DNA from: Couchioplanes caeruleus
Lineage (GTDB): Bacteria; Actinomycetota; Actinomycetes; Mycobacteriales; Micromonosporaceae
Reading direction: 5' to 3'
Length of the DNA stretch: 64,000 nucleotides
Assembly (NCBI RefSeq): GCF_003751945.1
Contig: NZ_RJKL01000001.1
Span: forward strand, 2,356,001 to 2,420,000
Position numbers and translations under genes: made by a program. The notes beneath the pieces are model-generated. The model saw only the letters and a list, made by a program, of their open reading frames with translations, was not told the origin of the DNA and did not search any database. Below, in pieces: positions 1 through 64,000 of the stretch. Position 1 is the first letter of the stretch; each line of letters opens with the position of its first letter.

Positions 1-860
<860 letters not shown>

Positions 861-1235
861 TCAGTGGAAGGAGTCGCCGCAGGCGCAGGAATTCTGCGCG
901 TTCGGGTTGTCGATGGTGAAGCCCTGGGCGTCGATGCGGTCGGCGAAGTCGATCGTGGCACCGGCGAGGTACGGCGAGCTCATCCGGTCGACGACGACCT
1001 CGACACCGTCGAAGTCGGTGACCACGTCACCGTCGAGGGAACGCTCGTCGAAGAAGAGCTGGTAGCGCAGGCCGGAGCAGCCGCCGGGCTGCACGGCGAT
1101 GCGCAGACGCAGGTCGTCACGGCCTTCCTGCTCGATCAGGGCCTTGACCTTGGTCGCCGCGACATCGGTCAAAATGACGCCGGTCGGCGCGGCCTTGGTG
1201 GCCTCGGTCGACTCGGTGTGCGATTCAGTGGTCAC
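861..1235 (-). CDS. erpA: Iron-sulfur cluster insertion protein ErpA/HesB (A-type carrier)
   Basis: 124 residues from a GTG at 1235, preceded by GGGAGAA about 8 nt upstream. A-type carriers bind a 2Fe-2S or 4Fe-4S cluster and pass it to apo-enzymes. All three ligand cysteines are present: one in QPGGCSGLRYQ and two in the C-terminal NSCACGDSFH. The length matches the family once a short acidic N-terminal tail is allowed for. Several Fe-S enzymes lie in this window (NadA, LipA, FrdB) and are plausible clients, though this is inference. The reading frame stays open upstream to 1601, but that extension is Arg/Pro-rich shadow sequence and the GTG is better supported by its ribosome-binding site. 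Confidence 0.93.
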   Translation of the reverse strand: MTTESHTESTEATKAAPTGVILTDVAATKVKALIEQEGRDDLRLRIAVQPGGCSGLRYQLFFDERSLDGDVVTDFDGVEVVVDRMSSPYLAGATIDFADRIDAQGFTIDNPNAQNSCACGDSFH

Positions 1236-1343
1236 GTGCGGTTCTCCCTGCCGGTCCGGTGATGTGCCGTACCGGCTAACGCTAGCTCTGCCGGGCCTTA
1301 TTCCCAATTCGGTACGGCGAGATGTCTGACACCCACGGTCACC

Positions 1344-1385
1344 GGCTCCGCGGTCATCGGCTCCGGCTCCGCGGTCATCGGCTCC
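1344..1385 (-). repeat. 21-bp direct repeat spanning the glycerate kinase stop
   Basis: Two identical abutting 21-bp copies (1344-1364 and 1365-1385; plus-strand unit begins GGCTCCGCGGTCATCG). The inner copy contains the TGA stop of the glycerate kinase gene, and the outer copy repeats it just downstream. Confidence 0.9.
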
Positions 1386-2487
1386 ACTGCCCGGCGAGCC
1401 GCGCCCCGATCTCCCGCAGCCCGCGGGCCGGCTCGGCCAGCGCTCTCTCCTCGGAGCCGAAGTGCTCCAGCAGCGCAAACGTCTCGGTGACGCCCGCGTT
1501 GGCCGCCTCGCGGTAGCCCGTCTCGTTGCGCCCGGCGACCACCACGCAGGGCAGGCCGCGGTCCCGGGCGGCGTTCGCGACGCCGGCGGCCACCTTGCCA
1601 CGCAGCGACTGGTGGTCGAAGGATCCCTCCCCCGTGATCACCAGATCCGCCCGGTCGAGCTGCTCCTCCAGGCCGATGATCCGGGTGACGAGGTCGATAC
1701 CGGACACCATCCGCGCGCCGAGGGCCAGCAGGGCGGCGCCGACCCCGCCGGCCGCGCCGGTACCCGGCATCGCCGCCAGGCCGTCGACCTCGAAGGCCCG
1801 TTCGAGTACGCCGGCGAAGTGCTCCAGCGCGGCGTCGAGGCGCAGCACGTCCTCCCTGGTCGCGCCCTTCTGGGGGCCGTACACGTTGCTGGCGCCGTGC
1901 AGGCCGATCAGGGGGTTGTCGACGTCGGTGGCGGCGACCAGGCGGACCTGGCGCAGGCGGGGCGGGCCCTCGAGGCGGTCCGCCGCGCCGAGGACGGCAC
2001 CGCCGTACGGCAGCGCGTACCCGCCGACGTCGACCGGCCCGGCGCCCAGCGCGGCCAGCATCCCGGCGCCGGCGTCGTTGACCGCGGAGCCGCCCAGCCC
2101 GATGACCACCTCGACCGCGCCCGCCTCGACCGCGGCGGTCAGCAGCAGGCCCAGCCCGTACGAGGTGGCGGCGCCGGGATCGCGCTCCTGCCGGGTGAGC
2201 AGGTGCAGCCCGCAGGCCTGTGCGCTCTCGACGTACGCGGTGGCCCCCACCAGCAGGACCTCGCCGTGCACCGGGCGCCCCAGCGGGTCGACGGTGGCGA
2301 CGGTGACGCGCCGGCCGTCCAGGGCGCCGCCGATCACCTCCGTGAAGCCGGGACCGCCGTCGGAGAGCGGCCGGAGCACGACCTCGTCGGCCGGCGCCGT
2401 CTCGCGCCAGCCATCGGCGACCGCGGCGGCCACCTCGGCGGCGCTCAGCGTTCCGGCGAACTTGTCGGGGCAGATGAGGACACGCAC
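1375..2487 (-). CDS. Glycerate kinase (GlxK/GarK family)
   Basis: 370 residues from GTG 2487, giving the typical N-terminus VRVLICPDKFAGTLSAAEVA with its DKFKG-like phosphate-binding start. It phosphorylates glycerate with ATP, feeding it into lower glycolysis or the serine/photorespiratory salvage route. Family hallmarks seen are LGGSAVNDAGAGMLAALG (glycine-rich nucleotide region), a GTGAAGGVGAALLALGA segment and DLVITGEGSFDHQS near the C-terminus. Length matches the 370-380 residue family norm. A TACTTT box lies 6 nt before the GTG and no Shine-Dalgarno is seen, so translation is probably leaderless. The longer upstream ORF extension is not supported. It is divergent from a 49-residue ORF 49 nt away. 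Confidence 0.92.
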   Translation of the reverse strand: MRVLICPDKFAGTLSAAEVAAAVADGWRETAPADEVVLRPLSDGGPGFTEVIGGALDGRRVTVATVDPLGRPVHGEVLLVGATAYVESAQACGLHLLTRQERDPGAATSYGLGLLLTAAVEAGAVEVVIGLGGSAVNDAGAGMLAALGAGPVDVGGYALPYGGAVLGAADRLEGPPRLRQVRLVAATDVDNPLIGLHGASNVYGPQKGATREDVLRLDAALEHFAGVLERAFEVDGLAAMPGTGAAGGVGAALLALGARMVSGIDLVTRIIGLEEQLDRADLVITGEGSFDHQSLRGKVAAGVANAARDRGLPCVVVAGRNETGYREAANAGVTETFALLEHFGSEERALAEPARGLREIGARLAGQWSR

Positions 2488-2493
2488 GAGGAG

Positions 2494-2499
2494 AAAGTA
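2494..2499 (-). promoter_or_regulatory. -10 box, leaderless promoter of glycerate kinase
   Basis: TACTTT (TAnnnT) on the minus strand, 6 nt before the GTG start, which places the transcription start at the start codon. No clear -35. Confidence 0.45.
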
Positions 2500-2536
2500 C
2501 AGGTTTCGCACAGGCGCGCCGGGCAACCTTGTCTCT

Positions 2537-2686
2537 ATGCCGACCCTCGTACAGCGCCTGCAGAAGTTCCTCCGCAGCCCCCAGGGGCAGCGCCTGATCA
2601 CGGAGGGCCAGCGCCAGCTTGCCAAGCCGGAGAACCGGGCCCGGCTGCGGCGACTGATCGCCCGGCTGCAGAACCGCCGCCGCTAG
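2537..2686 (+). CDS. Small basic hypothetical protein (49 aa)
   Basis: ATG at 2537, 49 residues, amphipathic and strongly basic (LVQRLQKFLRSPQGQRLI at the start, ending RLIARLQNRRR). Codon third positions are GC-rich, as in neighbouring real genes, and it occupies a free gap between the divergent glycerate kinase and nadA, so it is probably real. It looks like a helical, nucleic-acid- or membrane-binding micro-protein, but no function can be assigned. It resembles short conserved actinobacterial hypotheticals found next to glycerate kinase genes (from memory, not checked). Confidence 0.6.
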   Translation: MPTLVQRLQKFLRSPQGQRLITEGQRQLAKPENRARLRRLIARLQNRRR

Positions 2687-2746
2687 TGGTCCACAACACC
2701 GCCTCGGCCATCCTGACAGGCGGCGGAGTTGTGGAAACATGGTTGT

Positions 2747-3916
2747 GTGACGTCGACCTGGACCGAACCCTCGAACACCCCTCTCGCGCTGCTGCTGCTC
2801 GGCAAGGGCACCGACCCGGCCAGTGAGCGCGGCGTCGACTGCCCCGGGGATCTCCCCGCGCCGAGCGACCCCGACCTGGTCGCCCGGGCCGCCGCCGCCA
2901 AGGCCGCGCTCGGCGACCGCGTGTTCGTGCTGGGCCACCACTACCAGCGCGACGAGGTCATCCAGTTCGCGGACGTCACCGGCGACTCCTTCAAGCTGGC
3001 CCGCGAGGCCGCCGCCAAGCCCGATGCGGAGTTCATCGTCTTCTGCGGCGTGCACTTCATGGCCGAGAGCGCCGACATCCTCACCACCGACGCGCAGCGG
3101 GTCGTCCTGCCCGACCTGGCGGCCGGCTGCTCGATGGCCGACATGGCCGTGCTGGGCCAGGTCGAGACGGCGTGGGACCACTTCACCGAGCTCGGCATCG
3201 TCGACCAGGTGGTCCCCGTCACCTACATGAACAGCTCGGCCGACATCAAGGGCTTCGTCGGCCGCAACGGCGGCGTGGTCTGCACGTCCTCCAACGCCAA
3301 GCGCGCCCTGGACTGGGCCTTCGAGCAGGGTCAGAAGGTGTTCTTCCTGCCCGACCAGCATCTGGGCCGCAACACCGCGGTGCTGGAGATGGGCTTCTCG
3401 CTCGACGACTGCGTGCTCTACGACCCGCACAAGCCGCACGGCGGGCTCACCCCGGAGCAGCTCCGCGACGCCAAGATGATCCTGTGGCGCGGGCACTGCT
3501 CGGTGCACGGGCGGTTCACGATCGACAGCGTCCGCGAGGTCCGCGAGCGGGTGCCCGGCGTCACCGTCCTGGTCCACCCGGAGTGCCGGCACGACGTCGT
3601 ACGCGCCGCGGACATGGTCGGCTCGACCGAATACATCATCAAGGCGCTGGATGCCGCGCCCGCCGGTTCGGCGTGGGCGGTCGGCACGGAGCTCAACCTG
3701 GTCCGCCGGTTGGCCCTGGCCCACCCGGACAAACAGATCATGTTCCTCGACAAGACGGTCTGCTACTGCTCCACGATGAACCGCATCGATCTGCCGCACC
3801 TCGTGTGGGCGCTGGAGGAGCTCGTGGCGGGCCGCGTGCCCAACCAGATCACGGTCGACGAGGACACCGCGAAGTTCGCCCGGATCGCCCTCGATCAGAT
3901 GCTGGCGCTCCCTTAG
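2747..3916 (+). CDS. nadA: Quinolinate synthase NadA
   Basis: 389 residues from GTG 2747; an upstream in-frame TTG at 2729 is possible. NadA condenses iminoaspartate with dihydroxyacetone phosphate to quinolinate in NAD synthesis, using a 4Fe-4S cluster. Seen: VFVLGHHYQRDEVIQFAD near residue 60, and candidate cluster cysteines in FCGVHFMAESADIL, VVCTSSNAKRA and VLVHPECRHD, with an extra CYCST near the C-terminus. Length fits the actinobacterial form, with a short N-terminal extension. nadB and nadC are not adjacent here. It is followed by a strong terminator, so it appears to be a single-gene unit. Confidence 0.95.
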   Translation: MTSTWTEPSNTPLALLLLGKGTDPASERGVDCPGDLPAPSDPDLVARAAAAKAALGDRVFVLGHHYQRDEVIQFADVTGDSFKLAREAAAKPDAEFIVFCGVHFMAESADILTTDAQRVVLPDLAAGCSMADMAVLGQVETAWDHFTELGIVDQVVPVTYMNSSADIKGFVGRNGGVVCTSSNAKRALDWAFEQGQKVFFLPDQHLGRNTAVLEMGFSLDDCVLYDPHKPHGGLTPEQLRDAKMILWRGHCSVHGRFTIDSVREVRERVPGVTVLVHPECRHDVVRAADMVGSTEYIIKALDAAPAGSAWAVGTELNLVRRLALAHPDKQIMFLDKTVCYCSTMNRIDLPHLVWALEELVAGRVPNQITVDEDTAKFARIALDQMLALP

Positions 3917-3935
3917 TCCTTAACTCTCTGTAACC

Positions 3936-3970
3936 AACGGCGAGCCCTGTGCTCGCCGTTGTCTTTTTGT
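3936..3970 (+). terminator. Rho-independent terminator after nadA
   Basis: Perfect 10-bp stem AACGGCGAGC / GCTCGCCGTT (3936-3945 and 3951-3960), loop CCTGT, followed by GTCTTTTTGTTG. One of the clearest intrinsic terminators in the window. Confidence 0.9.
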
Positions 3971-4130
3971 TGCCTTAATCATCCGGTATTCGTGCCACCT
4001 TGGGCGGTGTGATGATTTCTGCAACGGTCACGCAGCGCTATGCTGCCCGGGCGGCTGCCGCGGGACCCATCACACGCGCAGCACCTAGTCCCGCTCCGGA
4101 CGCCCCCCGCGTCCGACTCTGGAGGTTGCG

Positions 4131-5486
4131 TTGACCGACGACGTCCTGGCCGTACACGGCGGTTCGCCGCTGCACGGGCAGATCCGGGTCCGAGGCGCCA
4201 AGAACCTGGTCTCCAAGGCCATGGTTGCCGCCCTGCTGGGCGAGTCCCCGAGCCGGCTCTACGACGTCCCGCGCATCCGCGACGTCGAGGTCGTTCGCGG
4301 CCTGCTCGGCCTGCACGGCGTCAAGGTGACCGACGGCGCCGACGACGGCGAGCTGGTGATGGACCCCACGAACGTGGAGAGCGCCAGCAGCGACGAGATC
4401 AACGTGCACGCCGGCTCCTCGCGGATCCCGATCCTGTTCTGCGGCCCCCTGCTGCACCGGCTCGGGCACGCGTTCATCCCCGACCTCGGCGGCTGCCACA
4501 TCGGCCCGCGGCCGATCGACTTCCACATCCAGGCCCTGCGGCAGTTCGGCGCGGTCGTCGACAAGACGCCCGAGGGCATGCACCTGACGGCGCCGAACGG
4601 GCTGCACGGCACCAAGCTCGAGCTGCCGTACCCCAGCGTCGGCGCGACCGAGCAGGTGCTGCTCACCGCCGTCCGCGCCGAGGGCGTCACCGAGCTGCGC
4701 AACGCCGCCATCGAGCCGGAGATCGTCGACCTCATCTGCGTGCTGCAGAAGATGGGCGCGATCATCACCGTGCACACCGACCGGGTGATCGAGATCCTGG
4801 GCGTGCCGAGGCTCGGCGGCTACAACCACAAGCCGATCCCCGACCGGATCGAGGCCGCTAGCTGGGCCGCCGCCGCGCTCGCCACCCGCGGCGAGATCGA
4901 GGTGCTCGGCGCCCAGCAGGCCGACATGATGACCTTCCTCAACGTCTTCCGCTCGATCGGCGGCCAGTTCGAGGTCACCGACGCCCGCGTGCCCCGGCCC
5001 GGCGTGAGCGGCGTGGAGGGCGGCATCAAGTTCTGGCACCCCGGCGGCGAGCTGCAGGCGGTGGCGCTCGAAACCGACGTACACCCCGGCTTCATGACCG
5101 ACTGGCAGCAGCCGCTGGTGGTCGCGCTGACCCAGGCCCGCGGGCTGTCGATCATGCACGAGACCGTCTACGAGCAGCGGCTGGGCTACACCGAGGCGCT
5201 CAACTCGATGGGCGCGACGATCCAGGTCTACCGTGACTGCCTCGGCGGCACCCCCTGCCGCTTCGGCCGGCGCAACTTCATCCACTCCGCCGTGGTCGCG
5301 GGCCCCAGCAAGCTGCACGCGGCCGACCTGGTCATCCCGGACCTGCGCGCGGGCTTCAGCCACCTCATCGCGGCGCTCGCCGCCGAGGGCACCTCCCGGG
5401 TGTACGGCGTCGACCTGATCAACCGCGGATACGAGGACTTCGAGGCCAAGCTGGCCGCGCTGGGCGCGCACACCGAACGCCTCTGA
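4131..5486 (+). CDS. murA: UDP-N-acetylglucosamine 1-carboxyvinyltransferase MurA
   Basis: 451 residues from a TTG at 4131, with CTGGAGG placed 5-6 nt upstream. It transfers enolpyruvate from PEP to UDP-GlcNAc, the first committed step of peptidoglycan synthesis in the cytosol. The N-terminal IRVRGAKN carries the conserved Lys-Asn pair. The catalytic loop reads LGGCHIGPRPIDFH, with the nucleophilic Cys at about residue 122. The closest look is the long Streptomyces-type MurA (for example CRFGRRNFIHSAVV near the C-terminus) rather than the 418-residue mycobacterial form. Because the active-site residue is Cys and not Asp, fosfomycin should be able to alkylate it. The gene stands alone, 644 nt 5' of azlD. 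Confidence 0.95.
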   Translation: MTDDVLAVHGGSPLHGQIRVRGAKNLVSKAMVAALLGESPSRLYDVPRIRDVEVVRGLLGLHGVKVTDGADDGELVMDPTNVESASSDEINVHAGSSRIPILFCGPLLHRLGHAFIPDLGGCHIGPRPIDFHIQALRQFGAVVDKTPEGMHLTAPNGLHGTKLELPYPSVGATEQVLLTAVRAEGVTELRNAAIEPEIVDLICVLQKMGAIITVHTDRVIEILGVPRLGGYNHKPIPDRIEAASWAAAALATRGEIEVLGAQQADMMTFLNVFRSIGGQFEVTDARVPRPGVSGVEGGIKFWHPGGELQAVALETDVHPGFMTDWQQPLVVALTQARGLSIMHETVYEQRLGYTEALNSMGATIQVYRDCLGGTPCRFGRRNFIHSAVVAGPSKLHAADLVIPDLRAGFSHLIAALAAEGTSRVYGVDLINRGYEDFEAKLAALGAHTERL

Positions 5487-5562
5487 GCGTCATCTCTCGG
5501 TCACGCCGCGTCGCCGATCTCCGGATCGGCGGCGCGGTTTCGGCTTTCCGGCGGCGCTTGGC

Positions 5563-5568
5563 TACTCT
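5563..5568 (+). promoter_or_regulatory. -10 box, leaderless promoter of the DUF3043 gene
   Basis: TACTCT followed by 6 nt and the GTG start at 5575. No ribosome-binding site is visible. Confidence 0.45.
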
Positions 5569-5574
5569 GCTGGG

Positions 5575-6201
5575 GTGCCCTCGCTGTTTCGCCGAAAGTC
5601 CACCGATCTCGTCGCCGACGCCGTCGAGGAGGTGACGCCCGAGCCCGCCACGCCGCGGCCCAAGGGCTACACGCCTTCCAAGAAGGAGCTCGGACTCCAG
5701 ACGCCCAAGCGGCAGAGTGTCCAGCGGCGGCACGACGCGGTGCAGGCCCCGGCCAACCGCCGCGAGGCGTACAAGCAGATGCGGGAACGCCAGCGCGCCG
5801 AGCGCGCCGAGGCGTCGGCCGGCATGCGGGCCGGCGACGAGCGTTATCTGCTCGCCCGCGACCGTGGCCCGGAGCGCGCCCTGGTCCGCGCCATCGTCGA
5901 CTCCCGCCGCACGGCCGGCACGTGGTTCTTCGTCGGCGCCATCATCGTGTTCATCGGCTCCACCGGCAACATGCCGATGGCGGTCCGGATCGGCTCCAAC
6001 GTGCTCTGGGCCGTCCTGGCCATCACGGTGATCATCGACAGCATCCTGATCTCCCGCCGGATCAAGAAGCTGGTGACCGAGCGCTTCCCGAACACCACCC
6101 AGCGGATGGGCTCGCTCTACCTCTACGGCATCATGCGGGGCCTCACGTTCCGCCGCATGCGCGTCCCCAAGCCCCAGGTCGAGCTCGGCGACAAGGTCTG
6201 A
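5575..6201 (+). CDS. DUF3043 family membrane protein
   Basis: 208 residues from GTG 5575. The N-terminal half is charged and cytosolic-looking (FRRKSTDLVADAVEE, then KGYTPSKKELG and KQMRERQRAERAE). Two hydrophobic segments follow at roughly residues 118-137 and 142-160, and then a basic C-terminal tail. This arrangement, with the sequence GYTPSKKELG, is that of the actinobacterial DUF3043 proteins. The function is unknown; it is an integral membrane protein with a long N-terminal cytosolic region. Transcribed alone, with a leaderless-type promoter directly before the GTG. Confidence 0.85.
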   Translation: MPSLFRRKSTDLVADAVEEVTPEPATPRPKGYTPSKKELGLQTPKRQSVQRRHDAVQAPANRREAYKQMRERQRAERAEASAGMRAGDERYLLARDRGPERALVRAIVDSRRTAGTWFFVGAIIVFIGSTGNMPMAVRIGSNVLWAVLAITVIIDSILISRRIKKLVTERFPNTTQRMGSLYLYGIMRGLTFRRMRVPKPQVELGDKV

Positions 6202-6218
6202 GCCCTCCAGGCCGGAGC

Positions 6219-6411
6219 GGGCCGCCGTTCCGGGAGGGCCGCAGGGCCGCTGTTTCCCGAGGGCCGCAGCGGGGCCGCCATTCGGGGTGGCCGCAGCAGG
6301 GCCACCGTTTCCCGAAGGCTGCAGCCGGGTCGCGGTGAGCGCGGCGGCCGGCGCGGCCGGCTAGGCGATGCCGACCTGTCGCAGCAGGGCCGCCGTGAGC
6401 GCGGCGGCCAG
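6219..6411. repeat. Imperfect tandem repeats running into the azlD 3' end
   Basis: About four degenerate 25-30 bp copies of a GGGCCGCCGTTYCSGRRGGGCCGCAG-like unit (consensus is approximate) between 6219 and 6326. A 31-nt copy at 6321-6351 then matches 6381-6411 inside azlD at 26/31 positions, with 60-bp spacing. The second copy lies just before the azlD stop on the plus-strand map. The array fills the whole gap between the converging DUF3043 and azlD genes; no gene is seen here. Confidence 0.7.
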
Positions 6412-6669
6412 CACCACCAGGACGAAGGGCGCGCGGCGCCAGGCCAGCAGGGCGCCGACGGCCACCCCGGCCGGGCGCGCCACGCCCGCGAACGCGCCCC
6501 CCTCCATCAGGGCCGCGGTGCCGGCCAGGGCCGCCAGCAGGGTCGCGGCGGCCATCGGGAGCAGGCGCTGGAGCCGGTCGGAGAGCTCCAGCCGGTCGCG
6601 GAGCAGCACCCCACTCAGCCGCATGACATACGTGCCCACGGCCAGCACGACGATCGACGCGATCAGCAC
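6361..6669 (-). CDS. azlD: AzlD-type branched-chain amino acid exporter subunit
   Basis: 102 residues from GTG 6669. Four hydrophobic segments with the AzlD signature TYVMRLSGVLL near the N-terminus and LLPMAAATLLAALAG in the middle. AzlD is the small subunit that pairs with AzlC to export branched-chain amino acids or analogues across the cytoplasmic membrane. Its start overlaps the end of azlC by 7 nt, so the two are translationally coupled. The 3' end is partly duplicated in the downstream repeat array. Confidence 0.9.
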   Translation of the reverse strand: MLIASIVVLAVGTYVMRLSGVLLRDRLELSDRLQRLLPMAAATLLAALAGTAALMEGGAFAGVARPAGVAVGALLAWRRAPFVLVVLAAALTAALLRQVGIA

Positions 6670-7433
6670 GGCGCCTCCTCCTTGCGAACCGGCCGGGGAC
6701 TCCGCCCGCGGGGACTCCGCCCGCGGGGACTCCGCTCCCGGGCACTCCGCTCCTGGGCACTCCGCCGGCTTGGACTCGGCCTGCGCGGACTTCGCCGGCG
6801 GGGCCTGAAGATTGTGAGGAGGCCCAGGAGGGCGCACAGCACCGGCAGGCCCGCCGGAAGCACCGGGGTGAGTAGCACTGCCACCGCCGCCCCGACGAGG
6901 GCCGCGGTGCGCGTAGCCCGGTCGCGCAGGGACGGCAGAATCAGGGCGATGAGGCCGGCCGGGAAGGCCGCGTCGAGCCCCAGCGCGGCCGGGTCGCCGG
7001 TGGCGCCGCCGAGCAGGACCCCGAGGGCGGTGCCGGCGTTCCACGACGTGAACAGCGTGACGCCGATCAGCCAGTAGGTGCGCCGCCGCCGGGCCGGATC
7101 CTCTTCGCGCAGGGTGAAGGCCACGACCTCGTCGGTCATGAGGTGGCTGCCGACGAACCGGTCCCGCCACCGGCCGCCGATCGTTGTGGCAACCGCCAGA
7201 CCGAACGGCAGATGGCGGGCGTTGAGCAGCAGGCCCGCGAAGACGGCCGCGACCGGATTGCCCGCCGCGAGGAGACCGACCGCCAGGAACTGGGAACCGC
7301 CGGCGAACACGGCGGTCGACATCGCGAAGGGCACCCAGGCCGGCAGCCCGTACGCGATCGCGATGGCCCCGAACGACGCACCCACCGCCACCATCGCCGC
7401 CGCCCTGCGCCGCGAACGGGAACGCGCCGGCAT
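6663..7433 (-). CDS. azlC: AzlC-type branched-chain amino acid exporter subunit
   Basis: 256 residues if started at ATG 7433 (MPARSRSRRRAA...); ATG 7394 is a shorter alternative that would trim the first conserved helix. Recognisable AzlC features are ASFGAIAIAYGL, FAGGSQFLAVGLLAAG, LLNARHLPFGLAVA and a DEVVAFTL segment. About six to seven membrane spans are expected. The last ~40 residues are an odd Arg/Ser/Pro tail (RSPRG repeats) encoded by a 15-bp tandem repeat. The start region overlaps the divergent XRE-cupin gene, a common partner of azlCD that probably regulates it. AzlD follows with a 7-nt overlap. Confidence 0.87.
   Translation of the reverse strand: MPARSRSRRRAAAMVAVGASFGAIAIAYGLPAWVPFAMSTAVFAGGSQFLAVGLLAAGNPVAAVFAGLLLNARHLPFGLAVATTIGGRWRDRFVGSHLMTDEVVAFTLREEDPARRRRTYWLIGVTLFTSWNAGTALGVLLGGATGDPAALGLDAAFPAGLIALILPSLRDRATRTAALVGAAVAVLLTPVLPAGLPVLCALLGLLTIFRPRRRSPRRPSPSRRSAQERSARERSPRGRSPRGRSPRPVRKEEAPC
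6696..6800. repeat. 15-bp tandem repeat encoding the AzlC tail
   Basis: Seven 15-bp units beginning at 6696 (GGGACTCCGCCCGCG twice exactly, then GGGACTCCGCTCCCG and progressively diverged copies). In the azlC frame each unit adds five residues of the RSPRG type. The unit is a multiple of three, so copy-number change would lengthen the tail without breaking the frame. Confidence 0.85.
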
Positions 7434-7920
7434 CTCGCTCGCCGAGCTCGCACGCCGGGCGGGGCTGGCCAAGTCGACCCTGTCCCAGCTCGAGAACGGC
7501 AGCGGCAACCCGAGCATCGAGACGCTCTGGTCGCTGGGCGTCGCGCTCGGCGTGCCGTTCAGCCGGCTCGTCGAACCTCCGGCGCCCACCGTCCGCGTCG
7601 TCCGCGCCGGCGACCAGGTCCGCCTCCGGGCTGACCAGGCCGACTTCGCCGCCAGTCTGCTTGCGGCCGGCTCCACCCACGCCCGCCGCGACCTCTACGT
7701 CCTGGAGCTGGAGCCCGGCCAACCCCGGGAGGCCGAGGCCCACATTCCCGGCAGCGTCGAACACGTGGTGGTGGCGGCCGGACGGCTCAGCGCCGGCCCG
7801 GCGGGCGAGCTCGTCGAGCTCGGAGCCGGCGACTACGTGGCCTTCCCCGGCGACGTCCCGCACCACTACGAGGCCCTCGAACCCGGCACGTGGGCGGTCC
7901 TGCTGATGGAGCACCGCTAG
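7363..7920 (+). CDS. XRE-family regulator with C-terminal cupin sensor
   Basis: 185 residues from ATG 7363. An XRE helix-turn-helix spans about residues 10-65 (GISLAELARRAGLAKSTLSQ, then GNPSIETLWSLGVALGV). A single cupin follows at about residues 110-180 (HIPGSVEHVVVAAGRL, ELGAGDYVAFPGDVPHHYEA). This HTH-cupin type usually senses a small ligand and represses or activates a neighbouring transporter; here azlCD is divergent and is the likely target. Its 5' coding end overlaps that of azlC by at least 32 nt (71 nt with the longer azlC start), so each promoter must lie inside the other gene. Confidence 0.88.
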   Translation: MAPNDAPTATIAAALRRERERAGISLAELARRAGLAKSTLSQLENGSGNPSIETLWSLGVALGVPFSRLVEPPAPTVRVVRAGDQVRLRADQADFAASLLAAGSTHARRDLYVLELEPGQPREAEAHIPGSVEHVVVAAGRLSAGPAGELVELGAGDYVAFPGDVPHHYEALEPGTWAVLLMEHR

Positions 7921-7971
7921 ACGAGCTTCACGCCCCGGCGCGCCACCAGGCGCCGCCGCTGCCGCTCAAGA

Positions 7972-8081
7972 GACGCACGCGAGCACCGCCACTCAGGATC
8001 GGTAGAGCCAGTACGTTCCCGGAGTCGACGCCGCGACGCCGAGGACGCACGCGAGCACCGCCGCTCAGGATCGGTAGAGCC
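7972..8081. repeat. 38-bp direct repeat spanning the ABC ATPase stop
   Basis: Copies at 7972-8009 and 8044-8081 match at 37/38 positions (GACGCACGCGAGCACCGCC...). The copy at 8044-8081 contains the TGA stop of the ABC ATPase gene; the other is a duplicate 72 bp downstream of it. Confidence 0.92.
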
Positions 8082-9012
8082 GCGCCACGACGTCCTCGAT
8101 GTCGGGCTCGACGAGTGACAGGTCGCGCACCGACGCCAGCGCGGTCAGCTCGCCCACCACCGCACCGGCCGACGAGGACAGCAGATCGAACGACGCCCGG
8201 TGCCCGTCCGCCTCCAGCGACACCAACTCCGCCCCCGGCACGGTGAAGCCCGGCGGCAACGGCAGGTCCAGGTCCGCGACCAGGCGGCGGCGCGAGCCGT
8301 ACCGGGAGTGCAGGGCCTCGATCGTCCCGTCGTGCACCACCCGGCCGTGGTCGATCACCACCAGCCGCCGGCACAACCGCTCGATGTCGGCGAGGTCGTG
8401 GGTGGTCAGCACGAGCGTCATCGCGCCTGTGGCACCGAGCTCGGCGAGGAACGAGCGGACCGCCTGCTTACTGACCACGTCCAACCCGATCGTCGGCTCG
8501 TCCAGGAACAGCACCGACGGCCCGTGCAGCAGGGCGGCGGTCAGCTCGCCGCGCATCCGCTGGCCCAGCGACAACTGGCGGACGGGGATGTCCAGGAACT
8601 CGTCCAGCTCCAGCAGCGCACGGCAGCGGCGCAGCCGGGCGGCATGCGCGTCCGCCGGCACCCGGTAGACGTGGCGCAGCAGCGCGAACGAGTCGCGCAG
8701 CGGCAAGTCCCACCAGAGCTGCGAACGCTGCCCGAACACCACGCCGATGCTCAGCGCCAGGCGGGTGCGCTGCGGCACCGGGGTCAGCCCGCACACCGAC
8801 ACCGAGCCCGCCGATGGGGCCAGCACCCCGGTCAGCATCTTCAGCGTCGTCGACTTGCCCGCGCCGTTCGGGCCGATGTAGCCGACCATCTCGCCCTCCG
8901 CGATGACCAGGTCGATGCCGTCCACGGCGGTCACCGTCCGCTTCTCGCGGCGCAGGACGCCCTTGCGGACGCGTACGGTGAATTCCTTGCGCAGGTCCCG
9001 CATCTCGATCAT
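8065..9012 (-). CDS. ABC-2 type exporter ATP-binding protein
   Basis: 315 residues from ATG 9012. All nucleotide-binding motifs are present: Walker A GPNGAGKST, Q-loop VVFGQRSQLWW, signature LSLGQRMRGELTAALL, Walker B VLFLDEPTIGLD and the switch His in LTTHDLADIERL. A ~70-residue C-terminal extension follows. It energises the two downstream ABC-2 membrane subunits; the FGQRSQLWWDLPLRDSF pattern is that of the daunorubicin/viologen-exporter-like group. Its start overlaps the stop of the next gene upstream (ATGA), so it is the third gene of the operon permease-permease-ATPase. Confidence 0.93.
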   Translation of the reverse strand: MIEMRDLRKEFTVRVRKGVLRREKRTVTAVDGIDLVIAEGEMVGYIGPNGAGKSTTLKMLTGVLAPSAGSVSVCGLTPVPQRTRLALSIGVVFGQRSQLWWDLPLRDSFALLRHVYRVPADAHAARLRRCRALLELDEFLDIPVRQLSLGQRMRGELTAALLHGPSVLFLDEPTIGLDVVSKQAVRSFLAELGATGAMTLVLTTHDLADIERLCRRLVVIDHGRVVHDGTIEALHSRYGSRRRLVADLDLPLPPGFTVPGAELVSLEADGHRASFDLLSSSAGAVVGELTALASVRDLSLVEPDIEDVVARLYRS

Positions 9013-9809
9013 GAACCCGTACTCCGGTAATGCCTGATCCCGGCGCGCCACACGACGGCGGCGGCGCCCATGGCGACCAGGGCGACCAATGGTGAGACGA
9101 AGCCCGCCCAGGCGGGCAGGCCGAGCGGATCGGCGCGGCCCAGCAGGGCCAGCGCCGGCTGGTAGGCCACGAACCCGAAGCCCATCCCGTACGCGAACAG
9201 CGCCCGGAACCAGCCGGCGTAGACGGGCGTGGGATAGGCCGAGAAGTCCCGGCCCCCGTAGGTGAAGGCGTTACCGACCTCGCCCGACTCGACCCACCAG
9301 AAGGCGAGGCTGGCGCTGACCACGAAGATCGACCCGAAGAACAGCGCCCCGGCGACCGGCGCGGCGACGATCAGCGCCAGCCGGAACGCGGTCCACTCGA
9401 TGTCGTTGAGGCGCAGCGCGACGGTGAGCACCGCGACGGCGACCACGATGCGCAGGGCCTTGCGCATCGGCAGATCCATGAGCACGAGCTGCGGCAACGC
9501 GCCGAGCGGGCGCACCAGCACGGCGTCGAGCGTGCCGGTGCGCACGTAGGTCTTGAGCCGATCGATGTTGCCGACCACGAAGTCGGCCGCGGCGAACCCG
9601 CACGACGAGAGACTGACGACCAGCAGCCCCTCGGCCACCGTGAAGCCGGCGATGGTCCCGGCCGTCCGGAAGAACACCAGCACGGCGATGACGTCGAGCA
9701 GCCCGCCGACGACATTGGTGCCCAGCTCCACGATGAAGGATGCCCGGTAGGAGGCCAGCGACCGCCACTGCCCGGCGAACAGCGCCGCGTACGCCCGCAG
9801 CTCAGCCAC
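9009..9809 (-). CDS. ABC-2 family exporter permease (second)
   Basis: 266 residues from GTG 9809. It contains six hydrophobic segments and the ABC-2 family pattern with a conserved GNIDRLKTYVRTGTLDAVLV stretch between spans 2 and 3 and FSAYPTPVYAGW before the last spans. It partners the permease encoded at 9918-10778 and the ATPase at 8065-9012 in one efflux complex in the cytoplasmic membrane; the substrate is unknown. The start GTGGCTGAG echoes the sequence just upstream, where the end of the first permease gene is duplicated. Its stop overlaps the ATPase start by 4 nt. Confidence 0.9.
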   Translation of the reverse strand: MAELRAYAALFAGQWRSLASYRASFIVELGTNVVGGLLDVIAVLVFFRTAGTIAGFTVAEGLLVVSLSSCGFAAADFVVGNIDRLKTYVRTGTLDAVLVRPLGALPQLVLMDLPMRKALRIVVAVAVLTVALRLNDIEWTAFRLALIVAAPVAGALFFGSIFVVSASLAFWWVESGEVGNAFTYGGRDFSAYPTPVYAGWFRALFAYGMGFGFVAYQPALALLGRADPLGLPAWAGFVSPLVALVAMGAAAVVWRAGIRHYRSTGS

Positions 9810-9828
9810 GACGCGCCCCCGATCCCGT

Positions 9829-9927
9829 CCACCCCGGCCCGCCGCCCGGCATTCCCGGCTCAGCCACCCGGCACCTCGCGCACGGCCACCCCGGCCCGCC
9901 GGCCCGGCATTCCCGGCTCAGCCACCC
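9829..9927. repeat. 41-42-bp direct repeat spanning the first permease stop
   Basis: Copies at 9829-9869 and 9886-9927 (CCACCCCGGCCCGCC ... CGGCTCAGCCACCC) differ by one inserted G. The second contains the TGA stop of the permease at 9918; the first is a copy in the 108-bp spacer before the next permease gene. Confidence 0.9.
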
Positions 9928-10778
9928 TGGACCACCAGTCGCTTCTCGGCGCGTCGCTGGACGAGTGCGGCGAGGGCCAGCAGTGCCGCCGCCCACACCG
10001 CCTGCAGGGCGACCAGGCCCACCTGGACCGGCGCCGGGTCGCGCTCGACCAGCACGTCCAGCGGCGTCTGCAGCAGGCCGGGGAACGGGGTGGCGACCCA
10101 CATCGTCACCGCCAACCAGTCCGGCAGGAACCGCAGCGGGAAGTACAGACCGGCAAGGATGCCGCTCGACAGGGTCCAGAGGATGATCGGGCCGCGCGCA
10201 TCGTGCAGCCAGTACGCCGTCGCGTTGACCAGGAATCGCAGGGCCAGGCTCGCGACCACGGCGAGCCCGATCGACAACGCGAACAGCGGGACGGTGAACC
10301 ACCGGCCGGGGACGTACAGATCGAAGAAGAGCGCGCCGACGGCGAGCGGCGGCAGGAAGCGGAAGATCATCGCATGGCCGGCCCGGCCCAGGTCGGAAGC
10401 CAGATAACCGCCCACCACGGGTACGGGGCGCAGCAGGTCGGCGGCCACGTCGCCGGAGCGGATCCGGTCGGCGAGCTCGGTCCACCCCCACAGCGACACC
10501 ACGGTGAGCAGACCCTGCCCCACCCAGACGAAGGTGGTGAGCTGAGTGGTGTCGTATCCACCCGGCCGCCCCCCGGCGGCCCCGGCGGCCACGGCGAGCA
10601 GCACGTAACACCGGAGGAACCCGAAGACGATATTCGTGAACGATCCGGCTATGGTCGCCTGCCGGTAGGTCGCGTACCTCCGGAAACCCGACCACGAAAG
10701 CGCACCGAACGTAGTGACAGAATCCCGTAACGGACGGCGGGGAGAGATCGCAGGCACCCTGGCGTCGAGCCCGTCCAC
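9918..10778 (-). CDS. ABC-2 family exporter permease (first)
   Basis: 286 residues from GTG 10778, which has GAGAGGAG 9 nt upstream, a strong ribosome-binding site for this window. Six predicted membrane spans. The stretch ELADRIRSGDVAADLLRPVP is the characteristic loop of this exporter permease subfamily, paired with the TGTLDAVLVRP version in the sister subunit. First gene of the exporter operon. The spacer to the next permease gene (108 bp) is unusually long for the operon and carries a duplicate of this gene's 3' end. Divergent from the large WG-repeat gene with 189 bp between the starts. Confidence 0.9.
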   Translation of the reverse strand: MDGLDARVPAISPRRPLRDSVTTFGALSWSGFRRYATYRQATIAGSFTNIVFGFLRCYVLLAVAAGAAGGRPGGYDTTQLTTFVWVGQGLLTVVSLWGWTELADRIRSGDVAADLLRPVPVVGGYLASDLGRAGHAMIFRFLPPLAVGALFFDLYVPGRWFTVPLFALSIGLAVVASLALRFLVNATAYWLHDARGPIILWTLSSGILAGLYFPLRFLPDWLAVTMWVATPFPGLLQTPLDVLVERDPAPVQVGLVALQAVWAAALLALAALVQRRAEKRLVVQGG

Positions 10779-10967
10779 GCCGTTAATCTCCTCTCACGAT
10801 CCCGCAGTCCCTCATCACCAGCAGTTCTCACAACCAGCAGTTCTCACCCGCAGTGGAGCCGGGCGACTGTATCCGGTGCGCCGCCCCGCCACCGAGCAAT
10901 TTTCGACAAGGTGGAACGTCGTCGTGACGCAGCGTAGGCAGACATCCGAGACCCGTACGGGTTCGGA

Positions 10968-13900
10968 ATGAACGGCTGGAGCTCACACGTCGGCGCCGGC
11001 GCCTGGGACGACGAACCGGCCTGGGTGTACGAGATCACCTGGGAGTGGCAACCCCTCCCCGGCCAGCGCTACCCGGGCGACCCGGGCCGCCGCCGAGCCG
11101 TCCACCACCCGGTCTACGACGCCGCCGCGGCCGCCGAAGCCGCGGCATCGTGGGACGCCGACTTCCGGACCATCGCCCAGGCCTCGGGACCGCCCGTGTC
11201 CGAACCGGGCCGGCCCGCACCCGTTCACCCCGGCTCGCCCCCTCGGTCGCCGGGCGGATGGTCCGGCGGGCCGGGTGTCCCGGGCCCGCCGATCTCCCCG
11301 GCCGCGAATTACCCGATCTCCCCAGCCGGCGGAAGCCCCGTCTCCCCGGCCGGCGGACGCCCGATCTCCCCGGACGCAGGACGTCCCGTCTCCCCGGCCG
11401 CGGGGCGCGCGACGGTGGGCCGGCCGCCCCAGCCCCCGCCGTCATGGACGGCGCCACCCGAGCCGCCGCCGGCAGCGCAGCAGCCGTCCTGGAACCGGCC
11501 CATGCCGGTGCCGGAACGCCTGCCCGACACCGAACGCCAGCCCGGCCCGCGCCGGGGTGGACCCGCCGGTTACCCCCAGGTCCCGAACGGCCTGAACGGC
11601 CCGCACGGTCCCGGTCAGCATCCTCGGCCTTATCCCGGTGCGCCTCCGCCGGCTCCGGAGCGCACGCACCGGGCGCCCCAGCAGGATGCGCCACGCCCGG
11701 GGGCGCCTTACGGCCCCCACGGCCCAGGAGTCCCCTACGGCTCTCAAGGCCCTTACGCCCCCCACGACTCGGCGGCCCCTTACGGCCATCAGGACCCGGC
11801 GGCGCCCCACGGCCCCCAGGGCCCGGGAGCACGCCCTCAAGGCCCGGGCGCGCCTTACGGCCCGGATGCGCCCTACGGTGAGCCACGGTTCGCCGGACCC
11901 CGCCCGGAGCCGCGGTCCGCGAAGCCCTACGGGGATCCGCGCCCCGCGGCTCCCTATCGCGAGTCCGGATATGCGGGCCCTCACCGGGACCCGGGACCTC
12001 CGGCGTCCCGACCCGAGACCGGCCATCCGGCCCCTCCCCCGCCACCGCATTCGCCGCAGCCGGAGCCGCACCGCCCGCCTGCGCGCTATGCAGAGCCCCA
12101 CAACGCACCGCAGTCCGGCGCCGCCTACCCGGCACGGCCGGAACCACGCGCCTACCCGCAGCCGGACCCTCGCCGTCCCATGCCACCGGCCACGCACCGG
12201 CCCGACATGGCGGACACGCGCCGCCCGGACCAGCCGGCCGACATGCACCGCCCGGACCAACCAGCCGACGTTCGCCGTCAGGATCTGTCGGACACGCGCC
12301 GCTCGGACTTGTCGGACCTGCGCCCGCCCACAGCGCGACGCGGCATGCACAACGCCGAGCCGCCGACCGATCCCCGCTTCCCGGCACCGCTGCAGGCCCG
12401 GCAGGATGCGCAGACTCCTCGCCAGGCCTGGTATCCGCCGGAGACCACCCAGCAACTGTCGGCTCCGCTCTCCGAGCCGCAGGCCGCGCAGACCCCGGCG
12501 GCACCCCACCCGTGGGCACCGCCGGCGGCACCGGTCCCCGTCGCGCCCGAGCCCCCCGCGCCCCAGGCCGCCGTGCCCCAGGCCGCCGCGCCGGTCCCTG
12601 TCGCGCCCGAGACCGCCGCGCCCCAGGCCGCCGCATCGGTCCCTGTCGCGCCCGAGACCGCCGCGCCCCAGGCCGCCGCATCGGTCCCTGTCGCGCCCGA
12701 GACCGCCAGGTCTGAGGCCGCCTGCGTTACGCCTGAGCCGGTCACGCCGGTCTCTGCCGCGCCCGATGTGCCCGCGGTCCCCGCGGAGCCTGTTGCGTCC
12801 GGCATTCCGGAAGCCGAGAGCATCGCGGAAGAGGCGGCCGTCGCCGATGCAGAGGAGAATGGCCGTGGTCTCGGGTGGCTGCTCTCCTTGAGCGGTCTGG
12901 GCGCCGTCAGTCCTGTCCCTGTGTCACCGGCTCCGGACGCGGCTGCCGACGCGATCCCGGAAAGCCCCGTCAGCGCGGCTCCGATCAGCGGCGTTCCGGT
13001 CAGTGGCGCGCCGGTCAGCAGCGCGCCGACCAGTGGCGCCTCGATCAAGTCCGACTGGTTCTCGTCCTCGGCCGAGGCTGCGGACGAGCTGACCGAGAAT
13101 GCGAACGAGCCGACGGAGGTTGTCGACGTGCCGACCGAGGTCGCGGACGTGCCGACCGAGGTCGCGGACGTGCCGACCGAGGTCGCGGACGTGCCGACCG
13201 AGGTCGCCGACGAGCCCGTGGGGGCGACCACCGACCAGCCGGTCGTCGCCGACACAGCGGACGACGATCTGACGGCGCCGCGGGCCGAGAACAAGACCGA
13301 GCAGACTGAGGCGCCGGCCGAGCAGCAGGTCGAGGCGCCGGCCGAGGCGCAGGTCGAGGCGCAGATCGAGCAGCAGATCGAGCAGCAGATCGAGGCGCAG
13401 ATCGAGCAGCAGATCGAGGCGCAGATCGAGGCGCAGATCGAAGCCCCGGCTGAGAAACGGGCCGAGGTACAGCCCGAGATGGAAACTGGGGCGCCGGCCG
13501 AGGAACAGGCCCAGGCGGGGGCTCAGGTACAAGCCGAGGCGGAGGTCGAGGCGCCGGCCGAGGAGCACGCCGAGACGGACGCCGGGACACCGGCCGCGGA
13601 ACAGGTCACGACGCCGGCGCAGGTGCGGGGCGAGACATCGGATTCGGGTAGCGCCGTGTCCGAGAAGGATGCCGCCGGTCGTGCCGAGCGGACGGTTCGG
13701 GCGCCCAGCATGCAGCTTCCGACCGTCTCCGTTGTTCCGCCGCCGGAGCCCGAGGTTGAGCCCGTGCCTAGCCTCGCCGACCCGGAGCAGGTGCTTTCCG
13801 CGTACCCCTGGGAAGTCGATCCGGTCACCCTGCGGGAGACCGCCGCCGAGCCGGACCGGATGCGGGCCGTGCGGGATCGGCTGACCGACAAGCTGGAGTA

Positions 13901-15083
13901 TGCCGAGCGGGACGCCGTGCGGGCCCGGCTGCTCAGCCTGCGGGCCGTGGTGAGCCGGGTGCTCGGCGAGTACGGCCGCGCGCTGGCCGACGCGCGGGAG
14001 GCGTTGCGGCATGCCGAGGCCACCGGTGAGCTGCGGCGGATCGCGGTCGTGCAGGCCAGGCTCGCTCATGTGCAGCATTGGCGGGGCGATTTCGCCGAGG
14101 CCGACCGGCTCTACGAGGAGGCGAACTCCGTCGAGCTGCCGGGGCTGCTGCGGGCCGAGATGCACGTCAACGCCGGAAAGTCCTGCTACGAGCAGGGGCG
14201 CTATCTCGAGGCCTGCAATCATTTCGAGCTGGCGCTGGAGCTGCGGCGGGTCGAGGATCCCGATCTCGTGGCCCGGACGGAGGCCGCGCTGGACGCGGTC
14301 ATGGCCCGGGTGCAGGAGACCGGGTGGGGGCCGTATCCGCGCTCGCGCGAGGAGATTCTGCAGCAGAGCCGTCCGCCGCAGCCGGCTTCGGACCATGAGA
14401 CGGGGCTGCGGGGGTACGCCGACGGCAACGGCGATCTCGTCATCCCTGCGGACTACGCGCAGGCCCAGCCGTTCAGCGAGGGCGCCGCATGGGTACGCCG
14501 CCCGGACGCCGACGCGTGGGAGCTGATCGACGAGACGGGGACGCTGCTGATCGACGGCGCGTCCGCGTACGTGCGGGTGCTGCCCTTCTCGGACGGGCTG
14601 GCGTGGGTGTCGCGGGAGCCGGACGGTGGCTGGTTCGCCGTCGACTGGCACAACCGGGTGATCGTGCCGGGCGGATTCGACGAGGTACGGCCGTTCCGGC
14701 GGGGTGTGGCCCCGGTGCGCCGCGATGGCTGGGGTGCGCTCGACCGGCACGGGCGGATCGTGGTGCCGCTCGCGTACCAGGGTTTCGCCACCGCGCTGAC
14801 GCCCGCCGGCCACCAGGCCGACGGGTTCACCGAGGAGGGCCTCGCGGTGGTCGGGGCGGAGGACCGGTTCGGAGTCGTCGACCGTACGGGGCAACTGCTC
14901 GTGCCGGCGGTGCACGCGCGGGTGCTCATCCACCCGGTCGCGTACGTGATCGGTGACCCGGAGGGCCGGTGGGGTGCCCTCGACCGGCAGGGTGAGCCGA
15001 TCGTCGACGTGGTGCACCCGGAGCCCGCCGACGTCGTCCGGGAGATAGACCGGCTGCTCGCCGACACCCGGCCCGTTCTGTAA
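10968..15083 (+). CDS. Giant disordered / TPR / WG-repeat protein
   Basis: 1371 residues from ATG 10968, with no signal peptide or membrane span. Residues 1-60 form a short ordered head (WDDEPAWVYEITWEWQPLP). Residues ~70-500 are Pro/Gly/Arg-rich and ~500-930 are Ala/Pro/Glu-rich with several internal tandem repeats. TPR-like helices lie at ~955-1110 (YGRALADAREALRHAEA, HWRGDFAEADRLYEEANS, GRYLEACNHFELALEL). From ~1141 to the end come about five WG repeats (DGWGALDRHGRIVVPL, DRFGVVDRTGQLLVPA, GRWGALDRQGEPIVDV). TPR and WG modules both bind proteins or peptides, so a scaffold role is likely, but this is inference. Downstream is an aldo/keto reductase with its own promoter box. Confidence 0.85.
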   Translation: MNGWSSHVGAGAWDDEPAWVYEITWEWQPLPGQRYPGDPGRRRAVHHPVYDAAAAAEAAASWDADFRTIAQASGPPVSEPGRPAPVHPGSPPRSPGGWSGGPGVPGPPISPAANYPISPAGGSPVSPAGGRPISPDAGRPVSPAAGRATVGRPPQPPPSWTAPPEPPPAAQQPSWNRPMPVPERLPDTERQPGPRRGGPAGYPQVPNGLNGPHGPGQHPRPYPGAPPPAPERTHRAPQQDAPRPGAPYGPHGPGVPYGSQGPYAPHDSAAPYGHQDPAAPHGPQGPGARPQGPGAPYGPDAPYGEPRFAGPRPEPRSAKPYGDPRPAAPYRESGYAGPHRDPGPPASRPETGHPAPPPPPHSPQPEPHRPPARYAEPHNAPQSGAAYPARPEPRAYPQPDPRRPMPPATHRPDMADTRRPDQPADMHRPDQPADVRRQDLSDTRRSDLSDLRPPTARRGMHNAEPPTDPRFPAPLQARQDAQTPRQAWYPPETTQQLSAPLSEPQAAQTPAAPHPWAPPAAPVPVAPEPPAPQAAVPQAAAPVPVAPETAAPQAAASVPVAPETAAPQAAASVPVAPETARSEAACVTPEPVTPVSAAPDVPAVPAEPVASGIPEAESIAEEAAVADAEENGRGLGWLLSLSGLGAVSPVPVSPAPDAAADAIPESPVSAAPISGVPVSGAPVSSAPTSGASIKSDWFSSSAEAADELTENANEPTEVVDVPTEVADVPTEVADVPTEVADVPTEVADEPVGATTDQPVVADTADDDLTAPRAENKTEQTEAPAEQQVEAPAEAQVEAQIEQQIEQQIEAQIEQQIEAQIEAQIEAPAEKRAEVQPEMETGAPAEEQAQAGAQVQAEAEVEAPAEEHAETDAGTPAAEQVTTPAQVRGETSDSGSAVSEKDAAGRAERTVRAPSMQLPTVSVVPPPEPEVEPVPSLADPEQVLSAYPWEVDPVTLRETAAEPDRMRAVRDRLTDKLEYAERDAVRARLLSLRAVVSRVLGEYGRALADAREALRHAEATGELRRIAVVQARLAHVQHWRGDFAEADRLYEEANSVELPGLLRAEMHVNAGKSCYEQGRYLEACNHFELALELRRVEDPDLVARTEAALDAVMARVQETGWGPYPRSREEILQQSRPPQPASDHETGLRGYADGNGDLVIPADYAQAQPFSEGAAWVRRPDADAWELIDETGTLLIDGASAYVRVLPFSDGLAWVSREPDGGWFAVDWHNRVIVPGGFDEVRPFRRGVAPVRRDGWGALDRHGRIVVPLAYQGFATALTPAGHQADGFTEEGLAVVGAEDRFGVVDRTGQLLVPAVHARVLIHPVAYVIGDPEGRWGALDRQGEPIVDVVHPEPADVVREIDRLLADTRPVL
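12591..12715 (+). repeat. 45-bp tandem repeat in the WG-repeat gene
   Basis: Units start at 12591, 12636 and 12681 (45-bp period, nearly identical; third partial). Each encodes 15 residues of the SVPVAPETAAPQAAA type within the disordered linker. Confidence 0.9.
13125..13208 (+). repeat. 21-bp tandem repeat in the WG-repeat gene
   Basis: Four copies of a 21-bp unit (GACGTGCCGACCGAGGTCGC followed by G), the last with one change. It encodes DVPTEVA repeats in the acidic linker. Confidence 0.93.
13345..13449 (+). repeat. 12-bp tandem repeat (EAQI/EQQI) in the WG-repeat gene
   Basis: About eight units of GAGGCGCAGATC or GAGCAGCAGATC giving four-residue EAQI/EQQI repeats. The pattern suggests a short helical or coiled segment inside otherwise disordered sequence. 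Confidence 0.88.
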
Positions 15084-15119
15084 GAGCGAGTGACACCCGG
15101 CCTGTGCTCCAGGAGCGGG

Positions 15120-15125
15120 TAACGT
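15120..15125 (+). promoter_or_regulatory. -10 box, leaderless promoter of the aldo/keto reductase
   Basis: TAACGT, 8 nt before the ATG at 15134. No Shine-Dalgarno in between. Confidence 0.42.
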
Positions 15126-15133
15126 CGGCGGAC

Positions 15134-16132
15134 ATGGAGTTCCGTCATCTCGGCCGTTCCGGGTTGCTGGTCAGCGAGATCGCGTACGGCAACTGGATCA
15201 CCCACGGTTCCCAGGTCGGGGAGGACGCCGCGGCCGTCTGTGTCCGGGCGGCGCTCGACGTGGGGATCACCACGTTCGACACCGCGGATGCGTACGCCGG
15301 GACCCGCGCCGAGGAGGTCCTGGGCCGGGCGCTGAGGGGTGAGCGCCGCGACGGCCTGGAGATCTTCACCAAGGTCTTCTGGCCGACCGGGCCGGGCCCC
15401 AACGACCGCAGCCTGTCCCGCAAGCATCTCATGTCGTCGATCGACGGTTCGCTGCGCCGGCTGCAGGTGGACCACGTCGACCTGTACCAGGCGCACCGCT
15501 ACGACCACTCGACGCCGCTCGAGGAGACGATGGAGGCGTTCGCCGACATCGTGCACTCCGGCAAGGCGCTCTACATCGGCGTTTCGGAGTGGACCGCGGC
15601 GCAGATCCGGGCGGGATGGGAGCTGGCGCGGGAGCTCAAGTTCCGGTTCGTCTCCAACCAGCCGCAGTATTCGATGCTGTGGCGGGTCATCGAGGCCGAG
15701 GTCGTGCCGGCGTGTGAGGAGTTGGGGCTGGGACAGGTGGTCTGGTCGCCGATCGCGCAGGGCGTGCTGACCGGCAAGTACGAGCCCGGCAAGCCGCCGC
15801 CGGTCGATTCCCGGGCCACGGACGACAAGTCGGGCGCCGACTTCATCCGGCGCTTGATGACCGACGAGGTGCTCGGCACGGTGCAGCGGCTGCGGCCCCT
15901 CGCGGAGCAGGCTGGGCTGTCGATGGCCCAGCTCGCGGTCGCCTGGGTGCTGCAGAACCCGAACGTCTCCTCGGCGATCATCGGGGCGTCGCGCCCCGAG
16001 CAGGTCCGCGACAACGCGAAGGCCTCCGGCGTGCGCCTAGGCGCGGACCTGATGGCGGCCATCGACGAGGTGGTCGGCGGCATCGCCGAGCGGGACCCGG
16101 CGAAGACGGTGAGCCCGGCCCGCCGCCCGTGA
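15134..16132 (+). CDS. Aldo/keto reductase (potassium-channel beta-subunit-like)
   Basis: 332 residues from ATG 15134 (MEFRHLGRSGLLVSEI). NADPH-dependent reductase of the AKR superfamily (TIM barrel). The catalytic tetrad is visible: Asp and Tyr in FDTADAYAG, Lys in IFTKVFWP and His in LYQAHRYD. The C-terminal cofactor segment SSAIIGASRPEQVRDN is also present. The order GLLVSEIAYGNW, SRKHLMSSIDGSLRRLQ and SNQPQYSMLWR fits the group that includes voltage-gated channel beta subunits and YghZ-type enzymes. The substrate cannot be told. It converges on the M50 protease gene with only 7 nt between stops. Confidence 0.93.
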   Translation: MEFRHLGRSGLLVSEIAYGNWITHGSQVGEDAAAVCVRAALDVGITTFDTADAYAGTRAEEVLGRALRGERRDGLEIFTKVFWPTGPGPNDRSLSRKHLMSSIDGSLRRLQVDHVDLYQAHRYDHSTPLEETMEAFADIVHSGKALYIGVSEWTAAQIRAGWELARELKFRFVSNQPQYSMLWRVIEAEVVPACEELGLGQVVWSPIAQGVLTGKYEPGKPPPVDSRATDDKSGADFIRRLMTDEVLGTVQRLRPLAEQAGLSMAQLAVAWVLQNPNVSSAIIGASRPEQVRDNAKASGVRLGADLMAAIDEVVGGIAERDPAKTVSPARRP

Positions 16133-16139
16133 GGGCGGA

Positions 16140-16973
16140 TCAGGAGCCGAAGTCGGACCAGAAGCGCATGTACTCGAGGCCGTACCGGCCGATCTCCGGC
16201 ACGCCGATCGCGGCGCCGGCCCAGTCGACCGCCGCGAAGAAGATCTGGTTGATCTGCGGCTGCCAGAGCAGCACGAACAGCAGGATGAAGCCGTACGGCG
16301 CGAACAGGTCGTAGGTCCGTCGGTAGGGCGGGCTCAGCCAGGGCTGCAGGATGTTGCCGCCGTCGAGGCCGGGCACCGGCAGCAGGTTGAGCAGGCTGGC
16401 GGTCACCTGGAGGAAGGCAAGCGCGCCCACTGCGAGCCAGAAGGCGCCGTGCTCGCCGACCACCACGATCTCGCCGGAGCCGTCGCGGACGAAGCCCAGG
16501 TCGTCGCCGGCGCCGAACACGAACGGCGCCGCGAGCAGCAGGGCGAACACCACGTTGGTGGCGGGCCCGGCGGCGCTGATCAGCGTCTCCTTGACCTTGT
16601 TGCGGACGTGCGCGTGGTCCACCCACACCGCGCCGCCGGGCAGGCCGATGCCGCCGAGCAGGACGGCGACCAGCGGCAGCACGATCGACAGCAGGGGGTG
16701 GCTGTACTTCAGCGGGTCGAGCCGCAGGTACCCGCGATCGGCGACGCCCCGGTCGCCGGAGAAGTAGGCGACCACGGCGTGCGCGTACTCGTGCAGGCAG
16801 AGCGACAGGACCCAGCCGGAGAGGACCAGCAGGAAGACGTCGACGCGGACGTTGCCGTACCCGGTCCAGGTCATCCAGCCGCTGACCCCGACGAGCGCGA
16901 GGATGCCGACGAAGACGGGGCTCGGCACGAAGGCGCTGCGCGGCGCCCCGCGGCGGACCTGGAAACCGCTCAC
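16140..16973 (-). CDS. M50-family (site-2-protease-like) membrane metalloprotease
   Basis: 277 residues from GTG 16973. Six or so hydrophobic segments; the zinc motif HEYAH sits in the first part (LCLHEYAHAVVAYFSGD) and the second metal ligand region is NLLPVPGLDGGNIL. This is the rhomboid-unrelated S2P fold, which cleaves inside membranes. The GDRGVADRGYLRLDPLKYSHP stretch is typical of the actinobacterial SpoIVFB-like subgroup. No PDZ domain is seen, so the substrate is not predictable. Its start overlaps the stop of the upstream 65-residue gene (GTGA), so the two are co-translated. Confidence 0.9.
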   Translation of the reverse strand: MSGFQVRRGAPRSAFVPSPVFVGILALVGVSGWMTWTGYGNVRVDVFLLVLSGWVLSLCLHEYAHAVVAYFSGDRGVADRGYLRLDPLKYSHPLLSIVLPLVAVLLGGIGLPGGAVWVDHAHVRNKVKETLISAAGPATNVVFALLLAAPFVFGAGDDLGFVRDGSGEIVVVGEHGAFWLAVGALAFLQVTASLLNLLPVPGLDGGNILQPWLSPPYRRTYDLFAPYGFILLFVLLWQPQINQIFFAAVDWAGAAIGVPEIGRYGLEYMRFWSDFGS

Positions 16974-17167
16974 TCGGCCGGCAGCAGACTCATCGTGTAG
17001 TCGACCCGGTCGTCCTCGACCAGGGTGACCTGGGCTACCCCGCCCGCACCCAGCTCGCGCCACGCCTGGCCGATCCACGACTCCGCGTCGGCCTGGCTGC
17101 TGAACGTCTCGGCCGGGCCGTCCACCGGCTGCCCGTCGACGCCTTCGTACCGCCAACTCCACGCCAT
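16970..17167 (-). CDS. Small conserved hypothetical protein (65 aa)
   Basis: 65 residues from ATG 17167, chosen because GAGGAGG lies 8 nt upstream; a start at 17194 is less likely. It begins MAWSWRYEGVDGQPVDG and includes SSQADAESWIGQAWREL. Soluble, acidic, single small domain. It resembles short actinobacterial hypotheticals found beside M50 proteases (family recollection, not checked). The 4-nt overlap with the protease start implies stoichiometric expression. Confidence 0.8.
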   Translation of the reverse strand: MAWSWRYEGVDGQPVDGPAETFSSQADAESWIGQAWRELGAGGVAQVTLVEDDRVDYTMSLLPAE

Positions 17168-17291
17168 CCGGTCGCCCTCCTCGATCTCGGACACTGCTTG
17201 CGTCCCACCCTACGGTGTGCGCGCCGCTCCGCTGAGTCAGGTGGTGCCGGGCGGAGGCCGGGTCGGCCCGCATGATCGCCGCGCGCGGATC

Positions 17292-17297
17292 TAAGGT
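17292..17297 (+). promoter_or_regulatory. -10 box, leaderless promoter of cobUT
   Basis: TAAGGT followed by 7 nt and the ATG at 17305. Confidence 0.45.
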
Positions 17298-17304
17298 ACG
17301 GGGC

Positions 17305-19107
17305 ATGTCTGCTGACGGGTGGAGTTCGGTCCTGGTGCTCGGCGGGATCCGGTCCGGAAAATCCGCGTTCGCCGAAGCCCTCGTGGCCGACGCGCCCTCG
17401 GTGCGCTACGTCGCCACCGCGGCAGGCGGCGAGGACGATCCGGAGTGGCGCGGCCGCATCGAGGCGCACCAGCGGCGGCGTCCCCAGTCCTGGAGCACCG
17501 AGGAGACCGGCGCCGACCCGGCCCGCCTCGCCGAGGTGTTGGCGGACGCGAAGCCCGGCGAGACGCTGCTGGTCGACGACCTCGGCGGCTGGGTGGCCAC
17601 CCTGCTCGATCCGGCCTGGCAGCCCAACGACGACGTGGCGACGGTGGTGGCGCTGGCCGAGGCCGTGCGCGCCTGCGCGGCCCGGGTGGTCGTGGTCAGC
17701 CCCGAGGTCGGCCTGTCGCTGGTCCCGACGACGCCGGTGGGTCGCGCGTTCGCCGACGCCCTGGGCACGGCGAACCAGGCCCTCGCCGACGCCTGCGACC
17801 GCGTGGCGTTCGTGGTGGCGGGCCGCGCGACGTGGCTGAAGTCGGCCCCCGACGAGCCCGGCATCGTCACCGACGTCCAGGCAGGGGAGGCCACGGCGGA
17901 GGCCACGGCGACCGCGGCACCGGCGGCCCGGGTGACCGCGGCGGCGGCTCGGGTGACCGCGGCGACGGCGGCGGCTCCGCTGACTCAGCAGGGTCCGCTC
18001 GACCGGCAGGTGCCGGACGATGACGATCTGTCCGGCATCGTCATCGAGCCCGGCATGGATCTGCCGCTGCCCGACGGCGACGCCGGCCCCGACGCCCGCG
18101 ACCGCCTGGACCGCCTCGACATTGCCGGGGCCGGCATCGGCGCCCTGCTGGAGGCCGTCGAGTTCGCAGCCGGCACCCAGGGCACCGCGACCCCACGGCC
18201 CTGGGGTCCGGTCCGCGTGCTGCTCCTCGACGGACGGCACGGCGGCGGGGTGGCGGCCGGAACCGACGCGGGCGACGCCGACCGGCGGGCCGCGCAGGCC
18301 GAGGCGGGCGAGGGGGCGCTGGCCCGGCTCGCCGCCACCGCGGACGCCGACATCGCCGTGGTGCGGGTGCCGCCCTCCGGGGCGATGGAGGACGGCCCGG
18401 TGCTGGACGGGGCCGCCGTGGACGCGGCGCTGCAAGAGGGCTGGAACCTCGCCGGCGCGGCCGCCGCGGACGGGCGCGAGGCGCTGATCATCGGTGCCTG
18501 CGGCACGGGCACGGAGGGCGCCGCGACCGCGGTCGTGGCCGCGATCACCGGCGCCGAGCCGGTCGCCATCCTGCCCCGCGTGCTGGTGCCCGGCGCCCGC
18601 TACGACGACGAGGCGTGGATGCGGCGCTGCGGCGCCGTCCGCGACGCGATGCACCGGATCCGCCAGCAGTCGCGCGGCGCGAAGGACATGCTGGTGCAGC
18701 TCGGCGGCGCGGACATCGCCGTGGCGACCGGCGCGGTGCTCGGCGCGGCCGCCCGCCGCATGCCGGTCCTGCTCGACGGCCCGGTCGGCATCGCGGCCGG
18801 CCTGGTGGCCCGCGACCTGGCCTCGCAGAGCCGGCACTGGTGCCTGCTGGCCGACGCCGGGACGGACCAGCTCGTCCGGCAGGGCGCGGACGTGCTCGGC
18901 CTGACCCCTGTCCTCGAGCTCGGACTGGACCTGGGCGAGGGTGCCAACGCCCTGGCCGCCCTGCCGCTGCTGCGCACGGCGATCGCCCTGGCGGGCGCCC
19001 TGCCGGTCCATCCGGCGCTGCTGACCGCACCCGGCGACGGCGGCCTGGGTGCTGACGTCGCCGCGGAGAACGGGCCGCACGAGGGCGGGTACCGACCCGG
19101 TGGGTGA
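17305..19107 (+). CDS. CobU-CobT fusion: cobinamide kinase/guanylyltransferase plus DMB phosphoribosyltransferase
   Basis: 600 residues from ATG 17305. Residues 1-175 are CobU/CobP: P-loop GGIRSGKSAFAEAL, ETLLVDDLGGWV, and the SPEVGLSLVPTTPVGRAFAD block. They make AdoCbi-phosphate and AdoCbi-GDP. After an Ala-rich linker (~195-240), residues ~250-590 are CobT-like (EALIIGACGTGTEGAATAVV, VPVLLDG-type GPVGIAAGLVARD, LDLGEGANALAAL with the catalytic-type Glu), activating dimethylbenzimidazole. The CobT N-terminal part is diverged. Both activities belong to nucleotide-loop assembly of cobalamin, and cobS follows with an 8-nt overlap. The fusion is known in some actinobacteria. Confidence 0.9.
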   Translation: MSADGWSSVLVLGGIRSGKSAFAEALVADAPSVRYVATAAGGEDDPEWRGRIEAHQRRRPQSWSTEETGADPARLAEVLADAKPGETLLVDDLGGWVATLLDPAWQPNDDVATVVALAEAVRACAARVVVVSPEVGLSLVPTTPVGRAFADALGTANQALADACDRVAFVVAGRATWLKSAPDEPGIVTDVQAGEATAEATATAAPAARVTAAAARVTAATAAAPLTQQGPLDRQVPDDDDLSGIVIEPGMDLPLPDGDAGPDARDRLDRLDIAGAGIGALLEAVEFAAGTQGTATPRPWGPVRVLLLDGRHGGGVAAGTDAGDADRRAAQAEAGEGALARLAATADADIAVVRVPPSGAMEDGPVLDGAAVDAALQEGWNLAGAAAADGREALIIGACGTGTEGAATAVVAAITGAEPVAILPRVLVPGARYDDEAWMRRCGAVRDAMHRIRQQSRGAKDMLVQLGGADIAVATGAVLGAAARRMPVLLDGPVGIAAGLVARDLASQSRHWCLLADAGTDQLVRQGADVLGLTPVLELGLDLGEGANALAALPLLRTAIALAGALPVHPALLTAPGDGGLGADVAAENGPHEGGYRPGG

Positions 19108-19840
19108 CGGGCTCCGCCTGGCCCTGACCACGCTGACCGTCCTGCCGGTCAAGCCCGGGCGCATCGACCGCCGGTCGGCGGCCGTGGCGATGAGCCTGGC
19201 CCCACTGGTCGGCGCCCTGCTCGGGCTCGTGCTGGCCGGGGTGCACGCCGTGCTGCCCGCCGGCCTGCTCGGCGCCGCGCTCACGGTGGCGGCCGGCGTC
19301 CTGCTGACCCGCGGCCTGCACCTGGACGGGCTGGCGGACACGGTCGACGCCCTCGGGTCCTACCGGTCCGGCGACGCCGCCCTGGAAATCATGAAGAAGC
19401 CCGACATCGGGCCGTTCGGGGTCGCGGCGATCACCCTCACCCTACTGATCCAGACCGCCGCCGTGGCCGAGGCCGGCGCCGGGGCCGGGGCCGGGGCCGG
19501 GGCGATCGTGGCGGCCTGGGCCACCGGCCGGCTCGGCGTGACCCTCGCGTGCCGCCGAGGCGTCCCGGCGGCACGGCCCGGCGGTCTCGGCGCCCTGGTG
19601 GCCTCGACCGTGCCCGGCCCGGTGGCGGCGGCGCTCACCGTCGCCGTCGCCGCCGGAGCACTCGCGGCGGTGCCGGGCCGGCCGTGGGCCGGCCCGGCGG
19701 TCGTGGCCGGGGTGGTGCTGGTTCTGCTGCTGCTCCTGCGGCATGCCACCCGGCGCTTCGGCGGCATCACCGGCGACGTCCTGGGCGCGGCGACGGAACT
19801 GGCGACGACCCTGACCCTGGTCGCCCTCGTCCTGCTCTGA
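19100..19840 (+). CDS. cobS: Adenosylcobinamide-GDP ribazoletransferase CobS
   Basis: 246 residues from GTG 19100, overlapping cobUT by 8 nt; an upstream start at 19049 would overlap by 59 nt and is less likely. It is a polytopic membrane enzyme that joins AdoCbi-GDP with alpha-ribazole, the last step of cobalamin assembly. The signature HLDGLADTVDALGS lies at about residue 73, with EIMKKPDIGPFGV next, and RFGGITGDVLGAATEL is at the C-terminal end. The length matches the family. No cobalamin riboswitch is visible upstream of cobUT. The last codons and stop are duplicated downstream. Confidence 0.93.
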   Translation: MGDGLRLALTTLTVLPVKPGRIDRRSAAVAMSLAPLVGALLGLVLAGVHAVLPAGLLGAALTVAAGVLLTRGLHLDGLADTVDALGSYRSGDAALEIMKKPDIGPFGVAAITLTLLIQTAAVAEAGAGAGAGAGAIVAAWATGRLGVTLACRRGVPAARPGGLGALVASTVPGPVAAALTVAVAAGALAAVPGRPWAGPAVVAGVVLVLLLLLRHATRRFGGITGDVLGAATELATTLTLVALVLL

Positions 19841-19873
19841 GCCGGGCTCCTCGTCCCGCTCTGAGCCGGGCTC
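19825..19873. repeat. 25-bp direct repeat spanning the cobS stop
   Basis: Copies 19825-19849 and 19849-19873 match at 24/25 positions (CCTCGTCCTGCTCTGAGCCG...). The first holds the cobS TGA; the second ends on the stop region of the convergent gcvT gene, so it fills the entire 31-bp gap. Confidence 0.88.
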
Positions 19874-20975
19874 AGCGCACCGACGTCTGCACGAACGGGG
19901 GCTTCACGATCTTCGCCTCGGTCCGGCGGCCGCGGATGTCCACCTCGACCAGGTCGCCCTCGGCCAGACCGGCCGCCGTGTCCAGCAGCGCCAGCGCGAT
20001 GCCGACCTTCTTGGTGGGCGAGAACGTGCCGCTGGTGGTCTCGCCCACGAGCGTGTCGCCGGCGTACACCTGCATGTGGCCCCGCGGGATGCCGCGGCCC
20101 GTCAGCTCCAGGCCGCGCAGCGCCCGCCGGGGGCCCTCCGCCTTCTCGGCCAGCAGCGCGTCGCGGCCCCAGAACGCCGGCTTCGACCATCCGACCGCCC
20201 AGCCGGAGCGGGCCTGCACCGGGGTGATCTCCAGCGAGAGCTCCTGGCCGTGCAGCGGGTACCCCATCTCGGTGCGCAGCGTGTCGCGCGCGCCGAGGCC
20301 GCAGGGGCGCACCCCGGCGGCGACCAGTGCGTCCCACACCCGCGTCGCGTCGTCCCAGGGCACGACCAGCTCGTACCCGTGCTCGCCGGTGTAGCCCGTG
20401 CGGCAGACGATCAGCTCGACCCCGTCGAGGACGGCCGTGGAGAACGACATGTACTCGTGCTCGACCGGAAGGCCCAGGGCCTTGACGATCTCGGCCGACT
20501 GCGGCCCCTGCACGGCGAGGACCGCGTAGTCGCGGTGCTGCCCGGTGACGGTGATCCCGTCCGGCGCGGCCGCGACCAGGCGGCGGACCACCTCGGCGGT
20601 GTTGGCCGCGTTCGGGATGAGGAAGACCTCGTCCGGGCCCACCAGATAGGCGATCAGGTCGTCGACCACCCCGCCGGTCGCGTCGTCGCAGCAGAGCGTG
20701 TACTGCGCCTTGCCCGGCGCGATGCGTCCGAGGTCGTTGGTGAGGCAGGAGTTGACGAAGTCCGCGGCACCCGGGCCGGACACCCGCGCCTTGCCGAGAT
20801 GGGACACGTCGAAGACACCGGCACCCTCACGGACGGCGGCGTGCTCGCGCAGGACTCCTCCCCCCGCGTACTCGAGGGGCATCTCCCAGCCGCCGAAGGC
20901 GGCGAACTTGGCGCCCAGAGCGAGGTGACGCTCGTGCAGCGGCGAACGGAGCAGAGGCGTGGTGTCGGTGGACAT
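19872..20975 (-). CDS. gcvT: Aminomethyltransferase GcvT (glycine cleavage T protein)
   Basis: 367 residues from ATG 20975. It takes the aminomethyl group from lipoyl-GcvH and makes methylene-THF plus ammonia. Seen: [13 protein letters not shown] near residue 28, [51 protein letters not shown] and the C-terminal [18 protein letters not shown]. The full length and key regions are intact. gcvH and gcvP are not in the window. A TAAGTT box 7 nt before the ATG suggests a leaderless transcript. It is divergent from pepA and convergent with cobS. Confidence 0.96.
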
Positions 20976-20982
20976 GAGTGGC

Positions 20983-20988
20983 AACTTA
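20983..20988 (-). promoter_or_regulatory. -10 box, leaderless promoter of gcvT
   Basis: TAAGTT on the minus strand, 7 nt before the ATG at 20975. Confidence 0.45.
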
Positions 20989-21014
20989 CCCGTGACCTTG
21001 CATGTGGTTAGCAT
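20986..21014 (+). promoter_or_regulatory. Candidate pepA promoter
   Basis: TTACCC (20986-20991) and TAGCAT (21009-21014) separated by 17 nt, leaving a leader of about 100 nt before the pepA GTG. The -35 is a poor match, so this is tentative. It overlaps the gcvT -10 on the other strand. Confidence 0.3.
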
Positions 21015-21120
21015 CGGCGGGACAACACACCGCCGTCCGGCGCGACCCGCGCCGGACGCAGCCACGCCGCCGGAGCCGCCCACAAGGGAGCCCCGGCCCC
21101 AGCCGTCGCGGAGAGCCCGA

Positions 21121-22671
21121 GTGACCCATCCCGCCCCCTCAGTGAGCCTGGTCGACAGCGACCCCGCCGAACTCGCCGTCGACGCGCTCGTCATCGGCCT
21201 GCACAGCCAGCCCGAGGAGGGTGGGGCGCTGTTGCCGGCCGCGGGCGCGGAGAGCATCGCCGCCGCGTTCGACGGCAAGCTCATCGCCACCCTGTCCCTG
21301 CTGGGCGCGACCGGCGCTCCCGGGGAGGTCACCAAGCTGGCCACCCTCGGCACGGTCGCCGCGCCGCTGATCGTCGCGGTCGGCCTCGGCGACGAGCCGT
21401 CCGGCTCCGCGCCGGCTCCCGAGACCCTGCGCCGCGGCACCGGCGCCGCCGTCCGCGCGCTCGCGGGCAGCCGGACGGTTGCCCTCGCCCTGCCCGTGCC
21501 CGACGACGCGGACGGCGCCGGCGTGCTGCGCGGGATCCTGGAGGGCGCGCTGCTGGGGTCGTACCGGTTCGCCGGCTACAAGACCAAGCCGCAGCCGAAC
21601 CGCCGTGAGCCGGTGGAGGCCCTGCAGGTGGTCGTGCCGGACGCGGCCGACGCCGCCGCGGACGCCGAGGTGACGCGCGCCGCCGCCGTCGCCAAGGCGG
21701 TCCGGCTGACCCGCGACTGGGTCAACACCGCCCCGAACAACCTGCGTCCCCCGGCCTTCGCCGACGCGGTCGCCGCGGCCGCCGAGGGCACCGGCCTCGA
21801 GGTCGAGGTGTTGGACTTCGAGCAGCTCAAGGCCGGCGGATACGGCGGCATCGTCGCCGTCGGTCAGGGCTCCGAGGCGCCGCCGCGGCTGGTGAAGCTC
21901 ACCTACACCCCCGAGGGCGTGGCGAACCCGAAGCGGGTCGCGCTGGTCGGCAAGGGCATCACGTTCGACACCGGCGGCATCAGCATCAAGCCGACCGCCG
22001 GCATGTGGGAGATGAAGTCGGACATGGCCGGCGCCGCCGCGGTCGGCGCGACGATGCTCGCGGTGGCCGCGCTGAAGCCGGAGGTCGCCGTCACCGGCTA
22101 CCTGGCCATGGCCGAGAACATGCCGTCGGGCACCGCGTACCGCCCGGGCGACGTCATCACGATGTTCAACGGCAAGCGTGTCGAGGTGCTCAACACCGAC
22201 GCCGAGGGCCGCATGGTCCTGGGCGACGCCATCGCCCGCGCCTGCGCCGACGGCACCGACTACGTCTTCGAGACCTCCACCCTCACCGGCGGTCAGGTGG
22301 TCGCGCTGGGCAAGCGCATCGCGGGCGTCATGGGCTCCCCGGAAACCTGCGAGCGCGTCAAGGCGGCCGGCGAGGCCACCGGCGAACCGGCCTGGCCGAT
22401 GCCGCTGCCCGACGACGTCCGCAAGGGCATGGAGTCGGACATCGCGGACATCAGCCAGGTCAACGCCAGCATGGACCGCGCCGGGCACATGCTCCAGGGC
22501 GGCGTCTTCCTGCGCGAGTTCGTCGCCGAGGGCGTCGAGTGGGCCCACATCGACATCGCCGGGCCGTCGTACCACACCGGCGAGCCGACGGGGCACTGGA
22601 CGAAGGGCGGCACGGGCGTCCCGGTCCGCACCCTCCTGGCCCTCGTCGACGACGTCGCGATGAACGGCTGA
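21121..22671 (+). CDS. pepA: Leucyl aminopeptidase PepA (M17)
   Basis: 516 residues from GTG 21121. Cytosolic hexameric metallo-exopeptidase that removes N-terminal residues. The two-metal site motifs are intact: [16 protein letters not shown] and [12 protein letters not shown] near residues 280-300, and [15 protein letters not shown] near 360. The N-terminal domain ([20 protein letters not shown]) is complete. A start at 20959 would add 54 Arg/Pro-rich residues unlike the family and is rejected. It sits behind a long leader and is followed by a strong hairpin terminator. Confidence 0.96.
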
Positions 22672-22688
22672 TCTTCTTCCAGCTCTGG

Positions 22689-22728
22689 GGAAAGCGCTGC
22701 CCGGCTCCGTGCCGGGTGGCGCTTTTCC
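22689..22728 (+). terminator. Terminator after pepA
   Basis: Two stacked stems: GGAAAGCGC (22689-22697) with GCGCTTTTCC (22719-22728), and CCCGGC (22700-22705) with GCCGGG (22711-22716), loop TCCGT. T-rich on the 3' side and A-rich on the 5' side, so it could work in both directions. Confidence 0.8.
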
Positions 22729-22729
22729 T

Positions 22730-22803
22730 ATAAGTACGGTCACAGAAAGCTCACGTGGCACACGCCGCGCACGTGCCGTCCCGGCCTGATCACGCCGCCG
22801 CCG
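22730..22803 (-). repeat. Dispersed 74-nt element, copy A
   Basis: Read on the minus strand this block matches 36439-36512 (plus strand) without gaps at 65 of 74 positions, including GCGCGGCGTGTGCCACG and AGGCCGGGACGGCA exactly, and the end CCGTACTTAT. Here it abuts the pepA terminator and lies downstream of the 107-residue gene. A 10-residue ORF starts GTG CGC GGC GTG TGC. The rest of the 22731-22909 gap is low-complexity CTACGG/CTGCCG repeats with no gene. Confidence 0.75.
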
Positions 22804-22909
22804 GCGGAGGTGGGTTGGTTCCTCCGCCTGCTCCCACTACGGCGCCTGCTACGGCTACGGCTACGGCTGCTGCCGCTGCTGGGCTGTTGCCGGCCGCGTT
22901 GGTGTGGGC

Positions 22910-23233
22910 TTATGAGGCGGGACGGCGTTTCTGGCGGGCGTTGTAGTCGCGCATGCGCTGCGGGTAGCCCATGAGACGGATGTCGTAGATGGGCATGGCC
23001 TGCTGGTGGGCGAAGCGGCGGGCGGCCTCGGGTGACTCGATGCGGCGGCGGGTCCACTCGCCGTCATGGGCGATGAGCAGGATCGTGGTCTCGGTCACGG
23101 TGGTCTGGGGCTCGATGTAGGCCTCCACGCCGCGGCGCGAGCGGATGAACTCGGCGAGGTGCTCCAGATCTGCTCGATCCGCAGGCCGGCCGCTCCGGCG
23201 GACCGGTTCTCTGCGTCGCCGGAACCAGGCCAC
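22910..23233 (-). CDS. Conserved small actinobacterial hypothetical protein (107 aa)
   Basis: 107 residues from GTG 23233, which has AAGGAG 4 nt upstream; the longer ORF from 23293 is possible. It begins VAWFRRRREPVRRSGRP and contains LEHLAEFIRSRRGVEAYIEP, TTILLIAHDGEWTRRRIESP and IYDIRLMGYPQRMRDYNARQ. This well-conserved pattern looks like a known short actinobacterial family often annotated only as hypothetical or 'oxidoreductase'. Basic, soluble, mixed alpha/beta. Divergent from lpdA, with 162 bp between the starts. Confidence 0.82.
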   Translation of the reverse strand: MAWFRRRREPVRRSGRPADRADLEHLAEFIRSRRGVEAYIEPQTTVTETTILLIAHDGEWTRRRIESPEAARRFAHQQAMPIYDIRLMGYPQRMRDYNARQKRRPAS

Positions 23234-23395
23234 GGACGACTCCTTCGGGTCAACTGCGGCAAGGGTACGACGAACCCACGTGTCGTTGGGCACCTGACTG
23301 CATCGATTGGTTCGTCAAGTGACAAGATGGCCTGGAAAGCTGTGACCGTTTCCACCATGCGACCCATGTGGCAACGACGCGATCTGGGAGTAGAC

Positions 23396-24781
23396 GTGAG
23401 CCAGCCCGGCGGAACCTTCGACATCGTGATCCTCGGCGCGGGAAGCGGCGGTTATGCCGCAGCCCTGCGTGCGGCCGAGCTGAACCTCTCGGTGGCGCTG
23501 ATCGACAAGGCGGAGCTGGGCGGCACCTGCCTGCACCGCGGATGTATCCCGACCAAGGCTCTGCTGCACGCCGCGGAGCTGGCCGACCAGACCCGCGAGA
23601 GCGAGCAGTTCGGCGTCAAGGCCGATCTGGTCGGCATCGACATGGCGGGCGTCAACGCGTACAAGGACGGCGTCGTCTCCCGGCTGTACAAGGGCCTGCA
23701 GGGCCTGCTCAAGCAGGACAAGATCACGATCGTCCAGGGCGCCGGCAAGCTGGTCGCCAAGGACACCGTCGAGGTGAACGGCCAGCGCTACACCGGCCGC
23801 AACATCATCCTGGCTACCGGCTCGTACTCGCGCAGCCTGCCCGGCCTCGAGGTCGACGGCACCCGGGTGCTGGCCAGCGAGCACGCCCTCAAGATGGACC
23901 GGGTGCCGAGCTCGGCGATCGTGCTCGGCGGCGGCGTCATCGGCGTCGAGTTCGCCAGCGTGTGGAAGTCCTTCGGCGCGGACGTGACGATCCTGGAAGC
24001 GCTGCCCCGGCTCGTCGCCGCCGAGGACGAAGAGGTCTCGAAGGCGGTCGAGCGGGCGTTCCGGAAGCGGAAGATCAACTTCAAGGTCGGCAAGCCGTTC
24101 GAGAAGGTCGAGCACACCGAGAACGGCGTGCGCGCCACCATCGCCGGCGGCGAGACCGTCGAGGCCGAGGTGCTGCTGGTCGCCGTCGGCCGCGGTCCGA
24201 CGACCCAGGGCCTGGGCTACGAGGAGCAGGGCATCACGCTGGATCGCGGCTTCGTGATCACCAACGAGCGGCTGCACACCGGCGTCGGCAACATCTACGC
24301 GGTCGGCGACATCGTGCCCGGCCTGCAGCTCGCGCACCGCGGCTTCCAGCAGGGCATCTTCGTCGCCGAGGAGATCGCGGGGATGCGCCCGGCGGTCATC
24401 GACGAGGCCGGCATCCCGCGGGTCACCTACTCCGACCCCGAGGTCGCCTCGGTCGGTCTCACCGAGGCCAAGGCCAAGGAGCAGTACGGCGCCGACAAGA
24501 TCACGACCTACAACTACAACCTGGGCGGCAACGGCAAGAGCCAGATCCTCAAGACCCAGGGCTTCATCAAGCTCGTACGGGTCGCCGACGGCCCGGTCGT
24601 CGGCGTCCACATGGTCGGCGCCCGGATGGGCGAGCTGGTCGGTGAGGCGCAGTTGATCTACAACTGGGAGGCCTTCCCGGCGGAGGTGGCCCAGCTCGTG
24701 CACGCTCACCCGACGCAGAACGAGGCGCTCGGCGAGGCCTTCCTGGCTCTCGCGGGCAAGCCCCTGCACGCGCACGCCTGA
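23396..24781 (+). CDS. lpdA: Dihydrolipoamide dehydrogenase (E3)
   Basis: 461 residues from GTG 23396 (GGGAGTAGAC just before). FAD enzyme that reoxidises dihydrolipoyl groups of the 2-oxoacid dehydrogenase and glycine cleavage complexes with NAD. Seen: FAD-binding GAGSGGYAAALRAAEL at the N-terminus, redox-active cysteines in GGTCLHRGCIPTKALL, NAD-binding LGGGVIGVEFASVW, second FAD motif YAVGDIVPGLQLAHRG, and the catalytic His-Glu region HAHPTQNEALGEA at the C-terminus. Everything needed is intact. It is followed 110 nt later by the E2 gene, and the lipoate genes lipB and lipA lie 11 kb downstream. Confidence 0.97.
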   Translation: MSQPGGTFDIVILGAGSGGYAAALRAAELNLSVALIDKAELGGTCLHRGCIPTKALLHAAELADQTRESEQFGVKADLVGIDMAGVNAYKDGVVSRLYKGLQGLLKQDKITIVQGAGKLVAKDTVEVNGQRYTGRNIILATGSYSRSLPGLEVDGTRVLASEHALKMDRVPSSAIVLGGGVIGVEFASVWKSFGADVTILEALPRLVAAEDEEVSKAVERAFRKRKINFKVGKPFEKVEHTENGVRATIAGGETVEAEVLLVAVGRGPTTQGLGYEEQGITLDRGFVITNERLHTGVGNIYAVGDIVPGLQLAHRGFQQGIFVAEEIAGMRPAVIDEAGIPRVTYSDPEVASVGLTEAKAKEQYGADKITTYNYNLGGNGKSQILKTQGFIKLVRVADGPVVGVHMVGARMGELVGEAQLIYNWEAFPAEVAQLVHAHPTQNEALGEAFLALAGKPLHAHA

Positions 24782-24792
24782 CATCCATCCGA

Positions 24793-24872
24793 CCACCCTT
24801 GACCTGGCTGAAGACCCGGTCAAGCCAACTACCCCACCACCACCCCTGACCGGACTAAAGGCCCGATCAAGC
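24793..24872. repeat. 33-bp direct repeat with inverted repeat in the lpdA-sucB gap
   Basis: Two related 33-bp copies at 24793-24825 and 24840-24872. The first contains an inverted repeat TTGACCTGG / CCCGGTCAA (24799-24807 and 24815-24823), which could form a hairpin or a dyad operator; the second copy has partly lost it. Confidence 0.6.
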
Positions 24873-24891
24873 GGTTAAGGAGTTCTGAGAC

Positions 24892-26781
24892 ATGCCGGTA
24901 TCGGTCACCATGCCGCGGCTGGGTGAGAGCGTCACCGAGGGCACTGTCACGCGCTGGCTCAAGCAGGAGGGCGAGCGGGTCGAGGCGGACGAGCCGCTGC
25001 TCGAGGTCTCCACCGACAAGGTCGACACCGAGATCCCGTCGCCGGCCGCCGGCGTGCTGTCGCGCATCGTCGTCGGCGAGGACGAGACCGCCGACGTCGG
25101 CAGCGAGCTGGCGGTCATCTCCGGCGACGGCGAGGATGCCGGTGGCGCGGCCCCGGCGCCCGCCGCCGAGCAGCCCGCCCAGGAGCAGGCCCAGCAGCCC
25201 GCAGCCCAGCAGGCCCCGGCGCCCACGCAGCAGCAGCGGGAGCCCGAGCCGGCCGCGCCGGCCGCGCCGTCGACCGAGAAGCCGGTCGAGCAGGAGGCCC
25301 CGGCGCCGCAGACCGCGCAGAACACCGGCGGCGAGGGCACGGCCGTGAAGATGCCGGCCCTGGGCGAGAGCGTCACCGAGGGCACCGTCACGCGCTGGCT
25401 CAAGCAGGTCGGCGAGACGGTCGAGGCCGACGAGCCGCTGCTCGAGGTCTCCACCGACAAGGTCGACACCGAGATCCCGTCGCCGGTCGCCGGCACGGTC
25501 CTCGAGATCAAGGTCCAGGAGGACGAGACGGCGGACGTCGGCGCCGACCTCGCCATCATCGGCACCCCGGGCAGCGCCCCGGCCGCCCAGCCCGCCCCGT
25601 CGGCCCCCGCGCCGCAGCAGGCGCAGGCTCCCCAGCAGCAGGCTCCCCCGCAGCAGCAGGCCCCGCAGCAACAGGCCCCGCAGGCTCCCGCGCCGCAGCA
25701 GGCGCCCGAGCCGGCGATCGAGTCGAAGCCGGCCCCGTCGATCGAGCCCGGCGGCTCCTACGGCGACCCGGCCCCCGCGGCCGAGACGGCTCCGGCCCGG
25801 CCCGCCGCTCCCGCCGCCGAGGCGGTCAGCGGCAACGGCGCCGGCGACGCCGGCTACGTGACCCCGCTGGTCCGCAAGCTGGCGGCGGAGAAGGGCGTGG
25901 ACCTGGCGTCGATCACCGGCACCGGCGTCGGCGGCCGGATCCGCAAGCAGGACGTCATCGAGGCCGCCGACGCCGCGGCCAAGGCGGCTTCCCCGGCACC
26001 CGCCGCCTCCGCGGCACCGGCCGCGCCCGCGGCGACGCCGGCGCCGAGCCCGCTGCGCGGCCGCACGGAGAAGCTGACCCGCATCCGCGCGACCATCGCC
26101 CGCCGCATGGTGGAGTCGCTACAGGTCTCCGCGCAGCTCACCACCGTCGTCGAGGTGGACGTCACGAAGATCGCCCAGTTGCGGGGCCGCGCCAAGGCCG
26201 ACTTCCAGGCCAAGCACGGCGTCAAGCTGACCTTCCTGCCGTTCTTCGCCCTCGCCGCGGTCGAGGCGCTGCGCCAGCACCCGGTGGTCAACTCCTCGAT
26301 CGACCAGGAGGCCGGCACCGTCACGTACCACGACGGCGAGCATCTCGGCATCGCGGTCGACACGCCGAAGGGCCTGGTCGTCCCGGTCCTGCGCGACGCC
26401 GGTGACCTCAGCCTGGCCGGCCTGGCCAAGCGGATCGCCGACGTGGCCGAGCGCACCCGCAACAACAAGATCAGCCCTGACGAGCTGTCGGGCGGCACCT
26501 TCACGCTGACCAACACCGGCAGCCGCGGGGCGCTCTTCGACACGCCGATCATCAACCAGCCGCAGGTCGGCATCCTCGGCACCGGCGCGGTGGTCAAGCG
26601 CGCGGTCGTCGTCGACGACCCCAACCTGGGCGAGCTGATCGTGCCGCGCTCGATGATCTACCTGGCGTTGAGCTACGACCACCGGATCGTGGACGGCGCG
26701 GACGCCGCCCGCTTCCTGGTCACCATCAAGGAACGGCTCGAGGCCGGCCAGTTCGAGGGCGACCTCGGCCTGCACGGCTGA
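24892..26781 (+). CDS. sucB: Dihydrolipoamide acyl/succinyltransferase E2 with two lipoyl domains
   Basis: 629 residues from ATG 24892, with AAGGAG 10 nt before. Two lipoyl domains carry the modified lysines at residues 43 and 190 in identical [13 protein letters not shown] contexts, separated and followed by Ala/Pro/Gln linkers. A peripheral-subunit-binding domain ([20 protein letters not shown], ~320-355) and the catalytic core follow, ending with the active-site [15 protein letters not shown]. Architecture and length match the actinobacterial SucB type, which serves the 2-oxoglutarate and/or pyruvate complexes; which complex applies here is not clear. It pairs with lpdA upstream. Confidence 0.93.
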
Positions 26782-26823
26782 ATCACCGCAGGCCCGTTCC
26801 GCGGGATGGGCCGTAGATCACAG

Positions 26824-26856
26824 AGAAGGGGCGCTGCGGCGCCCCTTCTTCTGTTT
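26824..26856 (+). terminator. Terminator after sucB
   Basis: Perfect 11-bp stem AGAAGGGGCGC / GCGCCCCTTCT (26824-26834 and 26839-26849), loop TGCG, then TCTGTTTT. Ends the lpdA-sucB unit. Confidence 0.9.
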
Positions 26857-26888
26857 TGAGAGGGTTCGCGGTCGGGAATGATGGGGAC

Positions 26889-27806
26889 ATGCGGATCGTC
26901 ATGGCCGGCTCGTCGGGTTTCCTGGGCACCACCCTCGCCGAGCGGCTCCGCCGCGGCGGGCACGAGGTCGTCCGGCTGGTCCGGCGCCCCGCCGAGGCCG
27001 CCGACGAGGCCACCTGGAACCCGTCCGGCGGACAGCTCGACCCCACCCTGCTGGTCGGCGCCGGCGCCGTGATCAACCTCGCGGGCGCCGGGGTGGGCGA
27101 CAAGCGCTGGACCGCTCGCTACAAGAGCCTCATCCGCAGCAGCCGCGTGGACAGCACCGGCACCATCGCCCGCGCGGTCCGGCTGCTGCCCGCCGAGGAC
27201 CGGCCCCGGGCGCTCCTGCAGTCCTCCGCCGTCGGCTGGTACGGCGACACCGGCGACCAGGAGGTGACCGAGGAAGCTCCGGCCGGCACCGGCTTCCTCG
27301 CCGACGTGTGCCGGGTATGGGAGGCCGCGGCCCGCCCCGCGGAGGACGCCGGCTCCCGTGTGGTCCTGCTGCGCACCGGGCTGCCCCTGGACGCCAACGG
27401 CGGCCTGCTGAAGCCGCAGATGCCCCTGTTCCGCCTGGGCGCCGGCGCCCGGCTGGGCGGCGGCAAGCAGTGGGTGCCCTGGATCGCCCTCGACGACTGG
27501 CTCGCCGCCGTCGAGTTCCTGCTGCGCCGCGACGACCTCGCCGGCCCGGTCAACCTCGTCGGCCCGCAGCCGGTCACCAACGCGACCTTCACCCGGACGC
27601 TGGCCAAGATCCTGCACCGCCCGGCGCTTCTGCAGGTGCCGGGCATCGCTCTGCAGGTCGCCCTGGGCGAGTTCGCCCACGAGGCCCTGCGCAGTCAGCG
27701 GGCGCTGCCCGGAGTGCTGGAACGGGCGGGCTTCCCCTTCGCCCACCCCACCCTGGAATCGGCCCTCCGCGCGGCCATCAACGACGACTCACCCGCCGCC
27801 GCCTGA
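26889..27806 (+). CDS. TIGR01777 family NAD-dependent epimerase-like protein
   Basis: 305 residues from ATG 26889. Extended SDR fold: N-terminal dinucleotide motif AGSSGFLGTTLAERL, VINLAGAGVGDKRW, SSAVGWYGDTGDQ (family Tyr-Gly-Asp region) and C-terminal NLVGPQPVTNATFTRTLA with PGVLERAGFPF. This is the YfcH/TIGR01777 group; the biochemical activity is unknown, and in some bacteria members are linked to cell division. Its 3' end, including the stop, is repeated two to three times downstream. Confidence 0.92.
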   Translation: MRIVMAGSSGFLGTTLAERLRRGGHEVVRLVRRPAEAADEATWNPSGGQLDPTLLVGAGAVINLAGAGVGDKRWTARYKSLIRSSRVDSTGTIARAVRLLPAEDRPRALLQSSAVGWYGDTGDQEVTEEAPAGTGFLADVCRVWEAAARPAEDAGSRVVLLRTGLPLDANGGLLKPQMPLFRLGAGARLGGGKQWVPWIALDDWLAAVEFLLRRDDLAGPVNLVGPQPVTNATFTRTLAKILHRPALLQVPGIALQVALGEFAHEALRSQRALPGVLERAGFPFAHPTLESALRAAINDDSPAAA

Positions 27807-27930
27807 CGCACCGCCGCCTCCCCGCCCGTGGCCCCGCCGCCTAGCGCAGCGCCGCCGCCCCCGCCCATGGCCCCCGCCGCCTAGCGCAGCGCCGCCGCCC
27901 CCGCCCATGGCCCCCGCCGCCTGACGCACC
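27801..27930. repeat. 40-bp tandem repeat spanning the TIGR01777 gene stop
   Basis: Two identical 40-bp copies (27839-27878 and 27879-27918, starting GCCTAGCGCAGCGCCGCCGC). They are preceded by a degenerate copy from 27801 that contains the gene's TGA and followed by GCCTGACGCACC again. No gene is seen in the ~150 bp up to the next promoter. Confidence 0.92.
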
Positions 27931-28066
27931 ACTCCCTGTTGCCGGGCGGCCCCGCTCGGCCGGGTGAGTGGAACGCCGTCGTGGGGTGGCGGAAGGGCGT
28001 GGTGGGTGAGGGATGCCTGGTCGGGGCTGACGGGCTACCGGCATGCCGGCCCGTGAGTGGTCTTGC

Positions 28067-28072
28067 TAACCT
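28067..28072 (+). promoter_or_regulatory. -10 box, leaderless promoter of the 28080 gene
   Basis: TAACCT followed by 7 nt and the GTG at 28080; supports this start over the in-frame upstream ones. Confidence 0.45.
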
Positions 28073-28079
28073 CCGGCTG

Positions 28080-29948
28080 GTGTCCGTCGTCGCCGCAGCC
28101 CCGTCCGAGTCCGCCGAGCCGCCGGCACCGTCACCGACGCGCCGCGGCTCCGCGGGCTGGCGCTCGCATCTGATCGTCGCGTTCGTCGCAGTGGCCCTGG
28201 CCACGTACGTGACCAACGGCCTGTGGCGGGATCCGGCCGGGCGCGGCCTCGCCGAGAACCTCGGCGATCAGGCCTTCTTCGAGTGGCTGCTCGGCTACGG
28301 GGTGTACACGCTCGGGCACGGCGCGGATCCGTTCTACACCTGGCTGCTCAACGCGCCGCTCGGGGTCAACCTTGCCGCGAACACCTCCATCACCGTCTAC
28401 ACGACGCTGTTCGCTCCGCTGACGTTCCTCGCCGGGCCGCCGGTCAGCTTCGTGACCATCCTGACCCTGAACCTCGCCGGCTCGGCCTTCGCCTGGTACC
28501 TGTTCCTGCAGCGGTTCTTCGTCGAGCGCCGGGCGGCCGCGATGCTGGGCGGGCTCTTCTGCGGCTTCGCCCCCGGCTTCGTCTCGCACGCCAACGGCCA
28601 CCTCAACTGGTCGGCCGGGTGGGTGGCGCCGGTGATCCTGTGGTGGGTGCTGCGGCTGCGCGAGCCGGGACGGTGGCTGCGGCACGGCCTGATCCTCGGC
28701 TGCCTGAACGCGGTGGGCTTCTCCATCGCCGCCGAGGGGCTGTTCTTCACCGCGCTCGCCAGCGGCGTCTTCGTGCTCGTCTGGTCGCTGATGCCGGCGA
28801 CCCGCGCCGAGGCCCGGACGGCGGCGCCGACCATGCTCGCCGGGCTGGGCGTCACGGCGCTCACCGCGGGTCTGCTGCTGGCGTACCCGCTCTACATGCA
28901 CTTCGGCGGGCCGCGCACCTTCACCGGTACGGGCTTCAATCAGGCCTACTTCGCCGAGGACCTGGCGGCCTACTTCGAATACCCGACCCTGTCCCTCGCC
29001 GGGTGGCTGGGGCAGGGCAGCGATCTGGCTCCCAACCAGACCGAGGAGACGTCGTACTTCGGCGTACCCCTGATGGTGTTGGCGGTCGTGGCCGCGGTGA
29101 CGCTCTGGCGGCACGCGGCACCCGGCCGGCGCGCGACGGTGGCCGCGGTCTCGACGGTGGGCCTGGTCTTCCTCGTGCTGTCCTGGGGGCCGAAGCTGAA
29201 GCTCTTCAAGGAGGAGACCGGCGTCACGCTGCCGTACGAGGCACTGCGTCACCTCCCGCTGTTCGACTCGGCGTTGCCGGCCCGCCTGGCCCTCGTGGTC
29301 GTCGGCGTGATCGGCATCCTGCTCGCCCTGACCGTCGACCGGCTGCTGAGCACGCCGCGGTTGCGGCTGCCCACGCGCACCGCCTGGGCGGCCGGGTTCG
29401 CGCTGGCCCTCGTACCCCTGCTGCCGCTGCCGCTGCCCACGAAGGAGCGCGCGGTGGAGCCCGCGTTCATCGCCGACGGGATCTGGCGCGACTACGTCAG
29501 CGAGAACGGGGTCATGACCGCGCTGCCGTTCGCCACCACCGACACCCAGGACGGGCAGCGCTGGCAGGCGTACACGATGGCCCGCAGCGGCACGCAGTTC
29601 CGGATGCCCGGCGGCTACTTCCTGGGCCCCGGCGGCCCGAACGGCACCGGGCGCATGGGCGCGCCGGCCCGCCACACCGACTGGATGTTCTTCCAGGCGG
29701 GCTACTACGGGACCGTGGCCGCGATCGACGACGCCGACCGGCGGCGCACCCGCGAGGACTTCGCGTTCTGGGGGGTCGAGGCGGTGTTCCTGCCCGAGCA
29801 GATCACCGGTTCGCACACGACGCTGTTCCGTTCCGCGGTGGAGACCACCGCCACGACCCTGCTGGGTGAGCCGGAACGCGTCGGCGGGGTGCTGCTGTGG
29901 CGCATCCGGCCCGGCGTCGACCCCGTCGACCGGGACGGCGGCGCCTGA
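28080..29948 (+). CDS. Polytopic membrane protein, GT-C/YfhO-like (paralog 1)
   Basis: 622 residues from GTG 28080. About 11-12 hydrophobic segments, then a ~150-residue C-terminal extracytoplasmic-type domain (IRPGVDPV at the end). Conserved stretches shared with the next gene are FFEWLLGYGVYTLGHGADPF, LGVNLAANTSITVYTTLFAP, GGLFCGFAPGFVSHANGHLN and GQRWQAYTMARSG. The layout resembles GT-C glycosyltransferases of the actinobacterial YfhO/DUF group acting on lipid-linked sugars, but no catalytic motif is certain. It is the first gene of a two-gene paralogous unit. Confidence 0.75.
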   Translation: MSVVAAAPSESAEPPAPSPTRRGSAGWRSHLIVAFVAVALATYVTNGLWRDPAGRGLAENLGDQAFFEWLLGYGVYTLGHGADPFYTWLLNAPLGVNLAANTSITVYTTLFAPLTFLAGPPVSFVTILTLNLAGSAFAWYLFLQRFFVERRAAAMLGGLFCGFAPGFVSHANGHLNWSAGWVAPVILWWVLRLREPGRWLRHGLILGCLNAVGFSIAAEGLFFTALASGVFVLVWSLMPATRAEARTAAPTMLAGLGVTALTAGLLLAYPLYMHFGGPRTFTGTGFNQAYFAEDLAAYFEYPTLSLAGWLGQGSDLAPNQTEETSYFGVPLMVLAVVAAVTLWRHAAPGRRATVAAVSTVGLVFLVLSWGPKLKLFKEETGVTLPYEALRHLPLFDSALPARLALVVVGVIGILLALTVDRLLSTPRLRLPTRTAWAAGFALALVPLLPLPLPTKERAVEPAFIADGIWRDYVSENGVMTALPFATTDTQDGQRWQAYTMARSGTQFRMPGGYFLGPGGPNGTGRMGAPARHTDWMFFQAGYYGTVAAIDDADRRRTREDFAFWGVEAVFLPEQITGSHTTLFRSAVETTATTLLGEPERVGGVLLWRIRPGVDPVDRDGGA

Positions 29949-31831
29949 CGGCCGCACGCCAGGCCGCGACGACGACCGCGGCCGGCCATCCCCACGGGCG
30001 TCGCCGGGAATGGCTGCGGCACGCGGTGGTCGCGGCCGTGTGTCTCGGCGCGAGCGTCTGGGTGACCTGCGGGCTGTGGGCCGACCCGTTCGGGCGTACG
30101 GTCGCCCACAACGAGGGCGACCACGCGTTCTTCGAGTGGCTGCTCGGCCACGGCGTGCGGATCGTGACCGCCGGCGCGGATCCCTTCCGCACCGACCTGC
30201 TCAACGCGCCGGGCGGCGTGAATCTGGCCGCGAACACCTCCATCACGGTGTACGCCGTCGTCTTCGCCCCGCTGACCCGGGTCGCCGGACCGCAGATCAG
30301 CTACGTGGTGATCCTCACCCTCAACCTCGCCGCTTCCGCCTTCGCGTGGTACCTGCTGTTGCGGCGTCACGCCGTACGGCACCGCGCCGCGGCCGTGCTG
30401 GGCGGGCTGTTCTGCGGCTTCGCCCCCGGCTGGATCTCCCACGCCAACGGCCATCTCAACTGGACGGCGGGGTGGCTGGCGCCGGTGGTCCTCGGGTGGG
30501 TCCTGCGGTGGCGCACGCCCACGCGGCGCTGGCTTCGCGACGGCGTCGTGCTCGGCGTACTGCTCGCGGCCGGTTTCCTGACGGCCGCCGAGATGCTGAT
30601 GCAGATCGCGCTCGCGACCGGCGTGTTCCTGATCGTCTGGAGTTGCGGACGGGGCACCTGGCCGCGGGCCCGTGCGGCGGCGCCCACCGCGTTCGCCGCG
30701 GCCGGCGTCGGCGCGCTGGTGGCCGGCACCCTGCTCGCCTATCCGCTGTACCTGCACTTCGCCGGGCCGGGATCGTTCCGCGGGACCGCCTTCCGGCAGC
30801 GCTTCTTCGCCGAGGACGCGGCTGCCTTCCTGGTCTGGCCGGACCGGTCGGTCGCGGCGCTCCTCGGCGTGCAGCGCGGCGACCTGGCGCCGAACCCCAC
30901 CGAGGGGACCTCGTTCTTCGGTGCCCCGTTGCTGGTGCTCGTGCTCGCCGGCACCGTGCTGCTGTGGTGGCGGGCCGATCGGGCGCGCAAGGCGCTGATG
31001 CGCGCGCTGACCGTGGTCGGGGTGCTGTTCGCGGTGCTGTCCCTCGGGCCACGGCTTCGCTGGCTCGGCGAGGAGTACGACATAGCGCTGCCGTACGCGT
31101 CCCTGACCGGCCTGCCGTTGTTCGACGCGGCGCTGCCGGGCCGGTTCGCCCTGACGGTCGTCGGCGTGATCGGGACGACGCTGGCGCTGCTCGCCGATCG
31201 GCTGCTGCGCCACCCGCCGGCGATCCACCTGCGGGTGCTCGCGGGCGCCGGGCTCGCGCTGGCGCTCGTGCCGCTCCTGCCGGCCCCGGTGCTGACCGTG
31301 GAGCGCACGGCCGAACCCCGGTTCATCGCCGACGGCACGTGGAAGAGGTTCGCCGCCGACGGCGAGGTGATCACCGCGCTGCCGCACGGGTCGGCCGTCG
31401 CGCCGGACGCGCAGCGCTGGCAGGCGTACACGATGGCCCGCGGCGGACGGCAGTTCCGCATCCCGGAGGGCTACTTCCTGGGCCCCGGCGGGCGCAACGG
31501 CGCCGGGCGGGTCGGCGCGCCGGGGCGGCGGACCGGTGGGATGTGGACCCGAACCGCCGTCACCGGCCACGCCTACGCCATCGACAATCGGGACCGGTAC
31601 ACGGTGCGCAGCGACCTCGCGTACTGGAAGGTGAGGGCGCTGTTCGTCCCGGACCGGATCATCGGCAAGGACGGCGTGATGTTCCGGGCGGCCCTGGTGC
31701 GCACCATGACCGAGTTGTTCGGGCCGGGCGAGCGGGTCGACGACGTGCTGCTCTGGCGGGTGCGTCCCGGCATCGACCCGATGCCGGTGCCGGGCGACGG
31801 GCCCGACGGGCCGCCCCGGCCCACCGACTAG
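29897..31831 (+). CDS. Polytopic membrane protein, GT-C/YfhO-like (paralog 2)
   Basis: 644 residues from GTG 29897, overlapping paralog 1 by 52 nt; a CTG at 29945, forming CTGA with the paralog-1 stop, would give a start aligned with paralog 1 but is an unusual codon. Same fold and motifs as the upstream gene: FFEWLLGHGVRIVTAGADPF, NLAANTSITVYAVVFAPL, GGLFCGFAPGWISHANGHLN, AQRWQAYTMARGG. The pair therefore arose by tandem duplication. Likely a membrane glycosyltransferase or related enzyme acting on the outer face; the substrate is unknown. Confidence 0.75.
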   Translation: MAHPARRRPRRPGRRRLTAARQAATTTAAGHPHGRRREWLRHAVVAAVCLGASVWVTCGLWADPFGRTVAHNEGDHAFFEWLLGHGVRIVTAGADPFRTDLLNAPGGVNLAANTSITVYAVVFAPLTRVAGPQISYVVILTLNLAASAFAWYLLLRRHAVRHRAAAVLGGLFCGFAPGWISHANGHLNWTAGWLAPVVLGWVLRWRTPTRRWLRDGVVLGVLLAAGFLTAAEMLMQIALATGVFLIVWSCGRGTWPRARAAAPTAFAAAGVGALVAGTLLAYPLYLHFAGPGSFRGTAFRQRFFAEDAAAFLVWPDRSVAALLGVQRGDLAPNPTEGTSFFGAPLLVLVLAGTVLLWWRADRARKALMRALTVVGVLFAVLSLGPRLRWLGEEYDIALPYASLTGLPLFDAALPGRFALTVVGVIGTTLALLADRLLRHPPAIHLRVLAGAGLALALVPLLPAPVLTVERTAEPRFIADGTWKRFAADGEVITALPHGSAVAPDAQRWQAYTMARGGRQFRIPEGYFLGPGGRNGAGRVGAPGRRTGGMWTRTAVTGHAYAIDNRDRYTVRSDLAYWKVRALFVPDRIIGKDGVMFRAALVRTMTELFGPGERVDDVLLWRVRPGIDPMPVPGDGPDGPPRPTD

Positions 31832-31933
31832 TGTCGGCGCGGCGATTCCTCGGTGAAATACGGCGTCTTCCGCTCATGTCCGCGGAGTGGGAGTCTGGAC
31901 GTGCTCGATCCCCGCGACGCCGATGGGGGAAGC

Positions 31934-32170
31934 ATGGTCGGTTCCCGATCCGCCTTCGAACCCGAGCAGGCCCCGTGCGGTAAGACCGTAGGAGGCGACT
32001 GCTACCGCGACACGGACGGCGAGGGCCTCGTCGTCTATGACCTCTTCTACTCCTGCGGCTGCCGCCGCAGTAGGCACGAGTACCACGACGGCACCGTGAC
32101 CACGCAGGCGATCCGGCACGGACGCCGGCACAAGCTCATCTCCGATGAGCACTCCGAGCACCCGGTCTGA
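31934..32170 (+). CDS. Small Cys-rich hypothetical protein (78 aa)
   Basis: 78 residues from ATG 31934, chosen for GGGGGAAGC directly before; an upstream start at 31853 is possible. Contains [19 protein letters not shown], then [16 protein letters not shown]: four to five cysteines and several His that could bind metal or form disulfides. No signal peptide. It ends 8 nt before frdA and so is probably co-transcribed with the fumarate reductase genes. Function unknown. Confidence 0.65.
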
Positions 32171-32178
32171 CGACAGCC

Positions 32179-33918
32179 ATGAGCGTGTCCCATGACGTCG
32201 TCATCGTGGGTGCGGGCGGGGCCGGGCTGCGCGCCGCCATCGCGGTCGCGGAGACCGACCCCCGCCTCAGCGTGGCGCTGGTGTCCAAGGTATACCCCAT
32301 GCGCAGCCATACCGTGTCCGCCGAGGGCGGCGCGGCCGGCGCGATCGCCGCCGACGACAGCCTCGACGAGCACGCGTACGACACGATCTCCGGCGGCGAC
32401 TGGCTCTGCGATCAGGACGCCGTCGAGGCCTTCGTGGCGGAGGCTCCCCGCGAGTTGCTGCGGCTCGAGCACTGGGGCTGCCCGTGGAGCCGCGAGCCCG
32501 ACGGGCATGTCGCGGTGCGCGCGTTCGGCGGCATGAAGAAGAAGCGCACCTGGTTCGCCGCCGACAAGACCGGCTTCCATCTGCTGCACACGCTGTTCCA
32601 GACCTCCCTGAAGTACCCGAGCATCACCCGCTACGACGAGTGGTACGCCACCCGGCTGATCGTCGACGACGGCCGGGTCTGCGGCGTCGTGGCGCTGGAG
32701 CTGATGTCCGGCCTGATCGAGACGATCACCGGACGGTCGGTGGTGATCGCGACCGGCGGAGGCGGGCGGGTCTTCCCGTTCACCACCAATGCGGCCATCA
32801 AGACCGGCGACGGGATGGCGCTGGCCTACCGGGCCGGGGCCCCGCTCAAGGACATGGAGTTCGTCCAGTACCACCCCACCGGGCTGCCGTTCACCGGCAT
32901 CCTGATCACCGAGGCGGCCCGCGCCGAGGGTGGTTGGCTGCTCAACAAGGACGGCTACCGCTACCTGCAGGACTACGACCTCGGCCGGCCCGCGCCGGGC
33001 CCGGTGCTGCGCAGCATGGAGCTGGGTCCGCGCGACCGGCTCTCCCAGGCGTTCGTCCACGAGGCGGCGAAGGGACGCACGATCGGCTCGCCGTACGGGC
33101 CGGTGGTCCACCTCGACCTGCGCCACCTGGGCGAGAAGGTCATCGACGCGAAGCTGCCGATGGTGCGCGAACTGTGTCGCGACTACGAGCGGATCGACCC
33201 GGTCCACGAGTTGGTCCCGGTGCGTCCGGTCGTGCACTACATGATGGGCGGCGTGCACACCGACCTGGACGGCGCCACCGCGCTTGCGGGTCTCTACGCC
33301 GCCGGCGAGACCGCCTGCGTGAGCATCAACGGCGCCAACCGGCTGGGCTCCAACTCCCTGCCGGAATGCCTCGTGTTCGGCGCGCGCGCCGGTCAGGCCG
33401 CCGCGCGGCACGCCGCCGAGGCCCGGCCGCCGAGCGCGGCCGTGGAAGCGCAGGGCGACGACGAGCGGCGCCGGCTCGACGAGGACCTGGTGCGCCGGGG
33501 CGACAGCCCCGACCGGATCTCCGCGCTGCGGCGGCAGATGCAGGAGATCCTGGAGGACGTCGCCGGCATCTACCGCGACGGCGACAGCCTGACCAAGGCC
33601 ACCGACAAGCTCCGGGAGCTCAGGGAGCGCGCGGCGACCGCGGCGATCGACGACACCAGCCGCCGGTTCAACACCGAGCGGATCGCCGGCCTGGAACTCG
33701 CCGGCATGCTCGAGCTGGCCGAGTGCATCGTGCACAGTGCCCTGCGCCGCGAGGAATCTCGCGGTGCGCACCAGCGCACCGACTTCCCGCGCCGTGACGA
33801 CCGGAAGTTCCTGGCCCACTCACTGGCGCACCGGGAGCCCGACGGCTCACCGCGTATCTCGCGCCTGCCGGTCACCATCACGCGCTGGCCGCCGGGCGAG
33901 CGAGTCTACGGGAGGTGA
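32179..33918 (+). CDS. frdA: Fumarate reductase/succinate dehydrogenase flavoprotein subunit
   Basis: 579 residues from ATG 32179. FAD domain [20 protein letters not shown]; the covalent-FAD histidine context [18 protein letters not shown]; capping/active-site region [26 protein letters not shown]; and the C-terminal [20 protein letters not shown]. Interconverts fumarate and succinate at the membrane. Followed by frdB and by two small anchor subunits of FrdC and FrdD type, so the complex is a quinol:fumarate reductase (or a reversible succinate:quinone enzyme). The operon order A-B-C-D with tight spacing matches known actinobacterial frdABCD. Confidence 0.94.
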
Positions 33919-33919
33919 C

Positions 33920-34666
33920 GTGTCCGAGCAGATCACGCTGCGGGTCGCCCGCTACCGGCCCGAGGAGGAGGACGCGGCGCCCGCGTTCGCCGACTACGAC
34001 GTACCGTTGCGAGCGGACTGGGCCGTCCTCGACGGCCTCAACCACATCAAGGACGAGTTGGACGGCACCCTGTCCTACCGCTGGTCATGCCGGATGGGCA
34101 TCTGCGGCAGCTGCGGCATGATGATCAACGGTGACCCGCGGCTGTCCTGCGCGACATTCCTGTCGGACCTCACGCCCGGGCCGGTACGCATCGAGCCGCT
34201 GGCCCACTTCCCGGTGATCCGCGACCTGGTCGTCGACCTCACCGACTTCCTGCACCACCTCGGCCAGGTCAGACCCTGGCTGATCCGCGACGAGGAACAG
34301 CCGGTGGAGCAGGGGGAATACCTGCAGACGCCGGCCCAGCTCCAGAACTTCAAGCAGTTCAGCATGTGCATCAACTGCATGCTCTGCTACGCGGCCTGCC
34401 CGGTGTACGGGTTGGACGACGCGTTCGTCGGCCCGGCGGCGATCGCCCTCGCGCACCGCTACGACCTCGACTCCCGCGACGAGGGCGACCGGGAGCGGCT
34501 GACCATCCTCGCCCAGCCGGACGGCGTCTGGGACTGCACGTTCGTCGGCGAGTGTTCCGCGGCCTGCCCCAAGGGCGTCGATCCGGCGGGCGCGATCCAG
34601 CAGGTGAAGCTCGCCGCGGCGCTGGACGCGGTGAAGTCACTCGTCCTGCCGTGGCGGTCTCGATGA
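33920..34666 (+). CDS. frdB: Fumarate reductase iron-sulfur subunit
   Basis: 248 residues from GTG 33920, 1 nt after the frdA stop, with GGGAGG before it. Three clusters are evident: 2Fe-2S ligands in [18 protein letters not shown] with DPRLSC, and the ferredoxin-like half with [14 protein letters not shown] and [15 protein letters not shown]. It carries electrons between the flavin and the quinone site in FrdCD. Its stop overlaps the frdC start (ATGA). Confidence 0.95.
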
Positions 34667-35061
34667 TCTCGCCATGGGAGGCGCGGTACTACCGGCGGCG
34701 CATGCCCCGGTGGTGGTGGGCACGGCGGCGGTCCTACACGACGTTCGTGCTGCGCGAGCTGTCCAGCGTGTTCGTCGCCCTGTTCGTGGTCGAGCTCCTG
34801 CTGCTCGTGCGGTCCGTGGCCCACGGCGCCGGCGCGTACGAGAACTTCCTGGGCACGATGGCGAACCCGGCGGTGATCGCGCTCAACCTCGTCGCGCTCG
34901 CCTTCGTGCTCCTGCACGCCGTCACCTTCGCCAACCTCACACCCCGTGCGATGGTCGTGCGGGTCCGCGACCGGACGGTGCCGTCGCGCGTCGTCCTCGC
35001 GGGCGTCTACCTCGGATGGCTCGGGGTCACCGGGTTCCTGGCCTGGCTGGTGGTGGGCTAG
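34663..35061 (+). CDS. frdC: Fumarate reductase membrane anchor subunit C
   Basis: 132 residues from ATG 34663 in an ATGA overlap with frdB. Three membrane spans, with the FrdC signature [20 protein letters not shown] before the first and [17 protein letters not shown] within it. Anchors FrdAB and helps form the quinone site; the E. coli type lacks haem. Confidence 0.92.
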
Positions 35062-35427
35062 ATGGCGCACCCGCCGGGCCGGGCCGGGCCGGAGCCGTTC
35101 GTCTGGCTGCTGTTCAGCGCGGGCGGGATGGTAGCCGCGCTCGTGCTGCCCGTCCTGCTGGTGCTGTTCGGCGTGGCCATCCCCCTGCGCTGGGTGCCGG
35201 CGCCCGACCACGCGCACCTGCTCGCCGTGCTCGGCCATCCGCTGACCCGGCTCGGGCTGCTCGGCGTCTGCGCGCTCGCTCTCGTCCACGCCGCCCACCG
35301 GCTGCGGTTCACGGTCGAGCACGCGTTCCAGCTCGGGCGCTTCGACCCGATCATCGCCGCGGCGTGCTACGGCGCGGCGCTCGCCGGCACGGTCGCCGCC
35401 GCCTCCGTGCTGTGGGCCTTCCCCTGA
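35062..35427 (+). CDS. frdD: Fumarate reductase membrane anchor subunit D
   Basis: 121 residues from ATG 35062, which follows the frdC stop with no gap. Three spans: a PFVWLLFSAGGMVAALVLPV start, the LLAVLGHPLTRLGLLGV middle and HAAHRLRFTVEHAFQLGRF before the last span, matching FrdD. It completes the QFR complex. Confidence 0.92.
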   Translation: MAHPPGRAGPEPFVWLLFSAGGMVAALVLPVLLVLFGVAIPLRWVPAPDHAHLLAVLGHPLTRLGLLGVCALALVHAAHRLRFTVEHAFQLGRFDPIIAAACYGAALAGTVAAASVLWAFP

Positions 35428-35506
35428 GGGTCCGAGCCCGGGCATCCGGCCGGCGCGACGGCGTAAGCGGGCTCGGTCGGCGCGTCGGGCGAGGGACTAG
35501 GCTGGG

Positions 35507-36139
35507 ATGGTGACGACTTCCACGTTGCAGGTCCTGCGTCCGGGCCTGGTCGACTACCGCGAGGCCTGGGACGAGCAGCGGCGCCTGCACGAGGCCGTCG
35601 TGGCGGGCGAGCGGCCCGACACGATCCTGCTGCTCGAGCACCCGAGCGTCTTCACCGCGGGCAAGCGCACCGAGCCGATGGACCGCCCGTCGGACGGCAC
35701 CCCGGTCGTCGACGTGGACCGGGGCGGAAAGATCACCTGGCACGGGCCGGGTCAGCTCGTCGGCTATCCGATCGTCAAGCTCGCCGACCCGGTCGACGTG
35801 GTGGCGTACGTGCGCCGCATCGAGCAACTGCTCATCGACGTGTGCGCGGAGTTCGGCGTGACGGCGGAGCGGGTCGAGGGCCGCAGCGGCGCCTGGGTCC
35901 GGGCCGACGACCGCGGCCCGGACCGCAAGGTGGCGGCGATCGGCATCCGGGTGGCCCGGGGCGTGACCCAGCACGGCTTCGCCCTCAACTGCGACTGCGA
36001 CCTGTCGCACTTCGACCGCTTCGTCCCCTGCGGCATCCGCGACGCGGGCGTCACCTCCCTCACCGCGGAGCTGGGCCGCCCGGTGGCCGTCGCGGACGTC
36101 CTGCCGGTGGTCGAACGACACCTGCCGACGCTGCTGTGA
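35507..36139 (+). CDS. lipB: Octanoyltransferase LipB
   Basis: 210 residues from ATG 35507. Moves the octanoyl group from acyl carrier protein to lipoyl-domain lysines. Motifs: [20 protein letters not shown] (the RGG..T.HGPGQ signature), the catalytic Lys in [11 protein letters not shown] and the acyl-accepting Cys in [14 protein letters not shown]. Its targets would include SucB (two lipoyl lysines) and GcvH. lipA follows 0.6 kb downstream and a 54-residue membrane protein gene overlaps the stop. Confidence 0.96.
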
Positions 36140-36300
36140 AGCTCTACAACAACCCGCGCGACAAGCGTGTCTTCATCCCCAACAAGGCGGGCGGCGTCTC
36201 GCTCAACTTCGGCCACCCGATCGCCTGGTGGATCCTCATCCTCATGACGATCCTCCCCCTGGTCATCGTCGTCGGCGTCACCATCGCCGTCATAGCCTGA
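36136..36300 (+). CDS. Small single-span membrane protein (54 aa; DUF5808-like look)
   Basis: 54 residues from GTG 36136 in a GTGA overlap with lipB. Basic N-terminus [19 protein letters not shown], then [11 protein letters not shown], then one strong hydrophobic helix. The 'Pro-Arg-Asp-x-Arg-Val-Phe-x-Pro ... Leu-Asn-Phe' pattern resembles DUF5808-type membrane proteins (from memory). Function unknown; coupled to lipB translation. Its stop codon is inside the first units of a 10-bp tandem repeat. Confidence 0.75.
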
Positions 36301-36354
36301 CCCGGCCTGACCCGGCCCGCCCCGGCCCGCCCCGGCCCGCCCCGGCCCGCCCCG
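36295..36354 (+). repeat. 10-bp tandem repeat starting at a stop codon
   Basis: Six 10-bp units: GCCTGACCCG twice (the first contains the TGA of the 54-residue gene) then GCCCGCCCCG four times, ending 36354. Confidence 0.93.
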
Positions 36355-36438
36355 GCCGGGCCGAGATGAACAACCGGGCCCGACGGCCGTTGCCGTCGGC
36401 GCCCGCCCGGCGCCAGCTCAGCGACCACCCCCGTCGCC

Positions 36439-36512
36439 CGGCGGCGGCGTGACGAGGCCGGGACGGCAGATGCGCGGCGTGTGCCACGCGGACTTCCTGT
36501 GCCCGTACTTAT
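36439..36512 (+). repeat. Dispersed 74-nt element, copy B
   Basis: Gapless 65/74 match to the minus strand of 22730-22803. This copy encodes a complete 14-residue ORF (ATG at 36470: MRGVCHADFLCPYL) that stops at 36514. GGCA/TGCC pairing around TGCGCGGCGTG could give a small hairpin in both copies. Confidence 0.75.
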
Positions 36513-36628
36513 GAAGGAGAAGGAACCCAGTAAAAGGATCAAGGAAAAACCCGGCCGCCGGAGTTCGCGGTGACGGTAGCCGTGACCTCGACGACGGTCT
36601 GCGTCGTCGCCGTGACTGGAGGTTAACA

Positions 36629-36697
36629 ATGTGGCTTCGGTCACCCCACGAGGTTGTTGAAGCCCGCGTGAGGGCCCTCACAGATTCGCCTACGTGA
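36629..36697 (+). CDS. Candidate 22-residue leader ORF before lipA
   Basis: ATG at 36629 with GGAGG 7 nt upstream, ending TGA at 36697, 52 nt before lipA. Peptide begins MWLRSPHEVVEARVRAL. The ribosome-binding site is stronger than that of most annotated genes here, and the peptide is rich in Arg and Val. It could be a real micro-protein or a leader peptide; nothing more can be said from one sequence. Confidence 0.35.
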   Translation: MWLRSPHEVVEARVRALTDSPT

Positions 36698-36736
36698 GCC
36701 TCGTCGCCCCTGCGACGGTTGATCTTGCATTCGGCG

Positions 36737-36742
36737 TAACCT
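36737..36742 (+). promoter_or_regulatory. -10 box, leaderless promoter of lipA
   Basis: TAACCT followed by 7 nt and the GTG at 36750. Confidence 0.45.
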
Positions 36743-36749
36743 CAAAGTC

Positions 36750-37673
36750 GTGACTATTGCTCCCGAGGGCCGCCGCATGCTGCGCATCGAGGCACGCAAC
36801 GCCGAGACTCCCATCGAGCGGAAGCCGCCGTGGATCAAGGTCAAGGCCAAGATGGGCCCGGAATACACGCACATGCGCGGGCTGGTCCAGAAGGAGGGCC
36901 TGCACACCGTCTGCCAGGAGGCGGGTTGCCCCAACATTTACGAATGCTGGGAAGACCGTGAAGCGACCTTCCTCATCGGCGGCGACCAGTGCACGCGGCG
37001 GTGCGACTTCTGCCAGATCGACACAGGCAAGCCCGCCGAGTTCGACGCCGACGAGCCGCGCCGGGTGGGCGAGTCCGTCGCCACCATGGGCCTCAAGTAC
37101 GCGACGGTCACCGGCGTGGCCCGCGACGACCTGCCCGACGGCGGCGCGTGGCTCTACGCCGAGACGGTGCGCCAGATCCACAAGCTGCAGCCGGGCTGCG
37201 GCGTGGAGCTGCTGATCCCCGACTTCAACGCCGAGCCCGACCAGCTCGCCGAGGTCTTCGGCGCGGCACCCGAGGTGCTCGCCCACAACGTCGAGACCGT
37301 GCCCCGCATCTTCAAGCGGATCCGGCCGGCCTTCCGCTACGAGCGCTCGCTCGATGTCATCACCCAGGCCCGCGCGGCCGGCCTGGTCACCAAGTCCAAC
37401 CTGATCCTGGGCATGGGCGAGGAGCGCGCCGAGGTCTCCCAGGCCCTGCGCGACCTGCACGCCGCCGGCTGCGAGCTGATCACCATCACCCAGTATCTGC
37501 GGCCCACCCCGCGCCATCACCCGGTGGAGCGCTGGGTGAAGCCCGAGGAGTTCGTCGAGCTGCGCGAGGAGGCCGAGCAGATCGGCTTCGCCGGCGTGAT
37601 GTCGGGTCCGCTGGTCCGCTCGTCATACCGGGCCGGCCGGCTCTACCGCCAGGCGCTGGAGGCCCGCGGCTGA
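36750..37673 (+). CDS. lipA: Lipoyl synthase LipA
   Basis: 307 residues from GTG 36750. Radical-SAM enzyme that inserts two sulfurs into octanoyl-lipoyl domains. Auxiliary cluster cysteines lie in [20 protein letters not shown], the SAM cluster motif is [11 protein letters not shown], and the sacrificial-cluster serine lies near the C-terminus ([10 protein letters not shown]). Complete and of normal length. Works after LipB on the E2 and GcvH proteins. Confidence 0.97.
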
Positions 37674-37691
37674 CGGAGAGGCTCCGGCCCT

Positions 37692-37697
37692 TACACT
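37692..37697 (+). promoter_or_regulatory. -10 box, leaderless promoter of the DUF4191 gene
   Basis: TACACT followed by 7 nt and the ATG at 37705, lying 18 nt after the lipA stop. Confidence 0.45.
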
Positions 37698-37704
37698 TTC
37701 GGCT

Positions 37705-38397
37705 ATGGCAAAACCCGAGGAGAAGGTTCCGTTCCGCGAGCGCCTGAAGCAGATCGGCCAGGTCTTCGCGTTCACGGCACGGCAGGACAAATGGTTCGTC
37801 CCGCTGGTGGTCGGCGCGGTGCTGATTCCCCTGGCGCTCACCGTGCTGTTCGTCCTCCTGGACTTCGGCTGGATCTGGATCCCGATCGGCATCATGGTCA
37901 CCCTGCTGGCCGTGCTGATCGTGCTGAACCTGCGCTCCAACGCGGCGATGATGAACGCGGCCGAGGGCCAGCCCGGCGCCGCCGCCTCGATCATGGAGAA
38001 CATGCGCGGCGACTGGCGCGTACGCCCGGCGGCCAGCTCCACCACCCAGTTCGACATGATCCACATCGTGGTCGGCCGCCCCGGCGTGATCCTCCTCGGC
38101 GAGGGCCAGCCCCAGCGCGTCCGTACCCTGCTGGGTCAGGAGAAGCGCCGCCTCTCCAAGGTCATCGGCAACGCCCCGATGTACGACTACGTGATCGGCG
38201 CCGAGGAGGGCGAGCTCTCCATCCGCAAGCTGCGGACGACCATGATGAAGCTCCCCCGCAACCTGACGGGCAAGGACGTCAACGCTCTGGACAAGCGCCT
38301 GGGCGCCCTGCTGGCCCGCCCTCAGATGCCGAAGGGCGCCATCCCGAAGAACATGCGGCCGAGCAAGGGCGCGTTCCGCCAGCAGCGCCCCCGCTGA
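37705..38397 (+). CDS. DUF4191 family membrane protein
   Basis: 230 residues from ATG 37705. Short basic head (PFRERLKQIGQVFAFTARQD), two hydrophobic helices at about residues 33-75, then a soluble domain with GDWRVRPAASSTTQFDMIH, VVGRPGVILLGEGQPQRVR and LRTTMMKLPRNLTGKDVNAL and a basic tail. This is the actinobacterial DUF4191 pattern, regularly found next to lipA. Function unknown; inner-membrane protein with a cytosolic domain. Confidence 0.9.
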   Translation: MAKPEEKVPFRERLKQIGQVFAFTARQDKWFVPLVVGAVLIPLALTVLFVLLDFGWIWIPIGIMVTLLAVLIVLNLRSNAAMMNAAEGQPGAAASIMENMRGDWRVRPAASSTTQFDMIHIVVGRPGVILLGEGQPQRVRTLLGQEKRRLSKVIGNAPMYDYVIGAEEGELSIRKLRTTMMKLPRNLTGKDVNALDKRLGALLARPQMPKGAIPKNMRPSKGAFRQQRPR

Positions 38398-38482
38398 CCC
38401 GGGCGCCTCGCCGCCGGCTCTGGGCACCTCGGCGACCCCCTCGGGATCGAGTCACGGGCGGCGTTGTGTCCGTTTGAACGAT

Positions 38483-39625
38483 ATGTCCGTGAAAAGTCGA
38501 CGTTCTGTCGACGCCGTCGACGGTGCAGCAACGCACTCGCTCCGCTGGCCCTGGCTCCTCTCCGACCCGGGGGCTGCTGACCGCCGCCTGCGTGGTCGTC
38601 GGCGTCGGGATCCTGGCCTCGGTCATGATGCTGCCGATCGCCACCGACGTCCGCGGGCCCGACCGGGCGAAACTCCAGATCGAGGCCATCAAGTACGGGC
38701 TCGGCTTCTTCGCCGCCGGCGGGCGGCGGCCGCGTTGCTCCTGGCCGTACGCCGTCAGCGGCTGTCGGAGCACACTCACGAGCTCGAGCTGCGCAAGCAC
38801 GCGCACACCGAGGTCGACGCCACCGAACGCGGCTTCCGGCACGCCTCCTTCCATGGCGTCGCGGACTTCACGGAGGCCACCTTCTCCGGAGGCGCCTGGT
38901 TCCGCGACGCGACGTTCCACGTCAACGCCGAATTCCGAGGAGCGGCGTTCAGCCTCGAGGCAGACTTCCGCCGGGCGACGTTCCAGGAGAACGCCGGCTT
39001 CCGCGACGCCGTCATCTCCGCCAAGGCGGACTTCGACCGGGCGATCTTCTCGGGCGGCGGCTGGTTCGGCGAGGCCACGTTCTGCGGCAACGCCTGGTTC
39101 CGCAAGACGCGGTTCCGTGACGTCGCCTGGTTCGGCAAGGCGCACTTCGGCGCCGACGCCCGATTCCGAACCGCCGCGTTCGCCGGCGACACCGCCCTCC
39201 GCGCCGCCACCTTCGACGGGATCGCCGAGTTCAGCCGGGCATCATTCGCGGCGGAGGCGGTGTTCGACGACGCGACCTTCGCCGCGAGCGCCTGGTTCGG
39301 TGAGGGCAACTTCGCCGGAAGAACCAGCTTCCACACGGCGACGTTCGCGGACGCGGCCTGGTTCGGCGACACCATTTTCCTGGGCGACGCCGGCTTCGAC
39401 GCAACGCGGATCCAGTCCGAGTCCGTACGGGTCGGCCGGACCACCGCGAAGATCACCAAGGCGCAGCGAGAGGACGTCAACGGCGACAGTCGCGTGGACC
39501 TTCTGATCCACGTCTCGACACAAGCCATCGGTCTCCGCGCGGGCGACGCCGTCCTACCCGTGGCCGCAACGCTCCGCAGCGGAGTGCCATTCGTCGGTAC
39601 CGACCGCGTTCGGGTGCTGAAATGA
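38483..39625 (+). CDS. Pentapeptide-repeat membrane protein with two compensating frameshifts
   Basis: Frame is open from TTG 38474 / ATG 38483 to 39625 (~380 aa). Residues from ~130 carry long pentapeptide repeats of the A(D/N)F/WF type (FTEATFSGGAWFRDATF, FRGAAFSLEADFRRATF), a right-handed beta helix. Between 38574 and 38720 this frame is Arg-rich nonsense, whereas the +1 frame encodes a plausible membrane helix (LLTAACVVVGVGILASVMML) and DRAKLQIEAIKYGLGFFA. One G too many at 38569-38573 and one G too few at 38721-38723 would explain both. The downstream 105-residue membrane gene overlaps the stop (ATGA). Confidence 0.75.
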   Translation: MSVKSRRSVDAVDGAATHSLRWPWLLSDPGAADRRLRGRRRRDPGLGHDAADRHRRPRARPGETPDRGHQVRARLLRRRRAAAALLLAVRRQRLSEHTHELELRKHAHTEVDATERGFRHASFHGVADFTEATFSGGAWFRDATFHVNAEFRGAAFSLEADFRRATFQENAGFRDAVISAKADFDRAIFSGGGWFGEATFCGNAWFRKTRFRDVAWFGKAHFGADARFRTAAFAGDTALRAATFDGIAEFSRASFAAEAVFDDATFAASAWFGEGNFAGRTSFHTATFADAAWFGDTIFLGDAGFDATRIQSESVRVGRTTAKITKAQREDVNGDSRVDLLIHVSTQAIGLRAGDAVLPVAATLRSGVPFVGTDRVRVLK

Positions 39626-39939
39626 CCACCATGACGGATAAGCACCCGGCCCGCGGGCACATCATGGCGATCGGCCGCGCAGTGGTCGCTGTCGGGCTGG
39701 CCGTCATGGGGGGCTTCTTCTCGGTGGGCTGGTATCTGGCAATCGCGTTCGAGGTGCGTCCGATCGAAGGCACGGGCAACGACCTGGCCGCCGCCGGCTA
39801 CGGGATCCTCCTGCTCGTCACCCTTGCCGTACCGATGATCGCATGGAGGTATCTGCTTCCCAGGGTGCGCTGGTGGGGCATCCCTGCGACGCTCCTGGTC
39901 GCTCTCGGCACCTACGCCGCGTTCACCTCGAACCTGTGA
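39622..39939 (+). CDS. Small membrane protein (105 aa)
   Basis: 105 residues from ATG 39622 in an ATGA overlap with the pentapeptide-repeat gene. Three hydrophobic segments (RAVVAVGLAVMGGFFSVGWYL, GYGILLLVTLAVPMIAW, WWGIPATLLVALGTYAAF). No recognisable family. Translational coupling suggests it works with the pentapeptide-repeat protein at the membrane. Confidence 0.7.
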   Translation: MTTMTDKHPARGHIMAIGRAVVAVGLAVMGGFFSVGWYLAIAFEVRPIEGTGNDLAAAGYGILLLVTLAVPMIAWRYLLPRVRWWGIPATLLVALGTYAAFTSNL

Positions 39940-39966
39940 TCGCTCGCCGTTAGCGGCATACATTGC

Positions 39967-40001
39967 CCCTGGCGGGACTGGCGCAGCCGGTCCCGCCAGG
40001 G
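39967..40001. terminator. Long hairpin at the left edge of the accessory region
   Basis: CCCTGGCGGGAC (39967-39978) pairs perfectly with GTCCCGCCAGGG (39990-40001); inner bases extend the stem to 16 bp with one G-T pair and a GCA loop. No T-run. It lies between the small membrane gene and the convergent MerR-type gene and probably stops transcription from both sides. Confidence 0.6.
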
Positions 40002-40080
40002 AGCTGCTCTGAAGGAGTGCCCCTACGGCTGGGGGTTAAGGGGCTCTCCGCGGATGACGGTGTAGCCCCACCGAGCGTTG

Positions 40081-40830
40081 TCACTTCTGGGCTTCCGACG
40101 GACCCGACTGGGGCTCCCCGGAAGATGTCAGCGCCAGGAGTCCAGACGCCGCTCGGAGAAGGGCGCGCGAACGCGAGTTGATGTGCGCGTCCCGTGCCCG
40201 GAGAGCGGCGGTGATGTCGGAAGTGCGCCCGCGCTGCCGCAGGGCCGGCATGAGCGCGCGCAGCGGCGGGATGCGATAGCCGGCAAGGCGCAATTGGTGC
40301 ACGATCCGCGCGTCCTGGACATCGGCTGGGGTGTAGATGCGTGCACGTCCGCGAACTGCTCGAGTGGGGGTGAGCAGGCCTTGCCGGTCCCAGTACCGCA
40401 ACGTCGAGGTGGGCACTCCCAGCGCGGAAGCCAGTTCGGAGATGGTCATGGCGTCGTTGGGGCGGACGTCGTCAAGGGGTTCGGCCCTGATCGCGGCGAC
40501 CGCAGCTCTAGCTAGCTCGACGTGCCGCCGCTCAGCGTGCAGGCAGGCGTGCGCCATGTCGACGAGCGCAAGCACCTCGTTTTCCGTGCCGGCGCGTGCG
40601 ATGCGTATGAGCTTCTTCGCCTCGGCGGCCCCCACACCTCCGGCGAGGACGACGTAGGTTGCTGCCGCTAGCGCGTGGATTTCGGTCCACATGCGATAAC
40701 CCGACGGAGTACGCGTGGGCGGCTCCAGTACCCCGTCACGTTCGAGGTTGCGCACCTGCTGGACGGAGCAGCCAGCGTGTCGGGCCACGTCGGCAGTCCG
40801 CAAGGGGTGGTGGAGAGTTGCCGCCGTCAT
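40081..40830 (-). CDS. Transcriptional regulator with two MerR-type HTH domains
   Basis: 249 residues from ATG 40830. First MerR-type winged helix at ~10-50 (LRTADVARHAGCSVQQVRNL, then EPPTRTPSGYRMW); a helical middle (YVVLAGGVGAAEAKKLIRIA); and a second at ~125-195 (MTISELASALGVPTSTLRYW, RGRARIYTPADVQDARIVHQ). Tandem MerR heads in one chain are known in a TioE-like actinobacterial group. No ligand cysteines are seen. Divergent from the DUF6194 gene with 57 bp between starts, so it probably controls that gene and itself. Confidence 0.85.
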   Translation of the reverse strand: MTAATLHHPLRTADVARHAGCSVQQVRNLERDGVLEPPTRTPSGYRMWTEIHALAAATYVVLAGGVGAAEAKKLIRIARAGTENEVLALVDMAHACLHAERRHVELARAAVAAIRAEPLDDVRPNDAMTISELASALGVPTSTLRYWDRQGLLTPTRAVRGRARIYTPADVQDARIVHQLRLAGYRIPPLRALMPALRQRGRTSDITAALRARDAHINSRSRALLRAASGLLALTSSGEPQSGPSEAQK

Positions 40831-40887
40831 CGTCGAGGCCTCACGATCAAAAGTCTCCACTAGCAGTTCAATGTGACGCTGGAACAC

Positions 40888-41409
40888 ATGGACATGGACG
40901 ACATCATCAACCACGCGAAGGTTCTGGACGACGTACTCGTCCTGCAACCGCAACCCGGCGACGCGTCGCCCGAAGTCAGCTGGGGAGACACGTTCATCTA
41001 CTACGCGCCCGACGGTGTAATCCCGGCGACACAACCCTTCGCCACGATCGTGACGAAGGACTACCCCGACGAGCCCCGTTCTGGTCTGGACCAGCCAGGC
41101 ACCTTTCGACTCAACATCGCCGCGCCCAAGGCGCAGTTCGCGCGAGTCATCGGCTCATCGCCTCGAGATGCCATGAAAGCCCACCACGACGCCCACGTCC
41201 GCGACACGTGGTTCCCCCATCCGGTCTACGGCGGGGCGGGGTGGCTGTCCGTCGTCAACCCCGACACACAACTCCCCGAGGCGCTGAGCCTGCTCGACGC
41301 CGCCCACAAGGCTGCGCGCGACCGGCATCAGCGACGAACGGCGGATGACGACGCCGACCAGCCCAGCCCACTAGTGGCTCGAAGCGGCACCCGGCCGCCA
41401 TCACTTTGA
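40888..41409 (+). CDS. DUF6194 family protein
   Basis: 173 residues from ATG 40888 (GTG 40873 and ATG 40894 are alternatives). Recognisable run DASPEVSWGDTFIYYAPDG, then QPFATIVTKDYPDEP, GTFRLNIAAPKAQF and HDAHVRDTWFPHPVYGGAGW. This is the DUF6194/luciferase-like small-protein family common in actinobacteria; function unknown. It pairs with the divergent double-MerR regulator. The last ~20 residues run into the transposon remnant region and look low quality. Confidence 0.82.
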   Translation: MDMDDIINHAKVLDDVLVLQPQPGDASPEVSWGDTFIYYAPDGVIPATQPFATIVTKDYPDEPRSGLDQPGTFRLNIAAPKAQFARVIGSSPRDAMKAHHDAHVRDTWFPHPVYGGAGWLSVVNPDTQLPEALSLLDAAHKAARDRHQRRTADDDADQPSPLVARSGTRPPSL

Positions 41410-41455
41410 CACGCGACACCGTGGTCCGGCGGCCAGCCCACGTGCCAGTGGGCTG

Positions 41456-41512
41456 TCGCCGACCAAGGACCGCCTTGCGGATACGAGCATTGACGCTGTC
41501 GATCGCGTTCGT
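41456..41512 (-). pseudogene. IS256-like transposase remnant, C-terminal piece
   Basis: Minus-strand reading just left of the IS110 element gives NAIDSVNARIRKAVLGRR, matching the C-terminal NAIES(L/V)NARxR signature of IS256-family transposases. The missing preceding part is found on the other side of the IS110 element at 43000-43098. Truncated downstream by the DUF6194 end. Confidence 0.65.
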
Positions 41513-41773
41513 ACCCGGTATGAAATCCGGTGGAGGCCCGCGTGGTGTTCCGCTGGCCCGGCGATCGTGGTCGGGCATACGGTGTGACCGTCCGGAACAG
41601 GGGCCTTCGGGGAACACGTATGGGCAGGCCGTTCTTGCTCTGTGGGCTGCGAGCCCGTGTTAGTAGTTGGCCGCCCCTGCGACTGGTCCGGCTGCGCTGC
41701 GAGCGCGTATCCGTAGGTGTCGTTCCGTCCCAGCGGTTCCCCACCCAGTCGATCGGTGAAGGGAGCCGCCGCC
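41513..41773 (+). ncRNA. Candidate bridge-RNA region of the IS110 element
   Basis: The non-coding left end upstream of the transposase, where IS110-group elements encode their bridge RNA. Two hairpins with identical GCG loops are visible: GGGCT-GCG-AGCCC at 41644-41656 and GCGCT-GCG-AGCGC at 41694-41706. Location and structure only; no guide pairing has been demonstrated. Confidence 0.3.
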
Positions 41774-42989
41774 ATGGTTCGTTATATCGGGATGGACGTG
41801 CACCGCGAGTTCGCGCAACTGGCCGTCCTTGAGGACGGGCTGGCTCGAGACGAGGGCCGCATCGGTGTGACGCCGGAGGCGTTGCGGGCCTGGGCGGCTG
41901 GGCTCCGCGGATGATCAGATCGCGTTGGAGGCGACCGGTAACAGCGACGCGATCGCGAACCTGCTGATCCCTCTCGTGGCGCGGGTGGTGGTGTCGAATC
42001 CGTCCAAGACCCGGGTGATCGCAGAGGCGAAGGTCAAGACCGACAAGGTCGACGCGCGGATCCTGGCCCAACTGCTCGCGGCGGACTTCCTGCCGCCGGT
42101 GTGGCTGCCCGACGAACGGATCCGCCGGCTGCGCCGGCAGGTGACCCGCCGGGCGCATCTGGTGCGTCAGCGCACCCGGGTCAAGAACCAGGTCCACGCC
42201 ATCCTGGCTCGCAATCTCGCGCCGACGCCGCCGGTGTCCGACCTGTTCGGCAAGACCGGCCGGCACTGGCTGTCCCGGCAGGTGTTACCCGCCGATGAGC
42301 GTGCCAGTGTGCAGGCGCTGCTACGGCAGATGGACTTCCACGGCGACGAGCTTGCCATCGTCGACCGGGAACTCGCCGTCGAGGCGTTCGCCGACCCGAT
42401 GGTGACCCGGTTGATGACCATACCCGGCATCGACGCAATCGCCGCGATCTCCATCGTGGCCGCGGTCGGCGACTTTACCCGCTTCACCGACGCCGACAAG
42501 CTGGTCGCCTATGTCGGGCTGAACCCGAAGGTCCGCCAGTCCGGCAACTCCGCCCCGGTGCATGGCCGGATCAGCAAGGCCGGCCGGGCCCACGTCCGTG
42601 GCGTCCTCGTCGAGGCGGCCTGGTCGGCCAGCCACGCCCCGGGACCGCTGCGCGCCTTCTACCAGCGGGTCAAGGCACGCCGCGGCTTCCAAACCGCGAT
42701 CGTCGCGACCGCCCGTAAGATGACCACCCTCGCCTGGCATCTCGTCACCAAGGAGCAAAATTACGCCTTCGCCCGGCCCGGCCTGACCGCGCACAAGCGA
42801 CGCAAACTCGAACTGACCGCCGGGGCACCGTCACGGCGCGGGAACTTCCGCATCCCGGGTGCGGCCTACAACGACAAACAGCGACGCGCCGCCGAAACCG
42901 CAGTGGCCGAGCAGGCCGAGCACGCCTACGAAGTCTTCGTCGCGCACTGGCAACCACACAATCCCGCGAAAACCCGTGCTGCGACTTGA
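41774..42989 (+). pseudogene. IS110-family transposase, frameshifted
   Basis: ATG 41774 (GAAGGGAG upstream) gives MVRYIGMDVHREFAQLAVLE with the first catalytic Asp, but stops at 41914. The remainder (from 41925) is in another frame and includes LEATGNSDAIA with the second acidic residue, VDARILAQLL, and the C-terminal transposase-20 domain with the catalytic-type Ser in VRQSGNSAPVHGRISKAGRA. Loss of one CG pair near 41905 (expected CGCGCGGATGAT, seen CGCGGATGAT) would explain the shift. The element is probably inactive in cis unless this is a sequencing error. Confidence 0.85.
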
Positions 42990-42999
42990 CGATTTCATC

Positions 43000-43153
43000 C
43001 GTCGAGCAGATGACCTTGCGGATCTCCACGTCAAAGGCGAGGAACGGCACGAACTCGGCCCATGCGTCGGACCAGAGCTTCACGATCGCCAGGGTATTTC
43101 CTGCCCCAGGTCTCGGCGAACTCCATGAACCGCTCGGTCGCGGCGTCGTGCGT
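43000..43153 (-). pseudogene. IS256-like transposase remnant, central piece
   Basis: Minus-strand readings in two frames give AATERFMEFAETWGRKYPG (43153-43088) and LAIVKLWSDAWAEFVPFLAF followed by EIRKVICST (43098-43000). These fit the IS256-family region just before NAIESLN. A frameshift lies near 43095. The rest continues at 41512 downward, interrupted by IS110. Confidence 0.7.
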
Positions 43154-43258
43154 GTCAAAGCCAAACCTTCGAGCGGACGTCAGCGCGAACCTGCTCGCGA
43201 GCGGCGCTGCCGGCCTGCTGGCCCAGCAGGCCGGCAGCGCCGTCCGCAGCGTACCGGC

Positions 43259-43393
43259 CCAGCACAGGTCCACCGTCGGCCGAGACACTCCCGCCAGAGC
43301 GGCAGTGTCTTTCTTCGTCCGACCCTCGGCATGCCACAACGCGATCTGCGCCCGCGTCCCGACTGCCGCCGACACTTCCGTGCTGGTCGTCAA
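43259..43393 (-). pseudogene. IS630-like helix-turn-helix remnant
   Basis: Minus-strand frame TRAQIALWHAEGRTKKDTAA then LAGVSRPTVDLCW resembles the N-terminal HTH of IS630-type transposases. No continuation is recognisable. The stretch 43154-43496 otherwise shows nothing. Confidence 0.5.
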
Positions 43394-43496
43394 GCACGAA
43401 GCTCAGCTCGCTAATCCGCCGTCAGGTCCACTCGACCATCCAACCACACCAACGTCACGTAAAAGGCAACAGCATCACGATGCACTAAGCGCCATG

Positions 43497-44003
43497 TCAA
43501 CGGACTGACCGGGCAAGCTCGTTCGCCGTCCCACCCGGGTCAACGATGTCGAGCACGTCAAGTGCAGCTTCGTAGCAGGCCTCATCGTCGAGCGCCTCCC
43601 GAACAATTAGCCAGAGCGATTCCCGAACACGAGCGGCGCACCGTTCGAGGAGCGCACCGTTTCCACGTTCGACCTCGTCACTGGCTGGAGCGCCGGACAG
43701 GATTAGATACATCAACTCAAGCACTGCAATCCGAACCCAGCGCGGCCGGGGGTCGACCAGCGAGGCCGCCAAGACGCCGACCGCCGGCTCAGCCGCGCTG
43801 TAAAGATCGGCTTGAGGCACAATCTTGTCTTCGAGAGAGTCTTCGGCGGTATCAATCCTTTCCCGATCCGACTTAAGAAGCGACATTAGAGCTTGCCCCA
43901 CATCCGCCGCCGAAACGCCTTCGAGCTTCCGGTAACTGCCCCAATCAGTCGCCTCGATAAGTCGCTCAGCAAGACCGGCGGATCCAGCATTTACCTCAGT
44001 CAA
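43497..44003 (-). CDS. Putative immunity protein for the RHS toxin (HEAT-like)
   Basis: 168 residues from TTG 44003. GGAGGT sits about 7 nt upstream inside the end of the rhs gene, and the start overlaps the rhs stop by 8 nt. The protein is acidic and mainly helical (AERLIEATDWGSYRKLEG, SAAEPAVGVLAASLVDPRPR, WVRIAVLELMYLILSGAP, CYEAALDVLDIVDPGG), with HEAT-like helix pairs. A small, divergent, lower-GC (about 58%) gene directly after a polymorphic toxin C-terminus is the expected place for the immunity gene. No named family is recognised; the assignment rests on position and fold impression. Confidence 0.6.
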   Translation of the reverse strand: MTEVNAGSAGLAERLIEATDWGSYRKLEGVSAADVGQALMSLLKSDRERIDTAEDSLEDKIVPQADLYSAAEPAVGVLAASLVDPRPRWVRIAVLELMYLILSGAPASDEVERGNGALLERCAARVRESLWLIVREALDDEACYEAALDVLDIVDPGGTANELARSVR

Positions 44004-47000
44004 CCCAACTACCTCCGGATTCGCCACGCGTCCTGGGATCGAACAGCTCACGGGGGTACCTTCCTTGGCACCTCGGGCACACAGTATGCGGGCGCCATTC
44101 TAGCTGGCCCGTGTCTTTATTCCTTCGCCAAGCGTAGGGCTGGGTCATCTTCGCGCCGGGCATGCGGTCCTGGATGATGTCCTCGGCATGATTTCTGTGA
44201 CCACGGGGGCCATTACCTGCGCCCATCACATTACCGTTCTTATCATAGCCTCCGACATAGACGGGCGAGTCACGGTTCGGCTTGCCATTAGGCTTTCGTC
44301 CAGCCTCATCACGGGCCCGCTCAGCCTCTGCCTTAGGATTCGCCGGTTTTGATTTACCCTTCGGTGATTTAGGCTTGATTTTGGGCTTCACGGGAGGGTT
44401 GCTGGGCCGCATCTTCGGCGGCTTTTTCCCGCCGGACTTCTTTCCGCCAGTCGCCTTCGTGGAGCTCTTGGGTCGGCTCTTGGGCTTGGCTTTGCCGCCT
44501 CCGGACTTAGGTCCTCGGACGACGACCCTTGGAGGCTTGGGCGTTGATCGGCTGGAGGCGCGGGCGCGTCCGAATACTTTCTCGTTGTGCGCGTCTCGGG
44601 ATTCGGTGCGGCTGAACCTTGGGGTGACCGTCTTGCCGGGTTTCTTCTTGACGGTGGAGCCGTGTCCCTTGGCTCCACTGCCTCTGCCACTGCCCTTAAA
44701 GGGGTTCCAGGGCATGCTTATGCGGGGGACTGATCCCATGCCGCCGCCGCCGCCTCCGGCCCACGGGTACACCGCGAGTCCGTCGGGGTCGGTGAAGGTG
44801 ATCGGGTTGTTGTTGGCGTAGGCGTAGCCGTGCAGGGTTTGTGGGTCGCCGAAGTCGGCGAGGGGGTCGACGGAGATGAACCGGCCGGTGCTGGGGTCGT
44901 ATTCGCGGGCGCCGAGGTGGGTCAGGCCGGTGGGGTCGGCGGTGCCGCCGACGAAGGCCTTGCGGTCGGGCCAGATCGGTGCTGGGCCGCGGCTTTCGCC
45001 GAACGGGGTGGTGCGGCGTCGGGTGGAGGTCAGGGTGCCGGCGTCGATGGCGAGTTGTCCGGTGCCGTGGTGGTCGCTGACCATCCAGGTCAGACCGTCG
45101 GTGGTGGTGCGGATGGCGTCGCCGTAGTAGCGGGTGCCGGTGGCTTTGCCGGTGTTGTCGACGCGGATTTCGCTGTGGCCGAGTTCGAGGGTGACTGCGG
45201 TGGGGTCGATGGTGATGAGTCGGGTGCCGCCGGCGTCGTAGGTGTAGTAGTGGGTGCCGCTGGCGGCGGTGGCGACGCTGGTGAGTAGGCCTTCGGCGTC
45301 GAAGGTGAAGGTGTCGGTGCCGGCGGCCGCGGTGCGGGTTTTCAGGTTGCCGCCGGGGTCGTAGGTGTAGTCGGTGGCCGAGCCGCCTCCGCGGGTCTCG
45401 CGGCGGGTCAGGGTGTGCGGTTGCGCGGTTCCGGCGGCGGGGGTGGCGTAGTCGCGGATGGTGTCGCCGGCCGGGCTGTGGCTGGTGTCGGTCTTGCGGT
45501 TGCCGACGAGGTCGTAGGTGAACGACTGCCAGTACGGGTCCGGGCCGCCGACCGCGGCCTGGGTGGGGCTGGTCTGGCAGGTGGCGGCGGTGGTGGTCCA
45601 GGCCTCGGTGAGGCGGCGCAGGTAGTCCTGCTGGAAACACTGCTGGGTGACGGTGGTGTTGCCCGCGCCTTCGTTGACCTCGTTGATCGCGGTGATGTTG
45701 CCGGCGGGGTCGAAGCTGTAGCGCTCGGTGAGTTTCTCGTCGAACGTGTCGGCCGTACCGGCGCGTTCGGTGGAGACCTGGGCCTTGGTGCGGCGCAGGG
45801 TGGAGTCCTCGTAGTCGTCGATGAGGCGTACGCGTTTGCCGCCGGCGCCGAGCAGGCGCTGGGTGACGCCGCCGTGCCAGGCGTAGGTGGCCGACGCCAG
45901 GTAGGTGTCGGTGCCGGACAGGGTGGCGAGGTCACCGGCGTCGGTGTAGGTGGGGGTGACGGTCTCGGTGGGTAGGTCCGCGACGGCCGGATACGTCAGT
46001 GAGGCCGGGGAGCCGTCCGGATGGTAGGTGTAGCCGGTGGTGTAGGTGCCGCTGATACCTCGGTGCCCGTCCGGGATGGTGACGGTGGTTCCGGTCGGGT
46101 CGTACAGGTCGGTGTAGCCGGTCACCGTCTGGGTGTACTGCTTGCCACCGGAGTGGCGTACGGCGGAGGTGAGCTCGCCCTTGGCGAGGGTGTCGTAGGT
46201 CCACGCGGCCCGCAGGGTGCCGGTCGCGTGCGCGTCGCGCAGCTCGGTCACGCGGCCAAGCTGGTCGTACTTGCGCCACAGCTTCTTACCGCGGCCATCG
46301 GTGGTGGCGGTCAGCTGGTCTGCCTCGTCGTACTCGTTGACCAGGGTGCCGGCGTCGGGATCGGTGCCGCCGGTCAACCGGCCGCGCAGATCGTAGCTGC
46401 GGGTCCATTTATTGCCGGCCGGGTCGGTGATGGAGGTCAGATGGCCAAGCCGGTCGTAGCCGTACTTCGTCTCATCCACGGCGTCTTGCGCGCCCGGTCC
46501 GCGGTGTTGTTGCAGCCGGGTGACCTCACCCGTGACGTCAAGGTGCGTCGTGGTCTTGATGCCACCCGCCGGCGGGGTCACGGTGACCCGATCACCGCGG
46601 TATGCCGTGGTGGTCGCCCACTTCTTGGCATTGCGCGACCACAGCGCGGTTTCGGTCGGCCGCTCCAGCGCGTCGTAGGTGGACCGTTCCTGGAGGTCCA
46701 CTGCGGTGTCGTCGAACGTGACGAGCGTGCCGGCAGGCCCGGACGCGTTGTTGTAGAACGCGGTCTCGGCGCTGATCAGCCCGCGCGCGTCGTAGCGGAC
46801 GTCGGCGATCACCCGTTTGCCGTCGGGGGCGGTGCTCTGCTGCTGGCGGGGTCGTTCAAGCCCGTCGTAGATTTCGTAGGAGCTGATCTGGTTGCCGTTC
46901 GGGCCGAGCTGACGGGTGCGGGTGTGGCTGGGCGCGGTGGTGCCGTTGACCGCGTAGTCGTACTGGGTATGCGGAGTCTGGCCGGTGGTGCGCCCGGGCA

Positions 47001-50000
47001 GCCACAGCTTGGTCAGCCGGCCCAGTGGGTCGTAGGCGGCGGTGGTGACCTTGGCATTCTCGTCTGTGTCGGTCAGCGTCTCGCCGCGGATGTCGAACGT
47101 CGACGTGGTGGTGTGCCCGGCGGCGTTCCTCTCCGTTTCCGCGGTCACCGGACCGCCGAGGGCCGGCGTGTAGGTCGTCGTGCTGGTCCGGCCGAGGGCG
47201 TCGCTCTCGGTCAGGACACGGCCATGGGCGTCGTAGGTGGCGGTGCCGGCGGTGACCCAGTTGGCCGTGGTGTCGGTGTACGACGCGAGATCGTCGGTGC
47301 GGGTGTCCAGGCCCCGCGTCGGCGCCGCGCCGAGGGTGGTGGAGCCGTCGTAGTAGGTGCGCTCACCGGACAGCACGTCGGCGGGACCGGGGGTGTCGGC
47401 GCAGTTGGTGGCCAGTTCCTCGGCCGGGTAGTCGATCAGCCACGCCGCAGGGTTGGTGTTACGCGCATACGTTTTGGTGGTGCACACATCGTCATCGGAC
47501 GATCCGATTAATCCCCGGTCGATCTCCTTGGTGACCTGGCCGTAGGTCGGGTCGTAGACGAACTCCACCTCGCGTTCGCGCCAGGTGCCCGACGCGGGCA
47601 GGAATTCGAAGGTCTCCTCCTTGGCGACCTCGCCGAAGTATGAGCGGGTGGTGGTCGGCTGCGCGTGCGCGGCGGCTTCGACGCGCTGGCCGGTCTGGTT
47701 CTCCCACGGGTGGAAGCGGTACTTGTACAGCGGCGTGGTTGCGTCGGCGTCGTAGTCGACCTGCTCGAGCAGGTGACCGGTCCGGTAGCCGAAGTCCGTC
47801 CATTCGGCACCGTGCGAGTCGGTGATCGACACAGCCCGGGCGGTCTCACCAGCATCGGTACGATCGCCGTGCATACCCCGGAAGTACCGGTACTCCGACC
47901 TCGTCCGGGTGCCACCAGCCACGCCGGTCGTGACCGAAACGTTCGAGTAACCCCGCCAGTCCGACCACGTCCGCAACGGCAGCGACAACCCCCACTTGTC
48001 ACCGTTGTTGTGATGCCACAACACACTCGTCGACGAGCCGGCGGTGCTGTACCCGTAGCTGTGCACCACGTCGTGTGACCCGCCGACCAGGTCGCGTTCG
48101 GTCACGCTGATCACGCGGTACTTGTTCCACCACGACCAGCCCGCCGCCGAATTCGGCGGGGCGTAGTACTGCGGGAAACACCGCATGGAGTTGTTGTCCG
48201 GGTTCGGCAGCGACGTGGGCGAGCAGTTCGAGTCGCCATAGGCGATCTGCAGCTCCCCGTCGGTCTCCGAGGTGATCCGGGTGAGCCGGTACTTGTTCGA
48301 CGTGGGTACGCCCGCAGAGGTGTTGTAGTCGGTGCGGTTCGGCTTTCGTGTGCCCCCGAAGTCGACCTTCGGCAGCGCCTGCGTACCGCCGGTCCGGCCG
48401 GTGCGGGTGATCGACGCCAGCCACAACGACGGATCGGTGTTGTCATTCGTGGCCGGGAAGCTGTGCGTCAACGCCCACTCGTCCACCGGCGTATACGCGC
48501 CTGCGACCAGCACCGACGTGGTGACCTTCGCCAGGCGCTTGGCGGTCCAGAACGACGGCGCCGGGTTGTTGGTACACGGCGCCGCCGTGCACTGCAGATC
48601 CCAGGGAGTGTCCGGCCAGTTCGCCGCCACCGGCGTGGTGCCGCTCCAACAGGTGGCCAGGCACCGGTCGCCGGCGGTGAAGTCGACCTTCATCGGCGCC
48701 TTCGCACTGGTCTCCGTGCCGGCTGCCGTACTCGATGCGCGCGAGCCAGCCGCCGCGGTCGTAGGCCGCCACGGTCGCCGTGCCCGCGAGCTTCGTGCGG
48801 CTGCTTTCCTTCTGGTACCAGTACGACATCGAGTTGCCGTCCGGGTCCACGACATAGTCCAGGTTCCAGCGCCACGCCATCGCGCACCAGGAGCCGGCGA
48901 ACCCGCCGGTCTTGTAACACGGCTCGCCCGTCCGGTTCGCGAACACCGGCACACCGAACACCGACGAGGTGACCGGCTGACCCTCCTGCCAGCCCGGCAG
49001 CCGGCTCTTACCGAACCAGTACTGGGTGCCGTCCGGCGTGGTCAGCTTCCAGTGCTCATTGCTGTAGAGCCCGGTGCCGGTGCCGCCGGTGACCAACTCC
49101 AGGTACGAGCCGTCATCCTCGGCCAGACGCCACTTGCCCGTCGCATCGTCGAGCACCAGCTCCGTCGACTGACCCCGCCACGACAGCACCGCATTCTGAT
49201 CCCGATAACACAGATCACCGGTGGCGTTGGTGTACTGCGCGGTGGTCGCCCCGGTCACATCGTCACGACACGCCCGGTACTGACGCTCGATGAACCCCGG
49301 CTCAAAATTCCAACCCTCACCGACCCAGGACGGCTGCGCGTTGTTCGCGTTGGTACGCCCATCCACCGCACCAGAGTTGTAACCCAGCGCCAGCTCCGGC
49401 TCCAATTCACCCGGAGCCGGCGGCACCTGCAACGGATATGACCAGGAGAAGTCACCGGACTGCTTGCCGGCTGACCACGATGCCGCCTCGGTCAAGTCGG
49501 ACCGGGCGAACGTGCCGGTGTCCACGCTCGCCGCCATTGCGGTCATGGCCAGCACCGTGGCCTGGCCGCTGTCAGCCGGCGCCAGCTTGGCATCGGCCAC
49601 GATGGTCGATTTCTCGACATCGTTCTTCGCCGGCAGTGGCGTCGCCGTCTGGCACTGCTGTCTCTCCGGCGTTTCCACCGCACAGGCCGGCAGTTGCACC
49701 AGTTGCGCGCGCCGCGCCCAGTCACCACCGAACGCCTGCCGCAACGACGAATAGTCGATCTCCACCGACGTCGGTGCGCTGACCGGTGCCTCATCGGTGC
49801 GGTTCAAGCGCAGCATCAGCCCGGTCACCCCGGCAGCTTCAGCCTGCTTACGGCTCAGTACCTCGGAGCTCACCCGCCCGACCGGCTCGGCGGCACTGGC
49901 ACGCGCGGCGGGCTCACCGCGGCGCGAGCCGGCGCCGAGGAAGGACGCCCGACACGCACCGGCTGCCCCGGGACAGCGACCCGGCCGGAACCCGCGATCG

Positions 50001-50274
50001 CCACCTCGGCCTTGCCGGGAGACGGCCAGCTCACCGCAGGCGCCTTCCACAGATCCACCTGGGACTCCGACACCTGCCCGTCACGCGTCTTGGCCTTACC
50101 GACCGCCACGGAACGGTTCCGGTCGACATCCGCAGACGGCTTGGGCTCCGCCTGGGCCTGGCCTGCAAACGGCAACGAACCCGCCAGAACCACCAACGCC
50201 ACCGCGATGACAGCCCGCCGAATCCAACGCCACAGAACCGAAAACACGCGCGACGAACCGACCTCAGCGTCCAT
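43996..50274 (-). pseudogene. Secreted RHS/YD-repeat polymorphic toxin, interrupted by two frameshifts
   Basis: Start ATG 50274 (GGGGGA upstream); about 2090 codons in all. Sec signal peptide (RRAVIAVALVVLAGSLPFAG, cleavage near AQA). The first frame ends at 49870; a second frame carries SAAEPVGRVSSEVLSRKQAE through LARIEYGSRHG at ~48720; a third (same as the first) carries GTETSAKAPMKVDF to the stop. The indels therefore fall at ~49890-49940 and ~48715-48730 and cancel. The middle is the WXG/VgrG-free wall-type RHS region with many YD repeats (YDxxGxL), ending in the core YDPSTGRFISVDPLADFG and YAYANNNPITFTDPDGL. A Lys/Pro linker and a deaminase-like tip follow. The immunity candidate is coupled to the stop. 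Confidence 0.85.
43999..44290 (-). other. Deaminase-like toxin tip of the RHS protein
   Basis: Last ~97 residues: DSPVYVGGYDKNGNVMGAGN, then GHRNHAEDIIQDRMPGA with the HAE zinc/proton-shuttle motif (His codon 44188-44190), and 37 residues later VCPRCQGRYPRELF with a Cys-x-x-Cys pair. HAE plus CxxC is the catalytic signature of the cytidine-deaminase superfamily, used by many polymorphic toxins against DNA or RNA. GC here is about 55%, and the sequence is not one of the deaminase families I can name. Confidence 0.6.
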
Positions 50275-50876
50275 GCCAGGCATCCCCCGTGAGCTCAAAC
50301 ATTGAGCGCGCCGGATACTACTGACTCCCTACGACAAGCCGCAACAAGATCACCGAGAGTAAGGGCGGATCCGTAGAGGTCGCTTCAGGGCTGTCCAGGA
50401 AGGTGGTCGAGCCGGCCTACAACAGCGATGGACGCGTCAGGCACTCGGCGTAGAAGGCCGCGGAATACCTGCGCGATGCAGACGTCGACGATGGCCGTCG
50501 CCCGTGGCCGGAACGAGCAGGCATGGCCAGCGCCGGCGCCGCCCACACGGAGCCCGTTGAGCCCGTTGATAGTTGTTCAAACTTTCTGTACGTCTTCAAG
50601 GCGGCCCGATACGGGCCGCTCACGCCGCCGCCTGGGCGCGTGGCCGGCGCTTACCTGTCGCACGCGCCGGCGCACGCAGGCAACCCGGCGGCTGGCGTGG
50701 AAAGCGGGGATCGGGCCGCAGCGACGACAGAGTCCAACGCGGGGTTGGGAATCTGGTTGGAGGTCGGGGGCCGACCGGCTCGGCCTGGGCGACGCGGCCG
50801 AGCTGCCGCGCCGGGCCGCGGGGCGAGTCGCGGCCGTCGAGCGCCGGGTGCGGCGGCGCTTCGTTATGGTCTAGTC
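50275..50876. other. Gene-free stretch upstream of the RHS gene
   Basis: About 600 bp. It should hold the rhs promoter (minus strand) but no good box is evident. A strong hairpin GCGGCCCG-ATA-CGGGCCGC lies at 50601-50619. The open frames here (for example 50428-50874 and 50417-50623) are Arg-rich and resemble nothing known. Possibly a scar of an earlier insertion. Confidence 0.5.
50865..50870 (+). promoter_or_regulatory. -10 box, leaderless promoter of the GNAT gene
   Basis: TATGGT followed by 6 nt and the GTG at 50877. Confidence 0.42.
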
Positions 50877-51347
50877 GTGGAGAGACTGAGACTTGAACCG
50901 ATGACTGAGGAGCGGTACCTCGCATACCGGCAGGGCGCTGAGCTGGACTACGCGAAGAACATCGCCGATTCTGGCGCCCTACCGCTGATCGAAGCGCAGC
51001 AGAAGGCGACCGAGGACTTCCAGCGGCTGTTGCCCGACGGCTTGCACACCGCAGGCCATCATCTGTGGACTGCCTACGACGGCGCCGAAGAGGTGGGCAT
51101 GGCTTGGCTGCACGTGGAGGAAAAGTCGGACGGCCGACACGCCTTCGGCTACGACTTCGCGGTCCGTGAGCAGCTACGCCGCAAGGGATATGGCCGTGCC
51201 ATCATGCAGGCGGCCGAACAAGCCTGTCGGGAGCTAGGCATCGTCTCCGTCGGCTTGAGCGTCTTCGGGTTCAATGCAGGGGCTCGCAGTCTGTACGAGC
51301 AGATGGGCTTCGAGGTTACGTCGATCCAGATGCGCAAACGGCTGTAG
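50877..51347 (+). CDS. GNAT-family N-acetyltransferase
   Basis: 156 residues from GTG 50877 (MTEERYL at 50901 is an alternative). Seen: HHLWTAYDGAEEVGMAWLHV, the acetyl-CoA-binding region YDFAVREQLRRKGYGRAIMQ with the (Q/R)xxGxG/A pattern, and the C-terminal LSVFGFNAGARSLYEQMGFE. Complete GNAT domain, no fusion. The substrate is unknown. It sits alone in the mobile region between the RHS cassette and the integrative-element remnant. Confidence 0.9.
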   Translation: MERLRLEPMTEERYLAYRQGAELDYAKNIADSGALPLIEAQQKATEDFQRLLPDGLHTAGHHLWTAYDGAEEVGMAWLHVEEKSDGRHAFGYDFAVREQLRRKGYGRAIMQAAEQACRELGIVSVGLSVFGFNAGARSLYEQMGFEVTSIQMRKRL

Positions 51348-51579
51348 CGTCGAGGTTCCCCGCGCACCTACGCCTTCTGACTGTTCTCACGGCCAAATTC
51401 TTGCCCGAGCCTGGTCTATGCCGGCTCCGCATCAGGGCCCGGTCCATCCGACGTCCTGGGTGACTAACTGAGTGACAATCGTCTGTGATCATGACGGACG
51501 GCCACGGACGACGGTGGACTGAGGACCGCAGCTCAGGCAGCTATTGCGGCAGCTCGGTCAAGATCGAAAAGTGCCTGGG

Positions 51580-51780
51580 TCAAGGGGTCTGGTCGTCCGA
51601 GTCCGGCCGATGCTGCTTGATCCTCGCCTCAACGTCATCTCGTCGCCACACCTTGCCCTGGATCAACTCGTCGTAGGGTGCCGGCCAGTCCGGCCGGTGC
51701 GTGAGCTGGTAGACGCGCTGACGGCTGATCTCTCCGAGCCGTTGGCGGATCTCGGCCGCACCCATCAGCTTCCTAGGCAT
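51580..51780 (-). CDS. Small HTH DNA-binding protein (AlpA/excisionase-like)
   Basis: 66 residues from ATG 51780. MGAAEIRQRLGEISRQRVYQ then GKVWRRDDVEARIKQHR is the compact winged-helix pattern of HTH_17/AlpA-type proteins, which bind att or promoter DNA. A TAAGGT box lies 6 nt before the ATG. Divergent from the RepSA pseudogene remnant, whose missing N-terminus would have lain here. No other feature is seen in 51348-51579. Confidence 0.75.
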   Translation of the reverse strand: MPRKLMGAAEIRQRLGEISRQRVYQLTHRPDWPAPYDELIQGKVWRRDDVEARIKQHRPDSDDQTP

Positions 51781-51786
51781 ACGACC

Positions 51787-51792
51787 ACCTTA
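51787..51792 (-). promoter_or_regulatory. -10 box, leaderless promoter of the small HTH gene
   Basis: TAAGGT on the minus strand, 6 nt before the ATG at 51780. Confidence 0.42.
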
Positions 51793-51808
51793 CAGGCGAC
51801 CACGGGAG

Positions 51809-52939
51809 TGGCATTTCACCCAGTCGGTGTGGAACCTGCGCGCGGCGGAGCTGTGGCGGCGCACCAGCATCACCGCCAACCGCTACATCCGCCGGGTCGC
51901 CCACGAGCGGGGTATCCGGACCGGCCTGTCGTGACCTACGACAAGTCCGGCAAGGCCCGGACCCGGTGGGTCAGCCCGGTCCGGCTGGAGTTCAGCAAGG
52001 CCGCTGAGATGCAGCGCCGCGCCGCGATTCACCTGCACTGCGTGGTCCGCCTTGATGGCAATGACCCTGACCAGCCGGACACCATCGTCGCGCCGCCGCC
52101 CGGACTGGACGCACACGACCTGGTCGCCGCTGTCGATCATGCGGTCGCGACCGTCGCCTTCACCACCGCGCCGCACCCGGCCAACCCGGCGGGGTGGACG
52201 ATCAGTTGGGGCTCCCAGGTCCTCACCAAGGTAATCACCGATGGCGCCGACGGCGAGGTGACCCACAAGCAGGTCGTCGCCTACCTCGCGAAGTACGCCA
52301 CCAAGTCGACCGAGGTCACCGGGCACGCCTCGAACCGGCTCACCGATGACACCGTCGGCCTGTACGCCGACCCGGACGGCACCCACCCGCAACGGCTCAT
52401 CGACGCCTGCTGGCGGCTCGGCAGCTTCCGCACCGATCCCACTCCGCCTGGTCCGCTCGCACCCAAGCGCCGCGCTGAACCCGCTCCGGCTGAGCCCTTC
52501 GGTGTCCTGCGCACCGACCCGGACTGCGGGGGCTGTACCCGCTACCGGACCTGCCCCACCTGCGCCGCTGAGCAAGTCGCCGCCGCAGACATGGCTCGCC
52601 GCGCCCCCGGCCGGGCCGCCGGCCAGTCCGTACCTGAAGCTGCGCCGGTGGGCGCACATGCTCGGCTTCGGCGGCCACTTCCTCACCAAGTCCCGCCGCT
52701 ACAGCGTCACCTTCGCCATACTGCGCGACGCACGCGTCGTGTTCCGCCGCGCCCAGACCGGCGGCCCCGAACGGGCTGAGCCGGTCGCCGAGCCCACCAC
52801 GCTGGTCGTCAACTTCCTGCAGTTCGTCGGCGCCGGCTGGCAGACACCGGCCGACGCCATGCTCGCCAACACCTCCGCCGCCATGGCCCGAGAACACGCC
52901 GAAACCGCCAGACAGCACCTTCAGACCCTGGCCGCGTGA
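51809..52939 (+). pseudogene. RepSA-like replication initiator remnant of an integrative element
   Basis: N-terminally truncated and twice frameshifted. Frame 1 (from 51809): WHFTQSVWNLRAAELWRRTS to GIRTGLS at 51937. A missing G then shifts to VSPVRLEFSKAAEMQRRAAI with HLHCVVRLDG, VAYLAKYATKSTEVTGH and CDGGCTRYRTCP-like cysteines (seen as CGGCTRYRTCPTC). Near 52610 it shifts back to LRRWAHMLGFGGHFLTKSRR and ends HLQTLAA. This is the pSAM2 RepSA family found in actinomycete integrative elements, lying directly upstream of xis and int as usual. Non-functional as sequenced. Confidence 0.85.
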
Positions 52940-53023
52940 ACGGCCGACAACCGTCAAGCCCGCCTTGACGCCACGCTGCGAACTGAGGCGGTCGGAACTC
53001 TCTCGGATAGGAGCAACAGACTG

Positions 53024-53224
53024 ATGGCGACAGCGTCGGCGTCAGCGGCGGCAGTCGACAGGCTGTGGACGATCGATGACGTCTCAGCCTTCCTTCGGGT
53101 ACCGATTGCGACGCTCTATCAGTGGCGGCACCATCGCGTCGGCCCACCGGCATTCAAGGTCGGTCGCCACCTGCGATACGACCCGACGGCCGTGCGCGCA
53201 TGGCTCGTCTCCCAGGAGGCGTGA
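53024..53224 (+). CDS. xis: Excisionase (HTH_17)
   Basis: 66 residues from ATG 53024, with AGGAGC 9 nt before. LWTIDDVSAFLRVPIATLYQ, then GPPAFKVGRHLRYDPTAVRA, is the standard winged-helix excisionase of actinobacterial integrative elements. It ends 3 nt before the integrase start. Intact. Confidence 0.92.
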   Translation: MATASASAAAVDRLWTIDDVSAFLRVPIATLYQWRHHRVGPPAFKVGRHLRYDPTAVRAWLVSQEA

Positions 53225-53227
53225 GCG

Positions 53228-54429
53228 GTGCCCGTCGACGACACGTGGTACCTGACGAAGCGCGGCCCGGATGGGGACGGTTGCCATCCCGCAAACACGG
53301 GCGGGGCAAACGCTGGCGCGTCCGTTGGGTCGACAACCATGGCAGCGCCCGTGAGCGGCACTTCGAGCGCAAGGCGGACGCCGACCGGTACGACGCCAAC
53401 GTGCGCGCCGACCTCAGCCGTGGCCAGTACATCGATGACAGGGCCGGGCGGGTCACGGTTGCCGACCTCGCCGAACGGTGGCGTGCCGACCAGTTGCACA
53501 TCCCGAGCACGGCCATCCGGGTCGAGCACGCCATCCGGTTGCACATCGTCCCCGGCATCGGGCAGATGCAGGTCGGGCAAGTACGCCCCAGCAAGGTTCA
53601 GGCGTGGGTGAAGGACCGTGCCCAGGTGCTGGCACCGACCACTCTGCGGGTGGTGTACGGCTACCTGAACGCCATCTTCGCCTCGGCGGTACGCGATCGG
53701 CTCATCGCCAGCTCGCCCTGCGTCGACATCCGCCTGCCGGGCATCGACCGCGACAAGCGGGTGATCCCGACGCCGGAGCAGGTGCACCGCTTGGCCGAGC
53801 TGATGCCGCCCCGTCTCGCGGCGACCGTCTACGTCGCGGCCGGCTGCGGTCTGCGGCTCGGCGAGGTGCTCGGGCTGGAGGTCGGCGACATCGACTTCGA
53901 CGCTGCCGAACTGACGGTGCGCCAGCAGTTGAAGATGCACAAGGGTCGCCCGCCGTACCTCGGCCGACCGAAGACGAAGACGAGCACCCGCAATGTCGAG
54001 CTGCCGGACGTGGTGGCGACTGCGCTGCGCGAGCACCTGGCGGAGGGCTGTGCGCCCGTGGAGGTGGACGACGACACCGACCCCCGACGACCGAACCGGC
54101 GTCCCGCCGAGCTCGTCTTCCGCGCGGCCAGCGGCGAGCCGGTGAACGCCTCGACCTTCTCCCGTACCTGGACCCCGGTCCGGACGAAGGTCGGTCTGCC
54201 GCCACGCTGGGGCTTCCACGGCCTGCGGCACTACTACGCGACGCTGCTGATCCACGCCGGGGCGAGCGTCAAGACGGTGCAGCTCGCGCTCGGTCACTCG
54301 ACTCCGACGATCACACTCAACGAGTACGTGCACGAGTGGCCGGATGTGCTCGACCGCACCCGCGCCCTGGTCGACGGGGCGCTCGGGACACGAGAAACGG
54401 CGGCCACGTCGGCTGGGAGCCGAGCATGA
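53228..54429 (+). CDS. int: Tyrosine site-specific integrase, N-terminus frameshifted
   Basis: GTG 53228 gives the typical head VPVDDTWYLTKRGPDGDG, but after ~53280 the rest is in another frame (LPSRKHGRGKRWRVRWVDNH and onward, ~380 aa). One missing T in GGTTGCC would join them; alternatively translation may begin at an internal TTG near 53279. The catalytic domain is complete: Arg in GCGLRLGEVLGLE, HGLRHYYATLL (HxxR), LGHSTPTI and the nucleophile Tyr in LNEYVHEWPD. The SAM-like arm-binding domain (TVADLAERWRADQ) is present. No tRNA or clear att repeat was found next to it. Confidence 0.85.
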
Positions 54430-54441
54430 CCGCCGCTTGCT

Positions 54442-54494
54442 ACGTTGGGCCCAACTTGGGCCCAAGATCAGACCAGCAGGTGTTTCCGCTGGTC
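54442..54494 (-). terminator. Palindromes and hairpin between int and glnA
   Basis: GACCAGC (54471-54477) pairs with GCTGGTC (54488-54494) around AGGTGTTTCC, 17 nt beyond the glnA stop on the minus strand, and is probably its terminator. Next to it lie two copies of the palindrome TTGGGCCCAA (from 54445 and 54456). Confidence 0.5.
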
Positions 54495-54510
54495 GCAGGC
54501 CCGAGAAGGG

Positions 54511-55935
54511 TCAGACGTTGTAGTACATCTCGAACTCGTGCGGGGTCGGGCGCAGGCGGACCGGGTCGATCTCGTTGGCGCGCTTCCAGTCGATCCACGT
54601 CGAGATCAGGTCGTCGGTGAAGACGCCGCCTGCGGTGAGGAACTCGTGGTCCGATTCGAGGCTGTTCAGGACCGCGTCCAGCGAGGCCGGGACCTGCTTG
54701 ACGCTGCCCCACTCCTCCGGCGGAAGGTCGTAGAGGTCCTTGTCGATCGGGGCCGGCGGCTCGATCTTGTTCTTGATGCCGTCGAGGCCCGCCATCATCT
54801 GGGCCGAGAACGACAGGTACGGGTTCGAGGACGGGTCCGGCACGCGGAACTCGACGCGCTTGGCCTTGGGGTTGCTGCCGGTCACCGGGATGCGGGTGCA
54901 GGCGGAGCGGTTGCGCTGCGAGTACACCAGGTTGACCGGGGCCTCGAAGCCGGGCACCAGGCGACGGTACGAGTTGACCGTCGGGTTGGTGAACGCCAGC
55001 AGCGACGGCGCGTGGTGCAGCAGGCCGCCGATGTACCAGCGGGCCGTGTCGGACAGGCCCGCGTAGCCGGTCTCGTCGTAGAACAGCGGCTCGCCGCCGA
55101 GCCAGAGGCTCTGGTGGGTGTGCATGCCGGAGCCGTTGTCGCCGAAGAGCGGCTTGGGCATGAACGTGACGGTCTTGCCGTGCTCCCAGGCCGTGTTCTT
55201 GATGATGTACTTGAACATCTGCATCTGGTCGCCGGCGTGCAGCAGCGTCGAGAACCTGTAGTTGATCTCGGCCTGGCCCGCGGTGCCGACCTCGTGGTGC
55301 GAGCGCTCCACGGTGAAGCCGACGTCGATGAGGCGGCGGACCATGGCGTCGCGCAGGTCGGAGTAGTGGTCGACCGGCGCCACCGGGAAGTAGCCGCCCT
55401 TGTACGCGGTCTTGTAGCCGCGGTTGCCGCCCTCCTCCTCGCGGCCGGAGTTCCAGGCACCCTCGATCGAGTCGATGTGGTAGAAGGACTCGTGGGCTGA
55501 CGTGGAGTGGCGGATCGAGTCGAAGATGTAGAACTCGGCCTCGGCACCGAAGTACGCCGTGTCGGCGATGCCGCTGGACGCCAGGTAGGTCTCGGCCTTC
55601 TTCGCCACGTTGCGCGGGTCACGCGAGTAGGGCTCGCGGGTGAACGGGTCGTGGATGAAGAAGTTCAGCGCCAGGGTCTTCTGGATGCGGAACGGGTCGA
55701 TGAAGGCCGTGGTCACGTCCGGCAGCAGCATCATGTCGGACTCGTGGATGGCCTGGAACCCGCGGATCGACGATCCGTCGAAGGCGAGGCCGTCGGTGAC
55801 GACGCTGTCGTCGAACGACTCCACCGGCATGTTGAAGTGCTGCATCACGCCGGGGAGGTCACAGAACCGTACGTCGACGAACTTGACGTCCTCGTCCTTG
55901 AGGTATCGCAGGAGTTCCTCGGGATTGGCGAACAC
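54511..55935 (-). CDS. glnA: Glutamine synthetase type I
   Basis: 474 residues from GTG 55935, with AGGAGG 4 nt upstream. Makes glutamine from glutamate, ammonia and ATP. Signatures: [35 protein letters not shown] (active-site Glu), the [18 protein letters not shown] loop, [10 protein letters not shown] and the adenylylation site [13 protein letters not shown] with the modified Tyr at about residue 402. The modifying enzyme GlnE is encoded 6 kb downstream in this window. Full length, intact; the integrative element lies directly after it. Confidence 0.97.
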
Positions 55936-56141
55936 ACGTCCTCCTGGCACAGATTTTCGAACCGGGGCGGCGTGGGCCGCCTCGTGGCTAGGCTGGTCGC
56001 GACGCTATGGGCCGAGGGTTGCCCGGGCGTATCCCTATTGTTTCCGCCGTGTTACGGAGCCTGTTGTCATGGTTTCGGCGTGCTCGCGACCCTCGAGGAC
56101 CCTAACCCCGGTCCCCCGCCGACGGGTACGGATGGCCCGAT

Positions 56142-56147
56142 TACCCT
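56142..56147 (+). promoter_or_regulatory. -10 box, leaderless promoter of the RDD gene
   Basis: TACCCT followed by 8 nt and the GTG at 56156. Confidence 0.42.
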
Positions 56148-56155
56148 GATCCACC

Positions 56156-56539
56156 GTGCCGACACCCGCGAAAGAGACATCCGAGCCGGCGGAGTTCGGC
56201 CGGCGGTTCGCCGCGCTGGTCATCGACTGGGCGCTGTGCCTGATGGTGGGCGCCTTCTACGCCGATCCGCGGGTGGTGGCGTGGCCGCCTGTGCTCGTAC
56301 TCGTCGTACTGAACGCTCTGCTCGTCGGTCTCTTCGGACAGACGCCGGGCATGGCGCTGGCCCGCATCCGCTGTGTGTCGTTCGCCGACGGCGGGGCGAT
56401 CGGCATGGGTAGGGGCCTGATCCGCGGTCTGCTACTGGTCCTGCTGATCCCGGCGGTCATCATGGACGCGGACCGCCGCGGCCTGCACGACCGCGCGGCC
56501 GGCTCGATCGTCGTCAAGCGACCGGCCCCGGTCGTCTGA
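56156..56539 (+). CDS. RDD-family membrane protein
   Basis: 127 residues from GTG 56156. RDD domain: AEFGRRFAALVIDWALCLMV at the first span, GLFGQTPGMALARIRCVSF in the loop and DADRRGLHDRAAGSIVVKR at the end (Arg-Asp-Asp-type polar residues). Three membrane segments. Function unclear in general (ion or amino-acid exchange has been proposed for relatives). A gene of this type next to glnA is a regular actinobacterial arrangement. Its 3' 108 nt overlap the convergent GT87 gene. Confidence 0.9.
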   Translation: MPTPAKETSEPAEFGRRFAALVIDWALCLMVGAFYADPRVVAWPPVLVLVVLNALLVGLFGQTPGMALARIRCVSFADGGAIGMGRGLIRGLLLVLLIPAVIMDADRRGLHDRAAGSIVVKRPAPVV

Positions 56540-57664
56540 GCGAGGCCCGTCCGCGAGCGAGGCGACCGCGGGCAACCAGAGCAACAGCGCGACGCCGAGC
56601 AGCACGTAGAGATTCGCGCCGAGGAAGGCGAGCGGCGGCTTCGGCCCGTTCTCGTACAGGAACGTCACCCGCGTGCAGACCACGACATAGCCGGCGACCG
56701 CCAGCCGGAAGACCCCTTTGTGCGTACGGGCCGTCTCGACGCACCGCACCAGGGCGGGCAGCAGCCAGACCCAGTGGTGCACCCAGGTCACCGGGCTGAT
56801 CAGGCAGCCGACGATGCCGGTCAGGGCCAGCCCGCCGAGCGGGTCGGCGGCGCGTACCCGCCATGCCCACAGCCCGACGGCGGCCAGCACGCCGGCCACC
56901 CAGAGCTGCGACTCGACCGCGTCCACCGGCAGCCGGGCCAGGAAGCCACGCAGCGACTGGTTGGACACGTACTCGAGATTGCCGACGCGGTTGGTGTCCC
57001 AGAGCGCGGAGGTCCAGAACTCGCGCGAGGCGTCCGGCCAGAACGCGGCGGTCACCAGGGTGGTCGTGGCGGCGGCCGCGATCGCGGTGACCGCGGCCCT
57101 CCAGCGCCGGGTGATCAGCAGATACAGGATGAAGATGCCGGGAGTCAGCTTGATCGCGGTCGCGACCCCGATGCCGACGCCGGCCCAGCGCCGTCCCCGC
57201 CCCACGCCGAGCAGCACGTCCCCGGCGACGAGGGCGAGCAGCAGGAGGTTCACCTGACCGAAGCCGAACGTCTCGCGCACCGGCTCGAAGAACAGCGCGA
57301 GGCAGGACGCGACGGCGACCGCGTACCAGGGCGTCCACCCCCGCCGTTCGATGAGCGGGCAGAGAAACCACCACGTGACCAGCACGGTCGTGACGACGGT
57401 GGCGACCGACGCGACGGTGACGATCAGCCACAGCGGCAGCACCGCCATGGGAATCATCACCAGGGCGGCGAACGGAGGGTACGTGAAGCCGTACGGAGTG
57501 CCCTCCTTGAGATAGTCGTAGATCATGCCGCCGTCGCGGAACCAGTAGCGGACCGCACCGGAGTAGACGCCGGAGTCGAAATAGAAGTGGTGGACCGCGG
57601 TCCAGGCGAGAGCGGCGGCAGCGGCCGCGCCCAGGGCGGCGAGGATCACGATCCGGCGGTTCAC
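56432..57664 (-). CDS. GT87 (DUF2029) polyprenol-mannose mannosyltransferase-like
   Basis: 410 residues from GTG 57664, coupled to the upstream gene by GTGA. GT-C fold with about 10 spans; family-typical DSGVYSGAVRYWFRDGG (first-loop Asp), GFTYPPFAALVMIPM, FGFGQVNLLLLALVAGD and SPVTWVHHWVWLLPALV. It uses polyprenyl-phosphate-mannose to build lipoglycans or glycolipids on the outer face. The C-terminal ~36 residues are encoded by the antisense of the RDD gene's end and are unlike the rest. Last gene of the glnE operon. Confidence 0.88.
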   Translation of the reverse strand: MNRRIVILAALGAAAAAALAWTAVHHFYFDSGVYSGAVRYWFRDGGMIYDYLKEGTPYGFTYPPFAALVMIPMAVLPLWLIVTVASVATVVTTVLVTWWFLCPLIERRGWTPWYAVAVASCLALFFEPVRETFGFGQVNLLLLALVAGDVLLGVGRGRRWAGVGIGVATAIKLTPGIFILYLLITRRWRAAVTAIAAAATTTLVTAAFWPDASREFWTSALWDTNRVGNLEYVSNQSLRGFLARLPVDAVESQLWVAGVLAAVGLWAWRVRAADPLGGLALTGIVGCLISPVTWVHHWVWLLPALVRCVETARTHKGVFRLAVAGYVVVCTRVTFLYENGPKPPLAFLGANLYVLLGVALLLWLPAVASLADGPRSDDRGRSLDDDRAGRAVVQAAAVRVHDDRRDQQDQ

Positions 57665-59052
57665 GCGATCACCCTACGAGCCCGCCGCCCGCGTACGGCG
57701 ACCACGGCGAGCGCCACGAGCGCGGCCGTGACCACGAACGCCCCGGGGACGCGGGTGTAGAGCGCCCAGTTGTAGCCGGCCGGGGTGGTGAGCATCGCCG
57801 CGAACGCGCAGAGGCCCAGCGTCCAGCGGTTCTCGGCCCGGGCGGCGGCGAGCACGGCGAGCGGCCACGTCGCGTACCAGGGATGGAAGACGGGGGCGCA
57901 GAGGACCGTCGCGGCGAGCGCGAGGCCGGCGTGGCCCAGGGGATCGCCGCGCCCCCATGCGCGCCACCACAACGCGACGAGGGCGACGGCCAACAGCACC
58001 ACCCCGGCGACGCGGGTCACCGGGACGGCGTCGGCACCGGTGACGGCATCGATGGTCAGGCCCACGGCGGTCGAAGGGGAGGTCCAGGCCACGGTGTCGC
58101 CGCTGCGTGCCAGCCCGGTCACCCATCCGGCGCCGCGTCCCGACACCGCCGAGAGCGCGACCGTGACGAGCAGGGCGCCGCCGCCGATCGCACCGGCCGG
58201 TCGGAGCAGCTCGCGCACCGGTCGACGGCCCGTTCCGGGCAGGGCGGCGAGCACCGCGAAGGGCACCACGACGATCGCCGTCACCTTGACGCCCACCGCC
58301 AGGCCGAGGACGGCGCCGGCGGCGACCAGCCCCGCGAGGGGCGGACGCGCGGCGGCGAGTGCCAGGCCGGCCAGGATCAGGCCGACCATCAGCGCGTCGT
58401 TGTGGGCGCCGGAAACCAGATGGATCAGGATCAGCGGGCACGCCAGTACCGTCCAGACGGCCCGGGCCGGGTCGATGCCACAGCGGCGGGCAACGGCCGG
58501 CACACCCGCCGCGACCAGGGCCACGCCGGCCAGGGCGACGATCCGCAGCCCGGCGACGACCCCGGCGAGCGAGTCGCCGGCCAGAGCGACGACCCAGGAC
58601 GCGAGCAGCAGGAACAGCGGACCGTACGGCGCCGGCGAATCGGCCCACGACGACGCCACGGAGCCGAGCCACGGGCAGCCGAAGCGAGCGACGCCGGCCG
58701 CGTACGGATCCCCGCCGGCGTACTGGACATAGCCCTGGCACGCGTACGAATAGACGTCCGCGCTGCCGAGCGGCAGGAACGGCAGCACCGGCAGGAACCA
58801 CAGTGCGGCGGTCACCAGCGCCCAGCGCGTCGAGGGGACGGTGCGGCGCCCGGTCCACCAGGCGGCGAGGAGCAGTGCCGTGCCCAGGACCCACAGGATC
58901 GGCAGCAGCACCCCGCGCTGCCCGCTGAGCAACGTCACCGGATTGATGCTGGGCGCCCGCGCGAACCCGGAGCCGCCCAGGGAGGCCGTACCCGCGGTGG
59001 CGACGCTGCCGGCGAGCCCGCCCCAGCGCACCAGCCGGGGAGTCACCGTCAC
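57661..59052 (-). CDS. MptB-like alpha-1,6-mannosyltransferase (paralog 2)
   Basis: 463 residues from GTG 59052 (GTGA overlap with the gene before and after). Polytopic GT-C protein with SADVYSYACQGYVQYAGGDP (catalytic-loop Asp), CPWLGSVASSWADSPAPYGP, HLVSGAHNDALMVGL and SPSTAVGLTIDAVTGA. This is the MptB pattern, adding alpha-1,6-mannose to lipoglycan backbones from polyprenyl-phosphate mannose. The upstream neighbour is a clear paralog. Confidence 0.85.
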   Translation of the reverse strand: MTVTPRLVRWGGLAGSVATAGTASLGGSGFARAPSINPVTLLSGQRGVLLPILWVLGTALLLAAWWTGRRTVPSTRWALVTAALWFLPVLPFLPLGSADVYSYACQGYVQYAGGDPYAAGVARFGCPWLGSVASSWADSPAPYGPLFLLLASWVVALAGDSLAGVVAGLRIVALAGVALVAAGVPAVARRCGIDPARAVWTVLACPLILIHLVSGAHNDALMVGLILAGLALAAARPPLAGLVAAGAVLGLAVGVKVTAIVVVPFAVLAALPGTGRRPVRELLRPAGAIGGGALLVTVALSAVSGRGAGWVTGLARSGDTVAWTSPSTAVGLTIDAVTGADAVPVTRVAGVVLLAVALVALWWRAWGRGDPLGHAGLALAATVLCAPVFHPWYATWPLAVLAAARAENRWTLGLCAFAAMLTTPAGYNWALYTRVPGAFVVTAALVALAVVAVRGRRARRVIA

Positions 59053-60479
59053 GCCGAGACCGCCGTCGCCGGTGCGGGCTCGCGCATCCACCTCAGCGAG
59101 CGCCAGGCCACCCAGCCCACCAGGCCGGTGACGAGGAACGCGAGCGGCACCTGCAACGGCTTCCAGGCGCCGTCGCCGTTGGGCAGGATCAGGAACATCG
59201 AGACCACGACGGTGATCTCGAGCCAGCGCGCCCGCACGGCAGTGACCGCCAGCAGTGCCAGCGTCCAGAAGAGGTACCAGGGCTGGGTGATCGGCGCGAG
59301 GAAGATGACGGCCAGGCAGGCCAGCGCGGCACCGTGCAGGGCATCGCCACGCCGGAAGCGCCACCAGAGGACCACGAGAGCGATCAGCAGCATGACCAGG
59401 GCGACCGCACGCACCGCGGGCACGACGTCGAGCCGCACGCCGAACCACTTCGCGACGGCGTTGACCGCGATGCCCACCGCCGTGGACGGCGAGGTCCAGC
59501 TCCGCGACTCCCCCGCCCCGGACAAGGCGACCGCCCAGCCGAAGCCCAGCCCGGAGACGACCGAGAGCGCGACGAGCGTCGCCGCCGCCCCGGCGACCAC
59601 CGCGCCGCCGCGGCGCAGGAAACGCGGCAGTCCCTCGCGGGTCAGCTCCAGTCCGTTCGCGGCGAGCAGCGCGGCGAACGGCAGCACCACGCCGACGGTC
59701 GTCTTGACCGCGATCGCCGCACCGATCAACGCCCCGCCCGCGACCAGCAGCGCCGTGCTCCGCCGGCCGGCCACCAGGGCGAGACCCCCGATCAGCAGCG
59801 CCATCGTGAGCGCGTCGTTGTGGCCGCCGCCGACGACGTGCACCGGCACCAGCGGGCAGCAGAGCACCAGCCACAGGGCCCGCTCCTGCGACGCTCCCGT
59901 ACGCCGGGCCAGCGCCGGGACGACCACGGCCAGCGCCGCGACCGCCAGCACGGCGTACAAGCGGAAGATGCCGAGCGCGACGGCCTGCGAGCCGAAGGAA
60001 GCGGCGACACCGGTCAGCACGATCCAGAGCGGTCCGTACGGCGTCGGCGTGTCCCGCCACACCACCGACACCGACTCGAGCCAGGGGCAGGGCTGCGCGG
60101 AGACGCCGACGACCGACGGGTTGAGCCCGGCGTCGAAGAGCGAGCCCTGGCAGGCGTACGCGTACATGTCCCGGCTGGCCAGGGGCGGCACGAAGAGCAG
60201 CGGCACGATCCACAGCGCCGCCGTGACGAGGATCCACCGCCGCGACACGGTCAGGCGGCGCCCGTACCACCAGGCGGCGCAGAGGGCGACGAGCCCGGCG
60301 ATCCAGAGCGTCATGATGAGTACGCCGTTCGGACCGCGCAGGATGCTCATCACCGAGACCCCGCGCCGGATCCACGTCGGCGCGCCGAACAGCACCGCGT
60401 CGGCGGCCACGCACACCGACCCGGCGAGGCCGAGCCATCTCACCCCGGCCGGACGGCCCAGCCATGCCGGAGCGGTCAC
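59049..60479 (-). CDS. MptB-like alpha-1,6-mannosyltransferase (paralog 1)
   Basis: 476 residues from GTG 60479 (GTGA with the GT39 gene). Same motif order as the next gene: SRDMYAYACQGSLFDAGLNP, CPWLESVSVVWRDTPTPYGP, HVVGGGHNDALTMALLI, SPSTAVGIAVNAVAKWFG, PITQPWYLFWTLALLA. About 12 spans. Likely acts in the same outer-face mannan or lipoglycan route. Confidence 0.85.
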   Translation of the reverse strand: MTAPAWLGRPAGVRWLGLAGSVCVAADAVLFGAPTWIRRGVSVMSILRGPNGVLIMTLWIAGLVALCAAWWYGRRLTVSRRWILVTAALWIVPLLFVPPLASRDMYAYACQGSLFDAGLNPSVVGVSAQPCPWLESVSVVWRDTPTPYGPLWIVLTGVAASFGSQAVALGIFRLYAVLAVAALAVVVPALARRTGASQERALWLVLCCPLVPVHVVGGGHNDALTMALLIGGLALVAGRRSTALLVAGGALIGAAIAVKTTVGVVLPFAALLAANGLELTREGLPRFLRRGGAVVAGAAATLVALSVVSGLGFGWAVALSGAGESRSWTSPSTAVGIAVNAVAKWFGVRLDVVPAVRAVALVMLLIALVVLWWRFRRGDALHGAALACLAVIFLAPITQPWYLFWTLALLAVTAVRARWLEITVVVSMFLILPNGDGAWKPLQVPLAFLVTGLVGWVAWRSLRWMREPAPATAVSA

Positions 60480-61936
60480 GAGTTCGCCCGCAGGATCGGC
60501 ACGCCCTCGACGACCGTGTCGAGGTGGTAGTGGGCGGCCAGGTCGGCGGCGATCCCGCCGCTCGGGTCCACCGCCTCCGGCCGGGTGTCGAGCACGACCA
60601 GCACGGGCCGCTGCGGCGAGGTCAGCATGGCGCGCAGGCGGGGCAGCGCGTCGGAGATCTTGTCGATCGGTTTCCCCCACAGGTACGGATACGGCGACTG
60701 GCGGTCGGCCGCGAAGTAGAGGTACGCCTCCGATTCGAGGACGTAGATGCGGTCGTCGGGGGCGGTGGACGCCCTGATCACGGCCGCGATCCGGTCGTCG
60801 CGCGCGGCCAGCGCGGCGTACGGGATCGTGTCGGCCCGCCGGCCCGGCGACATGGGCACCAGCGCGGCCAGCCAGACCAGGGTCGGCAGGGCGACGACCG
60901 CGGCGAGCGCCCCGCGTCGCCATGCGGATCCGGCGCTCACCACCGCCGCGGCGGCCAGCACCACCAGGGCGGGCAGGAGCTGCACGAAGTAGTGCGGCCA
61001 GTAAGAGCCGCCCAGGTTGACGCCGAGGAGCCCGGCGGCCAGCCAGCCGCCGAGCAGCCAACGGGCGCCCCGGTCGAACGACCGCCACCCGAGCAGCGCG
61101 ACGAGCAGCACCGGGACGATGCCCATGGCGATGTCGCCGGCGTGCCATGCGAGATCCGACCAGCGCGTCGAGGCGTTCGAGCCCGCGCCGCCCATCGCCG
61201 ACAACTGGTAGCCGACCAGCGCGGTCCAGTATCCGGCCCAGCCGGTCGCGAGGCCGTGGACCACCGAGGCGGCCAGCGGAAGCGCCACACCGGCCAGAAA
61301 CACGACGGCGGCTTTCCCACGGCGCAGCAGCCCCACGACGACCATGCCGACGATCACGCCGTCGATGCCGGACTGTTTCATGGTCAGGGCGAGCCCCGCG
61401 GCCAGCCCGGCGGCGGCGAGCATCCACAGCGGCCGGTCACGCCGCCACCAGTAGACGACGAGGGCGACGGCAACCGTCGACGGGACGCCGGCGAGCAGCT
61501 CACCGTTGAGGGTCATGCCCTCGAGATGCGGGGCGAGGCCGGCGACGGCGTAGAGCCAGGCGGCGGCGACGCCCACCGCGCGGTTCACCAGCAGCCAGCC
61601 GATGGCGGCCAGCGCGAGCGTGATGACCGCCCCGGCGACGACCAGACCGGTCCGGATCGCCGGTCCGGAGTCGCCCAACGCCAGCAGCGCGCGGTACGTC
61701 AGCAGCAGTCCCTGCGGGCGGTCCAGCCACGCGGTGTCGTAGAGGCGGTCGCCGCGAGCCCATTGCCGGGCGACGTACGCATAGCCACCCTCGTCGGTCG
61801 ACAGACCGGTGAAGACGAACGGCAGCCGCACCAGCACCGCGACCACGACCGCCGCCGCGACCGGCCACTTCGGGAATCTCGCGCCGTCCACGGTGATCGC
61901 CGGCGTCACCGTGGACGACGCGCGGCCCTCAGGCAT
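60476..61936 (-). CDS. GT39/ArnT-type glycosyltransferase
   Basis: 486 residues from ATG 61936, overlapping the glnE stop by 8 nt. GT-C protein of the dolichyl-phosphate-mannose/ArnT type: the conserved acidic loop STDEGGYAYVARQWARGDRL after span 1, DRPQGLLLTYRALLALG, and a soluble C-terminal domain (DRIYVLESEAYLYFAADRQS). About 10-11 spans. Transfers a sugar from a polyprenyl-phosphate donor; the acceptor is unknown. Second gene of the glnE operon. Confidence 0.88.
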   Translation of the reverse strand: MPEGRASSTVTPAITVDGARFPKWPVAAAVVVAVLVRLPFVFTGLSTDEGGYAYVARQWARGDRLYDTAWLDRPQGLLLTYRALLALGDSGPAIRTGLVVAGAVITLALAAIGWLLVNRAVGVAAAWLYAVAGLAPHLEGMTLNGELLAGVPSTVAVALVVYWWRRDRPLWMLAAAGLAAGLALTMKQSGIDGVIVGMVVVGLLRRGKAAVVFLAGVALPLAASVVHGLATGWAGYWTALVGYQLSAMGGAGSNASTRWSDLAWHAGDIAMGIVPVLLVALLGWRSFDRGARWLLGGWLAAGLLGVNLGGSYWPHYFVQLLPALVVLAAAAVVSAGSAWRRGALAAVVALPTLVWLAALVPMSPGRRADTIPYAALAARDDRIAAVIRASTAPDDRIYVLESEAYLYFAADRQSPYPYLWGKPIDKISDALPRLRAMLTSPQRPVLVVLDTRPEAVDPSGGIAADLAAHYHLDTVVEGVPILRANS

Positions 61937-64000
61937 CGAGGACGCGTTCCATCGCGGCCCGGGAGCGTCGGGTGATGCGCAGATAGCGGTCGACGAACTC
62001 CCCCGGATCCCCGCCGCCGAGCAGCAGCACCACCCCCGCCAACTCCGCCCCGTGCCGCGGTAGCTGATCGGTGGGCCTGCCCCGGACCAGCGTCAACGCG
62101 TTGCGGACCTGTGCCGCCAGCGTCCAGCCCGCGGTCATCGCCGCCGCGTCGACCTTGTCGATCAGCTTCGCTTCCAGCTCCGCGGTGAGTGCCTCGAGCG
62201 TGCGGGTCATGCGCAGGCCCGGCAGGGCGTACCCGTGCCGCAGTTGCACCAGTTGCACCGCCCACTCGACGTCGGCGAGCCCGCCACGGCCGAGTTTGGC
62301 GTGGGTGTTCGGGTCGGCACCGCGGGGCAGCCGCTCGGTCTCCACTCGGGCCTTGATCCGGCGGATCTCGACGATCTGGTCGCGGGTGAGGCCGCCGTCC
62401 GGATAGCGCATGCTGTCGGCGAGGCTCTCGAACTCGCGGCCGAGGTCCTCGTCGCCGCAGACGAAGCGGGCGCGCAGCAGGGCCTGCGACTCCCAGACCT
62501 TGGACCAGCGGGCGTAGTACTGCGCGTACGCGTTCAGGCTGCGCACGAGCGGTCCTTGACGCCCCTCGGGGCGCAGGTCGGCGTCGACGCCGAGCGGCGG
62601 GTCGGGTGCGGGCGCGCCCAGGGTGCGGCGCATCTCCTCGGCGATCGCGTGCGCGGCGCCGCTGGCCTCGGCGTCGGACACGCCCTCGGGCGCGGCGAAG
62701 ACGAACAGCACGTCGGCGTCGGACGGGTAGCTCATCTCGTAGCCGCCGAGGCGACCTACGCCGATCACCGCGAAGCGCAGCCCCTCGGGGCCCGGGTGGA
62801 CCCGGCGGGCGGCGTGCAGCGCGGCGCCGAGCGTGGCGTCGGTGACGGCGGAGAGGGCGATGCCCACGTCGTGGACGTCGAGCGGTTGGGCCGGGGCGAG
62901 CTCACCCGCCTGGCTGAGGATGTCGGCGCAGGCCAGCCGGAACAGCTCGCGGCGGCGCAGCGCCCGGACGGCGGCGATGGCCGGGGCCGGGTCGGTGGCG
63001 CCGTCGCGCAGGTGCCGGTCGACGGCCGCGGCGAAACCGTCGCGGAGCACGTCGCGGGGGCGGGGTTGCAGCTCCGCGTCGTCGGCGAGCAGGCGCAGCG
63101 CCTCGGGGTCGCGGATGAGCAGATCGGTCGCGTACCGGGAGAGGCTGAGCACCCGGGCGAGACGGCGGGCGACCGGGCCGCCGTCACGCAGCAGCCGCAG
63201 ATACCACGGTGTGCCGCCGAGCTTGTCCGACACGTGCCGGTAGTTGAGCAGGCCGCGGTCGGGCTCGGGGGCGTCCGCGAACTCCTGCAGCAGCATCGGC
63301 AGGAGCGTGCGCTGGATCGCCGCCGTGCGGCTGACCCCGCCGGTCAGCGCCTGCAGATGCCGCAGCGCGCCGGCCGGGTCGGCGAAGCCGAGGACCTCCA
63401 GGCGACGGCCGGCCGACTCGGTGGTCATCCGCAGCGCCTCGGCGGGCACCCGGGCGACCGCCTCGAGCAGCGGCTGGTAGAGCAGCTTGACGTGCAGGCG
63501 GCGCACGTGCGCGGCGTGGCCGACCCAGTCGGAGCGGAACGCCTCGACCGCGTCCCGGCCGGGCTCCGCGGTGTAGTCGAGGGCTGCCGCGAGCCAGCGC
63601 AGCAGCCGCGGATCGTCCGGGACGGTGTGCGTACGCTTCAAATTCTGCAGTTGCAGCCGGTGCTCCACGGTCCGCAGGAAGCGGTAGCCGCGCAGCAGGG
63701 TCTCGCCGTCCTCGCGGCCCACGTAGCCGCCGGCGACGAGGGCGCGCAGGGCGGGCAGAGTGCCGCCCAGGCGCAGGCTCTCGTCGACGCGCCCGTGCAC
63801 GAGCTGCAGGAGCTGCACGGCGAACTCGATGTCGCGCAGGCCGCCGGGGCCGCGTTTGATCTCCCGGTCGACCTCCTTCGGCGGCACGTTGTCGATGATC
63901 TTCCGGCGCATGTCGCGGACGTCCGCGACCGCCTCCGGCCGCTCGGCGGCGTGCCACACCAGCGGCGCGAGGTCGTCCAGCCATTCCCTTGCCAGCACCG
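61929..64000 (-). CDS. glnE: Glutamine-synthetase adenylyltransferase GlnE, N-terminus cut off
   Basis: About 690 C-terminal residues; the start lies beyond the window. Two-domain nucleotidyltransferase that adds and removes AMP on GlnA. Seen: the end of the first domain with PKEVDREIKRGPGGLRDIEF, the linker, and the second domain with VIGVGRLGGYEMSYPSDADV (metal-binding Asp pair) and KLGRGGLADVEWAVQLVQLR. Its target GlnA, with the modifiable Tyr, is encoded at 54.5-55.9 kb. The downstream GT genes overlap its stop and must be co-transcribed. Confidence 0.96.
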   Translation of the reverse strand, partial: VLAREWLDDLAPLVWHAAERPEAVADVRDMRRKIIDNVPPKEVDREIKRGPGGLRDIEFAVQLLQLVHGRVDESLRLGGTLPALRALVAGGYVGREDGETLLRGYRFLRTVEHRLQLQNLKRTHTVPDDPRLLRWLAAALDYTAEPGRDAVEAFRSDWVGHAAHVRRLHVKLLYQPLLEAVARVPAEALRMTTESAGRRLEVLGFADPAGALRHLQALTGGVSRTAAIQRTLLPMLLQEFADAPEPDRGLLNYRHVSDKLGGTPWYLRLLRDGGPVARRLARVLSLSRYATDLLIRDPEALRLLADDAELQPRPRDVLRDGFAAAVDRHLRDGATDPAPAIAAVRALRRRELFRLACADILSQAGELAPAQPLDVHDVGIALSAVTDATLGAALHAARRVHPGPEGLRFAVIGVGRLGGYEMSYPSDADVLFVFAAPEGVSDAEASGAAHAIAEEMRRTLGAPAPDPPLGVDADLRPEGRQGPLVRSLNAYAQYYARWSKVWESQALLRARFVCGDEDLGREFESLADSMRYPDGGLTRDQIVEIRRIKARVETERLPRGADPNTHAKLGRGGLADVEWAVQLVQLRHGYALPGLRMTRTLEALTAELEAKLIDKVDAAAMTAGWTLAAQVRNALTLVRGRPTDQLPRHGAELAGVVLLLGGGDPGEFVDRYLRITRRSRAAMERVLDA

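Follow-up and report, generated by a model that had tools for sequence, protein, structure and literature searches.

The window, a 64,000-nucleotide stretch of the Couchioplanes caeruleus genome, carries on its minus strand what is quite probably an RHS toxin-immunity module, in which a compact zinc deaminase absent from Pfam and NCBIfam forms the toxin tip and an adjoining solenoid protein serves as the antidote. The tip would represent a probable new, minimal toxin family of the deaminase superfamily, with predicted activity.

Toxin deaminases have been a source of DNA base editors and illustrate how bacteria mutate their rivals. Few known base-editing domains would be as small as the tip, should it act on DNA. 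The mini-Sdds have 130-160 residues in the accessible portion of PMC10847098; the tip family, at about 105 residues, is shorter and would probe the minimum fold required for catalysis. Moreover, the exchange of His and Cys at the proposed zinc site within one family amounts to a natural experiment, and the predicted solenoid inhibitor would add a toxin-immunity pairing that is unlisted for deaminases in the accessible text of the 2012 census (PMC3482391).

Arrangement of the RHS and immunity genes

The downstream piece of the RHS gene, a minus-strand frame at 43996-48954, encodes YD repeats, the RHS core, a Lys/Pro-rich linker and the tip, and its C-terminal end reads ...GHRNHAEDIIQDRM...RPHTVCPRCQGRYPRELF...GGSWVD*. 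The protein matched PF05593, TIGR03696 and TIGR01643 in the Pfam and NCBIfam scan, and the combination of YD repeats, RHS core, variable tip and adjoining immunity gene is that of an RHS polymorphic toxin. The earlier note had described a secreted YD-repeat protein, overlooking a break. An intact relative of 2096 residues from Couchioplanes azureus (P0001), whose tip is 94% identical to that of the window, aligned to the window as three separate segments divided between two frames, with residues 1-117 at 50274-49924, residues 114-524 at 49936-48704 and residues 520-2096 at 48723-43999. The upstream piece in the other frame (48443-50050, minus strand) and the third piece with the N-terminus (about 49924-50274, minus strand) both match this relative. 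As the sequence stands, the RHS gene of the window is interrupted, whether by a genuine lesion or by an error in the sequence, and this copy may therefore not give rise to a toxin that is delivered; the tip frame and the immunity-gene frame are themselves intact.

The tip comprises about 109 residues and the stop codon, from AERARDEAG onward (43996-44325, minus strand), as judged from the reading frame and from relatives. In three relatives (P0002, P0036 and P0037) the tip follows a Hint-like end, VLVHN, which places the size of the toxin domain at about 105-110 residues. The immunity candidate (43497-44003, minus strand) encodes 168 residues. As had been read previously, it starts at a TTG (44003-44001), giving an overlap of 8 nt with the end of the toxin gene, and its ribosome-binding site, GGAGG (44016-44012, minus strand), lies within the toxin gene, 8 nt before the TTG. 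In a Couchioplanes relative the corresponding start is GTG, preceded by an identical GGAGG, so that the TTG start is preferred over the longer mechanical frame from 44051. The codons GGA GGT encode the Gly-Gly of the C-terminal GGSWVD in both the window and this relative; consequently, the overlap, rather than toxin function, may account for part of the GGxW ending of close relatives. The toxin-immunity arrangements differ at two other loci (L007 and L016).

The tip (58.6-59.5% GC) and the immunity gene (60.4%) lie below both the RHS core (68.6%) and the window as a whole (71.3%), as would be expected if the tip cassette had been exchanged. The previously noted fall in GC was thus real, the value of about 55% given for it being slightly too low.

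Just beyond the immunity gene there is an IS110-family transposase (41925-42986). A RepSA-type (pSAM2) replication initiator and a tyrosine integrase (51724-54426) lie beside the RHS gene and suggest an integrative element; no tRNA genes were found within the window.

Motifs, relatives and predicted fold of the tip

The NHAED and VCPRC motifs that had been reported near the end of the tip are both present, with 37 residues from the His to the first Cys, and 23 residues follow the CxxC. On the basis of motif conservation, HAED (44179-44190, minus strand) is proposed to supply the first zinc ligand (His) and the catalytic Glu, and CPRC (44068-44079, minus strand) the second and third zinc ligands. 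At the level of sequence, 29 of 30 compiled tips carry the [HCD]xE and CxxC motifs of the deaminase superfamily, in the form of [HC][AG]E with CxxC 33-41 residues later, although the tips were gathered by similarity, so that the motif pair represents conservation and not an independent test. The first motif position is Cys in 21 and His in 8 of these 29, and the sole exception (L077) has CxxxC. The tips form a coherent family. Only 15-28 residues follow the CxxC in 27 of the 29 (38 in L012 and 68 in L014), so the usual last strands seem to be missing.

A protein search with the window tip matched 2 proteins among 12 candidates, and a profile search added 8 tip proteins among 391 candidates. 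Whole-genome searches found the tip in 12 of 300 (family), 4 of 396 (phylum) and 6 of 394 (class) genomes, tallies that each include the window's own genome; repeats of known loci (L009, L010, L072, L073 and L078) were left out. The window tip was unmatched among plasmids, which gave one match for a relative's tip, and none of the 12 viral-contig stretches that fit the pattern encodes a tip relative. A second tip in the window's genome (L021, G000:C1:4779938-4780243), with CAE in place of HAE, ends a 3527-residue frame and has a 171-residue immunity-like frame of its own after it. One close relative (L004:1-200) has an in-frame stop shortly past the CxxC, and its immunity gene is intact.

At a threshold of E 1, neither Pfam nor NCBIfam gave a match for the window tip or its neighbour, and PADLOC matched neither of them. 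No Pfam deaminase model was matched in 18 tips scanned singly or in 25 tips at E up to 10, where the YwqJ-like PF14431 and the DddA-like PF14428 each matched 0 of 25; DYW, Pput_2613, BURPS668_1122 and MafB19 were covered through the Pfam scans alone. The tip profile reached RibD at E 0.78 with the 18-tip alignment and not with the 25-tip alignment, and hhalign comparisons with YwqJ, DddA-like, XOO_2897 and TadA-like families all gave probabilities of about 1% or less, controls included, and so do not discriminate. Sequence profiles gave no significant link between the tips and known deaminase families. Partial PF14431 matches in long frames proved on inspection to be ordinary, longer YwqJ-type domains outside the tip family.

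The AlphaFold2 model of the tip (pLDDT 81, pTM 0.72) has two strands, the HxE helix, a strand and the CxxC helix, and so is predicted to follow the order of a deaminase-like core. The best matches listed in a fold search were blasticidin S and cytidine deaminases (1wn6 and 4f3w), with moderate scores. DddA and SsdA were absent among the 50 structural matches listed, which excludes nothing, and the best match among viral structures was an uncharacterised protein (E 0.036). No strand of at least 3 residues was seen beyond residue 85, an absence that rests on a model. Structure prediction, which the earlier note had proposed as a check, bore out the deaminase-like order and gave moderate fold matches, with the final strands not seen in the model.

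Recurrence of the tip-immunity pair

The 168-residue neighbour was modelled as an all-alpha, ARM/HEAT-like solenoid, a HEAT-like character having first been suggested for it in the note; the profile check described above did not assign it to a family. A protein search with the immunity protein yielded 33 relatives, itself included, among 1081 candidates.

The pairing of tip and immunity gene is strongly supported. Scanning genomes with the immunity alignment recovered six loci; an intact tip lies upstream in three (L003, L005 Prauserella, L007 Cellulomonas), a fourth (L004) has the tip with the in-frame stop, and no tip was seen upstream at L006 and L008. Starting from the tip, frames downstream of 13 tip-found loci were scored with the immunity profile, and an adjacent match of 14.4-90.9 bits was obtained in 12, against a top score of 7.9 bits among 2037 reversed or shuffled sequences; the remaining downstream frame (L014) reached only 5.7 bits. 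Another locus (L024) was left out of this count, having stops in the matched frame and no tip. Three of five further tip loci had an immunity match (E 5e-38, 5e-37 and 3e-13), while the tips of the other two, L077 (no CxxC) and L079 (in-frame stop), look decayed and have no immunity match alongside. Altogether, of the 18 loci identified through the tip sequence, 15 have an immunity relative adjoining the tip; the tip query held L005 and L007, which were first found via the immunity gene, and the hits were picked by tip alone. Toxin and immunity distances were correlated over 20 pairs (r 0.78; 0 of 20000 permutations), with r 0.46 among the 183 pairs whose toxins are less than 60% identical. 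In the window's genome, the window gene was the sole row in a whole-genome search with the immunity profile, and the frame beside the second tip gave 40 bits when scored directly.

Immunity relatives also occur in other settings. At two loci (L018:1820-3250 and L019:1760-3187) a WD40-propeller protein carries the immunity domain as its C-terminal portion. Six plasmid records contain immunity relatives, mostly without a visible tip. Those on a Deinococcus taeanensis plasmid (L043) and a Streptomyces plasmid (L042) have no annotated toxin directly upstream and are possibly orphan immunity genes; the Deinococcus relative lies between two IS6 transposases, near a Tdi1-type immunity gene.

Proposed mechanism and relation to known systems

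We propose that the C-terminal 105-109 residues of this polymorphic RHS toxin would act as a compact zinc-dependent deaminase. In the 105-residue piece, Cys79 and Cys82 would hold the zinc together with His42, a position taken by Cys in most relatives, and Glu44 would shuttle protons as the amino group is hydrolytically removed from the base. The most likely substrate would be cytosine, or else a cytidine nucleotide, of the target cell. Delivery and release of the tip would fall to the RHS shell. With its ribosome-binding site and start codon lying within the toxin gene, the immunity gene would be translationally coupled to the toxin, and its ARM/HEAT-like solenoid would bind the tip, block the active site and protect the producer. 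A more specific proposal, put forward tentatively, is that of a new deaminase family of actinomycete RHS tips with a truncated core (about 90-100 residues, no terminal strands) and a Cys/His switch at the first zinc ligand, always or nearly always accompanied by a dedicated ARM/HEAT-like inhibitor.

Alternatively, the tip may be a zinc-ribbon-like or HNH-type nuclease, with the CxxC contributing one half of a structural zinc site and the HAE present by coincidence. LIM, zinc-finger and zinc-ribbon chains topped the sequence-profile ranking (E 0.15-0.9), and weak matches were found to Zn_ribbon_TFIIB in one of 18 tips (E 0.023) and to an FmdE treble clef in one (E 0.018), but there is a single invariant CxxC pair, the A-E of HAE is invariant as well, the first position swaps between His and Cys as would a zinc ligand, and deaminases were ranked by the fold search. 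In addition, 25 tips had no HNH match and no family support for another nuclease at E up to 10. A nuclease is thus very unlikely. The tip could also be a very divergent branch of a described toxin-deaminase family (YwqJ-like, sce3516-like or other), which we regard as somewhat doubtful. The described families, too, are toxins with [HCD]xE and CxxC motifs, frequently at the end of or within RHS proteins, and HAE is usual in the sce3516-like family, compared here by description only (accessible text of PMC3482391); the best hhalign register against YwqJ aligned both motifs, at 0.85% probability. Against this stand the unmatched Pfam deaminase models, the long inter-motif insertions and further sequence after the motifs in YwqJ sequences from relatives, and an immunity partner that differs from those listed for deaminases in that portion of the census.

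For the target of a deaminase tip, DNA is a reasonable first guess, since the toxin deaminases tested in the accessible part of PMC7901873 mutate DNA. Free nucleotides or nucleosides, the substrates of cytidine and blasticidin S deaminases, are a live alternative, if on balance an unlikely one, because the nearest structures listed, blasticidin S deaminase and free-nucleoside cytidine deaminases, act on small molecules; CAE is the form found in most relatives, and the NCBIfam cytidine deaminase model NF004064 drew a weak match from one of 18 tips (E 0.093). The original suggestion of a base- or nucleotide-modifying toxin of a perhaps new family stands in part: the motifs and model are deaminase-like and no known-family profile was matched, while the fold matches are moderate.

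A description of the tip family was not found in the open-access literature searched, and we do not claim that it is unpublished. The blasticidin S (1wn6) and cytidine (4f3w) deaminases are free-standing housekeeping or resistance enzymes, whereas the window tip is shorter after the CxxC, C-terminal in an RHS protein and adjoined by an immunity gene. YwqJ-like domains (PF14431), with 3 matches in the window's genome and found in 27 of 60 relatives, have [HC]AE and CxxC in common with the tips but a longer inter-motif insertion, and their described immunity is Imm6 or SUKH (PMC3482391, accessible text), unlike the HEAT-like partner of the tip. DddA/SCP1.201-like (PF14428) and SsdA/DYW-like proteins are interbacterial deaminase toxins, the former with no profile match to the tips; a DddA-like domain occurs elsewhere in the window's genome (L047, G000:C1:6158123-6158365). 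Sce3516-like proteins, as far as the census text extends (PMC3482391), usually have HAE, are actinobacterial RHS toxins, some with Hint, and belong to the C-terminal-hairpin division with SUKH immunity. The window tip seems to have no hairpin, and its partner, which belongs to no Pfam family and is not SUKH, is HEAT-like, so that the two are set apart by description. In the same portion of the census, the immunity partners given for deaminase toxins are Imm1-6, 10, 18, SUKH or ankyrin proteins, and Imm-HEAT is listed only for Ntox34 and Tox-REase-7. Imm-HEAT proteins are all-alpha and HEAT-type like the window neighbour, but their listed toxins are not deaminases. The SsdA immunity protein, according to the accessible part of PMC7901873, is likewise all-alpha, and it lies over the active site.
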